A stretch of 64,000 nt of DNA from Nesterenkonia sp. E16_10. GTDB taxonomy: Bacteria; Actinomycetota; Actinomycetes; Actinomycetales; Micrococcaceae. Below, one piece after another: positions 1 to 64,000 of the stretch. A program made the translations under genes and the position numbers. Under the pieces are notes generated by a model. That model saw nothing but the letters and a program-made list of their open reading frames with translations, did not search any database and was not told the origin of the DNA. The first letter of the stretch is position 1, and each line of letters begins with the position of its first letter. The DNA is taken from the NCBI RefSeq assembly GCF_017347085.1, contig NZ_JADPSA010000005.1, positions 1 to 64,000 of the forward strand, read 5' to 3'.

Positions 1-148
1 TCTGGAAGGACCAGGACTGGCTGGAATCAGCGGTGGCGGTGCCATCGGTCTCGGGGCCGTGTCCGGAGTGGGCCATGGCCGGGGCGGCGCTGAGCAGCAA
101 CGTGCCCAGGGCGATCGTGGGTACCGCGAAAAGCTTTGATTTGCGCAT
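1..148 (-). CDS. Secreted protein of unknown function (5' part only)
   Basis: The gene runs off the left edge, so only the first 49 codons are visible. The N-terminus is a classical Sec signal peptide: MRKSK, a hydrophobic core, and an AxA cleavage site ending APAMA at about residue 26. The mature part begins HSGHG and continues with a Ser/Thr/Asp-rich stretch. The ATG is preceded by a good ribosome binding site (AGGAGT, 8 bases upstream). Too little of the mature protein is present to name a family. The histidines at the mature N-terminus and the neighbouring zinc-independent L31 gene make a metal-related role conceivable, but this is only a guess. Confidence 0.75.
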   Translation of the reverse strand, partial: MRKSKLFAVPTIALGTLLLSAAPAMAHSGHGPETDGTATADSSQSWSFQ

Positions 149-250
149 CTTCAGTTACTCCTGTTTGCAAGTGTGTAACGACCACCCACCACTGGGTGAC
201 GCAAGCAACACATTACTTTAAAAGTTACCTGAAAAAAATAAACAAAAAAC

Positions 251-448
251 TCAAATCAGATGAACGCTTCGGCCATTTTCTCCGTACGTGCGCGGGTCTG
301 AGGACTGCGGTGGCCGGGTGATCCCCTCGGCCTCGAGGACAGCCTGCGGGTCGACGAAGACCCTTAGGCGCCCGAGCGGGTCGTCACCGAGAGCAGAGAA
401 GAATGGCCGAACCGGTTCAGGAGCTGGCGGCCGACCAGGCGCTGAAGA
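251..448 (-). pseudogene. Possible 3' remnant of an unknown gene
   Basis: On the minus strand one frame reads openly to a TGA at 251-253 with coding-like G/C third positions, including the stretch DPLGRLRVFVDPQAVLEAEG. The frame is closed upstream by a TAG inside the rpmE2 terminator hairpin and has no ATG, GTG or TTG start. It therefore cannot be an intact gene and may be the decayed 3' end of one. I do not recognise the family. In such G+C-rich DNA an open frame of this length can also arise by chance, so the call is weak. Confidence 0.25.
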
Positions 449-453
449 CAGCA

Positions 454-485
454 GTAGGGCCGCAGTCGAGTGACTGCGGCCCTAC
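454..485 (-). terminator. rpmE2 terminator hairpin
   Basis: A perfect 14-bp stem (GTAGGGCCGCAGTC with its complement) closes a four-base loop 34 bases after the rpmE2 stop codon. The sequence after it on the minus strand (TGCTGTCTTC) is only moderately T-rich. Confidence 0.75.
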
Positions 486-519
486 CGAAGGTGCTCTAGG
501 AGCGAGAAGCGCGAACTGC

Positions 520-777
520 TTACTTCTTGCCGCCAAAGCCCTTGAAGCGTGCGTTGAAGCGCTCGACGCGACCCTCGGAGTCCATGATGCGCTGCTTGCC
601 CGTGTAGAACGGGTGCGAGGCTGCGGAGATCTCGACGTCGATGACCGGGTAGGTGTTGCCGTCTTCCCACTCCATGGTCTTCTTCGAGGAGGTGGTGGAG
701 CGGGTGAGGATCTTCTCACCGGAGGCCAGGTCGTTGAAGATGACCGGCTCGTATGTGGGGTGGATATCAGACTTCAT
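520..777 (-). CDS. rpmE2: 50S ribosomal protein L31 type B
   Basis: This is an 85-residue L31 of the large ribosomal subunit. It opens [14 protein letters not shown] and ends FGGKK, as the type B family does. It contains no cysteine, so it lacks the zinc ribbon of type A L31 and is the zinc-independent (C-minus) paralogue. I chose the ATG at 777 because family members start MKSDIHP and AAAAGG lies about 9 bases upstream; an in-frame ATG at 795 would add six atypical residues. In actinobacteria this paralogue is often repressed by Zur and replaces zinc-containing L31 under zinc starvation. I could not find a convincing Zur box upstream. A strong terminator follows. Confidence 0.95.
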
Positions 778-900
778 GAAGTGTGTCCTTTTCATCTGCC
801 GCTGGATTTTGCCAGAAGCGTGGAACTGAGGGTGGGCCGAGTTTGGACCAACACAGCACTATATCAAATCCACCGCAGCCCGGCCCAGCACCGGCGCACC

Positions 901-986
901 ACCCCACCTGGGCAGTTGAGTTTTCCGGCAGTTGAGTTTTCCGGCGGTTACGTAGTAGCCGGAAAACTCAACTGCCCAGGCGGGGT
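901..986 (-). repeat. Palindromic element, copy 1, at the stop codon of the TauE gene
   Basis: Read on the minus strand, the element starts at the last bases of the TauE-family gene (TCGGCTGACCCC, including the TGA stop). It then forms a 19-bp hairpin (927-976) with a 12-base loop TACTACGTAACC and stem core CAGTTGAGTTTTCCGGC. The distal arm contains a 16-bp tandem duplication (911-926 and 927-942). Outer arms CCTGGGCAG and CTGCCCAGG extend the palindrome. A second copy in the same orientation relative to its upstream gene lies at 12615-12684. It may act as a terminator or mRNA 3' stabiliser, or be a miniature mobile element. Confidence 0.85.
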
Positions 987-1891
987 CAGCCGACGAAGAG
1001 GTTGCGCAGCATCACGAACAGCGCCACCAGGCCCAGGGTCACGATGATCAGGCGCAGCACCAGCGGCGAGAGCCTGCGGCCCACCCAGGCGCCGATCAGA
1101 CCGCCCAGCGTGGAGCCCACGGCGATCACCACCACCACCTCCCAGAGGATCACCCGGTCCGCAGGCTCGCGGAGCAGGTAGTCCACCAGCACGTAGCTGA
1201 TCGCGGCCGTCAGGTTCACGACGGCGACCAGCAGGTTCTTCACGCCGTTGGCCTGCTGGATGTTGGCCATCAGGAAGATCCCCAGAATGCCCATCAGCAG
1301 GATCCCCTGCGCGGCGACGAAGTAGCCGCCGTAGATGCCGGCCGCGAAGACCAGCAGCATCAGCACCAGGCTGACCGTGGGCATCGAGGGCTTCCCCGCC
1401 GTGGCCGCCTTCTCGGGCGCACCCTCCGCCGGATCGCCGGCGGTCTCGGCGTCCTTCTCCCGGGCTGCGGCGCGCGCCCGGACCCAGGCCGAGAGCCGGG
1501 GCTGGGCGATCACGAAGCCCAGCGAGACCACGATCAGAATCGGGGCGACCCGGCCGAAGACCTCTTCGGGAAGGGTGATCAGCAGCGCGGCGCCGATGAC
1601 GCCGCCCAGGATCGACGCCGGCACCAGCTTCTTCAGCACCGACTTCACCTGCCGGATCTCGCGCCGGTAGCCCCAAGCGCCGGTGAAGTTGCCCGCGATC
1701 AGTCCCATCGCGTTGGAGACCGTGGCGGAGACCGGCGGGACGCCCATGGCGACCAGCACCGGGAAGGTCACCAGGGTGCCGGAGCCGACCACGGTGTTGA
1801 TCGCGCCGGCCCAGATGCCGGCGACCAGGATGAGCAGCAGCTGTGCCAGGCTCAGATCGGTGAGGAAGAAGTCAGCGAGCGCCTCCATCAT
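986..1891 (-). CDS. TauE/SafE (TSUP) family anion exporter
   Basis: This is a 301-residue integral membrane protein of the TauE/SafE (DUF81, TSUP) family, which moves sulfite, sulfoacetate or other organosulfur anions across the cytoplasmic membrane. Two bundles of hydrophobic helices (residues about 15-130 and 172-300) are joined by a charged Ala/Glu-rich loop (about 133-170), and both halves carry the family's Gly-rich segments (GAINTVVGSGT; GIYGGYFVAAQG). The ATG overlaps the stop codon of the upstream ABC ATPase gene by four bases, so the two are translationally coupled. The substrate cannot be read from sequence. A large palindromic element begins at its stop codon. Confidence 0.9.
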   Translation of the reverse strand: MMEALADFFLTDLSLAQLLLILVAGIWAGAINTVVGSGTLVTFPVLVAMGVPPVSATVSNAMGLIAGNFTGAWGYRREIRQVKSVLKKLVPASILGGVIGAALLITLPEEVFGRVAPILIVVSLGFVIAQPRLSAWVRARAAAREKDAETAGDPAEGAPEKAATAGKPSMPTVSLVLMLLVFAAGIYGGYFVAAQGILLMGILGIFLMANIQQANGVKNLLVAVVNLTAAISYVLVDYLLREPADRVILWEVVVVIAVGSTLGGLIGAWVGRRLSPLVLRLIIVTLGLVALFVMLRNLFVG

Positions 1892-2724
1892 CCCCGAGCC
1901 TGCGGGGCCGAGGAGAACGACGACGCAGCGGCAGCTGCGGGCTGCTTCTTGAACGCCGAGAAGCGTCCGTCGCGGTGGATCAGGTCCAGCTCGGTGTCGA
2001 AGGTCTTCGAGAGGTTCTCCGAGGTCATGGTCTCCTCGATCGGCCCGGCGGCCACGGTCTCTCCGTCACGCAGCAGCAGCACGTGGCTGAAGCCGGGCGG
2101 GATCTCTTCCAGGTGATGGGTGACCAGCACGGTGGTGGGAGCCTCCTCGCTGTTGATCAGCTCGCTGGTGCGCTCCACCAGTGCCTCGCGGCCGCCCAGG
2201 TCCAGTCCGGCGCCGGGCTCGTCGAGCAGCAGCAGCTCCGGATCGGTCATCAGCGCACGGGCGATCTGCACCCGCTTGCGCTCACCCTCCGAGAGGGTGC
2301 CGAAAGGCCGGTCGAAGACCGTGCCGACGCCCCACTCGTTGAGCAGCGCGAAGGCCCGGCGCTCATCGAGCTGCTCGTACTCCTCGCGCCAGCGCCCGGT
2401 GACCCCGTAGGCGGCGGTGACCACCACGTTGAGCGCGGTCTCCTGCACCGGGACCGTGGTGGTCAGCGAGTTGGAGCTGAACCCGATCAGCGGGCGCAGC
2501 TCGAAGACGTCGACGGCGCCGAGCTGCTCATCGAGGATCTTCACGGTGCCGGTGGTCGGGAACAGTCGGGCGGCGGCGATCTGCAGCAGCGTGGTCTTGC
2601 CTGCTCCGTTCGGCCCCAGGATCACCCAGCGCTCGTCCTCATTCACCGTCCAGGAGACGTCCTGGAGGAGTTTCTTGCGCCCTCGGCGCACGCTGACATT
2701 CTGGATATCGAGGACAGGACTCAT
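1888..2724 (-). CDS. ABC transporter ATP-binding protein
   Basis: This is a 278-residue ABC ATPase with Walker A GPNGAGKT (37-44), signature LSEGERK (144-150), Walker B LLLLDEPGAG (164-173) and an H-loop histidine (VTHH, near 200). It resembles the YlmA/molybdate-like stand-alone ATPases, with a single nucleotide-binding domain and a short C-terminal tail. No ABC permease is nearby; the only coupled partner is the TauE-type protein, whose start overlaps its stop by four bases. I chose ATG 2724 because a -10 box (TAGTGT, 2732-2737) lies exactly 7 bases upstream, which fits a leaderless message; a GTG at 2745 would lie upstream of that promoter. The role is uncertain and could be transport or regulation. 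Confidence 0.88.
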   Translation of the reverse strand: MSPVLDIQNVSVRRGRKKLLQDVSWTVNEDERWVILGPNGAGKTTLLQIAAARLFPTTGTVKILDEQLGAVDVFELRPLIGFSSNSLTTTVPVQETALNVVVTAAYGVTGRWREEYEQLDERRAFALLNEWGVGTVFDRPFGTLSEGERKRVQIARALMTDPELLLLDEPGAGLDLGGREALVERTSELINSEEAPTTVLVTHHLEEIPPGFSHVLLLRDGETVAAGPIEETMTSENLSKTFDTELDLIHRDGRFSAFKKQPAAAAASSFSSAPQARG

Positions 2725-2731
2725 GGGCCCA

Positions 2732-2763
2732 ACACTATCGAACACGATGAGTCGCTATAGGCT
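2732..2763. promoter_or_regulatory. Divergent -10 boxes for the ABC ATPase gene and serB
   Basis: Minus strand: TAGTGT at 2732-2737, then 7 bases, then ATG 2724, which suggests leaderless transcription. Plus strand: TAGGCT at 2758-2763, nine bases before ATG 2773, implying a leader of only a few bases. No clear -35 boxes are seen. Confidence 0.5.
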
Positions 2764-2772
2764 GAACACGCT

Positions 2773-3765
2773 ATGACTGCGCACCCTCACTCTGATCAGC
2801 CCAGCCCGGATCTGCCCACCCCTGATCTCCCCCACGGCACCGTGGCCATGTTGGCGGCCGCCGCACTGGACGGGCCGCTGGTCCGGTCCCTGACCCACGA
2901 ATTCTCCCGGCGCGGAGTCGTGCACAGCGTGGAGCTGCGCCAGGTCCCGCTGGCCCAGGGCGAAGAGGTCTCCGCGGTGCGCTGGTCTGTGACGCTGGAT
3001 GACTCCGACGACTCCTACGGCACCCAGCTGGCGGTCTCGCTGCTCGAAGACGCCGCCCACCAGCTCCAGGGACCGGTCACCCAGACCGTGCTGCCCGCCC
3101 AGCGGCGCGCGCAGCTGCATGCCGAGGACGGTCGTCTGATGCTGCTCATGGACGTGGACTCCACGCTGATCGACCAGGAGGTCATCGAGCTGCTGGCCCG
3201 CGACGCCGGCCGGGAGGCCGAGGTCGCGGAGGTCACCGAGCGCGCCATGCGCGGGGAGCTCGACTTCGCCGCCTCGCTGCACCAGCGGGTCCAGGCCCTC
3301 ACAGGGCTGCCCCGCACCGTGATCGACTCCACCCTCGCCGCGATCACCCCCACCCAGGGCGCGCCCGAGCTGCTGGCCGAGCTGCGCCGGCGCGGCTGGC
3401 CCAGCTACGCCGTCTCCGGCGGGTTTCTCCAGGTGCTGGCGCCGCTGGCCGCTGATCTGGGCCTCACCGGCTTCCACGCCAATGACCTGGCGATCTCGCC
3501 GCAGGGAACCCTGGAGGGCACCGTCCGGGGCGCCGTCGTCGACCGAGCGGCCAAGAGAGAGTATCTTGAACAGTGGTCGGCATCACAGGGGCTGCTCCCC
3601 CGCAATGTGGTCGCCGTGGGCGATGGAGCCAACGACCTGGACATGCTGGCGGCCGCCGGAGTGGGGATCGCCTTCTGCGCGAAGCCCGCCCTGGCGGAGC
3701 AGGCGGACCTGGTGATCGACCACCGCTCCTTCGAGCTCATCTCGCTGGCCCTGGGGATGAGCTGA
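2773..3765 (+). CDS. serB: Phosphoserine phosphatase
   Basis: This 330-residue HAD-superfamily enzyme hydrolyses O-phospho-L-serine to serine, the last step of serine synthesis, in the cytoplasm. Motif I DVDSTLI (127-133, with the nucleophile and acid/base aspartates), motif II AVSGG (213-217), the motif III lysine (AAKREY, about 261) and motif IV GDGANDLDM (283-291) are all intact. The N-terminal 110 residues form the ACT-like regulatory part common in actinobacterial SerB. It is divergent from the ABC ATPase gene and stands alone upstream of the pentose phosphate genes. Confidence 0.95.
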   Translation: MTAHPHSDQPSPDLPTPDLPHGTVAMLAAAALDGPLVRSLTHEFSRRGVVHSVELRQVPLAQGEEVSAVRWSVTLDDSDDSYGTQLAVSLLEDAAHQLQGPVTQTVLPAQRRAQLHAEDGRLMLLMDVDSTLIDQEVIELLARDAGREAEVAEVTERAMRGELDFAASLHQRVQALTGLPRTVIDSTLAAITPTQGAPELLAELRRRGWPSYAVSGGFLQVLAPLAADLGLTGFHANDLAISPQGTLEGTVRGAVVDRAAKREYLEQWSASQGLLPRNVVAVGDGANDLDMLAAAGVGIAFCAKPALAEQADLVIDHRSFELISLALGMS

Positions 3766-3956
3766 GATGAGCGTGTGCTGCCCGACGACGTCGCAGCATC
3801 AAGAATTCACACTCGCGATCATCACTCGTGAGCATTCTGCAATGCTCTGATGATCCGCCAGGAATAGCCTCTACCCCGGTAGGGTTGGACCTGCGCGGCA
3901 CAACGATGTGCGCGGCCCTCGTTGTCCACCGTCCCTCACCATTTGGAGGAAACCTA

Positions 3957-6065
3957 GTGACCGATAATGCCGTATTCACCGATCTGGATAAGCGGGCAGT
4001 TGACACGCTGCGCGTGCTCGCAGCTGACTCCGTGGAAAAGGTCGGCTCAGGCCACCCCGGCACCGCGATGTCGCTGGCTCCAGCCGCCTACCTGATCTTC
4101 CAGAAGATGATGAAGCATGATCCCACTGATCCCCAGTGGATCGGCCGCGACCGCTTCATCCTCTCCCCCGGTCACACCTCACTGACCCTGTACCTCCAGC
4201 TCTACTTCTCCGGCTACGGCCTCGAGGTCGATGACCTCGCCGCGCTGCGCACCTGGGACTCGCTGACTCCCGGTCACCCCGAGTATGGCCACACCCCGGG
4301 CGTGGAGATGACCACCGGTCCGCTGGGCCAGGGGCTCGCCTCCTCGGTCGGCTTCGCCTACGGCCAGCGCCGGATGCGCGGTCTCATGGACCCCGACGCA
4401 CCCGCCGGCGAGTCACCCTTCGACCACACCATCTGGGTCATCGCCTCTGACGGCGACCTGCAGGAGGGCGTGACCTCCGAGGCCTCCTCGCTCGCCGGGC
4501 ACCAGGAGCTCGGCAACCTCGTGGTGATCTGGGATGACAACAAGATCTCCATCGAGGACGACACCGACGTGGCGTTCACCGAGGACGTCCAGGCCCGCTA
4601 CAAGGCCTATGGCTGGCACGTGCAGCGCGTGGACTGGAAGAAGTCCGGCGACTACGACGAGGACATCAACGAGCTGCACCGCGCACTCGAGGCGGCCCAG
4701 GCCGAGACCTCCAAGCCTTCGCTGATCGCGCTGCGCACGGTGATCGGCTACCCCTCCCCGAAGAAGCAGAACACCGGCGGGATCCACGGCTCGAAGCTGG
4801 GCAACGAGGAGCTCGTCGCGCTCAAGGAGCTGCTCGGCTTCGACACCGAGGCACACTTCGCGGTGGAGGACGAGGTGCTCACCCACGCTCGCAAGATCCT
4901 CGAGCGCAGCGTGGAGACCCGCAAGGACTGGGACGCCAAGTTCGCGTCCTGGCGCGAGGCCAACGCCGATGCCGCCACGCTGCTGGACCGGCTGACCGCC
5001 GGTGAGCTGCCCGAGGGCTGGGAATCGAAGCTGCCCGAGTTCCCCGCCGGGGACGACGTCGCGACCCGCGCGGCCTCCGGCAAGGTGCTCAACGGCATCG
5101 CCGAGGTGCTCCCCGAGCTGTGGGGCGGCTCCGCCGACCTCGCGGGTTCGAACAACACGCTGATGTCGGGCTACGACTCCTTCATCCCGGAGTCCCACTC
5201 CACCGAGAAGTTCACCGGCAACCCCTACGGGCGCAACCTGCACTTCGGCATCCGGGAACATGCTGCCGCGGCGATCACCAACGGCATCTCGCTCTCGACC
5301 CCGCTGCGCACCTATAACGGGACCTTCCTGATCTTCTCCGACTACCAGCGCCCCGCCATCCGGCTGGCCGCGCTGATGGGCACCGGGTCGATCTTCGTCT
5401 GGACCCATGACTCCATTGGGCTGGGTGAAGATGGGCCCACCCACCAGCCGGTGGAGCAGCTCGCCAGCCTGCGGGCCATCCCGAACCTGGATGTGATCCG
5501 CCCCGGTGACGCCAACGAGGTGGCCATCGCCTGGCGCGAGGTGCTGCGCCGCAACGACCGTCCCGCCGGCCTGGCGCTGACCCGCCAGAACATCCCCACC
5601 TACGCCCGCGGCACCGGTGCCGCCACCGCCACCGAGTTCGGTGCGGTGGAGGGCGCGGCCAAGGGAGCCTATGTGCTCGCCGAGGCCGTCCGCGACGGCG
5701 CCGTGGTGACCCCCGAGGTCGTGCTGATCGGCACCGGCTCCGAGGTCGCGCTGGCCGTGGAGGCCCGGGAAGCGCTGGCCGAGCAGAACATCGCCGCCCG
5801 CGTGGTCTCGATGCCCTGCCGCGAATGGTTCTTCGAGCAGGACGCCGAGTACCGCGAGAGCGTCCTCCCGGCGGCCGTGAAGGCCCGCGTCTCGGTGGAG
5901 GCCGCGTCCTCCATGGGCTGGCGCGACATCGTCGGCGACGCCGGCCGGATCATCGGTCTGGATCACTTCGGCGCCTCGGCAGACTACAAGGTGCTCTACG
6001 AGCAGTTCGGCATCACCGCCGCCGCTGTCACCGAGGCCGCCCAGGAATCCATCGCCGCCGCCTGA
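3957..6065 (+). CDS. tkt: Transketolase
   Basis: This 702-residue TPP-dependent enzyme transfers two-carbon ketol units between sugar phosphates in the non-oxidative pentose phosphate pathway. Visible landmarks are GSGHPG near residue 30, the TPP/Mg motif beginning SDGDLQEG and ending WDDNKIS in the middle of the N-terminal domain, and EDGPTHQPVEQL in the central pyrimidine-binding domain. I chose the GTG at 3957 because GGAGGA (3945-3950) lies 6 bases upstream; the in-frame ATG at 3906 has no ribosome binding site. It heads the + strand series tkt-tal-pgi-zwf-opcA-pgl. The 190-base upstream gap presumably holds the operon promoter. Confidence 0.97.
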   Translation: MTDNAVFTDLDKRAVDTLRVLAADSVEKVGSGHPGTAMSLAPAAYLIFQKMMKHDPTDPQWIGRDRFILSPGHTSLTLYLQLYFSGYGLEVDDLAALRTWDSLTPGHPEYGHTPGVEMTTGPLGQGLASSVGFAYGQRRMRGLMDPDAPAGESPFDHTIWVIASDGDLQEGVTSEASSLAGHQELGNLVVIWDDNKISIEDDTDVAFTEDVQARYKAYGWHVQRVDWKKSGDYDEDINELHRALEAAQAETSKPSLIALRTVIGYPSPKKQNTGGIHGSKLGNEELVALKELLGFDTEAHFAVEDEVLTHARKILERSVETRKDWDAKFASWREANADAATLLDRLTAGELPEGWESKLPEFPAGDDVATRAASGKVLNGIAEVLPELWGGSADLAGSNNTLMSGYDSFIPESHSTEKFTGNPYGRNLHFGIREHAAAAITNGISLSTPLRTYNGTFLIFSDYQRPAIRLAALMGTGSIFVWTHDSIGLGEDGPTHQPVEQLASLRAIPNLDVIRPGDANEVAIAWREVLRRNDRPAGLALTRQNIPTYARGTGAATATEFGAVEGAAKGAYVLAEAVRDGAVVTPEVVLIGTGSEVALAVEAREALAEQNIAARVVSMPCREWFFEQDAEYRESVLPAAVKARVSVEAASSMGWRDIVGDAGRIIGLDHFGASADYKVLYEQFGITAAAVTEAAQESIAAA

Positions 6066-6140
6066 GCGCAGGCGCAGCCCTCCGGCGAGGCACCCGGCCC
6101 ACTCACGACTCATCCATCACCTGGCATCAGGAGAATAGAT

Positions 6141-7262
6141 ATGACTGCTAATAAGAACACTCAGGCGCTCTCCGACCTCGGCGTCTCCATCTGGCTCGAC
6201 GACCTCTCCCGCGAACGGCTGAACTCGGGCTCGCTCGCGAAGCTGATCGAATCGCACAACGTCGTCGGGGTCACCACCAACCCGACCATCTTCGAGTCCG
6301 CTCTGAAGGACGGCGAGGCCTACGAGGCGCAGCTGGCCGAGCTGGCCGCCGCCGGAGCCGACGCCGAGAAGGCCGTCTTCGACATCACCACCGCCGATGT
6401 GCGCGAGGCCTGCGACGTGTTCGCCGGGGTCTACGCGGCCACCGACGGGGTCGACGGCCGGGTCTCCATCGAGGTCGACCCGCGCCTGGCCCGCGACGCC
6501 GCCGGCACCATCGCCCAGGCCCGCGAGCTCTACAAGGCGGTGGATCGGGAGAACGTGCTGATCAAGATCCCCGCCACCGTGGAGGGCATCGAGGCGATCG
6601 CCGCGGTGACCGCCGAGGGGATCAGCGTCAACGTGACCCTGGTGTTCTCCCTCGAGCGCTACCGCGCGGTGATCAACGCGTTCATGCTCGGCCTGGAGAA
6701 GGCCCACTCGGACGGGATCGACATCTCGAAGATCCACTCGGTGGCCTCCTTCTTCGTCTCCCGCGTGGACGCCGAGATCGACAAGCGCCTGGAGCTCGCC
6801 GCCGAGGAGGGCAAGCCCGGCACCGAGAAGCTGAAGTCCCAGGCCGCGGTGGCCAACGCCCGGCTGGCGCACCAGATCGCGGTGGAGACCTTCTCCTCCG
6901 AGCGCTGGCAGCTGCTGGCCGAGCGCGGCGCACACCCGCAGCGGCTGCTGCTGGCCTCCACCGGCACCAAGGACCCGAACCTCTCGGACACGCTGTACGT
7001 GACCGAGCTGGCCGGGGCCGATGTGGTCAACACCATGCCGGAGAAGACCCTGCTCGCCCTGGCCGATCACGGAGTCATCGAGAAGGACACGCTCAGCGGC
7101 ACCTACGTGGAGGCCAACCGGGTCCTCGACGGCATCTCCGCCGCCGGGATCAGCTACCGCGAGGTGGTCGACACCCTGGAGACCGAGGGTCTGCAGAAGT
7201 TCGAGGTCTCCTGGAAGGGCCTGCTGGGCACCATCGATGATGGGCTCAAGCGCAACAGCTGA
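6141..7262 (+). CDS. tal: Transaldolase
   Basis: This 373-residue enzyme moves a dihydroxyacetone unit from sedoheptulose 7-phosphate to glyceraldehyde 3-phosphate. TTNPTIF near the N-terminus and IKIPAT, which contains the Schiff-base lysine, are diagnostic. The length fits the long actinobacterial transaldolase type. AGGAG lies upstream of ATG 6141. It follows tkt by 75 bases and is followed by a strong hairpin, so pgi and zwf downstream may also have their own promoter. Confidence 0.96.
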
Positions 7263-7270
7263 ACCTGCAC

Positions 7271-7301
7271 GCCGGGCGGCTCAGGACCTGAGCCGCCCGG
7301 C
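7271..7301 (+). terminator. Hairpin after tal
   Basis: A perfect 14-bp stem GCCGGGCGGCTCAG with a three-base loop begins 9 bases after the tal stop. It lacks a clear T-tract (TGACTGTTCA follows), so it may terminate only partly or act as a 3' stabiliser within the operon. Confidence 0.6.
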
Positions 7302-7481
7302 TGACTGTTCACTCCGTACGGTGCCCGGCCGGGCGGCGTCTCGGGAGCCAGCGTCATTGGCACCGAGACTCCCCCGACCGGGCGCCGGTCAGGGTCAACA
7401 GCCGTGTGACTCCCACCGGCCCCTATCACCACAGTTGCTGGCCAGGCTGAACCGCGGTTCGGTCGAGAAAGGAAGCACGTC

Positions 7482-9131
7482 ATGAGCTCACTCTCCCTGA
7501 CACTGACCGGAGCGGCCCGTGAGGCCGCCGAGAACCAGGTGCCCGGCCTGCTGGACCACGAGTTCGCCTCCCGGCTGGCCGCGAAGGACCACACCCTCTG
7601 GGGCATGGCCGCCGAGGACGAGGCCAGCAAGCGGCTCGGCTGGGTCTCGCTCTTCGAGGACTCCCGGGCGCTGCTGCCCAAGATCGCGGCACTTCGCGCA
7701 GACCTCGCCGCCGAGGGCCTCACCCGGGTGGTGCTCGCCGGGATGGGCGGGTCCTCGCTGGCGCCCGAGGTCATCTGCGCCACCGCCGGGGTGGAGCTGA
7801 CCGTGCTGGACTCCACCGACCCGCAGCACGTGGCCGCCGTCGTCGGGGCTGACATCGAGAAGACCGTGCTCGTGGTCTCCTCGAAGTCCGGCTCCACCGT
7901 GGAGACCGACTCGCAGCGCCGGATCGTGCAGCAGGCGATGACCGAGGCCGGGATCGACGCCGTGAGCCGCACCGTGATCGTCACCGACCCGGGCTCCCCG
8001 CTGGCGCAGTCCTCCGCCGAGGCCGGGGTCCGCGCGATCTTCGAGGCCGATCCCACCGTGGGCGGGCGCTACTCCGCGCTCACCGCCTTCGGCCTGGTCC
8101 CCTCCGGGCTGGCAGGCGCCGACCTGGAGACCCTGCTCGAGGACGCCGAGGACGCCTCGGTGATCCTCGCCGAGGACGACGCCGACAACCCCGGCCTGCG
8201 CCTGGGCTCCGCGATCGGCGGCACCGTCCCGCTGCGCAACAAGCTGGTGCTCGTCGACGCCGGCTCGCCGCTGATCGGGCTGGGCAACTGGATCGAACAG
8301 CTCATCGCCGAGTCCACCGGCAAGAACGGCACCGGCCTGCTGCCGGTGATCGTCGCCGACGGCGAGCCCGAGCTGCACCGCGACGACGCCGACGTGCTGA
8401 TCACCCAGATCATCGACGCCGAGACCGAGGACGGCGCCTCGGTGGACAACGACGACGCCGACCTGGTGGTCAGCCCGCACAAGGTGCGCACCGGCGGCAG
8501 CCTCGGCGCGCAGTTCATGCTCTGGGAGGTCGCCACCGTGGTCGCCGGCGCGCTGCTGAGCATCAACCCCTTCGACCAGCCCGATGTGGAGTCCGCCAAG
8601 ACCGCCGCCCGCGGCCTGCTCGACTCCCCCGCCCCCGAGGCCGGGGACTCCGTGACCGACGGCGCCGTGGCGCTGCGGACCCTCGGGGCCGCCGCGCTGA
8701 CCGAGGCGAACCCGGCCACCCTGAGCGAGGCGCTGCAGGCGCTGGTGAAGTCCGTTCCCGAAGACGGCTACCTCGCGGTCACCGCGTACCTGGACCGCAC
8801 CACCGAGACCCAGCTCGAGGCCATCCGGGCGCAGCTCTCCGCACTCTCCGGACGCCCGGTGACCTTCGGCTGGGGCCCACGCTTCCTGCACTCCACCGGA
8901 CAGTTCCACAAGGGCGGCCCGCACATCGGGGCGTTCCTGCAGCTGACCACCAGCTCCAGCACCGATCTGCAGGTCCCGGAGCGGCCGTTCACGCTGGGGA
9001 AGCTGATCGCCGCCCAGGCCGAGGGCGACGCCCAGGTCCTGGCCGGGCACGACATGCCGGTGCTGCAGGTGCACCTCAACGACCGCGCCGCGGGCCTGAC
9101 CCAGGTCATCGAGACCATGGACGCCCTGTGA
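7482..9131 (+). CDS. pgi: Glucose-6-phosphate isomerase
   Basis: This 549-residue enzyme interconverts glucose 6-phosphate and fructose 6-phosphate, linking glycolysis with the oxidative pentose phosphate branch. It carries the sugar-isomerase phosphate-binding motif SSKSGSTVETD near residue 130 and a second SIS domain further on. AAAGGA precedes ATG 7482. Its TGA overlaps the GTG start of zwf by four bases (GTGA), so the two are translationally coupled, which fits shared control of flux at glucose 6-phosphate. Confidence 0.95.
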   Translation: MSSLSLTLTGAAREAAENQVPGLLDHEFASRLAAKDHTLWGMAAEDEASKRLGWVSLFEDSRALLPKIAALRADLAAEGLTRVVLAGMGGSSLAPEVICATAGVELTVLDSTDPQHVAAVVGADIEKTVLVVSSKSGSTVETDSQRRIVQQAMTEAGIDAVSRTVIVTDPGSPLAQSSAEAGVRAIFEADPTVGGRYSALTAFGLVPSGLAGADLETLLEDAEDASVILAEDDADNPGLRLGSAIGGTVPLRNKLVLVDAGSPLIGLGNWIEQLIAESTGKNGTGLLPVIVADGEPELHRDDADVLITQIIDAETEDGASVDNDDADLVVSPHKVRTGGSLGAQFMLWEVATVVAGALLSINPFDQPDVESAKTAARGLLDSPAPEAGDSVTDGAVALRTLGAAALTEANPATLSEALQALVKSVPEDGYLAVTAYLDRTTETQLEAIRAQLSALSGRPVTFGWGPRFLHSTGQFHKGGPHIGAFLQLTTSSSTDLQVPERPFTLGKLIAAQAEGDAQVLAGHDMPVLQVHLNDRAAGLTQVIETMDAL

Positions 9132-10768
9132 ACGCACCACGCACCGAGTCCACGCAGGCCAGCGGCGGCTCGCGCAGCAACGGCGGCCCCCGCAGCGCCG
9201 GCGCCACCTCGCGCAGCAACGGCGCCCGCAGCCGGGACGGCAACCCGCTGCGCGACCCGCGCGACCGGCGGCTGAACCGGATCGCCGGGCCCTCCGCCAT
9301 GGTGATGTTCGGCGTCACCGGGGACCTTGCCCGGAAGAAGCTGCTCCCGGCCATCTATGACCTGGCCAACCGCGGACTGCTGCCGCCGAGCTTCTCCCTC
9401 GTCGGCTTCGGCCGGCGGGACTGGACCCATGAGCAGTTCGCCGCGGAGGTGCTCGAGCAGGTCAAGGCCTCCGCGCGCACGCCCTTCGACCAGCAGGTCT
9501 GGGACCAGCTCTCCGCCGGGCTGCGCTTCGTGACCACCACAGGCTTCGACGACGACGCGGCCTACGCCCGGCTCGGGGAGACCCTGGAGGAGCTCAAGGA
9601 GTCCCGCGGAACCCACGGCAACCATGCGTTCTACCTCTCGATCCCGCCGAACTCCTTCGAGATCGTCTGCCAGAAGCTCTCCTCCCACGGACTGGCCACC
9701 CCGCAGAACAGCGTGGAGGACCCGTGGAGCCGCGTGGTGATCGAGAAGCCCTTCGGCCACGACCTGGCCTCGGCGCGGGAGCTCAACGCCGTGGTGGAGT
9801 CGGTCTTCCCGCCCGACGCGGTGTTCCGGATCGACCACTACCTGGGCAAGGAGACCGTGCAGAACCTGCTGGCGCTGCGCTTCGCGAACCAGCTCTTCGA
9901 GCCGCTCTGGAACGCCCAGTACGTGGACCACGTGCAGATCACAATGGCCGAGGACATCGGCATCGGGGGCCGGGCCAGCTACTACGACGGCGTGGGCGCG
10001 GCGCGCGACGTGATCCAGAACCACCTGCTCCAGCTGCTCGCGCTCACCGCGATGGAAGAGCCGATCTCCTTCGACGCCCAGCACCTGCGCGCCGAGAAGG
10101 AGAAGGTGCTCGCCGCGGTCCGGCTGCCCGAGGACCTCGGCGCCGCCTCGGCCCGCGGCCAGTACACCTCCGGCTGGCAGGGCGGGGAGAAGGTGGTCGG
10201 GTTCCTCGACGAGGCGGGGTTCAACCCCGACTCCACCACCGAGACCTTCGCGGCGCTGCGCCTGGACATCAACACCCGCCGCTGGGCCGGCGCCCCGTTC
10301 TACCTGCGCGCCGGGAAGCGGCTGGGCCGCCGGGTCACCGAGATCGCGGTGATCTTCAAGCGCGCCCCGAACCTGCTCTTCCAGGACCACGACGACCACG
10401 AGTTCGGTCAGAACGCCGTCGTAATCCGGGTCCAGCCCGACGAGGGCGCCACCATCCGGTTCGCCTCCAAGGTCCCGGGCACCCAGATGGAGGTCCGCGA
10501 CGTCACCATGGACTTCGGCTACGGGCATGCCTTCACCGAGGACAGCCCCGAGGCCTACGAGCGGCTGATCCTCGACGTGCTGCTCGGAGAGCCGCCGCTG
10601 TTCCCGCGCCACGAGGAGGTCGAGCTCTCCTGGAAGATCCTGGACCCCTTCGAGGAGCACTGGGCCGCCCAGCAGGCCCAGCCCGAGCCCTACGCCCCGG
10701 GCGGCTGGGGACCACCGTCTGCCCATGATCTGCTGGCCCGCGACGGCCGCACCTGGCGCAGGCCGTAG
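9128..10768 (+). CDS. zwf: Glucose-6-phosphate 1-dehydrogenase
   Basis: This 546-residue enzyme oxidises glucose 6-phosphate to 6-phosphogluconolactone with NADP. The nucleotide-binding motif GVTGDLARKKLLPAIYDL lies about 60 residues in, and the active-site RIDHYLGKE follows in the middle of the protein. A low-complexity N-terminal extension rich in Ser, Gly, Arg and Asn (about residues 8-40) precedes the catalytic domain. The GTG start overlaps the pgi stop. In actinobacteria the enzyme works with OpcA, whose gene follows after 12 bases. Confidence 0.96.
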   Translation: MNAPRTESTQASGGSRSNGGPRSAGATSRSNGARSRDGNPLRDPRDRRLNRIAGPSAMVMFGVTGDLARKKLLPAIYDLANRGLLPPSFSLVGFGRRDWTHEQFAAEVLEQVKASARTPFDQQVWDQLSAGLRFVTTTGFDDDAAYARLGETLEELKESRGTHGNHAFYLSIPPNSFEIVCQKLSSHGLATPQNSVEDPWSRVVIEKPFGHDLASARELNAVVESVFPPDAVFRIDHYLGKETVQNLLALRFANQLFEPLWNAQYVDHVQITMAEDIGIGGRASYYDGVGAARDVIQNHLLQLLALTAMEEPISFDAQHLRAEKEKVLAAVRLPEDLGAASARGQYTSGWQGGEKVVGFLDEAGFNPDSTTETFAALRLDINTRRWAGAPFYLRAGKRLGRRVTEIAVIFKRAPNLLFQDHDDHEFGQNAVVIRVQPDEGATIRFASKVPGTQMEVRDVTMDFGYGHAFTEDSPEAYERLILDVLLGEPPLFPRHEEVELSWKILDPFEEHWAAQQAQPEPYAPGGWGPPSAHDLLARDGRTWRRP

Positions 10769-10780
10769 AAGGAGAACCCA

Positions 10781-11743
10781 GTGATCGTCGATATCAAGAA
10801 CACCACCACCTCCAAGGTCTCCAAGAAGCTGCGCAGGCTGCGCGAGGACGGCGGCGTCGTCGCGCTGACCCGGGTGCTCACCCTGGTCATCCTGACCTCG
10901 AAGGACAACGCCGAGCCGGCCATCGCCGCAGCGAACCTGGCCTCCCGGGAACACCCCTGCCGGATCATCGTGCTGGCCTCGGGCCCGATCTCGGATGAGA
11001 CCCGGCTGGATGCACAGATCCGGGTCGGCGGCGACGCCGGCGCCTCCGAGGTGATCGTGTTGGAGGCCTCGGGCGAACTGGCCGAGCAGAACGAGGCGAT
11101 GGTCTCGGCGCTGCTGCTGCCTGACGCCCCGATCGTGGCCTGGTGGGCCGATGAGCTGCCCGACAACGTCAGCGCCACCCCGATCGGGAAGATCGCGCAC
11201 CGGAGGATCACCGATTCGGCGATGGACCCGCGCCCGCTGGAGGCGCTGCAGCGGATCTCCGCGCACTATGTGGAGGGTGACACCGATCTGGCCTGGACCC
11301 GGCTCACGCACTGGCGGATCCACCTGGCCAGCATCCTCGACACCCTGGATCCCGCCGACATCAGCGCGGTGACCGTGGAGGCGGCCGCGGACCTGCCGAG
11401 TGCGGCGCTGCTCGCGGCCTGGCTGCAGCAGGCGCTTCAGATCCCGGTCAGCCTGATCTCCACGGTGGCTCCGGCGGAGTCCGAGCTGCCGCTGACCCTG
11501 ACCGCGGTCACCTTCCACCGCGCCGGCGGGGACGTGAGCCTCTCCCGGCCGCGCGGCGAGGAGATCGCCGAGCTGCGCTCCGCCGACGGGCTGGTGCAGG
11601 GCGTGCCGCTGCCGGTGCGCACCCTGGAAGTCTGCCTGGCCGAAGAGCTGCGCCGGCTGGACTCCGATGAGGTCTTCGGCGAGGTGCTCACCAAGGCGCT
11701 GCCGACCACCGATCTCTCAGACGCCACCGCGGCGTCGAGCTGA
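10781..11743 (+). CDS. opcA: Glucose-6-phosphate dehydrogenase assembly/activator protein OpcA
   Basis: This 320-residue protein of the OpcA family is required for assembly or activity of glucose-6-phosphate dehydrogenase. The family segment around LPDAPIVAWWADELPDN is present in the middle, and the position directly after zwf is the usual one. It starts at GTG 10781 with AGAAGGAG just upstream. It is probably cotranscribed with zwf. Confidence 0.93.
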   Translation: MIVDIKNTTTSKVSKKLRRLREDGGVVALTRVLTLVILTSKDNAEPAIAAANLASREHPCRIIVLASGPISDETRLDAQIRVGGDAGASEVIVLEASGELAEQNEAMVSALLLPDAPIVAWWADELPDNVSATPIGKIAHRRITDSAMDPRPLEALQRISAHYVEGDTDLAWTRLTHWRIHLASILDTLDPADISAVTVEAAADLPSAALLAAWLQQALQIPVSLISTVAPAESELPLTLTAVTFHRAGGDVSLSRPRGEEIAELRSADGLVQGVPLPVRTLEVCLAEELRRLDSDEVFGEVLTKALPTTDLSDATAASS

Positions 11744-11815
11744 TTCACCCGTTCACGACCACCGACCCACTAGGCTCGCGGCATCCCTGCGGATGCGGCG
11801 GAAGGATGAACCCTC

Positions 11816-12622
11816 ATGACAGATTCCCCTGAGCGGCCCGCCCTGGCGGCGCCGCGCACCGAGGTCTACGCCGAGAAGGACCAGCTGGTCACGGTGGTCG
11901 CCGAGCGGCTGCTCGCCGTCCTGGTCGACGCCGCACGCCACCAGGGTGACGCCCATGCGGTGCTCACCGGCGGCAGCGCCGGCATCGCGGTCCTGGCGAA
12001 GGTCGCCGAACTGGTCGCGCGGCCCGGCACCGAGACCCCGCCCTGGCACAAGGTGCACTTCTGGTGGGGCGACGAGCGGCTGCTGCCCAGCGACGACCCG
12101 GAGCGCAACGCTCAGCAGGCCCATGAGGCGCTGCTCGACGCGCTGATCGAACAGCACGGTCTGCCCGAATCCAATGTGCACCGGATGCCGGTCTCCGAGG
12201 ACGCGTCGGATCCGGAGATCGGTGCGGAGATCTACGCGACCGAGCTGCAGGCCCACGCCGGGGACTCCCTCCGCTCGGGTCTTCCGCTCCCCCGCTTCGA
12301 TGTGCTGCTGCTCGGCGTGGGCCCGGACGGCCACGTGGCCAGCCTGTTCCCGGGCAAGGCCTCGCTGCACGTCACCGAGCAGACGACCATCGGTGAGGAA
12401 GAGTCCCCGAAGCCGCCGCCGCAGCGGATCACCCTGACCTTCCCGGCGATCCAGACCGCCGAGCGGGTCTGGATGGTGGTCTCCGGTGCGGACAAGGCCG
12501 AGGCCGCCGCGAAGGCGCTCACCCCGGGCACCGAGCTCACTGAGATCCCCGCGGTGGAGGCTCGCGGCGCCCGGGAGACCATCTGGCACCTGGACCACGC
12601 CGCCGCCAGCAAACTCGGCTAA
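11816..12622 (+). CDS. pgl: 6-phosphogluconolactonase
   Basis: This 268-residue hydrolase opens 6-phosphogluconolactone to 6-phosphogluconate, the second oxidative step. Family motifs are VLTGGSAGI near residue 45, FWWGDERLLPSDDPERN near 85 and LLGVGPDGHVASLFPG near 165. ATG 11816 is preceded by GCGGAAGGAT. It ends the pentose phosphate series. Its stop codon lies inside the second copy of the palindromic element. Confidence 0.96.
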   Translation: MTDSPERPALAAPRTEVYAEKDQLVTVVAERLLAVLVDAARHQGDAHAVLTGGSAGIAVLAKVAELVARPGTETPPWHKVHFWWGDERLLPSDDPERNAQQAHEALLDALIEQHGLPESNVHRMPVSEDASDPEIGAEIYATELQAHAGDSLRSGLPLPRFDVLLLGVGPDGHVASLFPGKASLHVTEQTTIGEEESPKPPPQRITLTFPAIQTAERVWMVVSGADKAEAAAKALTPGTELTEIPAVEARGARETIWHLDHAAASKLG

Positions 12623-12684
12623 CCCCTCCTGGCCAGTTGAGTTCTCCGGCTACTACGTAACCGCCGGAGAACTCAACTGCCGGG
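12615..12684 (+). repeat. Palindromic element, copy 2, at the pgl stop codon
   Basis: The element begins in the last codons of pgl (TCGGCTAACCCC, including the TAA stop) and forms a 17-bp hairpin (12634-12679) with loop TACTACGTAACC, identical to the loop of copy 1 in transcript sense. The stem differs from copy 1 at one paired position: TTTTCC/GGAAAA in copy 1 becomes TTCTCC/GGAGAA here, a compensatory T-A to C-G change. It lies between the convergent ends of pgl and secG. Confidence 0.85.
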
Positions 12685-12708
12685 GAGAGAAGAAGCCCGA
12701 GGAACAGC

Positions 12709-12745
12709 AAAGCCCAGCTCGACCGTGATGGTCGAGCTGGGCTTT
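12709..12745. terminator. Bidirectional terminator between pgl and secG
   Basis: A perfect 15-bp stem (AAAGCCCAGCTCGAC and its complement) closes a 7-base loop. It begins and ends with A/T runs, so it can terminate both the pgl transcript on + and the secG transcript on -. Confidence 0.85.
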
Positions 12746-12762
12746 CCTTGTGGGCTCTCGCG

Positions 12763-13014
12763 CTAGATGTCGGCGCCCAGCGGAACAATCAGGGCCAGGG
12801 CCACGATGATCAGGCCCCAGCTGACGGCCAGGGTAATGGTCAGCCGGTTCAGGTTACGCTCTGCCACGCCGGATGACCCCAGGGACGAGGTCACACCGCC
12901 GCCGAACATGTCCGACATGCCTCCGCCGCGACCCTTGTGCAGCAGGATCAGCAGGATCAGCAGCAGGCTGATCAGGGCGAGCAGCACCTGAAGTGCAATG
13001 GTCAGTGCAGACAC
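12763..13014 (-). CDS. secG: Preprotein translocase subunit SecG
   Basis: This 83-residue membrane protein is the small SecG subunit of the SecYEG translocon. It has two transmembrane helices (about 5-25 and 57-77) joined by a Gly-rich cytoplasmic loop with the typical HKGRGGGMSDMFGG motif. The start is GTG 13014 with AAAGG upstream. As in most actinobacteria it is downstream of tpiA, 70 bases away, on the same strand. Confidence 0.94.
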   Translation of the reverse strand: MSALTIALQVLLALISLLLILLILLHKGRGGGMSDMFGGGVTSSLGSSGVAERNLNRLTITLAVSWGLIIVALALIVPLGADI

Positions 13015-13084
13015 AGCGACCTTTCGTGGTGGAACGTGGGCGAATCAGCTACCAGGATAACCCGGGACGGGCCTGGTCTTGACC

Positions 13085-13909
13085 TCAGGCCTGCGCGCCG
13101 GTGTCGACGTGCTTCTCAAAGGAGGCGATCTTGCTGAACTCCTCGGTGTCCAGGCTCGCACCGCCGACCAGGGCGCCGTCCACATCGGCGCCCGCGAGGA
13201 TCGCGGCGACGTTCTTGGACTTCACCGAACCGCCGTAGAGCACCCGGACGGTCTCCGCGAAGCCCTCCGAGTACAGCTCGGCGAGCTTCGCGCGGATCGC
13301 GGCCGACATCTCCTGGGCGTCCTCGGGTCCGGCGACCTTTCCGGTACCGATGGCCCAGACCGGCTCATAGGCGACGACGAGCTCGGTGAGCTCCTCGGCG
13401 GTACGCCCGGCCAGGGCGCCCTCGAGCTGGGCCAGGGTGTGCGCCACGTGGTTCCCGGCCTCGCGGACCTCCAGTCCCTCGCCGACGCAGAGCACCGGGG
13501 CGAGCTCGTGGCGCAGCGCGGCGGAGAGCTTGGCGTTGAGCTGCTCATCGGTCTCGCCGTGGACCTCGCGGCGCTCGGAGTGCCCGATCAGCACCTGGGA
13601 GCAGCCGAGCTTCTTCAGGAAGGCGCCGGAGATGTCGCCGGTGAAGGCGCCGGAGTCCTGGTCAGAGAGGTCCTGGGCGCCGTAGTCGACGCCCAGCTTG
13701 TCCCCGGTGACCAGGGTCTGAACGCCGCGCAGATCGGTGAACGGCGGGAACACCGAGACCTGCACGCGGTCGTAGTCGTGGCCGGCGTCGTTCAGCGTCC
13801 AGGCCAGCTTCTGGACCAGCGCGATCGCCTCCATGTGGTCGATGTTCATCTTCCAGTTGCCGGCGATCAGCGGGCGACGCACGAAGGCGCCATTCTTCTG
13901 AGTAGTCAT
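13085..13909 (-). CDS. tpiA: Triosephosphate isomerase
   Basis: This 274-residue TIM-barrel enzyme interconverts dihydroxyacetone phosphate and glyceraldehyde 3-phosphate. The catalytic residues are visible: the lysine in AGNWKM near residue 20, the histidine in IGHSERR near 110 and the glutamate in [12 protein letters not shown] near 185. The phosphate-binding YGGSVK follows. AAAGGGA precedes the ATG. It lies in the series gap-pgk-tpiA-secG, read on the minus strand. Confidence 0.97.
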
Positions 13910-14017
13910 GGAGAGGAGTTCCCTTTCAACGGTGGTGAGATCAGCAGGTCAGCGTGAGTAGGCGCGGCGTGCCGCGGGTCAGCGTGATGCGGGACGGTGA
14001 GGTCGCCGAGGCGGCGC

Positions 14018-15244
14018 TCAGCCCTCGAGCGCGTCGATGCCGGGCAGCGCCTTGCCCTCGAGGTACTCCAGGCTGGCGCCGCCGCCGGTGGAGATGTGGC
14101 CGAAGCTGTCCTCGTCGTAGCCCAGCGCGCGCACCGCGGAGGCGGAGTCGCCGCCACCGACCACGGTGAACGCCTCGGTGGTGGTCAGCGCCTCGGCCAC
14201 CGCGGCGGTGCCCTTCGCGAAGGCCTCCATCTCGAACACGCCCATCGGCCCGTTCCAGAAGACCGTCTTGGCCTGGACGATCTCGGCGGCGAAGGCCTGA
14301 GCGGTCTCGGGCCCGATGTCCAGGCCCAGCGCCTCGGCGCCGGCCGGACCGGATTCCAGGGCATCCACCGGCAGCACCTCGACCTCGGCGTCGGCGGCGA
14401 AGGCCGAGGCCATCACGATGTCGGTGGGCAGCACGATCCGGCAGTTCAGCCGTTCGGCGGACTCCAGGAAGCCCTTGACCGTGTCGAGCTTGTCGTCTTC
14501 GACCAGGGACTTTCCGATGCCGTGGCCCTGGGCCTTGAGGAAGGTGAAGACCATGCCGCCGCCCACCAGGAGCGTGTCGGCGCGGCTCATCAGGTTCTCG
14601 ATCACCGCGAGCTTGTCGGAGACCTTGGACCCGCCCAGCACCACCGTGTAGGGGCGCTCCGGGGTCTCCGTGAGGCGCTGCAGCACCAGCAGCTCGTCGC
14701 GGACCAGGTCGCCCTGGTAGGCGGGCAGCTTGGTGGTGATATCGACCACCGAGGCGTGGGCGCGGTGCACCGCACCGAAGGCGTCGTTGACGTAAGCGCC
14801 CTGCTCGCCGGTCAGCGCGGCAAGCTCGGCGGCGAGGCTGGCCCGCTCGGCGTCGTCCTTGGAGGTCTCGCGCGGATCGAACCGGACGTTCTCCAGCAGC
14901 AGGATCTGACCGGGCTCGAGTGCGGCGGCCTGCTCCTGCGCGCTGGGACCGACGAGGTCATCGGCGCGCAGCACGGTCAGCTCGGTGAGCTCGGCCATCC
15001 GCTCGGCCACCGGGGCCAGCGAGTACTTCGGCTCGGGCGCACCCTTGGGCCGGCCCAGGTGGGCGGCGACCAGGACTCGGGCGCCGGCGGCGGCGAGCTT
15101 CTCCAACACCGGCAGCGAGGCGCGGATGCGACCGTCGTCGGTCACCACACCGTCGGAGAGCGGCACGTTGAGGTCGGAGCGGACGAGCACTCGGCGGCCG
15201 TTCAGGCCTTCGGAGAGCAGGGCATCAAGGGTGGCTGCAGTCAT
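14018..15244 (-). CDS. pgk: Phosphoglycerate kinase
   Basis: This 408-residue enzyme makes ATP from 1,3-bisphosphoglycerate and ADP in glycolysis. It carries VRSDLNVPL near residue 22, AHLGRPKG near 60, the [11 protein letters not shown] segment near 205 and the C-terminal GGGDSASAV. The ATG at 15244 is placed 6 bases after a good -10 box, which suggests a leaderless transcript starting between gap and pgk in addition to any read-through from gap. Confidence 0.97.
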
Positions 15245-15250
15245 GGGATC

Positions 15251-15256
15251 AGGGTA
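15251..15256 (-). promoter_or_regulatory. -10 box of a leaderless pgk promoter
   Basis: On the minus strand TACCCT lies 6 bases before the pgk ATG, so transcription should start at or next to the A of ATG. No Shine-Dalgarno sequence is present. Confidence 0.5.
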
Positions 15257-15287
15257 CCAATCGCTGGAAGGGAGAGGCTGAGGAGGA

Positions 15288-15344
15288 GGCGGGCGCCCGG
15301 TAGGCGGCCGGCGGGCGCCCGTTGGGCGGCCGGCGGGCGCTCGG
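15288..15344. repeat. G+C-rich short tandem repeat upstream of pgk
   Basis: The 16-mer GGCGGCCGGCGGGCGC occurs at 15303-15318 and 15325-15340, a 22-bp period, preceded by the partial unit GGCGGGCGCCCGG. It lies between the gap terminator and the pgk promoter. No function is evident. Confidence 0.6.
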
Positions 15345-15385
15345 AAAGGTCAGGACGACGACGCCGGCTGGTGCCGCACGGCAGA

Positions 15386-15422
15386 GGCCCCGGTCCCGAC
15401 GAGGATTCGTCGAGCCGGGGCC
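15386..15422 (-). terminator. gap terminator hairpin
   Basis: GGCCCCGG pairs with CCGGGGCC, enclosing a further CGACGA/TCGTCG pairing, 21 bases after the gap stop on the minus strand. There is no T-tract. Confidence 0.65.
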
Positions 15423-15443
15423 CTTGCTGTCATGCGAGCTGGA

Positions 15444-16767
<1,324 letters not shown>

Positions 16768-17391
16768 TCAGGGAGTGAGCAGCTTGGCGGCGCCCGTGCG
16801 GGCGGCCTCCAGGCGTGCGGCGACGTCGGACCAGTTGATGATGTTCCAGAACGCCTTCACGTAGTCGGGCTTGACGTTCTGGTAGTCCAGGTAGAAGGCG
16901 TGCTCCCACATGTCGAGCATCAGCAGCGGGATGGTGCCCACGGGCACGCCGTTCTGCTGGTCGTAGAACTGCTCGATGACCACGTTGCCGCCGATGGGCT
17001 CGTAGGCGAGGATCGCCCAGCCGGAGCCCTGGATGGTCAGCGCGGCGGAGGTGAACTGCTGCTGGAAGGCCTCGAAGGAGCCGAAGTACTCGTCGATGGC
17101 GGCGGCCAGCTCGCCCTCGGGGCGCTCCTGGCCCTCCGGGGAGAGGTTCTTCCAGAAGATCGAGTGGTTGGTGTGTCCGCCGAGGTTGAACTGCAGGTCC
17201 TTGAGCAGCTTCGGAGTCGTGGCGTAGTCGCCCTTCTCACGGGCCTCGGCCAGCTTCTCCAGCGCGGTGTTCGCGCCGGTCACGTAGGTCTGGTGGTGCT
17301 TGGAGTGGTGCAGCTCCATGATGCGGGCCGAGATGTGCGGCTCGAGCGCGGAGTAGTCGTAGTCCAATTCAGGAAGCGTGAAGTCAGTCAA
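16768..17391 (-). CDS. sodA: Superoxide dismutase, Mn/Fe family
   Basis: This 207-residue enzyme disproportionates superoxide in the cytoplasm. The metal ligands are visible: the N-terminal MELHHSKHHQTY histidines, the histidine in GGHTNHSIFW, and DMWEHAFYLDYQN near residue 170. Metal choice (Mn or Fe) cannot be settled from sequence. GGAGG lies just before the ATG. It sits between whiA and gap and has its own upstream region, with a candidate -10 (TAGGAT) about 65 bases before the start. Confidence 0.96.
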   Translation of the reverse strand: MTDFTLPELDYDYSALEPHISARIMELHHSKHHQTYVTGANTALEKLAEAREKGDYATTPKLLKDLQFNLGGHTNHSIFWKNLSPEGQERPEGELAAAIDEYFGSFEAFQQQFTSAALTIQGSGWAILAYEPIGGNVVIEQFYDQQNGVPVGTIPLLMLDMWEHAFYLDYQNVKPDYVKAFWNIINWSDVAARLEAARTGAAKLLTP

Positions 17392-17509
17392 AATGTCCTC
17401 CTAGACACGGGGGTTCGTCGAGGCCAGCTGCACCTCGGCTCGGTCCTCATCCTATGCGGTGAGTTCCACACCAGAAAGAGGGATGACGCCCGTGACGTGC
17501 AGTGTTCAC

Positions 17510-17528
17510 CACAGGAGAAACTCCTGTG
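17510..17528 (-). terminator. Small hairpin after whiA
   Basis: CACAGGAG and CTCCTGTG pair around a three-base loop, 26 bases after the whiA stop in minus-strand sense. No T-tract follows, so termination is uncertain; it could instead belong to the sodA upstream region. Confidence 0.4.
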
Positions 17529-17553
17529 AGCTGAACCTCGGGCCACAACAGGC

Positions 17554-18534
17554 TCAGCCCTCGAGCATGTCCGGGGTGACGCTGGACTCGGTGCCGGGAA
17601 TCTTCAGCTCGGAGGCCTGCTTGTCCGCCATGGCGAGGAGCCGACGGATCCGCCCGGCGATGGCGTCCTTGGTCATCGGCGGGTCCGCGAGCCGGCCCAG
17701 CTCGTCCAGCGAGGCCTGCTTATGCGCCAGTCGGAGCTCTCCGGCGTATTTCAGGTGCGGCGGGGCGTCCTTGCCGAGGATCTCCAGGGCGCGCTGGACT
17801 CGTGCGCCGGCGGCGACGGCGGCCTGGGCCGAACGGCGCAGGTTGGCGTCGTCGAAGTTGGCCAGCCGGTTGGCGGTGGCGCGGACCTCTTTGCGCATCC
17901 GGCGCTCCTCCCAGACCAGCAGGGTCTGATGCGCCCCCATGAGGGTGAGCAGCTTCGCGATGGAGTCGCCGTCGCGGATGACCACGCGGTCCACGCTGCG
18001 CACCTCGCGGGCCTTGGCCGGGATGCCGAGCCGGCGGGCAGAGCCGACCAGGGCCAGCGCGGCCTCGGGGCCGGGGCAGGTGACCTCCAGGGATGAGGAG
18101 CGGCCGGGCTCGGTGAGCGAGCCGTGGGCCAGGAAGGCGCCGCGCCAGGCGGAGACCGCATCGGCCATGGACCCGTTGACCACCACGGAGGGCAGGCCGC
18201 GCACCGGGCGGCCGCGGGCGTCGAGCAGCCCGGTCTGCCGGGCCAGCGCCTCGCCGTCGCGGACCACGCGCACCACGTAGCGGGAGCCGCGCTTGAGTCC
18301 GTTGCCGGAGACCACGATGACCTCGGGGTTGTGTCCGTAGACCTCGGTGACGGTGGTCTTGAGCCGCCGCGCCGTGGCGGCGTGGTCCAGCTCGGCCTCG
18401 ATCACGATCCGACCAGAGATGATGTGCAGTCCCCCGGCGAAGCGGAGCATGGCCGAGACCTCGGCCTTGCGCTCGGATGTGGTCTTGACGTGTTGGCGGG
18501 AGAGCTCTTCTTTGACCGACTCGGTCAGCGCCAT
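17554..18534 (-). CDS. whiA: WhiA-family DNA-binding regulator
   Basis: This 326-residue protein of the WhiA/DUF199 family has an N-terminal LAGLIDADG-like domain (about 1-220) and a C-terminal helix-turn-helix (about 235-315, including the [19 protein letters not shown] stretch). In streptomycetes WhiA controls sporulation septation; in non-sporulating relatives it is tied to cell division. GAGGAC lies 9 bases before ATG 18534. It is the last gene of the conserved uvrC-rapZ-yvcK-whiA series. Confidence 0.95.
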
Positions 18535-18602
18535 ATGTGTTGTCCTCTGGTCTTCGTGTGATGCAGCTCGGTCATCGTACCCAATGCCCCTGGGCCTCCG
18601 GC

Positions 18603-19625
18603 TCAGTCGCTGAAGACCTCACTGAACGCGATGGCCAGCCGCAGCGGGTCATGGACCTCAGGCTGCCCTGCTTTGGCGACGTCGTGATAGCGCACCTCGG
18701 CACCGAGCAGCTCGGCCGCCTCGGCGAACTCCGCGCGCTCTTGAACCGGCACCGAGGTGGGGTCCGCGATGATGCGGTGCACGTGCATTCCCGGGGCGTA
18801 GTGATGGAGAACTCGCAGGTGTTCGGCGGGGCTCATGCCCACCGTCTCGTCGGTGTGCGGTGTGAGGTTCATCACGATACACCGCCGGGCCTCGGTCTCA
18901 TAGAGCGCGTCCCGGAGCTGCGGCAGCAGCAGATGCGGCAGCACCGAGGTGTACCAGGAGCCAGGACCTAACACCACCCAGTCACTGAGCTCGATGGCGG
19001 TCAGAGCCTCGGCGCAGGCCGCGGCCTCGGCCGGGTGCAGCGCGACGTCGCGCAGCCGCCCGAGGCTGCCGGCCTTGGCCAGGGCGACCTGGGAGGAGAG
19101 CCGGCCGCCGCTGTTGACCGGGGGTTCGAACCCGTCCGGGCCCGGCAGGGGCTCGACGACCCCGGACATGGTCAGTGGCTGCCGGGACATCGGCAGCACC
19201 TGGCCGCGGGCGCCGAGCAGCGTCCCGGCCCAGCGCAGACCCTCCACGGAGTCCCCGATGAGCTCCCAGAGCGCGACGATGAGCAGGTTGCCCATCGCGT
19301 GATCATCCAGGCTTCCGGTGACCCCCTCGCGGGAGCGGAACCGGTGCTGCATGACCTGGGCCCAGGTGCGGCCCCATTCGGTGTCGTCGCACAGCGCGGC
19401 CAGCGCCATGCGCAGGTCCCCGGGGGGCAGCACGTCCATGTCTTCGCGGAGCCGGCCGGAGGAGCCGCCGTCGTCGGCCACGGTGACGATGGCGGTCAGA
19501 TGCTCAGCGGCGATGACCCGCAGCGCGGAGAGCGTGGCGGAGAGCCCGTGGCCGCCGCCCAGGGCGGAGACCCGGAACGAGCCGCGCGGGGAGCCGCCCG
19601 TGGGCGGCGGCACGATCTGGGTCAC
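18603..19625 (-). CDS. YvcK/GlmR family (CofD-like) protein
   Basis: This 340-residue protein belongs to the YvcK/GlmR family, which binds UDP-GlcNAc and adjusts central carbon flow towards cell-wall precursors. It starts with the Rossmann-like [15 protein letters not shown] and [14 protein letters not shown], and carries [10 protein letters not shown] and [11 protein letters not shown]. The start is GTG 19625, two bases after the rapZ stop, so the genes are almost certainly cotranscribed. Confidence 0.93.
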
Positions 19626-19627
19626 GA

Positions 19628-20521
19628 CTACTCACGTCCCAGATCACGGTGGATGGTGTTCACCGTGACGTTGGGCAGCTGGCCCAGCCGGCGGGCCAGC
19701 TCTTCGGAGACCGCCACGGAGCGGTGCTTGCCGCCGGTGCAGCCCACCGAGATGTTGGCGTAGTGCTTGTTCTCGCGCCGGTACCCCTCGATCACCGGGC
19801 GCAGCGATTCGACATAGTGGTCCAGGAAGTCTCCGGTGCCCTCGTTGCCCAGCACGTAATCGCTGACCTGGGCGTCCAGGCCGGTGTAGGGGCGCAGCTC
19901 GGGCACCCAGTGCGGGTTGGGGATGAAGCGCATATCGGCGATGAAGTTGGCATCGGCCGGGACCCCGTACTTGAAGCCGAAGCTCATGACGTTGAGCCGG
20001 AGCTGGACCGGGCCGTCCTCGTTGAAGATCTCGGTGATCTCCTTGGCCAGGCCGTGGACGTTGAGGTCGGTGGTGTCGAGCACGATCTCCGCGGCGGCCT
20101 TGACCTCCTTGAGCAGATCGCGCTCGGCGGTGATCCCGTCGAGGATCCGGCCCGAGCCCTGCAGCGGGTGCGGGCGCCGGCCCTGCTCGAAGCGGCGGAC
20201 CAGCAGCGCGTCGGAGGAGTCCAGGAAGAGCATCCGGTAGGTCACTCCGGTGGCCTTGAGCTGCTGCAGGGCGCCGAGCATGTCGGAGAACAGCGCGCGG
20301 GTGCGCACATCGATCACCACGGCGAGCTTCTCCATGGATCCGGGGTGCCGGGAGATGATGTCGATCATCGTGGTGATCAGCTCCGGCGGGAGGCCCTCGA
20401 CCACGTACCAGCCCAGGTCCTCCAGGGCGTGGGCGGCCGTGGTCCGGCCGGCACCGGACATACCGGTGACGATCAACAGTTCGTTCTCGGGCGGCTTCAC
20501 CGGGGTCAGACCAACATCCAT
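19628..20521 (-). CDS. rapZ: RapZ family nucleotide-binding protein
   Basis: This 297-residue P-loop protein of the RapZ (YvcJ) family has Walker A GMSGAGRTTA near residue 20, the VIDVRTR segment near 70 and the C-terminal IGCTGG-like VGCTGGKHRSVAVSEEL near 260. In Escherichia coli RapZ binds small RNAs and controls GlmS; the actinobacterial role is less clear but probably also concerns amino-sugar metabolism, given the YvcK neighbour. I used ATG 20521; an in-frame TTG at 20527 is also possible. No strong ribosome binding site is seen. Confidence 0.93.
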   Translation of the reverse strand: MDVGLTPVKPPENELLIVTGMSGAGRTTAAHALEDLGWYVVEGLPPELITTMIDIISRHPGSMEKLAVVIDVRTRALFSDMLGALQQLKATGVTYRMLFLDSSDALLVRRFEQGRRPHPLQGSGRILDGITAERDLLKEVKAAAEIVLDTTDLNVHGLAKEITEIFNEDGPVQLRLNVMSFGFKYGVPADANFIADMRFIPNPHWVPELRPYTGLDAQVSDYVLGNEGTGDFLDHYVESLRPVIEGYRRENKHYANISVGCTGGKHRSVAVSEELARRLGQLPNVTVNTIHRDLGRE

Positions 20522-20560
20522 GCTCAAAGCGTATCTGGCGGGTATGACAAGGGTGAAGCG

Positions 20561-20620
20561 CTGGTTCAGGCGGGGGTTCAGACCTGGTTCAGGGCCGGGT
20601 TTCGGCCGGGGTTCAGGCCT
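20561..20620. repeat. Degenerate GGTTCAG array at the 3' end of uvrC
   Basis: GGTTCAG occurs four times, plus a degenerate GGTTTCGG copy, over about 60 bases in units of roughly 10-20 bases separated by GGCGGG, ACCTGG and GGCCGG. The array includes the uvrC stop codon (20613-20615) and ends shortly before rapZ. It looks like a slippage-generated repeat. Confidence 0.55.
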
Positions 20621-22679
20621 GGTCTTTCGCCGCCGCGCCGGCGGGAGAGGGTTCCGCCGGAGAGGGCTCGGCCGCAGAGGCCTCGGCGGTGAGGTGGTCG
20701 AGGATCTTCTGCGCGGTGTCTCGGCCCAGTCCGGGGACCTCGATGATCTCCTCCAGGCTGGCCTTCTTCAGGTTCGCCACCGAGCCGAAGTGCGCGACGA
20801 CGGCGGCGCGGCGGGCCGGCCCCAGGCCCGGCACTTCATCCAGCGCCGAGGCGGTCATCGCCTTGGACCGCTTGGAGCGGTGGTAGGCGATGGCGAAGCG
20901 GTGGGCCTCGTCGCGGATGCGCTGCAGCATGTAGAGCGCCTCGGAGGACCGTGGCAGCACCAGCGGGAAGTCGTCCCCGGGCAGCCAGACCTCCTCGAGC
21001 CGCTTGGCCAGTCCGACGACGGGCAGATCGGTGATCCCGAGGTCATCCAGCGCCTGCCGGGCCACGTTGACCTGGGGCTGGCCGCCGTCGACCACGACCA
21101 GGCTGGGCGGGTAGGCGAAGCGTTCGGCCTCGCGCTCCACCACCGTGGAGTCCTTGGCCTCCCCCGCCGCGAACTCTGCACCCTCGGGCGCTGGAGTGAC
21201 AGCCGCACGCTCAGCCACCGCGCCCTCGGCCGGCTCAGCCACCGCGGTCTCGGACTGGGCCTGGTCCTTCAGGTGCCGGGCGAAGCGGCGGCGGATCACG
21301 TCGTACATCGCGGAGGTGTCATCCCGGGCGGCGTCGCCCTTGACCGAGAACCGCCGGTAGTCGCGCTTTTTGGCCAACCCGTCCTCGAGCACCACCATCG
21401 AGGCGACCACGTTGGTGCCGGAGGTGTGCGAGATGTCGAAGCATTCGATGCGCAGCAGCGGCTCGGAGGCGCCGAGCGCCTCCTGCAGGTCACGCAGCGC
21501 CGCGGAGCGGGTGGTGATGTCGGAGTTGCGCCGGGCCTTGTGCAGCGCCAGCGCCTGGGAGGCGTTCTCCTGCACGGTGCCCAGCAGGGCGGCCTTGTCC
21601 CCGCGCTGGGGCACGCGCAGGCTGATCTGCGCCTTCCCCTCGCCGGAGTCGCTGCGCAGCTGGCGCAGCCAGGCGGACATCTCCTCGGCGTTGTCCGGCA
21701 GCGCCGGGACCAACACCTCGGGCGGGATCCGTTCGGTGTCGGCCATGGAGCCGTAGACCTGCATCAGCAGCTGCTCGACCATCGCGCCGGCGTCGGTGTC
21801 CTCGACCTTCTCCACCACCCAGCCGCGCTGGCCGCGGATCCGGCCCTGCCGGACGTGGAAGACCTGGGCGGCGGCCTCGAGCTCGTCCTCGGCGAAGGCG
21901 AAGATATCGGCCTCGGTGTCCTCGGAGAGCACCACGGAGTTGCGTTCGAAGACCCGGCGGATGGCTTCGAGGTCGTCGCGGTGCCGACCGGCGTCCTCAT
22001 AGCGCAGCTCGGCCACGGCGGCCTTCATCTCGTTCTCGATCCGGCGCACCTGCGGCCCGGGGCGTCCGGCCATGACCTCGCAGAACTCCTCGGCGAGCTT
22101 GCGGTGGTCCTCCTCGCTGATCTCTCCCACGCAGGGCGCGGCGCATTTGCCGATATAGCCCAGCAGGCAGGGCCGGCCGGAGGCCTTGGCGCGCTTGAAC
22201 ACCCCGGCGGAGCAGCTGCGCACCGGGAAGACCCGCAGCATGGTGTCCACGGTCTCGCGGATCGCCTTAGCCGGGTAGAACGGGCCGAAGTACTTCACCC
22301 CGGGCTTCTTGTCCCCGCGCATCACCTGGACCCGCGGGTACTTCTCGTTCATGGTGACCGCGAGGTACGGGTAGGACTTGTCGTCGCGGTACATGATGTT
22401 GAACCGCGGGGTGTGCTGCTTGATCCAGGTGTATTCGAGCTGGATGGCTTCCAGCTCGGAGCCGACCACGGTCCATTCCACGCTGGCCGCGGCGTGGACC
22501 ATGGCGTAGGTCTTCGGGTGCAGCGTGTTGACCCGGGCGAAGTAGGAGTTCAGCCGGGCGCGCAGGTTCTTGGCCTTGCCGACATAGACCACTCGGCCGT
22601 GCGGGTCGATGAAGCGGTAGACCCCGGGGGTGGTGGGGATCTCTCCGGTGCGCGGGCGGTAGGAGGTGGGGTCAGCCAT
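20613..22679 (-). CDS. uvrC: Excinuclease ABC subunit C
   Basis: This 688-residue nuclease makes both incisions in nucleotide excision repair. It has the N-terminal GIY-YIG domain (PGVYRFIDPHGRVVYVGKAK, residues about 18-37), a central UVR motif, the RNase H-like nuclease core, and C-terminal helix-hairpin-helix repeats (VPGLGPARR, VPGLGRDTAQ). An insertion rich in Ala and Glu lies near residue 490. The start is ATG 22679, because the GIY-YIG domain begins right after it; this overlaps the stop of the acyltransferase gene by eight bases. The C-terminus ends in an Ala/Pro/Glu-rich tail. Confidence 0.96.
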   Translation of the reverse strand: MADPTSYRPRTGEIPTTPGVYRFIDPHGRVVYVGKAKNLRARLNSYFARVNTLHPKTYAMVHAAASVEWTVVGSELEAIQLEYTWIKQHTPRFNIMYRDDKSYPYLAVTMNEKYPRVQVMRGDKKPGVKYFGPFYPAKAIRETVDTMLRVFPVRSCSAGVFKRAKASGRPCLLGYIGKCAAPCVGEISEEDHRKLAEEFCEVMAGRPGPQVRRIENEMKAAVAELRYEDAGRHRDDLEAIRRVFERNSVVLSEDTEADIFAFAEDELEAAAQVFHVRQGRIRGQRGWVVEKVEDTDAGAMVEQLLMQVYGSMADTERIPPEVLVPALPDNAEEMSAWLRQLRSDSGEGKAQISLRVPQRGDKAALLGTVQENASQALALHKARRNSDITTRSAALRDLQEALGASEPLLRIECFDISHTSGTNVVASMVVLEDGLAKKRDYRRFSVKGDAARDDTSAMYDVIRRRFARHLKDQAQSETAVAEPAEGAVAERAAVTPAPEGAEFAAGEAKDSTVVEREAERFAYPPSLVVVDGGQPQVNVARQALDDLGITDLPVVGLAKRLEEVWLPGDDFPLVLPRSSEALYMLQRIRDEAHRFAIAYHRSKRSKAMTASALDEVPGLGPARRAAVVAHFGSVANLKKASLEEIIEVPGLGRDTAQKILDHLTAEASAAEPSPAEPSPAGAAAKDQA

Positions 22680-23382
22680 CGGCCTCGGCGGGCGGCGCGT
22701 TGTAGCGGGCCACCCGTTCCTGGCCGCTGAGCGCGGCGATGGAGTCCATGATCTGCTCGGTGGCGGCCCGGCGGGCGGGCAGCGGGTGCTTCTTGCCGAG
22801 CTGCTCGAACTGCAGCGGCTCCCCCACATGCATCTCGAACTTGGTGGGGTGGATCATCCGGGAGTCGGGCTTCTGCAGCGCCTCGGTGCCGCGCAGCCCG
22901 ACCGGGACGATCGGCAGGCCGGTGGCCACCGCGAGCCAGCCGACGCCGTTCTTGCCGCGGTAGAGCCGGCCGTCGCGGCTGCGGGTGCCTTCGGGGTAGA
23001 TCCCGACGCCGTGGCCGGCCTCGGCGATCGAGCCCAGCTCGAAGAGCGCCTCCACCGAGGCGGACTGGCGCTGCCGTTCCACCGGGACCGAGCCCACGGA
23101 TTCGAAGAACAGCTTCATGGCGCGGCCCTTGAACCCAGTCTGGTTGAAGTACTCCGCCTTGGCGAAGAAGCTCACAGTGCGCGGGAACAGTGCCTGGATC
23201 AGCACCGAGTCGAGGAAGGACAGGTGGTTCGAGGCCACGATGAACCCGCCCTCGGCAGGGGTGTTCTCCAGCCCGGTGATCACCGGGCGGCAGGAGAGCT
23301 TCACCGCGATCTCGAAGGCCTTGCGGACCGCATCATTGGTGGCGACGCGCTCGGAACCCTGCGCCTCGGGGGTGGTGCTCAC
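22672..23382 (-). CDS. 1-acyl-sn-glycerol-3-phosphate acyltransferase family protein
   Basis: This 236-residue PlsC-type acyltransferase is likely to acylate lysophosphatidic acid or a related lysolipid at the inner membrane face. The catalytic NHLSFLD (NHX4D motif, about 52-58) and the acceptor-binding YPEGTRSRDG (about 129-138) are intact. It starts at GTG 23382 with GCGGAGG upstream. Its stop overlaps the uvrC start, so it lies in the uvrC transcript although the functions are unrelated. Confidence 0.92.
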   Translation of the reverse strand: MSTTPEAQGSERVATNDAVRKAFEIAVKLSCRPVITGLENTPAEGGFIVASNHLSFLDSVLIQALFPRTVSFFAKAEYFNQTGFKGRAMKLFFESVGSVPVERQRQSASVEALFELGSIAEAGHGVGIYPEGTRSRDGRLYRGKNGVGWLAVATGLPIVPVGLRGTEALQKPDSRMIHPTKFEMHVGEPLQFEQLGKKHPLPARRAATEQIMDSIAALSGQERVARYNAPPAEADG

Positions 23383-23462
23383 CTGATGTGCCTCCGCTTA
23401 CTCGCTGATCAGCGTCGTCGTCCTGCGTGATGATGGGGGTGCCGGTCTGTGAACTGGCCCAC

Positions 23463-26459
<2,997 letters not shown>

Positions 26460-26466
26460 GTCGTTC

Positions 26467-26503
26467 AGTGTAGAACCCCTGACGGGCTCGAACAAACGTT
26501 CGA
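26467..26503 (-). promoter_or_regulatory. uvrA promoter with LexA (SOS) box
   Basis: TCGAACAAACGTTCGA at 26488-26503 is a perfect palindrome matching the actinobacterial SOS box TCGAAC-N4-GTTCGA. On the minus strand a -35 candidate TTGTTC overlaps the box and is spaced 17 bases from a -10 box TACACT (26467-26472), which lies 7 bases before the GTG start. LexA bound here would block RNA polymerase, and the transcript would be leaderless. Confidence 0.88.
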
Positions 26504-26657
26504 AGCGAGGCCTGGTGAGCGCCACCTGGGTAACGCGGACGTAAAACCTGTGTTTCATTCGTTGCAAGAGGCCAAAACGGGTGATGCTGAACGTTTCACC
26601 GAGGCTAGTCTCGCTGTGATTCACCCCTCACGAGCCGCCATCACCCCGGAGATCACA

Positions 26658-28169
26658 GTGACCCAGACAGCCCGCCCCCACCAGACTCCCCCAACGCAAG
26701 GCACGCAAGCCACGCAACCCCCAGGCTTAGAACAGGCCCCGCACCCCGCACTGCACAATAAGGACCTCGCGCCCGTCGGCCCCGAGCAGAAGCGCTGGGG
26801 CTGGTTCGAGATCTTCAACGTCTGGACCAATGACGTGCAGTCCCTGGCCGGCTACACCCTGGCCGCCTCGCTGTTCATCGGCGCCGGGATCAACGGCTGG
26901 TTCGTGTTCGCCGCGATCATCCTCGCCGGGGTCTTCGTGAACTGGCTGGTCAACCTCTCCGGCGCCCCCAGCGTCCGGCACGGTGTCCCCTACGCGGTGA
27001 TGGCCCGGCCCTCCATGGGCGTGCTGGGCGCCCGCTTCCCCGCGACGGTCCGCGGCGTGGTGGCGATCTTCTGGTACGGCGCCCAGACCTACTTCGCCTC
27101 CACCGCGGTGGCGCTGGCGTTCAACGCCGCCCTGGACAGCCCGCAGACCGGGAGCTTCCTGGGCCTGGATGTGATCGGCTGGGTCTCCTATGTGATCGTC
27201 GCGCTGATCCAGGTCTGGCTGTTCACCCGCGGGATCGAGACCATCGCCCGGTTCCTGAACTTCGCGGGCCCCGCGGTCTACGTGGTGATGACGGTGCTGC
27301 TGGTGCTGATCTGGGTCCGTGCCGGGTCCGACCTGCTGCCCGCGGTCGGCACGATCTTCAGCAACCAGGACGTCACCGGCTGGGCCGCGATCTCCGCCTT
27401 CGTCGGGGTGGTCGGCACCATGGTCGCCTACTTCGCCGCGGTGATCATCAACTTCGGCGACTTCTCCCGGTTCTCCAAGACCGAACGCTCCATGCGGCTG
27501 GGCAACTTCACCGGGCTCCCGCTCTCGCTGGCCTTCTTCACTTTCCTCTCGCTGTTCATCACCGCCGGCGCCTATGTGGTGTTCCAGGGCGGCACCGGGG
27601 AGCCGATGGACAACCCGACCGACATCATCGCGCAGACCGAATCCGTGATCCTGGCCATCGTCGCCGCGATCACCTTCCTGCTGGCCACCGTGGGCATCAA
27701 CCTGGTGGCGAACTTCATCCCGCCGGCCTATGACCTGGCAAACCTAGCGCCGCAGAAGATCAGCTTCCGCACCGGGGGCTACATCACCGCGGTGATCGGA
27801 TTCGTGATCGGCGCCCTCTGGGTCGCGGTGATCGAACAGATCGGGCTGCCCACCTTCGTGGACACCCTCGGCGCGCTGCTGGCACCGCTCTATGGGGTGC
27901 TGATCGTGGACTACTACATCATTCGGCGCAGCCAGATCTCCACGCCGGACCTGTTCAGCATGGATCCCAACGGTCCGTATTACTACACGCGCGGCTGGAA
28001 CCTGAGGGCCATCGCGGCCTTCGGCATCGCGGCGATCTTCGCGGTGCTCACCGTCTGGGTCCCGGCGCTGGCCGCCCTGGCCGGGTTCGCCTGGATCATC
28101 GGCGCGGCGCTGGGCGGGCTGTTCTACTGGCTGGTGATGCGCAGCCAGACAGCGCCCGCTCCCCGCTGA
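26658..28169 (+). CDS. NCS1 family nucleobase/cation symporter
   Basis: This membrane protein of about 503 residues belongs to the NCS1 family (cytosine, purine, uracil, hydantoin, allantoin or thiamine importers). About 12 hydrophobic helices start after a 60-residue Pro/Gln/Thr-rich soluble N-terminus. Family landmarks include the first-helix segment FNVWTNDVQSLAGYTLAASL, GVPYAVMARPSMGVLGA and the central FGDFSRFSK. I chose GTG 26658 because GGAG lies 7 bases upstream; GTG 26616 and ATG 26550 are in frame but poorly supported. A -10-like TAGTCT at 26606-26611 suggests a leader of about 40 bases. The substrate is unknown. Confidence 0.9.
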   Translation: MTQTARPHQTPPTQGTQATQPPGLEQAPHPALHNKDLAPVGPEQKRWGWFEIFNVWTNDVQSLAGYTLAASLFIGAGINGWFVFAAIILAGVFVNWLVNLSGAPSVRHGVPYAVMARPSMGVLGARFPATVRGVVAIFWYGAQTYFASTAVALAFNAALDSPQTGSFLGLDVIGWVSYVIVALIQVWLFTRGIETIARFLNFAGPAVYVVMTVLLVLIWVRAGSDLLPAVGTIFSNQDVTGWAAISAFVGVVGTMVAYFAAVIINFGDFSRFSKTERSMRLGNFTGLPLSLAFFTFLSLFITAGAYVVFQGGTGEPMDNPTDIIAQTESVILAIVAAITFLLATVGINLVANFIPPAYDLANLAPQKISFRTGGYITAVIGFVIGALWVAVIEQIGLPTFVDTLGALLAPLYGVLIVDYYIIRRSQISTPDLFSMDPNGPYYYTRGWNLRAIAAFGIAAIFAVLTVWVPALAALAGFAWIIGAALGGLFYWLVMRSQTAPAPR

Positions 28170-28192
28170 CCCTCCCCGTTGCCCCTCCCCGT

Positions 28193-28260
28193 TGAGGGGC
28201 GGATTCTGCGGGTATCTCATGCGGTTTTCGGGCCAATCTCGTCGCAGATTCCGCCCCTCA
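28193..28260. repeat. Inverted repeat downstream of the permease gene
   Basis: Arms 28193-28210 and 28243-28260 pair over 18 positions with one mismatch (TGAGGGGCGG..TCTGCG) around a 32-base centre. The arms are preceded by two copies of CCCTCCCCGTTG starting directly after the permease stop codon. There is no T-tract, so this may be an intergenic palindromic repeat rather than a simple terminator. Confidence 0.6.
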
Positions 28261-28267
28261 GCGCAAG

Positions 28268-28338
28268 GGTGGCGTTCACTCGACGGAAGGTGGCGTTCAT
28301 CACGACGACGCCGGCGCCACATCGGCCCGTGTCACAAT
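28268..28338 (+). promoter_or_regulatory. Direct-repeat operator candidate and -10 box of the HAD gene
   Basis: GGTGGCGTTCA occurs at 28268-28278 and 28289-28299, 21 bases apart, which is two helical turns. A -10-like CACAAT (28333-28338) lies 6 bases before GTG 28345, suggesting a leaderless message. The repeats would sit just upstream of the -35 position, the place for an activator or for cooperative repressor binding. Confidence 0.4.
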
Positions 28339-28344
28339 GGCGCG

Positions 28345-29181
28345 GTGAACTCTGACTCCCTCGCCGCCTCCGCCCCCGTCCGCCCCTCCGAGAGTGCCGT
28401 GGCAGCCCCCGAGACCCGGGCCGTGCTCTTCGATCTCGACGGCACCCTGGTGGACCCGGCGGGAGCGATCACCCTGGGCATCGTGCATGCCCTGAACGTG
28501 CACGGGATCGAGATCCCGGACCAGGAGGTGCTGGACTCCTTCGTGGGCCCGCCGCTGGCCACCTCGCTGGCCAACCTGCCCGGGGTCACCGAGGCGCTGA
28601 TCCCCTCCATCGTGGAGGAATACCGGCAGCGCTACCTGGCCGAGGGCATGGCGGCCAGCCAGGTCTACCCCGGGATCGAGAAGCTGCTGGGCACGCTCAA
28701 CGCGGCCGGCGTGGTCTGCGCGGTGGCCACCTCCAAACCCACCGGACTGGCCGAGCGGCTGCTGGAGATCCAGGGCATTCGCGAGCACTTCGCCGCGGTG
28801 CACGGCTCCGCGGAGGACGAGTCGATCCCGCACGCCGGGAAGGGCCCGATCCTGGGCGCCGCTCTGGAAGCGATCGGCCTGGACCCCGCGGCCGGTCCGC
28901 TCGCCGAGACCGCCCCCAAGGCCTCGGTGGTGATGGTCGGTGACCGGATCTTCGACGTGGACGGCGCCGCGGACCACGGACTGCGCTGCATCGGGGTGCG
29001 CTGGGGCTACGCCCCGGCCGGAGAGCTCGAGGAGGCTGGTGCCTACCCGATCGTGAGCACCGCCGAGCACCTCGAAGACGCACTGGCCTCCGCCGGAATC
29101 CTGAACCCCACCCCGCAGCAGGCCCACGCCCCGGGGTCCGTCCGCTTCGTGGCCCCACGGAGTCGCCAGACCATAGACTGA
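28345..29181 (+). CDS. HAD-family hydrolase, phosphoglycolate-phosphatase-like
   Basis: This 278-residue HAD phosphatase carries motif I LFDLDGTLVD (about 31-40), the cap domain typical of the Gph/PpaX group, motif II VATSKP near 132 and motif IV MVGDRIFDVDGA near 197. Phosphoglycolate, pyrophosphate or a sugar phosphate are possible substrates. I chose GTG 28345 since it follows a -10 box by 6 bases and the HAD domain begins shortly after; the first 25 residues are Ala/Pro/Ser-rich. The MBL gene follows after five bases but has its own -10. Confidence 0.88.
   Translation: MNSDSLAASAPVRPSESAVAAPETRAVLFDLDGTLVDPAGAITLGIVHALNVHGIEIPDQEVLDSFVGPPLATSLANLPGVTEALIPSIVEEYRQRYLAEGMAASQVYPGIEKLLGTLNAAGVVCAVATSKPTGLAERLLEIQGIREHFAAVHGSAEDESIPHAGKGPILGAALEAIGLDPAAGPLAETAPKASVVMVGDRIFDVDGAADHGLRCIGVRWGYAPAGELEEAGAYPIVSTAEHLEDALASAGILNPTPQQAHAPGSVRFVAPRSRQTID
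29174..29179 (+). promoter_or_regulatory. -10 box of a leaderless MBL-gene promoter
   Basis: TAGACT lies 7 bases before ATG 29187 and overlaps the end of the HAD gene. No ribosome binding site is visible before the ATG. Confidence 0.5.
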
Positions 29182-29186
29182 CCCCT

Positions 29187-29879
29187 ATGGCCTCTGACAG
29201 TTCTCTGCTCTACGATCTCCCTGCGATCACGCTGCGCCGCATCTCGGTCTCCGAGATGAGCAACAACGTGTATCTGCTCACCGCCAAGAAGTCCGGGGTC
29301 CAGGTGCTGATCGATGCCGCCGACGACGCCGGGGCCATCCGGGGCCTGCTCGCCGAAGCCGCCCAGGACACGCCCTGCCCGCTGGAGCTCTCCGCGGTGC
29401 TCACAACGCACTCGCACTGGGATCACATCCGGGCCCTGGAGGAGCTGCTCGGCTCCCCCGCCGGCGGATCCGGCACCTCTGCCCGCCCGGAATCCGCGGC
29501 GGGTGCGGAGGACGCCGGCACCATCGAGGCCGAGAAGAACGTCACCATCGACCGGCGGCTGAGCCACGGCGAGAGCTTGTCGTATGACGGCATCGCGCTC
29601 AACGTGATCCACCTTCGCGGACATACCCCCGGGTCCATGGCCTTCGTCTACAAGGTGGAGGACGGCCCCACACACATCTTCACCGGAGACTCGCTCTTCC
29701 CCGGCGGGGTCGGCAAGACCTGGTCGGAGGCGGACTTCACCTCGCTGATCGATGACGTGGAGGCCCGGCTCTTCGCCGGATACGAGGACGACACGATCAT
29801 CCACCCCGGCCACGGTGACCCCACCACGCTGGGCGCCGAACGCGCCTCGCTCCCCGCATGGCGGGAACGCGGCTGGTGA
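29187..29879 (+). CDS. MBL-fold metallohydrolase, glyoxalase II-like
   Basis: This 230-residue metallo-beta-lactamase-fold protein carries the metal-binding THSHWDH motif near residue 74, a downstream histidine in RGHTPGS, the aspartate in FTGDSLF and the C-terminal histidines in HPGHGDP. The spacing resembles hydroxyacylglutathione-hydrolase-like enzymes. A 30-residue Gly/Ser/Ala insertion follows the first motif. Actinobacteria use mycothiol rather than glutathione, so the substrate could be a mycothiol or other thioester, but this is inference. Its stop lies 5 bases before the helicase ATG. Confidence 0.9.
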   Translation: MASDSSLLYDLPAITLRRISVSEMSNNVYLLTAKKSGVQVLIDAADDAGAIRGLLAEAAQDTPCPLELSAVLTTHSHWDHIRALEELLGSPAGGSGTSARPESAAGAEDAGTIEAEKNVTIDRRLSHGESLSYDGIALNVIHLRGHTPGSMAFVYKVEDGPTHIFTGDSLFPGGVGKTWSEADFTSLIDDVEARLFAGYEDDTIIHPGHGDPTTLGAERASLPAWRERGW

Positions 29880-29884
29880 GCGCG

Positions 29885-32545
29885 ATGACCGCCCTCAGCC
29901 CGTCCAAACGGCTGCACAAGCTCGAGAGCTCCGCCGAGAATGCCGGCCCCGCCGGGCCGGAGGAGCTCTACGCCGCCTTCGAATCCTGGACCGAGACCCA
30001 GGGGATCACGCTCTATCCCGCCCAGCAGGACGCCATCCTGGAACTCGCCGACGGCCAGCACGTCATCATGGCCACCCCCACCGGGTCGGGCAAGTCCCTG
30101 GTCGCCACCGCGGCGCACTTCTTCGCGCTCTCCCGCGGCGAGCGCAGCGTCTACACCGCCCCGATCAAGGCGCTGGTCTCGGAGAAGTTCTTCTCCCTGG
30201 TGGAGATCTTCGGCGCCGAGAACGTCGGAATGGTCACCGGTGACTCCTCGGTCAACGCCGAGGCCCCGATCGTGTGCTGCACCGCGGAGATCCTCGCCAA
30301 CGAAGCGCTGCGCGACGGCCGCGACGCCAACGTCGGCCCGGTGATCATGGACGAGTTCCACTTCTACGCCGATCCGCAGCGCGGCTGGGCCTGGCAGGTC
30401 CCGCTGCTGGAGCTCACCGGCCGCGCCGAGCCCGGCACCCCGGGCCAGGGCGCCTCCGGCAGCCGGGCACAGTTCCTGCTGATGTCCGCCACCCTCGGCG
30501 ACACCTCCCGGTTCGAGGCCCGGCTCAGCGAGGGAACCGGACGCGACGTCGTCACGGTCTCCAGCGCCGAGCGTCCGGTGCCGCTGAGCTACGAGTACTC
30601 CACCACCGCGCTGCAGACCAAGCTCGAGGAGCTGGTCACCACGCACCAGGCCCCGGTCTACGTGGTGCACTTCTCCCAGCGCGAGGCGGCCGAGCGCGCC
30701 GTCGGCCTGGCCTCGCTCAACGTGGTCTCCAAGGAGGAGCGCGAGGCGATCCGGCTCAAGCTGGAGACCTTCCGCTTCGCCGCCGGCTTCGGCAAGACCC
30801 TGAACCGGCTGCTGCGCGCCGGGATCGGGGTGCACCACGCCGGAATGCTGCCCAAATACCGCCGGCTGGTGGAGCAGCTCGCCCAGCAGGGCCTGCTGAA
30901 GGTCATCTGCGGCACCGACACCCTCGGCGTCGGGATCAACGTGCCGATCCGCACGGTGCTGCTGACCGCGCTGAGCAAATACGACGGCACCCGCACCCGA
31001 CAGCTCAATGCGCGCGAGTTCCACCAGATCGCCGGCCGCGCCGGCCGGGCCGGGTTCGACACCCACGGCACCGTGGTGGTCCAGGCGCCGGAGCACGTGA
31101 TCGAGAACAACGCCGCGATCGAGAAGGCCCGCGCCAAACATGGTGATGACGAGAAGAAGGTGTCCCAGGCGATCCGCTCCGCCGGGAAGAAGAAGCCCCG
31201 CGAAGGGTTCGTCTCCTGGAGCGACAAGACCTTCGAGCGGATCATCACCGCCACCCCGGAGCCGATGGTCTCGAGGATGAAGGTCAGCTACTCGATGGTG
31301 CTGCACCTGCTGGAGCGGCCCGAGGACCCGATCCGGGCGATGCGCCGGATGATCCTCGCCGCCGATGAGACCCCGGCCCGGAAGGCCCAGCTGCAGCGCC
31401 AGGCGCTTCAGATCCTGCGCGAGCTGCTCACCGCCGGGGTGCTGGAGCGCCTGGAGCGTCCCGATGAGGACGGCCGCACCGTGGACCTCACCCTGGACCT
31501 GCAGGACAACTTCGCGCTGAACCAGCCGCTGGCGCCCTTCGCGGTGGCCGCGGTGGAGCTGCTCGACGTCGAGTCCGAGTCCTACGCCCACGATGTGATC
31601 AGCGTGATCGAGTCCATCCTGGAGACCCCGCACCAGATCACCGGCGCACAGATGAAGCAGCTGAAGGCGGAGAAGATCGGCGAGCTCAAGGCCGAGGGCG
31701 TGGACTACGTGGACCGGATGCGGATCCTCGACGAGCTCACCCACCCGCAGCCGCTGGCCGAGCTGCTGACTCAGCAGTTCGAGATCTACCGCACCGGCGC
31801 GCCCTGGGTCTCCGATCACGCGCTGCAGCCAAAGTCGGTGGTCCGGGACATGCTGGAGCGCGCCTTCGACTTCACCACGATGGTGAATCACTATCAGATC
31901 GCCCGCTCCGAGGGCGTGCTGCTGCGCTACCTCAGCGATGCCTATAAGGCGCTGCGCCAGACGGTCCCGGAGAACCGGCTGACCGAGGAGCTCGAGGACC
32001 TGCTCGCCTGGCTGGGCGAGGTGGTCCGGCAGACCGACAGCTCGCTGCTGGAGGAATGGGAGCGCCTGCAGGCCGGGGATGACCCGGAGAAGCTGGCCGA
32101 GCTCGCCGCCATGGAGGCGGACATCTCCGCGCTGGACCACCCGGACCGGGTGACCGCCAATGCGCGGGCCTTCAAGGTGATGGTGCGCAACGCGCTGTTC
32201 CTGCGCGCCGAGCTCTTCGCCGAGGAGAAGGAGGCGAAGCTCGCCGAGCTCGACTCCGAACACGGCTGGGACAAGGACCGCTGGGGTCAGGCGCTGGACG
32301 CCTACTTCGAGGTCTACGAGGAGGTCTACACCGACGCCCAGTCCCGCGGGCCCTCCCTGGTGCGGATCGAGACCTCCCCGAAGGACACTCCGGACCCGGA
32401 GCGGCGCTACTGGCGGGCCGTGCAGGTGCTAGATGACCCGGAGGGCAACCACGACTGGGGCATCCACGCCTGGATCGACCTCACCGCCTCCGATGAGACC
32501 GGGGCGCCCGTGGTGATCATGAACCGGGTGGGCGAACTCGGGTGA
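29885..32545 (+). CDS. DEAD/DEAH-box (Ski2-like) helicase
   Basis: This superfamily 2 helicase of about 886 residues has motif I ATPTGSGKS, motif II DEFH, motif III SAT, and the C-terminal RecA motifs ending HQIAGRAGRAGFDTHGT. The DEFH box and the long C-terminal region after residue 430 place it with Ski2-like actinobacterial helicases carrying a DUF3516-type domain. It may unwind RNA or DNA; I cannot tell which. ATG 29885 has GGTGAG just upstream; GTG 29876, overlapping the MBL stop, is an alternative. Its stop overlaps the GTG of the next gene, so MBL, helicase and aminopeptidase form one transcript. Confidence 0.9.
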   Translation: MTALSPSKRLHKLESSAENAGPAGPEELYAAFESWTETQGITLYPAQQDAILELADGQHVIMATPTGSGKSLVATAAHFFALSRGERSVYTAPIKALVSEKFFSLVEIFGAENVGMVTGDSSVNAEAPIVCCTAEILANEALRDGRDANVGPVIMDEFHFYADPQRGWAWQVPLLELTGRAEPGTPGQGASGSRAQFLLMSATLGDTSRFEARLSEGTGRDVVTVSSAERPVPLSYEYSTTALQTKLEELVTTHQAPVYVVHFSQREAAERAVGLASLNVVSKEEREAIRLKLETFRFAAGFGKTLNRLLRAGIGVHHAGMLPKYRRLVEQLAQQGLLKVICGTDTLGVGINVPIRTVLLTALSKYDGTRTRQLNAREFHQIAGRAGRAGFDTHGTVVVQAPEHVIENNAAIEKARAKHGDDEKKVSQAIRSAGKKKPREGFVSWSDKTFERIITATPEPMVSRMKVSYSMVLHLLERPEDPIRAMRRMILAADETPARKAQLQRQALQILRELLTAGVLERLERPDEDGRTVDLTLDLQDNFALNQPLAPFAVAAVELLDVESESYAHDVISVIESILETPHQITGAQMKQLKAEKIGELKAEGVDYVDRMRILDELTHPQPLAELLTQQFEIYRTGAPWVSDHALQPKSVVRDMLERAFDFTTMVNHYQIARSEGVLLRYLSDAYKALRQTVPENRLTEELEDLLAWLGEVVRQTDSSLLEEWERLQAGDDPEKLAELAAMEADISALDHPDRVTANARAFKVMVRNALFLRAELFAEEKEAKLAELDSEHGWDKDRWGQALDAYFEVYEEVYTDAQSRGPSLVRIETSPKDTPDPERRYWRAVQVLDDPEGNHDWGIHAWIDLTASDETGAPVVIMNRVGELG

Positions 32546-33873
32546 GCACGGCAGCACCGCACACGGCAGGCGCCACCGCCACGCTGATCGACGGCACCCA
32601 GATCACCGACCACTGGCTTCAGGTTCCGCTCGACCACCGAGCTCCCGAGGGTGAGCAGATCCGGATCTACGCCCGGGAGTTCATCGCCGCCGAGGCGGTC
32701 AGGCAGGGCGCCGAGCATGTGGAGTCCCTCCCCTGGCTGCTGTTCCTGCAGGGCGGGCCCGGTGGGAAGGGCAGCCGCCCGGCGAAGCTCGGCGGCTGGA
32801 TGAGTGAGGCCGGGGCAAAGTTCCGGATCCTGATGCTGGACCAGCGCGGCACCGGTCTCTCCACCCCGCTCACCCGGCACTCGCTCAGCCTCCGGGGCGA
32901 CGCCGCCGCCCAGGCCGCTCATATGCGGCACTTCCGCGCCGATTCGATCGTGGCCGACGCCGAGGCGTTCCGGCGCACACTGGGACTGGACTCCTGGAGC
33001 GTGCTGGGGCAGAGCTTCGGCGGATTCACCACGCTGAGCTATCTCTCCTTCGCTCCCGATTCCCTGGACCGGGCGCTGATCACCGGCGGCCTGGCCCCGC
33101 TGACCGGCCACGCGGACCGGGTCTACCGGGCCACCTACGCCAAGATGCGGTCCCGGAACGCCGAGCACTTCGCCCGGTTCCCGCAGGACCGGGCGATCCT
33201 GGACGCGGTCTTCGCGCATCTGCGTGAGCACCAGGTGCGGCTGCTGGATGGCTCCACACTGACCCCTGCCCGGCTGCAGCTGATCGGGATGCTGCTGGGC
33301 GGCAACACCCGGGCCGATGCGCTGCACTACCTGCTCGAAGAGGCGTTCACCGGGCCGGATCAGACCCAGCTGACTGACACCTTCCTGGCCGCGGTGGGCC
33401 AGCAGCTCTCCTTCGCGGGGAACCCGATGTACGCGGTGATGCATGAGTCCATCTACGGCCAGCCCGCGGAGCTGACCGACGGACTCGCCGCCACCGGCTG
33501 GGCCGCCCAGCGGGTGGGCGCCGAGTTCCCGGAGTTCGACGCCGAAAGCGCCTCTCCCCTGCTGCTGGGTGAGATGATCCTGCGCGAGCATCTGCTCCTG
33601 GACCCGACGCTGCAGGACCTCCTCGAGGCCGCGGACCTGTTGGCCGCCGTGGAGGACTGGTCACCGCTCTATGACCTCGCCCAGCTGCGCTGGAACCGGG
33701 TGCCCACCGCCGCGGCGCTCTACACCGATGACGTCTACGTCGCGCGAGAGCTCTCCTGGGAGACCGCAGACATCATCGGCGGGATCAGCGTCTGGGAGAC
33801 GAACGAGTTCCACCACGACGGCCTGGGCGACGACGGCGCCCGGGTCTTCGCGGAGCTGCTCAAGCGCACCTGA
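32542..33873 (+). CDS. Alpha/beta hydrolase, prolyl aminopeptidase (S33) family
   Basis: This 443-residue serine hydrolase has the S33 family signature: oxyanion-hole segment LQGGPGG (near 71), DQRGTG (near 100) and the nucleophile elbow GQSFGG (near 156), followed by a large cap domain and a C-terminal histidine (EFHHDG). It probably removes N-terminal proline from peptides in the cytoplasm, since no signal peptide is present. The GTG start overlaps the helicase stop by four bases. It is convergent with terC, with only three bases between the stop codons and no visible terminator. Confidence 0.9.
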   Translation: MSTAAPHTAGATATLIDGTQITDHWLQVPLDHRAPEGEQIRIYAREFIAAEAVRQGAEHVESLPWLLFLQGGPGGKGSRPAKLGGWMSEAGAKFRILMLDQRGTGLSTPLTRHSLSLRGDAAAQAAHMRHFRADSIVADAEAFRRTLGLDSWSVLGQSFGGFTTLSYLSFAPDSLDRALITGGLAPLTGHADRVYRATYAKMRSRNAEHFARFPQDRAILDAVFAHLREHQVRLLDGSTLTPARLQLIGMLLGGNTRADALHYLLEEAFTGPDQTQLTDTFLAAVGQQLSFAGNPMYAVMHESIYGQPAELTDGLAATGWAAQRVGAEFPEFDAESASPLLLGEMILREHLLLDPTLQDLLEAADLLAAVEDWSPLYDLAQLRWNRVPTAAALYTDDVYVARELSWETADIIGGISVWETNEFHHDGLGDDGARVFAELLKRT

Positions 33874-33876
33874 GGG

Positions 33877-35079
33877 TTATTTCACCCCGGTGCGCAGCCC
33901 GCGGGCCTTCTCCAGCAGCGCCACGTAGTTGCCGCGATGTTCGATCAAGTCAGCCTGGTACTTCTCCGGCACCTGGGCCACCTTCGCGGACCAGTAGTCC
34001 GACTTCTCGGCGGTCTTGATCAGGCTGAACTCGCGGTCCTCGGGCGCCTTCTCGGAAAGGTCCACGTAGCGCTGGTTGTACTTCTCGGCATTCTGGATGG
34101 CGCGCAGCGCGCGGCCCTTCGGTGCCATCAGCGAGGCAACCACCGTGATGATCAGCACCCCGACGATGACCATCAGCGACAGTCCGGTCTCGATCTCCAC
34201 CACGGAAACGTCTTCGCCGCTGTTGATGAAGGGCAGGTTGTTCTCATGCAGGGCGTGGATCATCAGCTTCACACCGATGAACCCGAGGATGAGCGCCAGG
34301 CCGTAGGAGAGGTAGATGAGCCGGTCCAGCAGGCCGTCGATCAGGAAGTAGAGCTGGCGCAGACCCATCAGGGAGAACGCGGTGGCAGCGAAGACGATGA
34401 AGGGCTCCTGGGTGAGCCCGTAGATGGCTGGGATCGAGTCCACGGCAAAGAGCAGGTCGGTGCCGCCGATGGCGAGCATGACCAGCAGCATCGGGGTGAA
34501 CATGCGCTTGCCGTCGATGCGGGTGGTCAGCTTGTCGCCGTGGAAGTCCTCGGTGGTGTTCAGGTGCTTGCGGGCGAAGCGGATGATGAAGTTGTCCGCC
34601 TCGTCTCCCCCGGAGTCCCCGGCGAGCTCCTTCTTCAGCAGCTGCCCGGCGGTCATCAGCAGGATGATGCCGAAGATATAGAAGACATCGCTCCAGAGGC
34701 TGATCAACCCCGCGCCGATGAAGATGAACCCGCTGCGCGCGATCAGCGCGAAAACGATGCCGAAGAGCAGCACCTTCTGCTGATACTCGCGGGGAACGTT
34801 GAAGCTGCCCATGATGACCAGGAACACGAAGAGGTTGTCCACCGAAAGCGCCTTCTCGGTGACATAGCCGGCGTAGTACTCGGTCGCCATCTCCGGGTGG
34901 CCCAGGGCGAAGAATCCCAGACCGAAGAGCAGGGCAACTCCCACGTAGAAGGCAGACCAGAGGGCGGCCTCTTTGATGGTCGGGGTGTGCGCCTTACGGA
35001 CGTGAAAGACGAAGTCGAAGAGCAGCAGGCCGATGATCAGCGCAAGCGTGACGGTCCAGACCAGTGGGGAGATCTCCAT
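33877..35079 (-). CDS. TerC family membrane protein
   Basis: This 400-residue integral membrane protein of the TerC/Alx/YkoY family is now linked to manganese export and metal loading of secreted proteins. About nine transmembrane helices are visible, with the conserved acidic helices EKALSVDNLFVFLVIMG and GGTDLLFAVDSIPAIYGLT that are thought to bind the metal. The hydrophilic C-terminus (about 340-400) is charged. I chose ATG 35079 with AAAGG upstream; the family begins here. A probable yybP-ykoY riboswitch precedes it, which supports a manganese role. Confidence 0.92.
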   Translation of the reverse strand: MEISPLVWTVTLALIIGLLLFDFVFHVRKAHTPTIKEAALWSAFYVGVALLFGLGFFALGHPEMATEYYAGYVTEKALSVDNLFVFLVIMGSFNVPREYQQKVLLFGIVFALIARSGFIFIGAGLISLWSDVFYIFGIILLMTAGQLLKKELAGDSGGDEADNFIIRFARKHLNTTEDFHGDKLTTRIDGKRMFTPMLLVMLAIGGTDLLFAVDSIPAIYGLTQEPFIVFAATAFSLMGLRQLYFLIDGLLDRLIYLSYGLALILGFIGVKLMIHALHENNLPFINSGEDVSVVEIETGLSLMVIVGVLIITVVASLMAPKGRALRAIQNAEKYNQRYVDLSEKAPEDREFSLIKTAEKSDYWSAKVAQVPEKYQADLIEHRGNYVALLEKARGLRTGVK

Positions 35080-35111
35080 GAAGGAGCCTTTCGCGAAGGA
35101 GGGTACAGCGA

Positions 35112-35226
35112 TGTCATCGCGAGTCTCTCCGCCTGAGTCCAGGCCTCTGTGTCCGGCGAGGCAACACTGCCCCACGTGCTGACGACCACAGTGTTAGGGA
35201 TACTCCCCCACGCTTGGATGATGTTA
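35112..35226 (-). promoter_or_regulatory. Probable yybP-ykoY manganese riboswitch with -10 box
   Basis: In minus-strand sense the terC leader contains GTGGGGGAGTATC, then AACACTG paired with CAGTGTT around GGTCGTCAGCACGTGG, then a GCCTG/CAGGC hairpin and finally GCGGAGAGAC. The order and wording match the conserved parts of the yybP-ykoY element as I remember them (GGGGAGUA, GUCGUCA inside a helix, a third arm, then GAGACC-like). TAACAT at 35221-35226 is a suitable -10 box starting the RNA right at the element. The family senses Mn2+ and switches on exporters such as TerC or MntP. Confidence 0.75.
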
Positions 35227-35612
35227 CACCGCCTTCGTTGAGTCTCGAGGGGCCTGCCTGCTCGAGGTTGTTGAACTCCCGATCTCACAGAGGTAACTGA
35301 CGCGTCACACTGTTGACGTGCGCTCTCCGCCCGTACCGTTCGACTGTGCCGACGGTTTCTGAGACTAGGGCGGCAGATGAGACCCGATATGAGTCACTAG
35401 CCTAGAGCTGACCCAGCACCCCCGTAAGACGCCGAGAAATCCTAAACAGGCAAAGCGGTTCTGACTCAGCCCGGCTGGTTCCGCAACATGAATCCAGGAC
35501 CGAGGAAACTGCTCGCTATCACGTGGTGCCGAGCACTGTGCCCAATCGAGTTCGCTGATACCATCCAATGGTCCCGCGGCCCCGCAGGTCAGACCCGACG
35601 ATAAGGACACAT
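35227..35612. other. Intergenic boundary of the exopolysaccharide island
   Basis: No gene is visible. Base composition drops towards the right. TTGACG at 35313-35318 resembles a -35 box, but the nearest -10 (TACCGT) is only 15 bases away. A ribosome binding site AAGGAC (35604-35609) belongs to the MenD-like gene. The region probably holds the + arm promoter. Confidence 0.4.
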
Positions 35613-37349
35613 GTGTACGTCGATAGCCCGATAGTCCTCGAGCTTGTCGCTCTTCTCAAAGCTCACGGTGTGCGACACGTTGTCATATCCCCTGGATCCC
35701 GCCACTACCCGATCATGCGCTCGCTCGAGCACGATCCAGACTTCCACCTGTATTCAGTAGTAGACGAGCGGAGCGCGGGGTTCTTCGCTATTGGTGTCAT
35801 TAGGGCAACTAACTCACCTGTCGCTGTTCTGACAACGTCTGGAACGGCAGCAGTCAACCTTTCGTCCCCCATCGCGGACGCCTACTACCAACGTCTCCCA
35901 CTTGTGGCTATCACCGCCGACAGGTTCCCTCAGCTCCTTGATCAAATGGAAGACCAGATGGTCGACCAGTCAAATCTGTTCGCGGGAACCCTCCGCTCAC
36001 GTGCGTTGCTACGACCCATCAATACGGATACCGACCACTGGTATAACAACCGCGTCATCAATGAGGCACTTCTAGCTCTGCGCATTAACGGGGTCGGGCC
36101 CGTGCACGTCAACGTTCCAATCGACAATCACACTGGTCTGGCCTACAGCACGAAAACTCTTCCCTCAGCGCGCGTCGTGAGCCACCACACTCCGACGTCC
36201 TGGGGCACCGATTGGTCTGACGTCGAAGCTCGGCTTCGGGGAAAGCGAGTAATGATCCTGTGGGGACAGAGCGGGCCGGTCGACAGCGAGACACTCACGG
36301 CGCTGAGCGACTTCACCTCGCGCACGGATTCTCTCGTCATCTCTGACCACCTAGGCAATCTTGATCACTCAGCCGTACTGGAAAAAGCGTTCGCGTCTCT
36401 TCGCTCCGGTAGGGCACGCGCTGGAGCTATCACCCCTGACGTACTTATAACAATGGGCGGCACCCTATTCCTTATCGAGGAAGTCAAAGCGTTGCTCAGG
36501 GAACACGAGGTAGAGCACTGGCGGATCGACCCAGACGGGCGAATAGTTGACCCATTCTGGCAGCTTACCGATGTTTTTCAGGTCAGCTCGCTCGATTTTC
36601 TGAGCAAAGCCGTGAGCGTCTCGAGTCCCCAAGTCCAGTCCAAGTACCGCGAGGTCGCATCTGGCATCGTGAATCACGTACCGAAAATCCCAGACACTTA
36701 CGGCGAACTTGGCACGATAGGCCGATTCCTGGAACGTCTCCCCCAAGACGCCGCACTCCATATCGGCAACAGTGCCCCAATGCGCATGGCTCATCTGTAC
36801 GAAATCGACCCAAAAATAAACATCCTTGGCAATAGAGGAGTAAACGGTATCGATGGGTCGATGTCCGCCACCATCGGCTACGCTGCGGCGTCGGGGCAAC
36901 TGACATTCCTGATCATAGGGGACCTGTCGTTCTTCTATGACATGAATTCCTTGTGGATCCGCCATCGCCCCGCGAATCTGCGTATCTTGGTGGTTAACAA
37001 CGGGGGCGGCGCGCTAATGCACTCATCACCAGTGCCATCGAACCGAGCCCAGCAGGCAGCGCTCCACACTTCCGCAGGCCACAGCGATTCGGTTCAGGGC
37101 TGGGTAGAATCGATGGGCATCAAGTATCTACAAGCACACGACGGGTCAAGTCTCGAAGCATCACTCGAGATCTTTATGGACCCTCAGAGTGACAGCGCAA
37201 TTGTACTGGAGGCGTTCTCCGACAAGGTCGCAGATATCGGTCAGCTCAAGGATTACCACTCGTCAAATGGTGCAGTCGGCTCATCCACATATAGGAAAGT
37301 AAGAAGCTTCACAGGCCGTACTCTGCGAAAGCTGGGAATGCGTGGTTAA
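35613..37349 (+). CDS. MenD-like thiamine-diphosphate enzyme in a glycan locus
   Basis: This 578-residue TPP enzyme is clearly related to MenD (SEPHCHC synthase, which adds a 2-oxoglutarate-derived succinyl carbanion to isochorismate). It has SPGSR at 26-30, the TPP-activating glutamate in VVDERSAGFFAIG (E52), TTSGTAAVN, GNSAPMR, NRGVNGIDG, the metal motif GDLSFFYDMNSLW and VVNNGGGAL. The arginines that bind the substrate carboxylate in MenD (PGSR, GNS-x3-R and NRG) appear kept. No other menaquinone gene is near; the next genes are an SDR and a flippase. It therefore probably builds a precursor for the polymer from another acceptor. GTG 35613 has AAGGAC upstream. The G+C content is lower than in flanking genes. 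Confidence 0.85.
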   Translation: MYVDSPIVLELVALLKAHGVRHVVISPGSRHYPIMRSLEHDPDFHLYSVVDERSAGFFAIGVIRATNSPVAVLTTSGTAAVNLSSPIADAYYQRLPLVAITADRFPQLLDQMEDQMVDQSNLFAGTLRSRALLRPINTDTDHWYNNRVINEALLALRINGVGPVHVNVPIDNHTGLAYSTKTLPSARVVSHHTPTSWGTDWSDVEARLRGKRVMILWGQSGPVDSETLTALSDFTSRTDSLVISDHLGNLDHSAVLEKAFASLRSGRARAGAITPDVLITMGGTLFLIEEVKALLREHEVEHWRIDPDGRIVDPFWQLTDVFQVSSLDFLSKAVSVSSPQVQSKYREVASGIVNHVPKIPDTYGELGTIGRFLERLPQDAALHIGNSAPMRMAHLYEIDPKINILGNRGVNGIDGSMSATIGYAAASGQLTFLIIGDLSFFYDMNSLWIRHRPANLRILVVNNGGGALMHSSPVPSNRAQQAALHTSAGHSDSVQGWVESMGIKYLQAHDGSSLEASLEIFMDPQSDSAIVLEAFSDKVADIGQLKDYHSSNGAVGSSTYRKVRSFTGRTLRKLGMRG

Positions 37350-38214
37350 TTACTCTCGCTACCTACCTGCAACTATGAAGCGAGTCCTTAAGCGTCCGCT
37401 CGAGAAGCGTTTCAGCAAAATTGAGATGTCACGCCCCTACCAAATCGTAGCCGACCCCAATTGGCGCCCACTCGCCGGAAAGGTAGCGGTCGTCACCGGA
37501 GCAAGCGGGGCAATCGGACGTGCAATCACCATCCGGCTCGCCGTCGACGGCGCGAAGGTTATTGCCCTTGCGCGAGACAGCGAGAAACTGAGAACGCTCG
37601 TTGCCGAGGTTGATGCCTTGGGCGGGACCGCGGAATGGGAATCCGTCGACCTTCGCGACAGTCGGGCCATCCGAGAGATCGCAGAACGGCTTGGGTCGAT
37701 CGACATTCTTATTAACAACGCCGGCGGTTCTTCTCGTTCAAGAAATGCGAATATCTGGGATCAGTCGACCGAAACCATAGACGACGTTTTGACGGTAAAT
37801 CTTCGAGCGCCAATGCTCACAGTCGCAGCTTTCGGCAGGGGCCTTCTAGATAGTGGACCAGGGGGTCGGATAATCAACCTCGGTTCTACCGTCGGCGTAG
37901 GTGGTCTACCCAAATTCTCCGACTACGCCGCCGCGAAGGCCGGCGTCGCGGGGTACACCCGCTCCGCCGCGCTTGAATTCGGTCCGCACGGGGTTACAGT
38001 GAACTGCGTAACTCCGGGCATCATCCAGAGAGGCCAAATTGGACCCAGCAAGGTGGAAAAGACTCTGAAGAAGGGAGTTCTACCCCGCCTGGGCCGTGCG
38101 GAAGATGTTGCCGAAATGGTCGCCTTCATCGCGGGACCTCATGCTGCGTGGATCACAGGTCAAGAGATCGTCGTCGATGGAGGGCGGTCCATTGGGCTGC
38201 ACGGTGAACCGTGA
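37342..38214 (+). CDS. SDR-family oxidoreductase
   Basis: This 290-residue short-chain dehydrogenase has the NAD(P)-binding TGASGAIG (52-59), the structural NNAGG and the catalytic Ser plus YxxxK in the segment starting LGSTVGVGG and continuing SDYAAAKAG. The C-terminal TGQEIVVDGG is of the FabG type. A 40-residue basic N-terminal extension is unusual. The GTG start lies within the last codons of the MenD-like gene (overlap of eight bases), so the two enzymes are translationally coupled and likely act in sequence. The substrate is unknown. Confidence 0.88.
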   Translation: MVNYSRYLPATMKRVLKRPLEKRFSKIEMSRPYQIVADPNWRPLAGKVAVVTGASGAIGRAITIRLAVDGAKVIALARDSEKLRTLVAEVDALGGTAEWESVDLRDSRAIREIAERLGSIDILINNAGGSSRSRNANIWDQSTETIDDVLTVNLRAPMLTVAAFGRGLLDSGPGGRIINLGSTVGVGGLPKFSDYAAAKAGVAGYTRSAALEFGPHGVTVNCVTPGIIQRGQIGPSKVEKTLKKGVLPRLGRAEDVAEMVAFIAGPHAAWITGQEIVVDGGRSIGLHGEP

Positions 38215-38229
38215 GCAGGGAAACCGTCG

Positions 38230-39684
38230 TTGAGTAGTTCTGTTTCGTCCCACGGGGCTCGAGGCGCCGGCATCACAGTCCTCGGCCAGCTGGTATCCAT
38301 GGGGCTGCAACTAGTCGGCGCCATAGTACTGGCGCGTCTCTTGAATCCAGACGCATACGGCCTCATCGCGATGGTGACAGTGCTTATGGGCCTTGGAGCC
38401 TTGATCAGAGACTTTGGAATGGGAACTGCCTCACTTCAAGAGAGGGACCTGTCCAACAGCCAGGCGTCGAACCTCTTTTGGGTCAGTGCAGCACTATCGG
38501 TGGGCAGCGCCCTTCTACTGGGTCTAGCTGCACCTATTGTTGCTGCCATGTTCGGAGACGACCGCCTCACGGGACTAGTCCCAGTGATGGCAGTGGTCCT
38601 GCTACTGACCGGTCTGCAAACTCAGCACCAGATGCGCCTTGCTCGCCAGATGCGATTCACCGCAATGGTAGTGGCATCCGTCACGTCTATACTTGTTGGG
38701 ATTCTGGTCGGAATCGCTGGCGCACTCTTGGGATTGGGCTACTGGGCTCTCGCCATGCAGCAAGGTGCAACAGCTCTATGGATGGTTGTAGCACTTCTCG
38801 TTCTAACGCGATGGATACCATCTCTCCCTGTACGCGGTGCCGGCTCCAGGAAGCACGTTCACGCAGGAGCGGAGTACGGTCTTGCGAACATGCTTGGGTA
38901 CGCCGCTGACAACGCAGATACATTGATGATCGGTATTCGGTTTGACGCAATTGCACTGGGAAACTACAATCGCGCATTTCAACTTTTCATGCAACCGATT
39001 ACAGGGGTCTTTGGCCCTCTAATCCGTGTCGTTGTCCCCACTGTCAACCGCGCCACGGCCAGCGGGGGAGACCCCCACCGGATGTTGTTACGAGTGCAGT
39101 CCTCACTAGTGGGACTGGCCACATGGGCACTACTGGTGACCGCGGCCGTTGCGGACTGGCTGATTCCACTTCTGCTAGGGGACCAATGGAACGCATTGGT
39201 CCCGCTTCTCCAAATACTTGCCTTAGGCGGCGTGTTCAAGGCCCTGAGTCAGATCAACTACTGGGCTTATGTTATATCCAAGCAATCTCGTCAACTCTTC
39301 TATAGCAACCTAGTGACCAAGCCAATTCAGATCTCACTGGTGGTTATAGCAGCATTTTTTGGCGTCGAATGGGTAGCTTGGGCGTACGTTGCCGGTCGAG
39401 CGATCAGTTGGCCGATTAACCTCGTTTGGCTCGCGCGGACCGCGGGACAGCCTCCGACGGCCGCATTAATCAACGGCTTGCGAATACTGGTGGCAGCGGT
39501 GGTTGCATATGCCGTCACGCGGATCCTCTTGGGCTTGATGCCAGCCATGACCGACTTCTCGATGACACTCTCCGGTGTGCTCATGGCAAGCGTGTTGTTC
39601 TTCGCGGCATTCCTTGCGTCACCGGGGGGAGCAAAAGAGACTAAGCGTATTCTGACCCTCGCGAACGCGTTTCGATCCACGTGA
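38230..39684 (+). CDS. Polysaccharide repeat-unit flippase (Wzx/MOP superfamily)
   Basis: This 484-residue membrane protein has 12-14 hydrophobic helices and the MOP-type N-terminus ending LARLLNPDAYGLIAMV, as in TuaB/WzxC flippases. It should move undecaprenyl-diphosphate-linked repeat units to the outer face. The start is TTG 38230, with AGGGA about 8 bases upstream, 15 bases after the SDR stop. It is the last gene of the + arm and is convergent with the rest of the island. Confidence 0.9.
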   Translation: MSSSVSSHGARGAGITVLGQLVSMGLQLVGAIVLARLLNPDAYGLIAMVTVLMGLGALIRDFGMGTASLQERDLSNSQASNLFWVSAALSVGSALLLGLAAPIVAAMFGDDRLTGLVPVMAVVLLLTGLQTQHQMRLARQMRFTAMVVASVTSILVGILVGIAGALLGLGYWALAMQQGATALWMVVALLVLTRWIPSLPVRGAGSRKHVHAGAEYGLANMLGYAADNADTLMIGIRFDAIALGNYNRAFQLFMQPITGVFGPLIRVVVPTVNRATASGGDPHRMLLRVQSSLVGLATWALLVTAAVADWLIPLLLGDQWNALVPLLQILALGGVFKALSQINYWAYVISKQSRQLFYSNLVTKPIQISLVVIAAFFGVEWVAWAYVAGRAISWPINLVWLARTAGQPPTAALINGLRILVAAVVAYAVTRILLGLMPAMTDFSMTLSGVLMASVLFFAAFLASPGGAKETKRILTLANAFRST

Positions 39685-40210
39685 GTTGGGCTGCTCTAGG
39701 AAATCGGTACGCGTAGGAGCACCGGACCATGTCCCACTATCCGGCCGCTCTACTTCTGGAGCTTGGGCGACCGTTTCGCGTTCTCGGCGACCCCGAGTTC
39801 GCGGGCAATGGCCGCGACGTCTGGGCCTTGGGCCTGGAGCTTCTCGGCGTTCCGAAGCCTCCGATGATCCATGCCGAGGCATGGCCCCGTCTCGTGCTCG
39901 CCCCGGTCACCCTAGTTATCCCTCCCAGAGTCCCGGGCGCGAGTACGACCCTCATACCGGATCGCTCAAAATCAGGGGGTCACTCCACTTCCGCGTCGCT
40001 TTCTTAGGCAAACTCTAGGAGAGCTGAAGGGACCGTCAGTACCATGACGCAAGCAGGCAATTTCACCACCTACAATAGACGGGTGTTCTCTAAGCCTGTA
40101 GAGATCGCCCAGAGACTGCCATATAGAATTTCAAAGAATGTCGCAGCGCGCTTCGAGTGCATGCTTTACGCAATCTTGAAGTGAATAAGTGTAAATACTG
40201 ACGCACATAA
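39685..40210. other. Convergent gap between the two island arms
   Basis: No intact gene is present. The left half carries a decayed IS3-type fragment with higher G+C; the right half (40020-40210) is A+T-richer and shows neither coding signal nor a convincing terminator. Confidence 0.5.
39750..39881 (-). pseudogene. Remnant of an IS3-family transposase orfA
   Basis: One minus-strand frame reads RRLRNAEKLQAQG and then DVAAIARELGVAEN, ending in TAG at 39750-39752. This resembles the helix-turn-helix of IS3-family OrfA proteins (a basic first helix, AEKL, then VA-x-AREL-x-V-x-E). It is truncated at both ends, has no start codon and has lost the following HRW-type stretch. I see no terminal inverted repeats or target duplication. 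Confidence 0.5.
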
Positions 40211-41227
40211 CTACACTGACTTCTTTATTTGATTTCGTACAGCAATGAGCAACGATCGCGTAGCCGGGTAAGCCCGACCAAAGGCCTTCACCAATAGAGC
40301 ACGCATCCCGGTCTTTGGTGAAATGATCGAAGCCCGAGCTATCTTGACTAGCGTGACTTCAGCTTTGAACTCTCGAATCACATCACTCGCAATTTCCGGT
40401 CCCCCGAGCCGCAGCGCCGTGCCGACTCTTCCCAGTTGGTAGAAGGCAACGCGATAGTGGTCCAAGGAACATCGAGAACGCTTCTCACTAGGGAGCGACT
40501 CCACAGCTGCCTCTACATGCAAAAGTGCTACCTCCAAGTGGTCGAGTCCTCCCCCGCTACTGCTACTCACAGAGCCTGGACGTTTAACATGGTGGTACAA
40601 ACGATCCGGGAGCAGGACTACAGTTCGACATCGGGGCAATACGCTTGCGACGGCCGAGAGATCCTCCTGCATACGAATATCAGGAAATGGATCAACTCCA
40701 AGCACATCTCGCCGAAACAGCTTGTTCCACAGATAGCCCCGGATGACACCACGGAGCAACAGGTCTACGGCGTCGAACCCAGTCACGACAAGCTTTCTAC
40801 TCGAACCATCCGTCAATCCAACATCTCGGCCTGAAGGCAGTCGCCAGGTCCCCGCCACCATGGACATATCAGCCCGGCCATCACGGGCTGCATCCACAAG
40901 CACAGACACTATCTCTCGTGACCACTGGTCATCCCAGTCTGCGAACCAAACAAACTCTCCGCTAGCATGTGTAAGCCCGATGTTTCTTGCAACAGCAGGC
41001 CCAGCGTTGCGCTGAAGATCGAGGACTTTCCACGAGTCCCTAGCGTCAACGAATGCAGTCACGTACTTTAAGGTGTCGTCGGTCGAGGCATCATTAATGA
41101 TGACCACCTCAGTCGCAGGGTACGTCAAGCTATCGATCGCCTGAAGGGCAACAGTAACTGCAGAACCAGCGTTGTAAACTGGCAGAACAATCGTCACCAG
41201 GGGTCTTCGCGATAGATTCCCGGTCAT
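40211..41227 (-). CDS. Family 2 glycosyltransferase
   Basis: This 338-residue GT-A enzyme begins with VTIVLPVYNAGSAV (near 10) and VIINDASTDDT, followed by the metal-binding DWDDQW near 108 and a later IRMQEDLS. It likely adds a sugar to the lipid-linked repeat unit at the inner membrane face. I chose ATG 41227 because GGAGG lies 10 bases upstream. No membrane helix is evident, but the C-terminus is basic. It is the last gene of the - arm. Confidence 0.9.
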   Translation of the reverse strand: MTGNLSRRPLVTIVLPVYNAGSAVTVALQAIDSLTYPATEVVIINDASTDDTLKYVTAFVDARDSWKVLDLQRNAGPAVARNIGLTHASGEFVWFADWDDQWSREIVSVLVDAARDGRADMSMVAGTWRLPSGRDVGLTDGSSRKLVVTGFDAVDLLLRGVIRGYLWNKLFRRDVLGVDPFPDIRMQEDLSAVASVLPRCRTVVLLPDRLYHHVKRPGSVSSSSGGGLDHLEVALLHVEAAVESLPSEKRSRCSLDHYRVAFYQLGRVGTALRLGGPEIASDVIREFKAEVTLVKIARASIISPKTGMRALLVKAFGRAYPATRSLLIAVRNQIKKSV

Positions 41228-41427
41228 ATCTTGCCTCCGCAACACTTTCCCCACCCGAATGCGCGATTGCAGCCTGAGCAAGGGCTTGCGATAGGAACGC
41301 TTACCCCGCCATCTCCATTGCACACCCGGAAGCAATCGATCTCGCTGAACAACGCGAAGAGTGCACTGCGCCGGAGTCTGGTACCCAGCGGGATGAGTGG
41401 TTCTGATGTCAGATTATTCACTAGCAA
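41224..41427 (-). CDS. Possible small Cys-rich ORF between two island genes
   Basis: A 67-codon frame starts at ATG 41427 inside the end of the upstream gene and stops at TGA 41224, overlapping the glycosyltransferase ATG as ATGA. It encodes a C-terminal cluster CSGCNRAFGWGKCC. No ribosome binding site or homologue is evident. The 186-base gap it fills is unusually long for this arm, but the frame may be accidental. Confidence 0.2.
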   Translation of the reverse strand: MLVNNLTSEPLIPLGTRLRRSALFALFSEIDCFRVCNGDGGVSVPIASPCSGCNRAFGWGKCCGGKI

Positions 41428-42544
41428 GAGCGCCTCGGAGAAAATCCATCCCCTGTCCCTGCAGACTTGCCAATGTCTGGTTTACACTTTCCCAGTCAAT
41501 ACTTGAGTTTAGGATCACATCCGCCCGACGCCGGTTCTGACTAGAGTCCAGGGTAGAAACTAAGAGTCTTGAATCGAGATCGAACGTCGATAACAGGGAT
41601 TCGAAACGTGACATTCCTCTTGCAGCGTTCCCAATTGCTAGAAATGGTTTATTGAATATCAAGGCAAAAACACAACCGTGGAATGAATCCGTCACTACGA
41701 TTGTAGAGTGGCGCAGCTCCCTGAGCCACTCGTCGACTCCGGCCCGGACATGTGACGAACCGGGTGCACCCTCTCTCTGATCCACTCGACGCGTAGACAT
41801 TTCAAACGATCGCCCTACATGGTCGACTAGGTCCCGCTTGTATTCATCAGCATCCAACAAATAGGAACTTACGTAGAACTTTTCTCGTTCGATCCCTTCC
41901 GGTGAACCCACCGTATCGGCGATCGCCTCGTACTGCACCCGGTCAAGCAAAATCGTCGGATCGGGCATCTGGACTGCTTCTACTCCCCACATAGACTGCG
42001 CGAGTTCGACACCAGCCGCCTCCCGAACAGATACTCTGTCGAAACGCTGGGCATTGTCCGCAACTGCAATTAGGCCAGGCTCAGGTCGATCAGTTCCAAA
42101 GGATGCAGCGTAGGCCAGCCGTTTAACGTCGCTTTTAGCGGGCAGAAAATCCAACATATACGACCCAACATCCCCATAATCGGGCCGCCAGACTTGATCG
42201 CTCCCAACAATAATAGCGGAATACTCAGCCATCACTGATTTACGCAATCGACCTCCAAAACCAAACAGTTCCACCGTGGTCATTTTCCGCTCTATAAATT
42301 GCAGAGTTGCTGCGTTCTTGCGCGCCATTTTCGGCCAAAAACCAACGGGTCTACCCAGAATCACGGAAGCTGTGCGCGTTATAAGTCTCTTCGAGGATTC
42401 GCGAGTCCCAAGTCTAGTGGATATATCGGTGTCAACCGAGTGACCCAGGTTCCTAACTGCCGACTGAAGGGCGAACGCTTGGAGGACTCCACCATAGTTC
42501 CCTCGAGCCAATGGCAGTGTTCGAATTAGGACCTTGGACTTCAC
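41414..42544 (-). CDS. Polysaccharide pyruvyl transferase family protein (first)
   Basis: This 376-residue protein has the family's N-terminal GNYGGVLQAFALQ, a central IIVGSDQVWRPDY and the C-terminal VTDSFHGCVFALIFNKPF with the conserved SxHG-like motif. Members transfer pyruvate from phosphoenolpyruvate to a sugar as a ketal, giving an acidic polymer. GTG 42544 has GAGGAG upstream. The second member of the family is only about 3 kb away in the same arm, so two ketals, or two different acceptors, are possible. Confidence 0.85.
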   Translation of the reverse strand: MKSKVLIRTLPLARGNYGGVLQAFALQSAVRNLGHSVDTDISTRLGTRESSKRLITRTASVILGRPVGFWPKMARKNAATLQFIERKMTTVELFGFGGRLRKSVMAEYSAIIVGSDQVWRPDYGDVGSYMLDFLPAKSDVKRLAYAASFGTDRPEPGLIAVADNAQRFDRVSVREAAGVELAQSMWGVEAVQMPDPTILLDRVQYEAIADTVGSPEGIEREKFYVSSYLLDADEYKRDLVDHVGRSFEMSTRRVDQREGAPGSSHVRAGVDEWLRELRHSTIVVTDSFHGCVFALIFNKPFLAIGNAARGMSRFESLLSTFDLDSRLLVSTLDSSQNRRRADVILNSSIDWESVNQTLASLQGQGMDFLRGALASE

Positions 42545-42643
42545 GTGGCGTTCTCCTCTGCTCGGTTGATGGTCGCTATCCGGGTCAGCTACACACATAG
42601 TTTCTAGTGAAGGTGAACCGTTGCATCGTGACCAATGATCAAG

Positions 42644-44110
42644 TTAATCGGCTCGATTGGCAACTTCTGTCTTCTCGGAAGAAGCTCCTGCTCTTGCAAG
42701 AGTTTCCTTGTCCTTATGATCGGTCCATCCCGCCACCACGCCGACCATTACAAAGGCAAAAGGAAAACCGGGCGCCGAGGAGTAAACAGGCGAGGCGACC
42801 GATTCAATCAAAAAGACGAATATCCAGGCAATTCCTACTGTTGCGACCCATTTTATAACGGGTTCCTTGGCGTCTCTCCTAGCCCTTCTGAGTGCAATAC
42901 CGCATGCAATAATCCCCAAAATGAAGAAAAGTAATCCAGGCCATCCAGTCTCCCCGAGAATCGCTGGCCATTGATTATCGTTCAGGTAATTGTTGTTTGT
43001 CGGCGACATTCCATCGCGATGATGGAATCCGCGGGACAAGTACTCCGAGCTGTACTGGTCGGCCGCTATGAAACTACCGTACTGACCGAAACCTGCACCA
43101 AATGGCGCGTATGTTCGTGCGACGTCTACAGCACCGAGAATCAAGGTCAACCTAGCTGACTCGTTCAGGAAATAGAGCTGGAAGTCGGACAGGATAAAGG
43201 CAAACACGGGGCCCCCGAGAACGAGCAGCAGCAAAGGAAGAACCGCCGCACCTGCGACGACAGCTCCCGCAGTTGGGTGCTGGAATCTCAATATGGCGAT
43301 CGTTCCGATCAGTGCCACAAGCGTTTTCACTCGAAAGCTGAGCGCCGCGGCTAAACTCGCCAGCACAAAGATCCACAGTGATGCCTTCGATTTGCCCATT
43401 ACCAGTCTCCAGACAAGTGCTCCGATCGCTAGTATCGCGGCAATACGGCTGAAGGCAGCAGGGTGAACGAACGGCCCCATCAGTGACGGAAGCCCAAACT
43501 GGTAGTCAACCTGCTGATACCCCAGAATCAGCGACGACCACTCTCTGGGAACGACGAGATTCACAGCCGCAGCGAGCAGGATGATTACTCCGCCGGCAAC
43601 CCCCCAACGCACGCCCTTTCGAACTATCTCGGCTGTCCAGTCGAGTTGCGCAGCGGCGAAAGCGAAAATGATCGCCTTGACCGCCAAGAACGCGCCCTGA
43701 GTCACGGTGCTTAGTGAAACATCGTTGAGCAAACCTGAGATGACGCCCATCACAGCGAACGCCATGAACCAACCCAGGCCTGGGAGCCATCTCGGGGCTA
43801 GACCTCTCGCTACCCGGGCAATTGTGAACGAGATTGCACACAAGGCAACTGCGGCTTCATCCGCCAGACCCACAATAGCGGAAGGCGACATGGCCGCGAG
43901 AGTCGCAGATAAGACAATAACCGTGAAAGCAAGCGCAAATGTAAGAAACGGACGGACGAAACTGAGAGCTACACAGCCGAGTCCAACTAGCAGCAGGAGA
44001 CCTAACTCGGGGGCCGCGAGCACTGCGATAGTGACAACGATTGCCGCGGCGACTGCCGCGACAGTCCAGAGACTTATGCCGGACATCTGTGTATAATTCC
44101 AAGCCCTCAT
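42644..44110 (-). CDS. O-antigen polymerase/ligase-like membrane protein (Wzy candidate)
   Basis: This 488-residue protein has 11-12 hydrophobic helices and a large soluble loop between about residues 320 and 400 (from FLNESARLTLILGA to the NNNYLNDNQW region) before the last helices, the layout of the Wzy_C/O-antigen ligase family. It probably polymerises repeat units on the outer face. AAAGGAG lies 11 bases before ATG 44110. Function is assigned by topology and context rather than by strong sequence motifs. Confidence 0.82.
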   Translation of the reverse strand: MRAWNYTQMSGISLWTVAAVAAAIVVTIAVLAAPELGLLLLVGLGCVALSFVRPFLTFALAFTVIVLSATLAAMSPSAIVGLADEAAVALCAISFTIARVARGLAPRWLPGLGWFMAFAVMGVISGLLNDVSLSTVTQGAFLAVKAIIFAFAAAQLDWTAEIVRKGVRWGVAGGVIILLAAAVNLVVPREWSSLILGYQQVDYQFGLPSLMGPFVHPAAFSRIAAILAIGALVWRLVMGKSKASLWIFVLASLAAALSFRVKTLVALIGTIAILRFQHPTAGAVVAGAAVLPLLLLVLGGPVFAFILSDFQLYFLNESARLTLILGAVDVARTYAPFGAGFGQYGSFIAADQYSSEYLSRGFHHRDGMSPTNNNYLNDNQWPAILGETGWPGLLFFILGIIACGIALRRARRDAKEPVIKWVATVGIAWIFVFLIESVASPVYSSAPGFPFAFVMVGVVAGWTDHKDKETLARAGASSEKTEVANRAD

Positions 44111-44200
44111 GTGTTGGGTTCACTCCTTTTAGTTACGGCAGGGAGTGCAGGCACCCTCAAGATGCCAGATTGACCGCTAGTCCTTTGGCAAACGAAAATT

Positions 44201-45235
44201 CTAGCCATTATCCTTCAATACCGCGTTCCAGAACTTACTTAAGCGTGGAATTACAGCAGCTGCAGAGTATTGCTGTGTGTGTCTCATGAAAGACTTTTCT
44301 TGTTTTAGGGTTAAATCTATTGCATTTTGTGTCATGCTCTTGATGCCGTTCGCCAATTGCTCAGCATTCCCCGGATCCACGAGCAGTCCGACATCTGCAT
44401 CAACTACAGAGGGAATGCCGCCAACGTTTGTACTAAGCAAAGCGTTACCGTGTGCCATGGCCTCAAGAAGGAACATAGGCATCGCTTCATCACGCGAAGG
44501 AAGGACCGCGATGCGGGAACGCGCAAGAATCCTCATAAGCTCGCCATGATCCAATGGGCCCAGGTACTCTATGTTTTCAGAATCGAGTTGTGTTGAGTCG
44601 ATACTCCCATCAAGGGGACCCGCTACGAGGAGCTTCCAACCCGGCGCATTCGCTCCCCCTTTCCACGCAGTGAGGAGGACGTCAATCCCTTTCCGTTCGC
44701 CTACCGCACCGGCGAATACCATCAGATTTTCCTTCTCGGTGAACTCTCCAGTAGAGACGGCATTGGGTATCACCACTACGCGGGCCGTTGGAGCGAGGGA
44801 TCTCGCCGCCTCCGCACTAGCCTCAGAGAGTGCGTGTATCCCCGTCGCCGCCCGGAGCACAGTTCTAACCAGCCACGGTCTTCGATTCGCGTACGCAACG
44901 AAACCGCTGCCGTGCAACTGCGCAACTGTGGCACGTCTTCTGAGCTTGCCCAGGACGAGCAGGAAACCCTCTCTCAAGAAAGACCCACCTTGAGACAAAT
45001 GCACTACTAGCACGGACTCTTTGGCTCGGCCCTGGCACACGACTTGTCCGACGGCACGCATGTAAGTCGCAGCCTTTGCAAGCGTTGTCGTCCTTCCCCT
45101 GGACTCAATCAAACTGATATCGAAACTTGGGAAGTCCCAGGTGAAGTACGCGTTTACGACCTGCGTCATGCCTCCAGCAATCTCGCCCCGTCGCCCAACA
45201 TGGTAAGCAGTGAATTTTCGGCCCGGCATGCTCAT
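44201..45235 (-). CDS. Family 4 glycosyltransferase
   Basis: This 344-residue GT-B enzyme shows VIPNAVSTGEF, then VFAGAVGERKGIDVLL and the donor-binding EX7E-like region PSRDEAMPMFLLEAMAHG, followed by STNVGGIPSVV. It should transfer a hexose or similar sugar onto the growing lipid-linked unit. The ATG overlaps the stop of the upstream pyruvyl-transferase-family gene by four bases. Confidence 0.9.
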   Translation of the reverse strand: MSMPGRKFTAYHVGRRGEIAGGMTQVVNAYFTWDFPSFDISLIESRGRTTTLAKAATYMRAVGQVVCQGRAKESVLVVHLSQGGSFLREGFLLVLGKLRRRATVAQLHGSGFVAYANRRPWLVRTVLRAATGIHALSEASAEAARSLAPTARVVVIPNAVSTGEFTEKENLMVFAGAVGERKGIDVLLTAWKGGANAPGWKLLVAGPLDGSIDSTQLDSENIEYLGPLDHGELMRILARSRIAVLPSRDEAMPMFLLEAMAHGNALLSTNVGGIPSVVDADVGLLVDPGNAEQLANGIKSMTQNAIDLTLKQEKSFMRHTQQYSAAAVIPRLSKFWNAVLKDNG

Positions 45236-46296
45236 CGGTTCTCAAACTCCGCAGCAACAAGCGCGAATATTTGCTCTGTCGCCGATCTCGCCACGCTCAG
45301 TTGGTGGAACATAGTGTCACGCTGGCTCCACAGACTTCGAAACCAGGATTCGACGTCATCAGGTGTAGCACCGTTGCCTAATACGAATGAGACATTCCGG
45401 ATTCCCACAGCTTCGAAGTGTCGTCGGACCTTGTCAGAGTCTTCGGTTAGCAGGGCAGCCGGTACGGCACCCTCAGTGAATGCGGCTATCAGCACATGCA
45501 GTCGATCGCTCACCGCCACACGCGCTTGCCTATACAGGTGCCTGAGTAGCTCTTCCTGATCGGCATGGTCTTCGCCGTCCCATGTGATTGCTTCACCGCC
45601 GAGCCGCTCCGCTAGTTCAGCTGTCTTTGCGTTGTCCCGCAAGACTTGCGACACAGCCACTATGCGAAGCCCCTCGGTCTCAGCGAGATTGCGGACGGTT
45701 TCTAGCCAAAGTGAGGGTGTAGGGCCTCGATCAGATCGCATTGAGACGACCAGAATGTCACGCGCTCCATCACAAGAGGCCAGCTCCGCAAGGTCGGACC
45801 CTTCAGAGAATGCAAGGTCTGGCATGACCTCGCCCCCTAGATACGCCGCTGTACGACCGTCCCGCCACCGCACGATGCTCGATGCTCGGATTGAGGGACC
45901 TATGAGCGCTCGGGGAAACCGCGCGAAATTCCGGCTGCCCGACCCAATCCTGATCACGGGATTCCCTCGGGAGCGAGCAGCAAGGACTAGAGGGAGAACA
46001 GACACGTGCTCCTTCATCCCCTTAATCGTGAGTTGAATCTCTCCCGGCTTAAAGACGTACGTACCTGAGCCGTCGAAAGCTCCCTTCAGTGCACGCTTGT
46101 ACCACGACAAGAACGATCGATAGATCGAGTCGGTCGACCTGAGCCCAAGCGCTCGTTCGTACGCCGGAGAACTGTCCCCGACGTATACGTGCATGGGACC
46201 GTGGTGCCGCATTCGATCAAGGAGTTGTCGCCGGAGAATCACATCGCCGATGTTCTCGTGCTGGCCAACGCCAGGAATAAAGATGTCAAGCGGCAT
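45232..46296 (-). CDS. Polysaccharide pyruvyl transferase family protein (second)
   Basis: This 354-residue protein carries HENIGDVILRRQL (13-25), typical of the family N-terminus, a middle ILVVSMRSDRG and the C-terminal VSDRLHVLIAAFTEG, in which SDRLH replaces the SxHG form of the other member. It is divergent from the first copy, so it is not a recent duplicate and may act on another sugar. It is coupled to the family 4 glycosyltransferase by a four-base overlap, suggesting that they act on the same residue. Confidence 0.8.
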   Translation of the reverse strand: MPLDIFIPGVGQHENIGDVILRRQLLDRMRHHGPMHVYVGDSSPAYERALGLRSTDSIYRSFLSWYKRALKGAFDGSGTYVFKPGEIQLTIKGMKEHVSVLPLVLAARSRGNPVIRIGSGSRNFARFPRALIGPSIRASSIVRWRDGRTAAYLGGEVMPDLAFSEGSDLAELASCDGARDILVVSMRSDRGPTPSLWLETVRNLAETEGLRIVAVSQVLRDNAKTAELAERLGGEAITWDGEDHADQEELLRHLYRQARVAVSDRLHVLIAAFTEGAVPAALLTEDSDKVRRHFEAVGIRNVSFVLGNGATPDDVESWFRSLWSQRDTMFHQLSVARSATEQIFALVAAEFENR

Positions 46297-46308
46297 ACAA
46301 CTGTCCTT

Positions 46309-47262
46309 TCAAGATGGCCGGGAGGTGTGTACTTCGTCGCGTCGGGCGATCAACTCGGCTCGTGTGATGTCTGGAACCTCGAGGACTGTCAGGAGCCCCC
46401 TACGTGCGAACTCATGGGCGATTTGCCGTTGATGGTCATCTACATGTTCGTCACGTGCCGCTCTCCGGGGAACGGCTATGACGTCAGCTCCCGATTCGAT
46501 CAGGGTCATCAGCGTTCCAACGCCTGCGTGCGAGATTACGACATCAGCGAAATCAACTTCTCGCTGGAATGCTCTCCCATCGAGCTGATCGTGGATGGTT
46601 CCTCGTGAAGGCCTTGTCTTTGTGGCACCGAGCTGCCAAACAATTTCAACGTCAGTAGGCAAGCTACGGTCGAGTGCTTCAACGAGCGCCCCGAGCTGGT
46701 AGGGCTTGATGGTACCAAGGGTGACAAAGAACCGCCTCGCGCATGACGGGCTGTGGCTGCTTTTCCTCGGGGTGAACGTGTCCAGCACTGAGAAGTCATG
46801 ACTCCATCCCTTACGGCTCGACCCCCAGTTATGTTGTGCAAAGCGTTGTACTCCGGGCACTCTTTCGAGAAGGCGACCCGACATGGACGGACCCTCTACG
46901 CGTGAGACCGATTCGATGTACACGGGACGTCTCCCGGCCAGCGCCAACCACGGATGGCTAGCAAGCGCAATACCCGCCCCGGTGCTCACGATGAGGTCAA
47001 AGGCCTCCTCTCGAAGGGTTCGACGAATCTCCCGAGACGCATTCCAAATTTGTCTCCATCCGCGCGGAGGTATGTACTCAACGTATTTAACGCGTTTACC
47101 TGAAAGCAAGGACCTCGATTGAGGAGAATCGAAAGTCACCCATCGAGAATCATGCGATGGGTTCGCGTGTTCTGCCATGCGATGAAGTTGTGCAAGATGT
47201 CCACCAGTCGAGGCTATAAATAGAACCTTTTTGTCGCATAGAAGATCGTCAAGCACTGCCAT
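46309..47262 (-). CDS. Alg14-Alg13 fusion glycosyltransferase
   Basis: This 317-residue GT-B protein joins an Alg14-like N-terminal half (FIASTGGHLAQL, 15-26; later VSTGAGIALASHPWLALAG and YIESVSRV) to an Alg13-like C-terminal half (FVTLGTIKPYQLGALVEAL near 185; VVISHAGVGTLMTLIESG; PRRAARDEHVDDHQ). In many bacteria the two halves are separate proteins (EpsE/EpsF or Cps14F/Cps14G types) that together add the second sugar. Lacking the usual N-terminal membrane helix of Alg14, it may bind the membrane differently. GAGGAAG lies upstream of ATG 47262. Confidence 0.88.
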   Translation of the reverse strand: MAVLDDLLCDKKVLFIASTGGHLAQLHRMAEHANPSHDSRWVTFDSPQSRSLLSGKRVKYVEYIPPRGWRQIWNASREIRRTLREEAFDLIVSTGAGIALASHPWLALAGRRPVYIESVSRVEGPSMSGRLLERVPGVQRFAQHNWGSSRKGWSHDFSVLDTFTPRKSSHSPSCARRFFVTLGTIKPYQLGALVEALDRSLPTDVEIVWQLGATKTRPSRGTIHDQLDGRAFQREVDFADVVISHAGVGTLMTLIESGADVIAVPRRAARDEHVDDHQRQIAHEFARRGLLTVLEVPDITRAELIARRDEVHTSRPS

Positions 47263-47401
47263 TATACTTCTTCCTCTTTCGGTGAAAAGATAAAACTATT
47301 TATGAATCCATTGCTTATCCGAGCATCCAATCCTATGAACTGCATTTGTTCGATCAAATATTGGTCGCTGGGGGCTGAATATTTTTGAGTGTTAGCGATT
47401 T

Positions 47402-48928
47402 CTAGTAGGCTCCAGATCCAGCAAACACTGCCCGCACAGTCCGCCACAGTATGGCTAGATCCGCAGTAAGTGACCAGTTCTCCACGTAGTACAAATCGAG
47501 TCGGACTGCTTCTTCCCAGGGCAGATCAGAACGCCCACTAACTTGCCAGAGTCCAGTAATCCCCGGCTTCACCAAGAAACGACGGTGCACATGGGTTTCG
47601 TACTGCAACACCTCTCGCTCAAGTGATGGCCTCGGCCCAACTAACGACATGCTTCCGCCCAAAACGTTAAAAAGCTGTGGCAGCTCATCGATGCTATAAC
47701 GGCGAATGAATCGACCGACGTTGGTGATCCGTGGGTCATTTTTAATCTTGAACAGAACATTCGCCGGATCCATGCGATCAGCATTATCAAGCTGAGCGAG
47801 TACCTGTTCTGCGTCCTCACGCATCGATCTGAACTTCCACATCCGAAATTCTTCTCCATCGAGGCCGATTCGTTGTTGCTTGAAGATCACAGGACCGGGA
47901 GATGTCGTCTTGACCATGATCGCAACGACTGCCATCGGCAACGACAGCAGGAATATGATCACAAGGGACGCGACGATGTCGAAGCTTCGCTTCATTGCTG
48001 CCCGAAGACCGGTGTAACGCGGAGTCTCCACGTGCATCAGGGGGAGTCCAGCGACGGGGCGACTGTGAATCCGTGGTCCACTGACGTCAGTAAGACTTGG
48101 CGCCATCACCATTGAGTACTCGCCCTTTTCAAGCTCCCAGCTAAGCTCCCGAACTCTTCGCGGGTCCAGATGATCTGCTCCCGTAATAATCGCGGTATCG
48201 GCTCCGACGAAACCCATGGCCTCACGCACGCCATCAAAATCACTTATAACGGGGACCTTCCCAACGGTGAGCACGCCGCTGTCTCTAGGGTCCTGAGCCA
48301 GGGCGGCCCCTACGACGTTGTAGCCGGCCCAGGGCTGTTTCGCGAGCTCTTCAGAGATGTGCCGGATCGATGAACTGGACCCGACCAGAACAACCTGATT
48401 CGAATAGTCTCCTCGTGTGCGGTGTTTCTTGAGCCACTTGCGCCAGACCATCCGAGCAAATAGCAACCCAACGATTCCGAGGACGAAGGTGAGCAGTAGA
48501 TATCCGCGAGCCACATCCAGCTTCAGCAGAAACATCGCCGTGGCAACTGCGGCGAAGAGACCGATTCCGCTGTCCGTGATCTTTCTATACTCGGTGTGAC
48601 CGACGCCCATTACGCGGGAATCAACGCTTCCGACGGCTACGAGGACAACCATCCAGACCAGAAGGATCACACCAGAAACGATGCCGTAGCTGACCTCTCC
48701 CCCGTACTGCTCGCCTGTGCTGCTGGGGAAGCCGAAGTTGGCGGCATTGTCGATACCGAGCCAGAACATCTGGATAGCGCCTATGACAAGTGCCAACACG
48801 GCGAAATCAGTGATGAGCAATCGCGTTGCGTAGCGCCTCTGCCATTCCTTCCGCGGCAGTACCTCCTGGGTCACCGCCTGGATGCCGGTGTAAGTGGCGT
48901 GCATGTCTGGAGCTGTTGAAGCGGTCAT
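47402..48928 (-). CDS. Undecaprenyl-phosphate sugar-1-phosphate transferase
   Basis: This 508-residue polyprenyl-phosphate hexose-1-phosphate transferase starts repeat-unit synthesis at the membrane. Four N-terminal helices (within about 35-160) are followed by a Rossmann-like domain (VVLVGSSSSIRHI, near 180). The catalytic domain comes last, beginning KRSFDIVASLVIIFL near 315 and including GPVIFKQQRIG, MWKFRSM, SIDELPQLFNVL, MSLVGPRPS and KPGITGLWQVSGRSD. Glucose-, galactose- or GlcNAc-1-phosphate could be the donor. Its ATG overlaps the stop of the Asp-box protein gene (TAATG). A 139-base gap follows before the next gene. Confidence 0.95.
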   Translation of the reverse strand: MTASTAPDMHATYTGIQAVTQEVLPRKEWQRRYATRLLITDFAVLALVIGAIQMFWLGIDNAANFGFPSSTGEQYGGEVSYGIVSGVILLVWMVVLVAVGSVDSRVMGVGHTEYRKITDSGIGLFAAVATAMFLLKLDVARGYLLLTFVLGIVGLLFARMVWRKWLKKHRTRGDYSNQVVLVGSSSSIRHISEELAKQPWAGYNVVGAALAQDPRDSGVLTVGKVPVISDFDGVREAMGFVGADTAIITGADHLDPRRVRELSWELEKGEYSMVMAPSLTDVSGPRIHSRPVAGLPLMHVETPRYTGLRAAMKRSFDIVASLVIIFLLSLPMAVVAIMVKTTSPGPVIFKQQRIGLDGEEFRMWKFRSMREDAEQVLAQLDNADRMDPANVLFKIKNDPRITNVGRFIRRYSIDELPQLFNVLGGSMSLVGPRPSLEREVLQYETHVHRRFLVKPGITGLWQVSGRSDLPWEEAVRLDLYYVENWSLTADLAILWRTVRAVFAGSGAY

Positions 48929-49872
48929 TAATTGAAACTTCTTCCAAGGTCTGTAGAGATCATCACCTGGTCTCCTGCCCAGAGCCAGAGTGCGTTTCCG
49001 GATACATCGAGGACTGTCTCGACTTCAGGTTCTGTCGGTGCACAGGCGAGGGATTCGACGGATGCCAGGTCGAACTCCACGAGACTGACTCCCTCGCAAT
49101 CATTTGATTCCACCGCTGCTATCCAGCGGCCGTCGGACCCGCCCAGCGCGACTGCATTTTGGACACCGGTCCGAATCCACTCGGCACTTTCCGAGGTGTA
49201 ACTCCATAAAGAGCCACCACCGCAGATGACCCCAGCAACTCCTCCGCTGACTGCGACTTGGTGCATGTCTTCACATGGCCCCTCAACGACGTCACCGCCC
49301 CAAACCACTTGAGAGGGGTCAAGAGGATCCAAAAGCACGGAATTGGCCACCACCTGATCGTCCTGAGTCCAGGAGGCGCCGGAATCAAACGTCCGGACGT
49401 CTCGGGGCTCACAAGTCTCTTCGAAGCCAACCGTTGACTGCACAGCTGTGTAGTCAGCCGCCGAAATCCAGAGGGGGCGCCCCAGGCCATCTGTGGCAGG
49501 ATAAGCGGCCCCCCAGGTCTCTCCGCCGTCCACTGTCAATTCCAGGGCACCTCGCTCGTCACAAGTGCCCCCTTCGGAGCGCCAGGCTACGGTGTCACTC
49601 GTCGCCGAAAGGAGGCGAGGAGCTGTCCGCGGCGCATCCACACCCGCGGGAGGCGAGGAAGCCGCCTCGGTCTCCCGCGGATCAGAGTCGTCTTCAACAG
49701 TCTCAGCAGGGGACATTGATGTGGCGGCTTGAGGCTCTACACGACCCCAACCAAAAGCGAGCATTACCAGGGCGACATCAATGGCGGCGAACACGACTAG
49801 CCCGGCGATGATCATCACCTTTCGCGATGGTCCTCGCCCTGCCAGCCCGGTTGTTCTCCCCCGGCTGTTCAT
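48928..49872 (-). CDS. Membrane-anchored Asp-box (BNR) beta-propeller-like protein
   Basis: This 314-residue protein has a basic N-terminus, one transmembrane helix (about 19-40), an acidic and Pro-rich linker (about 48-85), and an extracytoplasmic domain with three Asp-box motifs: TVDGGETW (113-120), TFDSGASW (161-168) and STDLGRSF (306-313). Six cysteines (about 104, 154, 200, 217, 259, 277) may form disulfides outside the cell. Asp-boxes mark sialidase-type beta-propellers, but catalytic Arg triads are not apparent, so it may bind glycan rather than cut it. The start overlaps the phosphatase stop by four bases and its stop overlaps the initiating transferase start. Confidence 0.8.
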   Translation of the reverse strand: MNSRGRTTGLAGRGPSRKVMIIAGLVVFAAIDVALVMLAFGWGRVEPQAATSMSPAETVEDDSDPRETEAASSPPAGVDAPRTAPRLLSATSDTVAWRSEGGTCDERGALELTVDGGETWGAAYPATDGLGRPLWISAADYTAVQSTVGFEETCEPRDVRTFDSGASWTQDDQVVANSVLLDPLDPSQVVWGGDVVEGPCEDMHQVAVSGGVAGVICGGGSLWSYTSESAEWIRTGVQNAVALGGSDGRWIAAVESNDCEGVSLVEFDLASVESLACAPTEPEVETVLDVSGNALWLWAGDQVMISTDLGRSFN

Positions 49873-50489
49873 GCGCTGACCCCCCGGGCCAAGCGCACGG
49901 CGGCTCGCTGGGCCCGATCCAGAGCTTGGAGGATCTGGCGAGTGGACTCAGCGTAGACCTCCTCCGAGCGCCGATAGGGATCCACCACATCGGATGGACT
50001 AGCATCCTCGGGTGGCAGAAACCCGCGGCGTGCCGACGCCCATTTGACTGCAACTCGCAGCTTGTCCGCCGGGTTCAACGCGGGGAAATCTGCAGGGAGC
50101 GCCGGGCGATTCTGCTCCGCGCTCTCTAACAGCGCCGAGAACTCAGTCAAAGTGAAAGTGATTCGTGAGGCACGAGGCAGAAGCCGCACCACGCCGCTGC
50201 GGTGCTCGGTCGCCATCGCCAGGACTAAATCTGCTGCTCGCACCTGATCAGCTGTCAGCTGCCGTGCAATGTGGTTGGTGGGGATACCACCATGCTGGAC
50301 GGACAGCACCGCGGCTTCATCGGGCATACCGGAACCGACCATGGCTCCGGTACCAGCGCTTTCCACCAGGACCACAGATGTCAATCCGGGAAAATTCTCC
50401 AAAATCCTTGCGCGGATGAATTGCTCTGCCTGGGCGGAACGGCAGATGTTGCCAGTGCAGACCACGAGAATACGGAAGTGATCCGACAT
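49869..50489 (-). CDS. Low-molecular-weight protein-tyrosine phosphatase
   Basis: This 206-residue cytoplasmic phosphatase has the P-loop CTGNICRS (C11 to S18) and the general acid in VVDPY (D170). It is longer than the usual 145-160 residues owing to inserts in the middle and a helical tail. It should dephosphorylate the tyrosine cluster of the kinase encoded three bases upstream, as Wzb does with Wzc, allowing cycles of phosphorylation needed for polymerisation. Confidence 0.93.
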   Translation of the reverse strand: MSDHFRILVVCTGNICRSAQAEQFIRARILENFPGLTSVVLVESAGTGAMVGSGMPDEAAVLSVQHGGIPTNHIARQLTADQVRAADLVLAMATEHRSGVVRLLPRASRITFTLTEFSALLESAEQNRPALPADFPALNPADKLRVAVKWASARRGFLPPEDASPSDVVDPYRRSEEVYAESTRQILQALDRAQRAAVRLARGVSA

Positions 50490-50492
50490 CGC

Positions 50493-51869
50493 TTACGCCT
50501 TCTTGTCTTCTTCGTAGGTGTAGGCATACCCGTAGCGACCGTAACCGTATGCGTCTGGGCCCTTGGTCGGAAGCATCGTCGGAATGACGCCGAAGAGTCT
50601 CGCCCCGACGTTCTCCAGCGAAGTAACAGCTCCTCTGAGCTGTTGTCGATGGGTCTTGCCCGCAGCAACAACGACGATCGCGCCGGTAGCACTGGTTGCG
50701 AGCACTGCAGCGTCGGTGACGGGTAGAAGCGGAGGAGCATCAATCAACACGATGTCGAACTGGTCCTCCACGAAGCGGAGCAAAGCGTCCATGCTGGGCG
50801 AACCGAGTAGCTCGCTGGGGTTCGGAGGGATGTCTCCGGCGGGGAGTACCGCAAGATCATGCGGACCCCAGTACTGAACGACGTCTGCGAGATCGACTTT
50901 GCCGATCAACACGTTTGTCAGCCCCACAGCGCCTTCCAGTCCGAAGTAGCTCGCGATTCTGGGACGACGGAGATCAGCGTCGATCACAAGAACTCGCTGA
51001 CCGGCCTCTTGCATCGTGATCGCGGTGTTGGCCACTGTGGTGGACTTGCCTTCACCCTGGATCGAGGAAGTGAACACAAAGCTACGCCTGGACTCCCCGA
51101 CCTCCACGAATTGGAGGTTTGTTCGGAGTGTACGGAAAGACTCGGCTCGCGGGCTCTTGGGGTCGACCTGCACCACCAACGGCCGCTTCTGTGCCTCGGG
51201 GTCATAGGCGATGCCCCCCAAGACTGGAGCTTCGGTGACAGTGGAGATATCGTGCTCCCCACGGATTCTGGTATCCAGCACCTCGCGCAGCACAACAATC
51301 CCGACGCCGATACTCAATCCCAGCAAGGACCCGAGGGCGAGATTGAACGGCACCTGCGGCGCGACGGGAGATTCGGGGGCTACTGCTTCCTGGAGAATCT
51401 CGACGGAAACTGCGCTTTCTTCACCTGAAGATCCGGGCGTGATCTCGCCCACGACGTTGATCAGACTTTCGGTAACGGAGTTAGCGATTTCGGCCGCCAC
51501 CGCGGGATCCTGGTTGGTGGCGTTGATCTGCATAAGTACCGTATTGGCATCAGTAGACACCTCGATGTCACCAGAGAGTTCAGCCGACGTCTGCTCGAGT
51601 CCAAGGTCCCCAATCACAGGCTGGAGCACTCGAGGAGTCGTTGTAACGAGAACGAAGCTTTCGACAATCTGCTGGGTATACGTGGTGCCCTGACCAAGCT
51701 CGGCCACCGTGGAGGCAGAGTCCGTAGAGACATAGACCCGGGTACCCGCCTCATACTGTGGGCTCTGCAACAGCGAGTAGGTGGCTGCGGCGCCGATACC
51801 GGCGAGGGTCGCCAACACGATGATGAGCCATCCGCGATGGACGATCCTTAAATATTCACGCAATTCCAC
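50493..51869 (-). CDS. Polysaccharide co-polymerase and tyrosine autokinase (Wzc-like)
   Basis: This 458-residue protein joins a Wzz-type co-polymerase part, with helices at about 14-33 and 176-198 flanking an extracytoplasmic domain, to a cytoplasmic BY-kinase. Walker A QGEGKST (271-277), Walker A' VLVIDADLRRP (293-303) and Walker B DIVLIDAPP (372-380) are intact. The C-terminus DAYGYGRYGYAYTYEEDKKA holds six tyrosines for autophosphorylation. The external domain is short (about 140 residues) compared with Escherichia coli Wzc, as in other Gram-positive fused kinases. GTG 51869 has AGGGG upstream. It is the first gene of the - arm. Confidence 0.95.
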   Translation of the reverse strand: MELREYLRIVHRGWLIIVLATLAGIGAAATYSLLQSPQYEAGTRVYVSTDSASTVAELGQGTTYTQQIVESFVLVTTTPRVLQPVIGDLGLEQTSAELSGDIEVSTDANTVLMQINATNQDPAVAAEIANSVTESLINVVGEITPGSSGEESAVSVEILQEAVAPESPVAPQVPFNLALGSLLGLSIGVGIVVLREVLDTRIRGEHDISTVTEAPVLGGIAYDPEAQKRPLVVQVDPKSPRAESFRTLRTNLQFVEVGESRRSFVFTSSIQGEGKSTTVANTAITMQEAGQRVLVIDADLRRPRIASYFGLEGAVGLTNVLIGKVDLADVVQYWGPHDLAVLPAGDIPPNPSELLGSPSMDALLRFVEDQFDIVLIDAPPLLPVTDAAVLATSATGAIVVVAAGKTHRQQLRGAVTSLENVGARLFGVIPTMLPTKGPDAYGYGRYGYAYTYEEDKKA

Positions 51870-51983
51870 GTACTGATGCCCCTAGACTCCCACGGATATG
51901 ACCTAGGCCAGCATAAGGGATTCACAGGAAAAACTCAGATCGACGTTGAACGAAAGCTTGAGCTGAGACGTAGCGCACGTGGC
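51870..51983 (-). promoter_or_regulatory. Promoter region of the exopolysaccharide - arm
   Basis: This 114-base gap between uvrB and the kinase gene marks the right edge of the low-G+C island. On the minus strand it contains GAGTTTTTCC and then TTATGCTGG, a possible -10 (TATGCT), and further on TAGGTCATAT. I cannot decide which is used and see no clear operator. Confidence 0.35.
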
Positions 51984-54128
51984 TCACATCTGGTCGTGAC
52001 CGGCGTTCTGCATCTGCCGGAGCTCCTTCTTGAGCTCGCCGATCTCATCACGGAGCCGGGCCGCGACCTCGAAGTTCAGCTCCTCCGCCGCGTGATGCAT
52101 CTGGCCGGTGAGCTGGGCGATCAGGTCGGTGAGGTCCTTGGCAGGGGTCTGCTCCGCCAGGGACTTGCCGGACTTCTTGCCCGTGGAGTCCTCGCCGTCT
52201 TCGTTGTCGAAACTGGTGTAGCCGCGGTGGCCCTTGCCGTACTGGAATCCGGTGGCCAGGCCACCCATTCCCTGCAGCAGCTCGGCCGTGTCGGCATCTT
52301 CGCGGGCCAGCTGGTCGGTGATGTCGGCGATCTTTTTCTGCAGCGGGGTCGGGTCGATCCCGTTCTCGGTGTTGTACGCGATCTGGCGTTCCCGGCGGCG
52401 GTCGGTCTCGTCGATCGCGCGGCGCATCGAATCGGTGATCCGGTCCGCGTACATATGCACCTCACCGGAGACGTTACGAGCCGCACGGCCGATGGTCTGG
52501 ATCAGCGAGGTGGTGGAGCGCAGGAACCCTTCCTTGTCCGCGTCCAGGATGGCGACCATCGAGACCTCGGGCAGGTCCAGGCCCTCGCGGAGCAGGTTGA
52601 TCCCGACCACCACGTCGTGGACGCCGCGGCGCAGGTCCCGCAGGATCTCGATCCGCTTGAGCGTGTCCACATCCGAGTGCAGGTACTCCACCTTGATGCC
52701 GTTCTCCAGCATGTACTCGGTGAGGTCCTCGGCCATCCGCTTGGTCAGTGTGGTAACCAGCACGCGTTCGTTCTTCGCGGTGCGGGTGCGGATCTCCCCC
52801 AGCAGGTCATCGATCTGACCCTTGGTCTTCTTGATCACGATCTGCGGGTCCACCAGACCGGTGGGACGGATGATCTGCTCCACATAGCCATCGGCCTGAT
52901 CCAGCTCATAGGGACCGGGGGTGGCGGAGAGGTACACGGTTTGCCCGATCCGCTCCAGGAACTCGTCCCACTTCAGCGGCCGGTTATCCATCGCGGAAGG
53001 CAGCCGGAACCCGTGGTCCACCAGGGTGCGCTTGCGAGACATATCCCCCTCATACATGCCACCGATCTGCGGGATGGTCGCATGGGACTCATCGACGATC
53101 AGCAGGTAGTCATCCGGGAAGTAGTCCAGCAGGCAGTGCGAGGCCGAGCCGGGCCCGCGGCCGTCGATGTGCCGGGAGTAGTTCTCGATGCCGTTGCAGA
53201 AGCCCATCTGCTGCATCATCTCGAGGTCGTAGGTGGTGCGCATCCGCAGCCGCTGGGCCTCCAGCAGCTTGTCCTGGGACTCCAGCTCCTCCAGCCGGAC
53301 GCGCAACTCATCCTCGATCCGGGTGATGGCGCTGGCCATCCGCTCGTCGCCGGCCACGTAGTGGCTGGCGGGGAAGATGTACATCTCTTCTTCCTCGCGC
53401 ACCACGGTGCCGGTGAGCGGGTGCAGCGTGGAGATGGATTCGATCTCATCGCCGAAGAACTCGATGCGCACCGCGAGCTCCTCATACATCGGGATGATCT
53501 CCACGGTGTCCCCGCGGACCCGGAAGGTGCCGCGGTGGAAGTCGGTGTCATTGCGGGCATACTGCATCCCCACGAAGCGGCGCAGCAGCTCATCGCGTTC
53601 GATCTTCTCCCCCACCTCGACCGCGACCATCTGCTTGATGTATTCCTCGGGCGTACCCAGGCCGTAGATGCAGGAGACGGTGGCGACCACGACCACGTCA
53701 CGGCGGGTCAGCAGCGCGTTGGTGGCCGAGTGGCGCAGCCGCTCGACCTCCTCGTTGACCGAGGAGTCCTTCTCGATGAAGGTGTCCGTCTGAGGCACAT
53801 AGGCCTCGGGCTGGTAGTAGTCGTAGTAGGAGACGAAGTACTCCACCGCGTTGTTCGGCAGCAGCTCCCGGAACTCATTGGCCAGCTGGGCGGCCAAGGT
53901 CTTGTTCTGCACCATGATCAGCGTGGGCCGCTGCACCTGCTCGATCAGCCAGGCCGCCGTCGCCGACTTGCCGGTGCCGGTGGCGCCCATCAGCACCACG
54001 TCCTTCTCGCCACCCTCGATCCGGCCTACCAGCTCGGCGATCGCCTTCGGCTGATCCCCCGAGGGCTGGAACGGGCTGATGACCTCAAAGGGGGCAACGG
54101 TGCGGCTGATCTTCTGAGCGAGACTCAT
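51984..54128 (-). CDS. uvrB: Excinuclease ABC subunit B
   Basis: This 714-residue helicase-like repair protein verifies lesions handed over by UvrA and recruits UvrC. Motif [15 protein letters not shown] (near 49), the beta-hairpin [12 protein letters not shown], motif [18 protein letters not shown], and a C-terminal UVR motif ([20 protein letters not shown]) are all seen. The start lies 9 bases after the coaE stop, so the genes are cotranscribed. No LexA box is visible directly upstream, unlike uvrA. Confidence 0.97.
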
Positions 54129-54137
54129 GGATCAATG

Positions 54138-54752
54138 CTACTGCTCGGCTATGACACGCCCGCGGAGTTTCTCGTACAGCTCATCGACCTGGGCATGGAG
54201 TTCTTCCAGGGTCCCGGAGTTCTCCAGCACCACGTCTGCCACCGCGGCACGCTCGGCCTCGGAGGCCTGCGCGTCGATGCGCGCCTGGGCGTCTTCGGGG
54301 CTGGAATCTCGGTCCCGGACGATCCGATTCAGCCGCTCCTGCGGGCCGGCGGCGATCACCACGACGACGTCGAACCGGTCCGCCTGTCCGGTCTCCACCA
54401 GCAGCGGGATGTCCTCGACCACCACGGATCCCTCCGGCGCCAGCGCGCGCAGCGCGTTGCGGGCCTCGGCCACCCGGGGGTGGACGATCGCGTTGAGCCG
54501 GGCGCGGGCGTCCTCGTCGGCGAAGACGATCTGGCCCAGGGCCTCGCGGTTCAGGGCACCGGAGTCGGTGAGCACCCCGGACCCGAAGGCCTGGACCACT
54601 GCGTCCAGCCCCTCGGTGCCGGGTTCCAGCACCTCCCGGGCCAGGAGGTCGGCGTCGATGATGATGGCGCCGTGTTCGGCCAGTCGGGTGGCGACCGCTG
54701 ACTTGCCCGAGGCGATCCCGCCGGTCAGGCCCACTGAGAGGATCTTATACAT
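54138..54752 (-). CDS. coaE: Dephospho-CoA kinase
   Basis: This 204-residue P-loop kinase performs the last step of coenzyme A synthesis. The N-terminal VGLTGGIASGKSAVA contains Walker A; IIDADLLAREV and the LID region NRIVRDRDSS follow. It precedes uvrB, as in many actinobacteria, where rpsA usually lies just upstream; here rpsA is about 8 kb away, separated by accessory genes. ATG 54752 follows a -10 box by six bases, so the transcript is probably leaderless. Confidence 0.95.
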   Translation of the reverse strand: MYKILSVGLTGGIASGKSAVATRLAEHGAIIIDADLLAREVLEPGTEGLDAVVQAFGSGVLTDSGALNREALGQIVFADEDARARLNAIVHPRVAEARNALRALAPEGSVVVEDIPLLVETGQADRFDVVVVIAAGPQERLNRIVRDRDSSPEDAQARIDAQASEAERAAVADVVLENSGTLEELHAQVDELYEKLRGRVIAEQ

Positions 54753-54758
54753 CCTTCG

Positions 54759-54764
54759 AGTCTA
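54759..54764 (-). promoter_or_regulatory. -10 box of a leaderless coaE promoter
   Basis: TAGACT on the minus strand, six bases before the coaE ATG, overlaps the space to the upstream hydrolase gene. No ribosome binding site is present. Confidence 0.5.
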
Positions 54765-54766
54765 GA

Positions 54767-55543
54767 TCAGAGGTCACCCGAGGGACCTGTCTGAGGTCCC
54801 GGGACTGACGCAGCCGACGCCGCTGAAGTGATGATCTTCGCCAGGTCGCCGGCGCGACTCCACATCGGCCAGTGACCCGTCGGGAGGTCGATGACCTCAA
54901 GACTTTCGAGCTTCGCGACCTCGGCGAACATGGGGTGTCCCCCGCGGGTCATGTCCATCACCTGCGTGCTCGAGATCGAACAGCACACCAGGGTGGTCGG
55001 GACGGTGTGGCGGGCGTCGTTGGTCAGCTCCACGGTCTGGCGCAGCACGGGGCCAGGCTCGGGCACTGCCTTGGTGCGGAACCGTTCCAGGTCCTCCTTG
55101 CTCAGGCCTTCGAGACTCGCCTGTTGGGCCAGGACGTCGAACGGTGGCAGCGGAAGCTCCACCAGCTCCTCGGGGAGGTCCGGGGCGAAGACGCTCCCGT
55201 TCGCCATCGGACCGGAGTCGACCCAGACCACGCGATGCACCAGCTCGGGATGCCGGTCCAGGATGAGGCTGACGGGCGCGTTCGCTCCGCTGTGCGCCAC
55301 GAGCGTCGTGGGCTGGTCCTGGGACACCTCAAGTCGCACCAGGGTGTCTTCGATGGCGTCGACCTGATCCTCGAGGGTCCTGGTTGCACGCTTAGGATCG
55401 TCGATGTCCAGGCCGGGCAGCGTCATCGCCAGGACACGGGAGTCACCGCCCTCGAGGCTTTCCAGGACGTGATCCCAGGCCCAGGCCCCCAGCCAGTGGC
55501 CCGCAATGAGAATGATGGTCGAAGTGCTCCTTGTAGTTGTCAT
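54767..55543 (-). CDS. Alpha/beta hydrolase (small esterase type)
   Basis: This 258-residue protein has the alpha/beta-hydrolase start IILIAGHWLGAWAWDHV, a nucleophile elbow LVAHSGANAPV (S about 85) and a C-terminal histidine in LPTGHWPMW. It resembles plant-esterase/EstC-like enzymes acting on small esters. The elbow AHSGA has Gly after Ser as expected. No signal peptide is seen. It is divergent from a WYL-type regulator 90 bases away, which is likely to control it. Confidence 0.85.
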   Translation of the reverse strand: MTTTRSTSTIILIAGHWLGAWAWDHVLESLEGGDSRVLAMTLPGLDIDDPKRATRTLEDQVDAIEDTLVRLEVSQDQPTTLVAHSGANAPVSLILDRHPELVHRVVWVDSGPMANGSVFAPDLPEELVELPLPPFDVLAQQASLEGLSKEDLERFRTKAVPEPGPVLRQTVELTNDARHTVPTTLVCCSISSTQVMDMTRGGHPMFAEVAKLESLEVIDLPTGHWPMWSRAGDLAKIITSAASAASVPGPQTGPSGDL

Positions 55544-55599
55544 GTCTCCAGCATCAGGGACGCGGCGGGCAGGTGTATGTCACTATTTCTGTCATGAAT

Positions 55600-55651
55600 A
55601 TGAAACGCGCTGAACGGTGAAGCTGGCAGAAGGGTGAAGCGCGCAGAACGG
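55600..55651 (+). repeat. Imperfect tandem duplication of the regulator's start
   Basis: ATGAAACGCGCTGAACGG at 55600-55617 is repeated as GTGAAGCGCGCAGAACGG at 55634-55651, a 34-base offset with 15 of 18 matches. The first copy, extended by ATGAAT upstream, encodes the eight-residue MNMKRAER followed by TGA, and is out of frame with the regulator. Confidence 0.7.
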
Positions 55652-56350
55652 CTTCATGCCCTGTCCGAGATGCTGCGGCGTCACGGGTCGCGGGGGTGTT
55701 CCGCAGAGCGGCTGGCGAGCGAGTTCGGTGTCTCGGTGCGCACCGTCAAGCGCGACCTCAGTGCGCTCGAACGCAGCGGCGCACCGATCTGGTCCCGCCC
55801 GGGCCCCGGTGGCGGCTACGGGTTGGCGTCCAGCGCATCCCTGCCGCCGGTCAGCCTGTCCCCCGCGCAGGCGGTGGCGCTGCTGGCCGCCGTCTCCGCA
55901 GCGCCCGATGCCCCCTACTCCGATCTGGCAACGGCTGGCATCCAGAAGATTCTGGACGTCCTCGATCCCAGAACCCGTGCAGCGGCCGATGAGCTGGCCA
56001 GCCGGGTCTGGGTGAACACGCCGCCTGCTGCCTCGCGTGCGGTCAGGTCGGCGCTGGAGGAAGCGATGTCTGAGCAGCGGGTGGTTCGACTCCGCTACAC
56101 CTCCGGTTCCGGGACCACGACCGTCCGCGAGGTCGAGCCCGTGATGTTCGCGTCCACGAACGGCCAGTGGCACCTCGTCGGGTGGTGTCGGATGCGGGAC
56201 GCGATGCGCTGGTTCACGGTCTCGCGCATCGCGGCGGCCACCGTGACCACCACGGCGTGTGAAGGCCACAGCATCCACGAAGTGGGCAAGCCCCCGGTGA
56301 ACGCCAGGCCCGTCCACGGTCGGATCGAGCAGGCCCTTCCACCCGAGTAG
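55634..56350 (+). CDS. DeoR-type HTH/WYL-domain transcriptional regulator
   Basis: This 238-residue regulator has an N-terminal winged helix (LASEFGVSVRTVKRDLSAL, about 28-46; wing GPGGGYGL) and a C-terminal WYL-like ligand domain (RVVRLRYTSGSG, WHLVGWCRMRDAMRWFTVSRI). It is shorter than typical 310-330-residue WYL regulators. GTG 55634 is the only start in frame that keeps the whole HTH, but GAAGG is too close to serve as a normal ribosome binding site. It likely regulates the divergent hydrolase gene and itself. Confidence 0.85.
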   Translation: MKRAERLHALSEMLRRHGSRGCSAERLASEFGVSVRTVKRDLSALERSGAPIWSRPGPGGGYGLASSASLPPVSLSPAQAVALLAAVSAAPDAPYSDLATAGIQKILDVLDPRTRAAADELASRVWVNTPPAASRAVRSALEEAMSEQRVVRLRYTSGSGTTTVREVEPVMFASTNGQWHLVGWCRMRDAMRWFTVSRIAAATVTTTACEGHSIHEVGKPPVNARPVHGRIEQALPPE

Positions 56351-56372
56351 GCCCCTTCATGAGGCATTCGGG

Positions 56373-57323
56373 TCAGGACGTGGCGGTGACCGCGTAGTCC
56401 TCCATCAGCTCAGCCCCGATGCTGACCAGATGCTCGGTCACGGTGCGCACCGCGAGCCGTTCATGTCGGTCGGGTCTGCTCAGCGCCACGATGCTGCGGG
56501 CGGCACTCACGCCCACCAGTGGCCGCAGCACCACGCCGGGTGAGGCCCGGGTGCTGAACCGCGGCAGCAGTCCGATCCCGGCGCCGGCACCGACCAGGGA
56601 TTCCAGCAGGTGATTATCGCGCAGCCGGAGCCTCCGGTGCACCGGGGCGCCGGTGAGCTGCTCGATGGCCACCGGGATCGCGTCGAACGGATACCCTTCC
56701 GGCACTCCGACCCAGTCCAGTTCCGCCACATCGCCGGGGCGCAGCTCGGTCTTCGCGGCCAGCGGGTGATCCGCGGGAAGGACCACATCGATGGGTTCCC
56801 GGGCCAGCACCGTGCTGATCAGCCCCTGGGCGCCGCGGGGCACGCCTCCGCTGATGCTGTGACTGATCACGAGGTCCGCGTCCAGGGCGCGGGCCGCGAA
56901 GTCGGCCTCGGCGATGTCGAAGTCATCCAGGGTCAGCGTGATCGCGGTGTCATGCAGCCGGTGCAGCAGCTGCGGCAGCAGCACCTGCCCGGCGCTGGGC
57001 AGGGTGCCGATGCTCACGCGTCCCCTCGGCTCCCCGGTGGCGGCGTCGAGCCGAGCCTGGACTCGCGCGAGGCTCGCGATCACCTCATCGGCGCCCTCGG
57101 CGAGCAGCTGACCGGCCGGGGTCAGCCGGATCCCGCGGGAGTCCGGTTCCACCAGCTTCACCGCGAGCTCGCGCTCGGCGGTGCGCAGCTGCTGGGACAG
57201 CGCCGAGGGGGTGCGGTGGGTGGCCTTGGCCACCGCGGCCAGGGTGCCGCGCGCGGCGATCTCGCGCAGCAGCTGAAGATGCCGGGGTTCCAGGGAGTGA
57301 GAGCTCAGCGAAGGCGCATCCAT
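56373..57323 (-). CDS. LysR-family transcriptional regulator
   Basis: This 316-residue regulator has the N-terminal LysR helix-turn-helix (LREIAARGTLAAVAKATHRT and SALSQQLRTAERELAVKLVE, about 19-60) and the periplasmic-binding-like effector domain beginning GRVSIGTLPSAG near 100. It is divergent from the EamA transporter gene, the usual arrangement when such a regulator controls an exporter. ATG 57323 follows TAGGTT by six bases, so it is probably leaderless. Confidence 0.92.
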   Translation of the reverse strand: MDAPSLSSHSLEPRHLQLLREIAARGTLAAVAKATHRTPSALSQQLRTAERELAVKLVEPDSRGIRLTPAGQLLAEGADEVIASLARVQARLDAATGEPRGRVSIGTLPSAGQVLLPQLLHRLHDTAITLTLDDFDIAEADFAARALDADLVISHSISGGVPRGAQGLISTVLAREPIDVVLPADHPLAAKTELRPGDVAELDWVGVPEGYPFDAIPVAIEQLTGAPVHRRLRLRDNHLLESLVGAGAGIGLLPRFSTRASPGVVLRPLVGVSAARSIVALSRPDRHERLAVRTVTEHLVSIGAELMEDYAVTATS

Positions 57324-57329
57324 GTAGGC

Positions 57330-57335
57330 AACCTA
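57330..57335 (-). promoter_or_regulatory. -10 box of the LysR gene
   Basis: TAGGTT on the minus strand lies six bases before the ATG. The 72-base gap to the EamA gene also contains GTAGGCAACCTAC (57324-57336), a short inverted repeat that may be the autoregulatory LysR site. Confidence 0.45.
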
Positions 57336-57395
57336 CACGCTTCATGCAGAAACGTTCAGTAGACCTGATGTGGCTGTGGGGCGGAGGATGGAGCC

Positions 57396-58346
57396 ATGCC
57401 CCTGCGCCACACCTTGCTCGCCCTGCTCGTCGCCGTCTTCTGGGGGCTGAACTTCTTGGCCATCCGGTTCTCGCTGGATCAGTTCCCGCCGCTGTTCCTG
57501 GCAGGGCTGCGCTTCGCGATCCTGGCGCTGCCGGCGCTGCTCTTCGTGCCCTGGCCCGGGGTGAAGGTCCGCTACCTGCTCGGCTACGGGCTGGGCTTCG
57601 GCACGCTGCAGTTCTTCGGTCTCTACCTGGGCATGGCCGCCGGGTTCCCCACCGGGCTCGCCTCGCTGGTGCTGCAGGCCTCCGCGCCGTTCACCGTGCT
57701 GCTCGGGGCACTGGTACTCAAGGAGCACATCACCGCGCGGCGGGCGACCGGCGTCGGCGTCGCCGTGCTCGGCCTGGGGCTGGTGGGGGTCTCCCGCGGC
57801 GTGCTGGACGGATGGATGCCGTTCCTGCTGGTGCTCTTCGGCGCCTTCGGCTGGGCGCTGGGCAACCTGGCCTCCCGGAAGGCCCAGACCGACCGGCCTA
57901 TGGCGCTGGTGCTGTGGATGGCGGTGGTGCCGCCGATCCCGCTGCTCACGGTGGCGTTCCTGGTGGAGGGCCCGGAGCAGATCGGCGCGGCGCTGGCCGG
58001 CTCGATCAGCCTCGCCGCGATCCCGGCCTGGCTGGGTCTGGGCTACACTATCCTGTTCGGCACGGTGGTGGGCGCCGGGATCTGGGTCTGGCTGATGCGC
58101 CGGCACCCGGCCGGCACCGTGGCACCGTTCTCGATGCTGGTCCCGGTGGTCGGGATCCTGGCCGCCTGGGCGGTGCTGGGCGAGGTGCCGACCTGGCTGG
58201 AGCTCGGCGGCGGAGTGCTGGTGGTCGGCGGGGTCATCTATGCCTCGGTGCGCGGAACTTCCCCTGCGCAGCCTGCCCCGGAGCCCGATACCGCGCCCGC
58301 AGGTGATCAGCCGTTTCAGGATGCGTCGTCGTCCTCGGCCAGATAG
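57396..58346 (+). CDS. EamA/DMT family transporter
   Basis: This 316-residue membrane protein has ten helices formed by two EamA repeats (residues about 5-135 and 145-285), beginning LLALLVAVFWGLNFLAIRF and repeated as FLLVLFGAFGWALGNLASRK. It is of the RhaT/YdcZ-like drug or metabolite exporter group. GGAGG precedes ATG 57396. The C-terminal 25 residues are Pro/Ser/Asp-rich and their coding sequence overlaps the 3' end of the opposite SGNH gene by 31 bases. Confidence 0.92.
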   Translation: MPLRHTLLALLVAVFWGLNFLAIRFSLDQFPPLFLAGLRFAILALPALLFVPWPGVKVRYLLGYGLGFGTLQFFGLYLGMAAGFPTGLASLVLQASAPFTVLLGALVLKEHITARRATGVGVAVLGLGLVGVSRGVLDGWMPFLLVLFGAFGWALGNLASRKAQTDRPMALVLWMAVVPPIPLLTVAFLVEGPEQIGAALAGSISLAAIPAWLGLGYTILFGTVVGAGIWVWLMRRHPAGTVAPFSMLVPVVGILAAWAVLGEVPTWLELGGGVLVVGGVIYASVRGTSPAQPAPEPDTAPAGDQPFQDASSSSAR

Positions 58347-59008
58347 TCCGCCACCGTCTCGCCGAACTCATCCTGGGCCTCGGGGGTGAGATGGACGCCG
58401 TCGTCGGTGGTTCCCTCGACGAAGCCACCCTCGGGGCCGCGCAGGAACTCCAGGCCGTCGAAGTACTCCCAGCCCTGGTCCTCGGCGAGGTTCTGCAGTG
58501 ACACGTTGAACTCGGTGCTGCTGGGCGTGGTCTCCTCATCCCGCGGCGGGATGGCGAGCAGCACGACCCGCTCCGCGGGGGCCTCGGCGACGATCTCTTC
58601 GAGGCTCGGGGCGGTCTGTTCGAACGGGACGCCCTGGGCGAGGTCGTTGGTGCCAGTCATCACGAGCAGGACCTCGGCATCCTGGACCGCTTCGAGGCCG
58701 GCCGCCTGGTCCACCGAGGTCGACCCGGCCACCGCCCATCCCCCGGCGAACCGGTGGCCCGCGGCGAGCACCGTGGAGACCCAGGAGTCCTCCCCGATCT
58801 GCCCGGCCGCGAAGTCCGGCGAGTCCATCTCGGTGTTGGAATCCCCGACCACCGCGAGGGCCTGCGGCTCCACGGCGTCGGGACCCGGCTCCGCCGTCGT
58901 CATCACCAGCGCGCCGGCGATCACGGCGGCGAGGATGCCGACCACCATGATCAGCGCCATCGGCTTCCAGAAGTGTGGCCGCTCGCGGGGGCGGCGCGTC
59001 GGGCTCAT
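58316..59008 (-). CDS. Membrane-anchored SGNH/GDSL hydrolase
   Basis: This 230-residue protein has one N-terminal transmembrane helix (about 16-38) and an extracytoplasmic SGNH domain. Block I is VVGDSNTEMD with the catalytic serine, block III is MTGTNDLA with the catalytic asparagine, and block V is TDDGVHLTPEAQ with the Asp-x-x-His pair. It may deacetylate or de-esterify cell-surface glycans or lipids. I chose ATG 59008 because TACTCT lies 7 bases upstream, which fits a leaderless transcript. Confidence 0.88.
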   Translation of the reverse strand: MSPTRRPRERPHFWKPMALIMVVGILAAVIAGALVMTTAEPGPDAVEPQALAVVGDSNTEMDSPDFAAGQIGEDSWVSTVLAAGHRFAGGWAVAGSTSVDQAAGLEAVQDAEVLLVMTGTNDLAQGVPFEQTAPSLEEIVAEAPAERVVLLAIPPRDEETTPSSTEFNVSLQNLAEDQGWEYFDGLEFLRGPEGGFVEGTTDDGVHLTPEAQDEFGETVADYLAEDDDAS

Positions 59009-59015
59009 GGGCGTC

Positions 59016-59021
59016 AGAGTA
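59016..59021 (-). promoter_or_regulatory. -10 box of the SGNH hydrolase gene
   Basis: TACTCT on the minus strand, 7 bases before ATG 59008, with no Shine-Dalgarno sequence in between. Confidence 0.5.
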
Positions 59022-59052
59022 GCGCACCGCACTGGACTCCCCTACCGACGAA

Positions 59053-59084
59053 AAGGTCCCACTCTCTTCCGAGAGCGGGACCTT
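59053..59084 (-). terminator. Terminator after the BCCT gene
   Basis: AAGGTCCCGCTCTC pairs with GAGAGTGGGACCTT (one G-T pair) around a four-base loop, 36 bases after the BCCT stop, followed by TTCG in minus-strand sense. Confidence 0.8.
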
Positions 59085-59120
59085 CTCTGTCATTCAGCGA
59101 GCTGCCTGAATCGGCGCAGC

Positions 59121-60908
59121 TCAGTTCTTCGGGTACGAGCCGTCCGGCTGGGTGTGATCCAGGATCGGGACGTCGCCGGTGCGCACCCGGTACTCCTCCA
59201 CGATCGGAGGCTGCTCCGCGTGGTCCACATCCGGCGCGTTCTCCGGCTGGGTGCCCTCGTGATAATCCGGGGCGACCACGGCCTCGGTGAGCGAGCCATC
59301 CGGCTCCTCCATGCGGCGCTGGTACTCCTCCGGAGGCAGGGTCCGCAGCCAGCGGCGGGTGCGCAGGAAGCCGACCTCGCCGGCGTCCTCGCGCATGGCC
59401 CGGGAGAGGTTGTACATCATGAAGTAGCCCAGGATGAAGAACGGCAGACCCAGCACCAGCGCCACGTTCTGCAGCGCCTCGAGCCCGCCCTCGCCGGTGG
59501 CGGTCAGCAGCACCGCGGCGATCAGGCCGATGGAGATGGTCCAGAAGGCTCGCTGGTGCAGCGGCGCCTTGCCCTCGTAGCCGTTGCACATGTCATCGAG
59601 CACCAGCGAGCAGGAGTCCATCGAGGTGATGAAGAAGATGCCGACCAGCATGATCGCGATCGAGGAGGTCAGCGTGGCCAGCGGGAACTCGGCGAGGAAC
59701 GCGAAGAGCGCGCCTTCCACGCCCTCCTCGAGCACGGTATCCACCACGCCGCCCTCGCCGTTGAGCTCAATGTCGAAGAGGCCGGTGCCCCAGATGCCGA
59801 ACCAGACGATGGTGAACAGGGTGGGCAGGCCGAGCACGCCGGCGACGAACTGGCGCACCGAGCGGCCGCGGGAGATCCGGGCGATGAAGATGCCGACGAA
59901 GGGCGCCCAGGCCACGGTCCAGGCCCAGTAGAAGATGGTCCAGCTGTCCTGCCACCCGGTGTTCGACAGCGTGTCATTCCACAGCGCCAGCTCCGGGAGC
60001 ATGGTGGCGTAGGTGCCGGCGAACTCGACCACGCCGCGCAGCATGAACACCGTGGGGCCGGTGGCCAGGATGAAGATCAGCAGCAGGATGGCGGTCCAGA
60101 TGTTGAAGTTCGAGAGCCGCTTGATCCCCTTGTCCACGCCGAGCACCGCGGAGACCGTGGCGATCAGTGTGACCACCGCGATGATCAGGATGAAGTTCCA
60201 GGCGGCGTCGCTGATGCCCAGCAGGGTCGCCAGTCCGGCCTGGATCTGCAGCGTGCCCAGACCGATGGAGACCGCGACGCCGAAGATCGTGCCGACCACG
60301 GCGAAGATGTCGATGGCCTTGCCGGCCGGGCCGTGGATCTTGTCGCCGAGCATCGGCTGGAAGATCGAGGAGACGCGCGGGGGCAGGTTCCTCTTATAGA
60401 TGAAGTAGGCGAAGGCCAGGCCGGGCAGCGCGAAGATCGTCCAGGTGTGCAGGCCGAAGTGATACAGCGTGAAGCCCATGGCCTCATTGGCCGCTTCCAT
60501 GGAACGGGGCTCGATACCCTCCTGCGCGCCGCGGGGCGGCTCGGCGAAGTGGTAGGCGGGCTCGGCCACGGCCCAGAACATCAGGATCGTGCCGATGCCG
60601 GCGGCGAAGAGCATGCCGAACCAGGCGATGTCGGAGTGTTCCGGCTCGTCCCCGTCTGAACCGAGCTTGATCCGGCCGAAGCGGCCGACGGCGATGAAGA
60701 CGAGGAAGATCAGGAAGATCGTCACGCCGGAGATGTAGAACCAGCCGAGGTTGTCATAGATCCAGCCGGAGCCTGCGCCGAAGAACTCTCCCATGCCGGT
60801 GGGCATCAGCAGGGTCAGGATCACGAAGCCGAGGACGATCGCGGCCGAGCCGAAGAAGACGATCGGGCTGGTTCTCAGCCTGAGCAGGTCGTGGAGCCGT
60901 TGCAGCAT
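59121..60908 (-). CDS. BCCT family betaine/choline/carnitine transporter
   Basis: This 595-residue sodium-coupled osmolyte importer has 12 transmembrane helices. The family signature WTIFYWAWTVAWAPFVGIF, followed by IARISRGRSVR, is intact, with the aromatic residues that bind the trimethylammonium group. The first core helix reads FGMLFAAGIGTILMFWAVAEP; its Gly-Ile-Gly stretch fits a sodium-coupled betaine carrier. The hydrophilic C-terminus (about 515-595) is acidic and could carry osmosensing. AAAGG precedes the ATG. It suggests tolerance of high salt or dryness. Confidence 0.93.
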   Translation of the reverse strand: MLQRLHDLLRLRTSPIVFFGSAAIVLGFVILTLLMPTGMGEFFGAGSGWIYDNLGWFYISGVTIFLIFLVFIAVGRFGRIKLGSDGDEPEHSDIAWFGMLFAAGIGTILMFWAVAEPAYHFAEPPRGAQEGIEPRSMEAANEAMGFTLYHFGLHTWTIFALPGLAFAYFIYKRNLPPRVSSIFQPMLGDKIHGPAGKAIDIFAVVGTIFGVAVSIGLGTLQIQAGLATLLGISDAAWNFILIIAVVTLIATVSAVLGVDKGIKRLSNFNIWTAILLLIFILATGPTVFMLRGVVEFAGTYATMLPELALWNDTLSNTGWQDSWTIFYWAWTVAWAPFVGIFIARISRGRSVRQFVAGVLGLPTLFTIVWFGIWGTGLFDIELNGEGGVVDTVLEEGVEGALFAFLAEFPLATLTSSIAIMLVGIFFITSMDSCSLVLDDMCNGYEGKAPLHQRAFWTISIGLIAAVLLTATGEGGLEALQNVALVLGLPFFILGYFMMYNLSRAMREDAGEVGFLRTRRWLRTLPPEEYQRRMEEPDGSLTEAVVAPDYHEGTQPENAPDVDHAEQPPIVEEYRVRTGDVPILDHTQPDGSYPKN

Positions 60909-61224
60909 CTCTGCCTTTCGTGGAAGTGGTCACTGCCAGCGCCCGGCGGCGATGGAACCCTCGGTTCCCTCTCGGGACACGAGATCGGCGGCCTGACACC
61001 TGACGGGCGGGATGATCGTCCTACGGTATGGAATTTAGTCCCATGATGCACTTTCGTGATCCGGATTTCGGGCTTCTCGGGCCCGATCCGGGAGGCTCGC
61101 GCGCGCATAACTCCCGGTATGAGCCGGATCCAGTCCCGGCGTCTCATTCAAGTAACGATTCTTGGCGGAAGCTGGTGCGGAGCTGTCCGGGAGCCGTGAC
61201 CGGGTGATCCTCTAAGCTGACTCC
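60909..61224. other. Divergent promoter region of the BCCT and methyltransferase genes
   Basis: No gene is present. On + the box TAAGCT (61213-61218) lies six bases before ATG 61225, so the methyltransferase message is probably leaderless. CCGGAT..CGGGC pairs with GCCCG..ATCCGG at 61061-61091 to form a hairpin of unknown role. The BCCT promoter is not obvious. Confidence 0.45.
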
Positions 61225-62460
61225 ATGCCATTTCCTGCGGGTCAGACCCCCGATGTCCAGCCCTCCGCGCTCACCGCGAACTTCGATTTCACCCCGCTCA
61301 GCCCACCGCCCGAGGCGGTGGACCTGCTGCTGCTCGACACCGCAGCCGCCTGGTGGGAGAACGGGCATCCACGCGAGGACGTGCTGATCCTCGATGACCG
61401 CACCGGCGCGCTCACGCTGCCGATCTTGGACTCCCTGATCACCGAGGCCGGCACGCCTGGCGCCGCCTGCGCCACGGTGGAAGAGGCCGTGACGGCCGTG
61501 CGGGTGCTCGCCGATGAGCTTGGCGCCGAGCGCGCCCTGGGAGGCAACGCCCGTCGCGCCGAACTGCCGGCCCCGGTTCCGGCGGAGCTTCCGAGTCTGG
61601 ACGAGCCGGCCCCGGCTGCGTTCACCGGGGTGCACACGGTGCTGATGCACCTGCCTCGGTCCTTGGAGACGCTCACCGACTGGGCCTGGCTGATCCGCGA
61701 GCACGCGGCGCCCGACGTCGTCGTGCTGGCCGTGGGCCGCGACAAGCATATGAACCACTCGATGAACCAGGTGCTGGAGAAGAACTTCACCGACGTCTCC
61801 GCCGGCCGCGGCCGCTCGAAATCCCGGGTGCTTACCGCGCGCGGACCGCGCGCCGACGTGCCCCGCTCCGCGCCGCGGAAGAACACGCACACGGTGACGA
61901 TCCCCGGTGCTCCGGCCACCGAGCTGACCCTGTGCAGCCTGGGCGCCACCTATGGCGGCACCAAGCTCGATCCCGGCACCCGGCTGATGCTCGAAGCCGT
62001 GGAGGCCCACCCGGGGTTCCCCGGCGCGGAGTACCTGATCGACTTCGGCTCCGGCAACGGCACGGTCAGCGCGTTCCTGGCGCTGCGGCATCCGCAGCTG
62101 AAGGTGATCGCCACCGATCATTCGGCCTCCGCGGTGCAGTCCACGCAGCTCACGGCCGAGGCCAATGGGGTCGCGGACCGGATCGAGACCGTCCGGGACG
62201 ACGCGCTGTCGCGGTTCGAGGACGGCTCCGCCGAGCTGATCCTGCTCAACCCGCCGTTCCACCAGGGCAACGCGGTGGACCCTGGTGCGGCGCACCGGTT
62301 GATCCGGGCCGCGGCGCGGGTGCTGGCCCCGGGCGGTCGGATCTACAGCGTCTGGAACTCGCACCTGAAGCACCGCAGCGTGCTCTCCAAGGAGGTCGGG
62401 ATCACCGAGCAGCTGGCCCGCGACGCCCGGTTCACCGTGACGGTGTCCACCAAGCGCTGA
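61225..62460 (+). CDS. rRNA guanine-N2 methyltransferase, RsmC/RlmG type
   Basis: This 411-residue methyltransferase has a degenerate N-terminal domain (about 1-215) and a C-terminal SAM-binding domain with LIDFGSGNGTVSAFLA, VIATDHSASAV and the catalytic LLNPPFHQG. That domain order and NPPFHxG motif are those of RsmC (16S G1207) and RlmG (23S G1835); I cannot say which base it modifies. It starts with a leaderless-type ATG. Confidence 0.9.
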   Translation: MPFPAGQTPDVQPSALTANFDFTPLSPPPEAVDLLLLDTAAAWWENGHPREDVLILDDRTGALTLPILDSLITEAGTPGAACATVEEAVTAVRVLADELGAERALGGNARRAELPAPVPAELPSLDEPAPAAFTGVHTVLMHLPRSLETLTDWAWLIREHAAPDVVVLAVGRDKHMNHSMNQVLEKNFTDVSAGRGRSKSRVLTARGPRADVPRSAPRKNTHTVTIPGAPATELTLCSLGATYGGTKLDPGTRLMLEAVEAHPGFPGAEYLIDFGSGNGTVSAFLALRHPQLKVIATDHSASAVQSTQLTAEANGVADRIETVRDDALSRFEDGSAELILLNPPFHQGNAVDPGAAHRLIRAAARVLAPGGRIYSVWNSHLKHRSVLSKEVGITEQLARDARFTVTVSTKR

Positions 62461-62547
62461 GGCGCCCTCTGAGGCCGATGTAGGAAGCCCGACGCAGAGC
62501 AGGCCCACACATGGAGTAGTTCCAGACAAAGTAGTTCCACACACAAA

Positions 62548-62586
62548 GAAGGCCGGTCCCACCCAGAGGGTGGAACCGGCCTTCTC
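62548..62586. terminator. Bidirectional terminator between the methyltransferase gene and rpsA
   Basis: AGAAGGCCGGTCCCACC pairs with GGTGGAACCGGCCTTCT with one mismatch around a short loop, flanked by A-rich sequence on the left and TTCTCTCTG on the right. It serves the convergent methyltransferase gene and rpsA. Two copies of GTAGTTCCA lie just to its left. Confidence 0.85.
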
Positions 62587-62625
62587 TCTGTCACTCAGGC
62601 GGGATCAGTGATCCGCCTTATGAGT

Positions 62626-64000
62626 TCAGCTGTTTCCGGTGAGCTTCTCGCGCAGCGCAGCCAGCGCCTCGTCGGAGGCCAGCGTGCCGGCGTCCTCGGA
62701 GGAGGTGTTCTGCGAGGAGGAGTAGTTCGACGGAGCCGGCTCCGACTTGCTGGAGCTGGAGCTCGAAGAGCTGGAGCTGGAAGAACCGACAGTGGCCTGT
62801 GCGGCGGCTTCGGCGTCGGCCTCGATGGCGGCGACGACCTGCTTCTTGTGCGCTTCCCAACGCTCCTGGGCCTTGGCGTACTGGGCCTCCCAGACGGAAC
62901 GCTGCTCGTCGTAGCCTTCCATCCACTCGTTGGTCTCCGGATCGAAGCCCTCGGGGTACTTGTAGTTGCCGGCGTCGTCGTACTCGGCATCCATGCCGTA
63001 GACGGCCGGATCGAACTCGGCACCCTCGGGATCGACACCCTCGTTGGCCTGCTTCAGCGAGAGGCTGATGCGGCGGCGCTCGAGATCGATGTCGATGACC
63101 TTGACGAAGAGCTCGTCGCCCACGGAGACGACCTGCTCGGCCAGATCCACGTGGCGCACGGCCAGCTCGGAGATGTGCACCAGGCCCTCGATGCCGTCTT
63201 CGACGCGGACGAACGCACCGAAGGGAACCAGCTTGGTGACCTTGCCGGGCACGACCTGGCCCAGCGCGTGGGTGCGGGCGAAGGTCTGCCACGGATCTTC
63301 CTGGGTGGCCTTCAGGGACAGGGAGACGCGTTCGCGATCCATGTCCACCTCGAGGACCTCCACGGTGACTTCCTTGCCGACCTCGACGACCTCGTTCGGG
63401 TGATCGATGTGCTTCCAGGAGAGCTCCGAGACGTGGACCAGACCGTCGACGCCGCCGAGATCCACGAACGCACCGAAGTTCACGATCGAGGAGACGGTGC
63501 CGGTGCGGACCTGGCCGCGCTCGAGCTTGTTCAGGAAGGAGGAGCGGACCTCGGACTGGGTCTGCTCGAGCCATGCACGGCGGGACAGGACCACGTTGTT
63601 GCGGTTCTTGTCCAGCTCGATGATCTTGGCCTCGATCTCCTGGCCGATGTACGGCGCGAGATCGCGGACACGGCGCATCTCGACCAGCGATGCGGGCAGG
63701 AAGCCGCGCAGACCGATGTCGAGGATGAGGCCGCCCTTGACGACCTCGATGACGGTGCCGGAGACGACGCCGTCCTCTTCCTTGATGCGCTCGATGTCGC
63801 CCCAGGCGCGCTCGTACTGTGCGCGCTTCTTGGAGAGGATCAGGCGGCCTTCTTTGTCCTCTTTGGTGAGGACCAGAGCCTCCACCAGATCGCCGACGGC
63901 GACGACCTCGTCCGGGTTCACATCATGCTTGATGGACAGCTCGCGGGACGGGATGACGCCTTCGGTCTTGTACCCGATGTCGAGGAGGACCTCGTCGCGG
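62626..64000 (-). CDS. rpsA: 30S ribosomal protein S1 (3' part)
   Basis: The reading frame is open to the right edge (DEVLLDIGYKTEGVIP continues it), so the 5' end is missing. The visible 457 codons include the end of the first S1 domain and three more, with markers GGLILDIGLRGFLPASLVEMR, VNFGAFVDLGGVDGLVHVSEL and LVPFGAFVRVEDGIEGLVHISELA. After the last domain comes an acidic tail, a run of about 11 serines and the ending EALAALREKLTG. S1 binds mRNA on the small subunit and helps initiation. The serine run is encoded by mixed codons, so it is not a simple replication-slippage repeat. Confidence 0.96.
   Translation of the reverse strand, partial: RDEVLLDIGYKTEGVIPSRELSIKHDVNPDEVVAVGDLVEALVLTKEDKEGRLILSKKRAQYERAWGDIERIKEEDGVVSGTVIEVVKGGLILDIGLRGFLPASLVEMRRVRDLAPYIGQEIEAKIIELDKNRNNVVLSRRAWLEQTQSEVRSSFLNKLERGQVRTGTVSSIVNFGAFVDLGGVDGLVHVSELSWKHIDHPNEVVEVGKEVTVEVLEVDMDRERVSLSLKATQEDPWQTFARTHALGQVVPGKVTKLVPFGAFVRVEDGIEGLVHISELAVRHVDLAEQVVSVGDELFVKVIDIDLERRRISLSLKQANEGVDPEGAEFDPAVYGMDAEYDDAGNYKYPEGFDPETNEWMEGYDEQRSVWEAQYAKAQERWEAHKKQVVAAIEADAEAAAQATVGSSSSSSSSSSSSKSEPAPSNYSSSQNTSSEDAGTLASDEALAALREKLTGNS

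Follow-up and report, generated by a model that had tools for sequence, protein, structure and literature searches.

Repeats at gene ends are usually taken to be selfish DNA or terminators. Integron attC sites are laid out in the order RYYYAAC..GTTRRRY, with bulges. In Neisseriaceae, uptake sequences occur singly and as inverted pairs that form gene-end hairpins, they number hundreds to thousands per genome, and their species dialects track phylogeny (PMC1852404, PMC3630211). REP elements are small, dispersed, intergenic GTAG or CGTC palindromes that may form RNA hairpins (PMC3733652). None of the terms Actino, Arthrobacter, Micrococc, Leifsonia and Clavibacter matches the main text of that paper, and a REP-count table elsewhere includes an Arthrobacter species (PMC12306157). 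Stem-loop sequence families also recur within bacterial genomes (PMC2267715).

Here we describe a palindromic element of about 56-72 bp per copy from Nesterenkonia. The literature consulted on REP, uptake-sequence and stem-loop families gave no description of a Nesterenkonia palindrome.

The window copies and their family

Two copies had been noticed in the window, which is the whole stretch of 64,000 nucleotides analysed here (G000:C5:1-64000) from a source genome, G000, of 3.30 Mb in 51 contigs. Both copies lie where the initial annotation had placed them (Table 1); set against each other in inverted orientation, they are 93% complementary over 69 nt. Its description of 17-19-bp stems around an identical loop, TACTACGTAACC in transcript sense, was confirmed, and the one paired difference in the stem, T-A versus C-G, is real. 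Two details did not hold. The shared TCGGCT, taken as the start of the element, looks accidental, as the family consensus starts approximately at the ACCCC after it, and the stop codons, described as included in the element, are in both cases separated by 6 bases from the 56-nt core.

Table 1. Positions of the palindrome copies and neighbouring features in the window
Feature	Position	Strand	Remark
Copy 1, whole palindrome with outer arms, 3' side of TauE	901-986	-	arms 901-929 and 958-986; covariance-model match 924-979, 68.7 bits
Copy 1, core hairpin	927-976		arms 927-945 and 958-976, loop 946-957
Extra tandem copy of one arm, 16 bp, CAGTTGAGTTTTCCGG	913-928		absent from the 12 other G000 copies
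TauE-like transporter gene, stop codon adjoins copy 1	986-1891	-	from translation; family name assumed
Copy 2, 3' side of pgl	12615-12684	+	covariance-model match 12629-12684, 72.3 bits
Copy 2, core hairpin	12634-12679		arms 12634-12650 and 12663-12679, loop 12651-12662
pgl gene, stop codon before copy 2	11816-12622	+	name assumed
Separate ordinary terminator-like hairpin in the pgl-secG gap, short A and T runs	12709-12745		folding -32.2 kcal/mol
secG-like gene converging on copy 2	12763-13014	-	name assumed
bL31-like ribosomal protein gene downstream of copy 1	520-795	-	name assumed

The genes beside the copies are putatively those named in Table 1, the TauE-like transporter and pgl (presumably 6-phosphogluconolactonase) following the initial annotation, and the secG-like and bL31-like genes. 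Orthologues of pgl were found in 29 of 30 Nesterenkonia genomes. By a palindrome scan, copies 1 and 2 were the only palindromes in the window that scored at least 17; the 16-bp hairpin in the pgl-secG gap scored slightly under this threshold, and G012 (N. aurantiaca), in which the pgl copy is deleted, has a hairpin nearly identical to it. RNA folding of copies 1 and 2 gave -65.8 and -43.3 kcal/mol (z -9.5 and -7.6), and 0 of 200 shuffles were as good. Because of the tandem arm, the longest hairpin of the TauE copy is unlike that of the pgl copy; the duplication permits an alternative, longer hairpin there. No Rfam family reached its gathering score on the window.

The family was collected by pattern search and with a covariance model built from 13 aligned G000 copies. 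The 13 sites of G000 had best-strand E values of 1.4e-11 or lower with the model that these same copies had built, and one further match was doubtful (20 bits, E 0.5). Among 58 genomes including G000, the covariance search gave matches in 10, which were nine of the 30 Nesterenkonia genomes and one genome of another genus; the element was absent by this search from the 21 other Nesterenkonia genomes, all outside the clade described below. More copies, for which the initial annotation had proposed a search, do exist, with 13 in G000 and 4-16 in each of eight relatives (G011 4, G012 7, G016 6, G018 12, G020 15, G021 15, G022 13, G027 16). G021 is N. sandarakina, G018 is sp. LB17 and G027 is sp. 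Act20. We dropped a weak in-frame match (G012:C1:167766) and the sole match in another genus (G031) from the 103 listed matches, leaving 101, and set aside nine copies not 56 nt long, leaving 92 for the column statistics.

An exact-pattern scan of the GTDB species collection, which may leave out records close to the source genome, matched only Nesterenkonia, with 16 stretches from N. sandarakina, N. aurantiaca, sp. LB17 and sp. Act20. When 15 of the 30 genomes were placed in a tree, made from thirteen concatenated proteins of which many were missing in the outgroups, the nine element-bearing genomes formed one clade against six outgroups; the position of G021 within the clade was weakly supported (53). 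The loose pattern GGTTGAG..CTCAACC matched in 95 of 297 genomes of the order. Its counts were 5 per strand in G000, 6 in the highest other genome and 1 or 2 in most, and the matches listed had unlike interiors. Repeats of the form GGTTTCGATACG..ACTCAACC occur in Microbacteriaceae, and on these results we claim no relation.

Structure and position of the element

The 92 copies of 56 nt have a stem of 21 bp and a loop of 14 nt. GTTGAG (positions 8-13) and TCCGG (17-21) are almost invariant, position 12 excepted, and together with the ACGT at the loop centre they are kept alike across unrelated sites. This strand-symmetric ACGT is 90-93% conserved. Positions 14-16 and several of 2-7 are variable, with pairing largely maintained. 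The conserved half consensus runs from CCACCC.TCCTGG at its start to GGTTGAG; about 8 nt of it (CCACCC.TC) lie past the core, and the boundaries of the element are soft.

Stem base pairing is under selection. Columns 2, 3, 5, 7, 12, 14, 15 and 16 paired above all 300 shuffles of each, while loop pairs 23, 24 and 25, an internal control on the same sequences, were not above chance (173, 232 and 110 of the 300 shuffles reached the same level); the column shuffles ignore relatedness. Since the weakly conserved stem positions 14-16 covary and the variable loop positions 23-25 do not, the pattern points to hairpin pairing. Some pairing is left in the loop, since none of 300 shuffles was as high as its outermost pair, 22/35, and only 5 of 300 were as high as 26/31. 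Among the 13 G000 copies alone, 20 cells were changed on both sides, a count that none of 500 shuffles reached; a two-sided change was present in 7 pairs, which 17 of 500 shuffles equalled. Paired substitutions, suspected from the two window copies, are abundant across the family.

The same alignment bears on whether the element is simply the sequence-specific DNA site of a protein (a roadblock, an insulator or a site of chromosome organisation) with no role in RNA, the pairing being a by-product of dyad symmetry. The strand-symmetric conserved blocks with their ACGT centre would also suit such a site, as would the species-wide base change and the pairs of copies around single genes that are described below. 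Against it stand stem positions that covary though poorly conserved, beside variable loop positions that do not, and the strong 3'-end bias of the copies, and we regard a pure DNA site as quite unlikely.

This bias is seen in 94 of the 101 copies, which lie no more than 115 nt from one or more gene ends; of all copies, 45 are between two converging ends and seven have no end so close. The stop codon is a median of 13 nt from the core, and the association with stop codons proposed in the initial annotation was thereby extended to the family. Its further suggestion that the palindrome supplies gene ends applies to 15 of 140 stop codons, which lie inside the core and are all TGA (14 of them the TGA of GGTTGAG and one in the variable triplet). 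Six of the seven copies without a gene end represent a single locus, F45/F21, where the element lies between two gene starts in six genomes. Genes were called by a simple choice of open reading frames checked by protein matching rather than by a gene finder, and gene orders were cleaned by protein matching. An apparent replacement of gene F31 by F45 between copies was rejected as an artefact of antisense reading frames.

Inheritance, paired copies and a species-wide base change

The copies fall into eighteen locus families, most of them present in five or more species and a few patchy, in one to three species (F50-F51, F58-F57 and F39). Loop identity was 0.680 between orthologues, 0.540 between paralogues of the same genome and 0.536 between unrelated copies; for the arms it was 0.855, 0.858 and 0.829. 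From the orthologous sites and locus-bound loops, the copies are mostly old and fixed, inherited in place at shared sites, and late gains may have occurred at the patchy ones. Single copies have been lost in places (the pgl copy in G012, and the F11-F42 copy in G000, G012 and G011), so individual sites are not essential. On the 3' side of yajQ the 21 element-free genomes have no element, and several have there, by eye, hairpins of unrelated sequence.

These results bear on the mobile palindrome that the initial annotation had considered. A REP- or MITE-type palindrome moved by a transposase and still inserting at gene ends would be multi-copy, palindromic and intergenic, as this element is. 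Its half consensus continues about 8 bp beyond the core, nine species carry it against none of the 21 other members of the genus, a few of its sites are patchy, and the gene-bracketing pairs of G000 are what local spreading would give. Much current mobility is nevertheless contradicted by the orthologous sites and locus-specific loops, which leave room for the idea only at the few patchy sites. The Y1_Tnp domain (PF01797), the only transposase searched for, was absent from the source genome and from 10 further genomes, of which eight carry the element, in a search whose control was positive in 5 of 14 genomes. The exact pattern, confined to Nesterenkonia, had no match in viral contigs, and no plasmid DNA similar to the pgl copy was found. 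We therefore regard ongoing transposition as unlikely. The RAYT-driven form of it, raised in the initial annotation, was rejected on the absence of Y1_Tnp from these 11 genomes and of a GTAG or CGTC tag at the end of the half consensus. A phage or plasmid origin was rejected on the two empty searches.

In G000 four pairs of copies each bracket one gene. With random placement and 2000 or 2900 gene boundaries assumed, the simulated mean was 0.05-0.08 and 0 of 20000 runs had four. Gene F19 is absent from G012, G018 and G021, with one copy left at the site, and gene F23 is absent from G022, with one copy left, and from G011 and G016, where a scar of one copy was seen by eye. A search of the 21 element-free genomes gave no F19, and in seven of these with F16 in view Ogt and F16 are adjacent, with no F23 at the Ogt site. 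At G027:C1:1900336-1908400 an 8-kb insert, whose genes look to us like a TRAP transporter, lies between two copies in direct orientation that differ by one base in a 44-nt core.

An attC-like recombination site, the unit being a gene with its palindrome, would fit the absence of F19 and F23 with one copy left each, and the 8-kb insert bounded by two near-identical copies. But no arrays were seen, the palindromes are symmetric without the bulges of attC, and their GTT..AAC stands in the reverse order. Moreover, F18, which is bracketed in the clade, is also present in outgroup G002 (33% identity) without the clade element, and F47 is missing in G021 without the one-copy-left pattern. We give cassette recombination very little credence.

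Other palindromes were met at gene ends of the genus. In G002, each end of F18 carries a palindrome of a different type, TTGCCGCG..GATATAACC..GCGGCAA (G002:C1, about 1066950 and 1068133); one of this pair passes the palindrome scan and the other was recognised by folding and pattern. These are the same two gene ends that have the clade element in other species. Another long-stem family of G002, GATTCGAGCGGGGTTT..AAACCCCGCTCGAATC with loops of 14-22 nt, lies at C1 510643, 2423783 and 2552108; these are all its copies in the 400 kb covered, and by our own reading-frame calls every one of them follows a gene end. The palindromes of both types, counted in these 400 kb of G002, suggest that Nesterenkonia gene ends repeatedly carry lineage-specific palindromes. 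Separately, an unrelated dispersed repeat with arms GTGCAAT.TGTGCAGG .. GAATTGCACAAT was seen near the F50 gene ends of G021, G012 and G011. At the Ogt gene ends of G009 and G003 there is a repeat resembling a palindrome, GAGTGGCCACGAATC..GATTCGTGGCCACTC, whose loop is several tens of bases long.

In N. sandarakina, TTGC replaces TTGA in 12 of 14 scored copies, ten on both arms and two on one arm, and two copies have no change. A fifteenth copy, not 56 nt long and so unscored, has TTGC on both arms by eye. Counted by half-arms, A at position 12 has given way to C in 22 of 28 in this species, against 0 of 156 in the other species; the change is known from one N. sandarakina genome. The changed arms sit beside eight different stem triplets. 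The loops of this genome were 0.727 identical to their orthologues and 0.615 to their own paralogues, even though the paralogue loops were given the better of two orientations, and they were nearer the orthologues in 12 of 14 copies; of the other two, one was tied and one was nearer its paralogues.

Concerted evolution by gene conversion, in which homogenisation keeps the copies alike and nothing reads them, is consistent with the arms, which between paralogues match the orthologue level and exceed the unrelated one, and with the loop that the TauE and pgl copies have in common in several species. Within-genome alikeness of the variable triplet was also slightly high (0.602 against 0.585 in a label shuffle, a level reached by 1 of 200 shuffles). 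At this triplet, which is two bases from the changed base, unrelated copies of one subclade were more alike still, however, at 0.633; homogenisation has not extended to the loop between the arms, and eight triplets beside the changed base speak against long tracts. We consider conversion very unlikely as the source of the alikeness. Locus-specific loops and varied adjacent triplets favour parallel selection over both gene conversion and re-spreading; neither long conversion tracts nor new copies replacing the old ones would account well for the base change. The simplest account would be parallel selection by a putative factor reading position 12. Restriction avoidance was rejected as a cause of TTGC, since GTTGAG outside elements is not depleted in the N. 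sandarakina loci (12 seen, 14.6 expected) and GAG...TCC occurs at 1.22 per kb there against 0.89-1.56 in the other eight genomes.

We put forward, tentatively and as a possibility still open to doubt, that N. sandarakina moved from TTGA to TTGC in parallel at most of its copies, and that the palindromes are sites of a putative gene-end reader with species dialects. The gene-end palindromes of outgroup G002, two of them at orthologous ends that have the element in the clade, belong to the same picture. The fixed sites, the locus-bound loops and the one moved base are what separate replacement from parallel selection. If true, gene-end hairpins in Nesterenkonia would be a rapidly re-coded recognition system, and such a reader would mean a low-copy gene-end code in Actinomycetota with an alphabet changeable between species.

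Function and comparison with known systems

For the function of the element we lean, on balance, towards dispersed 3'-end hairpins that serve as bidirectional terminators or mRNA 3' caps, with their sequence policed by a putative factor. Clade-specific palindromes would have spread before the nine species split and afterwards, as is seen at the shared sites, were mostly inherited in place. Each copy would be a transcription terminator or a 3' mRNA cap working both ways, as two-way action suits the symmetry and the frequent place between converging genes. Conserved blocks across unrelated sites and one species-wide base change make it probable that a sequence-specific factor reads the hairpin or its DNA. 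Two neighbouring copies may occasionally act as repeats, and a gene flanked by them could in this way be deleted or acquired. The selected 3' RNA element offered as the other choice in the initial annotation is a better fit than mobility, but the ACGT centre and the base change suggest that the sequence is also read.

A stable hairpin behind a stop codon was found in the folding of the two window copies and in the position of 94 of the 101 copies. A role in termination is likely. A T tract directly after the stem was not enriched over the 92 copies, being seen at F0-F19 and in some F19-F7 copies, and its lack in most copies counts against classic intrinsic termination, as the F45/F21 locus counts against a terminator; the low number of copies, 4-16 per genome, also weighs against our preferred reading. 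In several species the F0-F19 copies and some on the yajQ side form the inner part of a longer stem that has A and T runs. At F0-F19 of G011 the inner palindrome has collapsed and the outer hairpin with its T run is kept (-29.1 kcal/mol), and G012, having lost the pgl copy, has the second hairpin there.

Like integron attC sites, the element is a palindrome directly behind a gene, and a gene may be missing along with one palindrome; unlike them, it has a symmetric stem, no array and the opposite core order. Like bidirectional intrinsic terminators, it forms a hairpin between converging genes, with A and T runs at F0-F19 and at some yajQ-side copies, but its stem sequence is common to unrelated genes and most sites have no T tract. 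Like REP elements it is palindromic, intergenic and dispersed, whereas it has no RAYT gene, only 4-16 copies per genome and orthologous sites. With uptake sequences it has in common one short sequence in inverted pairs that form hairpins behind many unrelated genes, together with dialects particular to species, and it differs in its 4-16 copies per genome. A half-site search of G000 allowing at most 2 mismatches gave 36 matches, which were 25 arms of the 13 copies and 11 single sites, against 3 for a reversed-pattern control; with so few copies an uptake signal was rejected, and the single half-sites (11 against 3) leave a small excess. Finally, like the stem-loop families of PMC2267715, it is a repeated family within a genome; here it was traced over nine species, at orthologous sites and with a dialect-like change.
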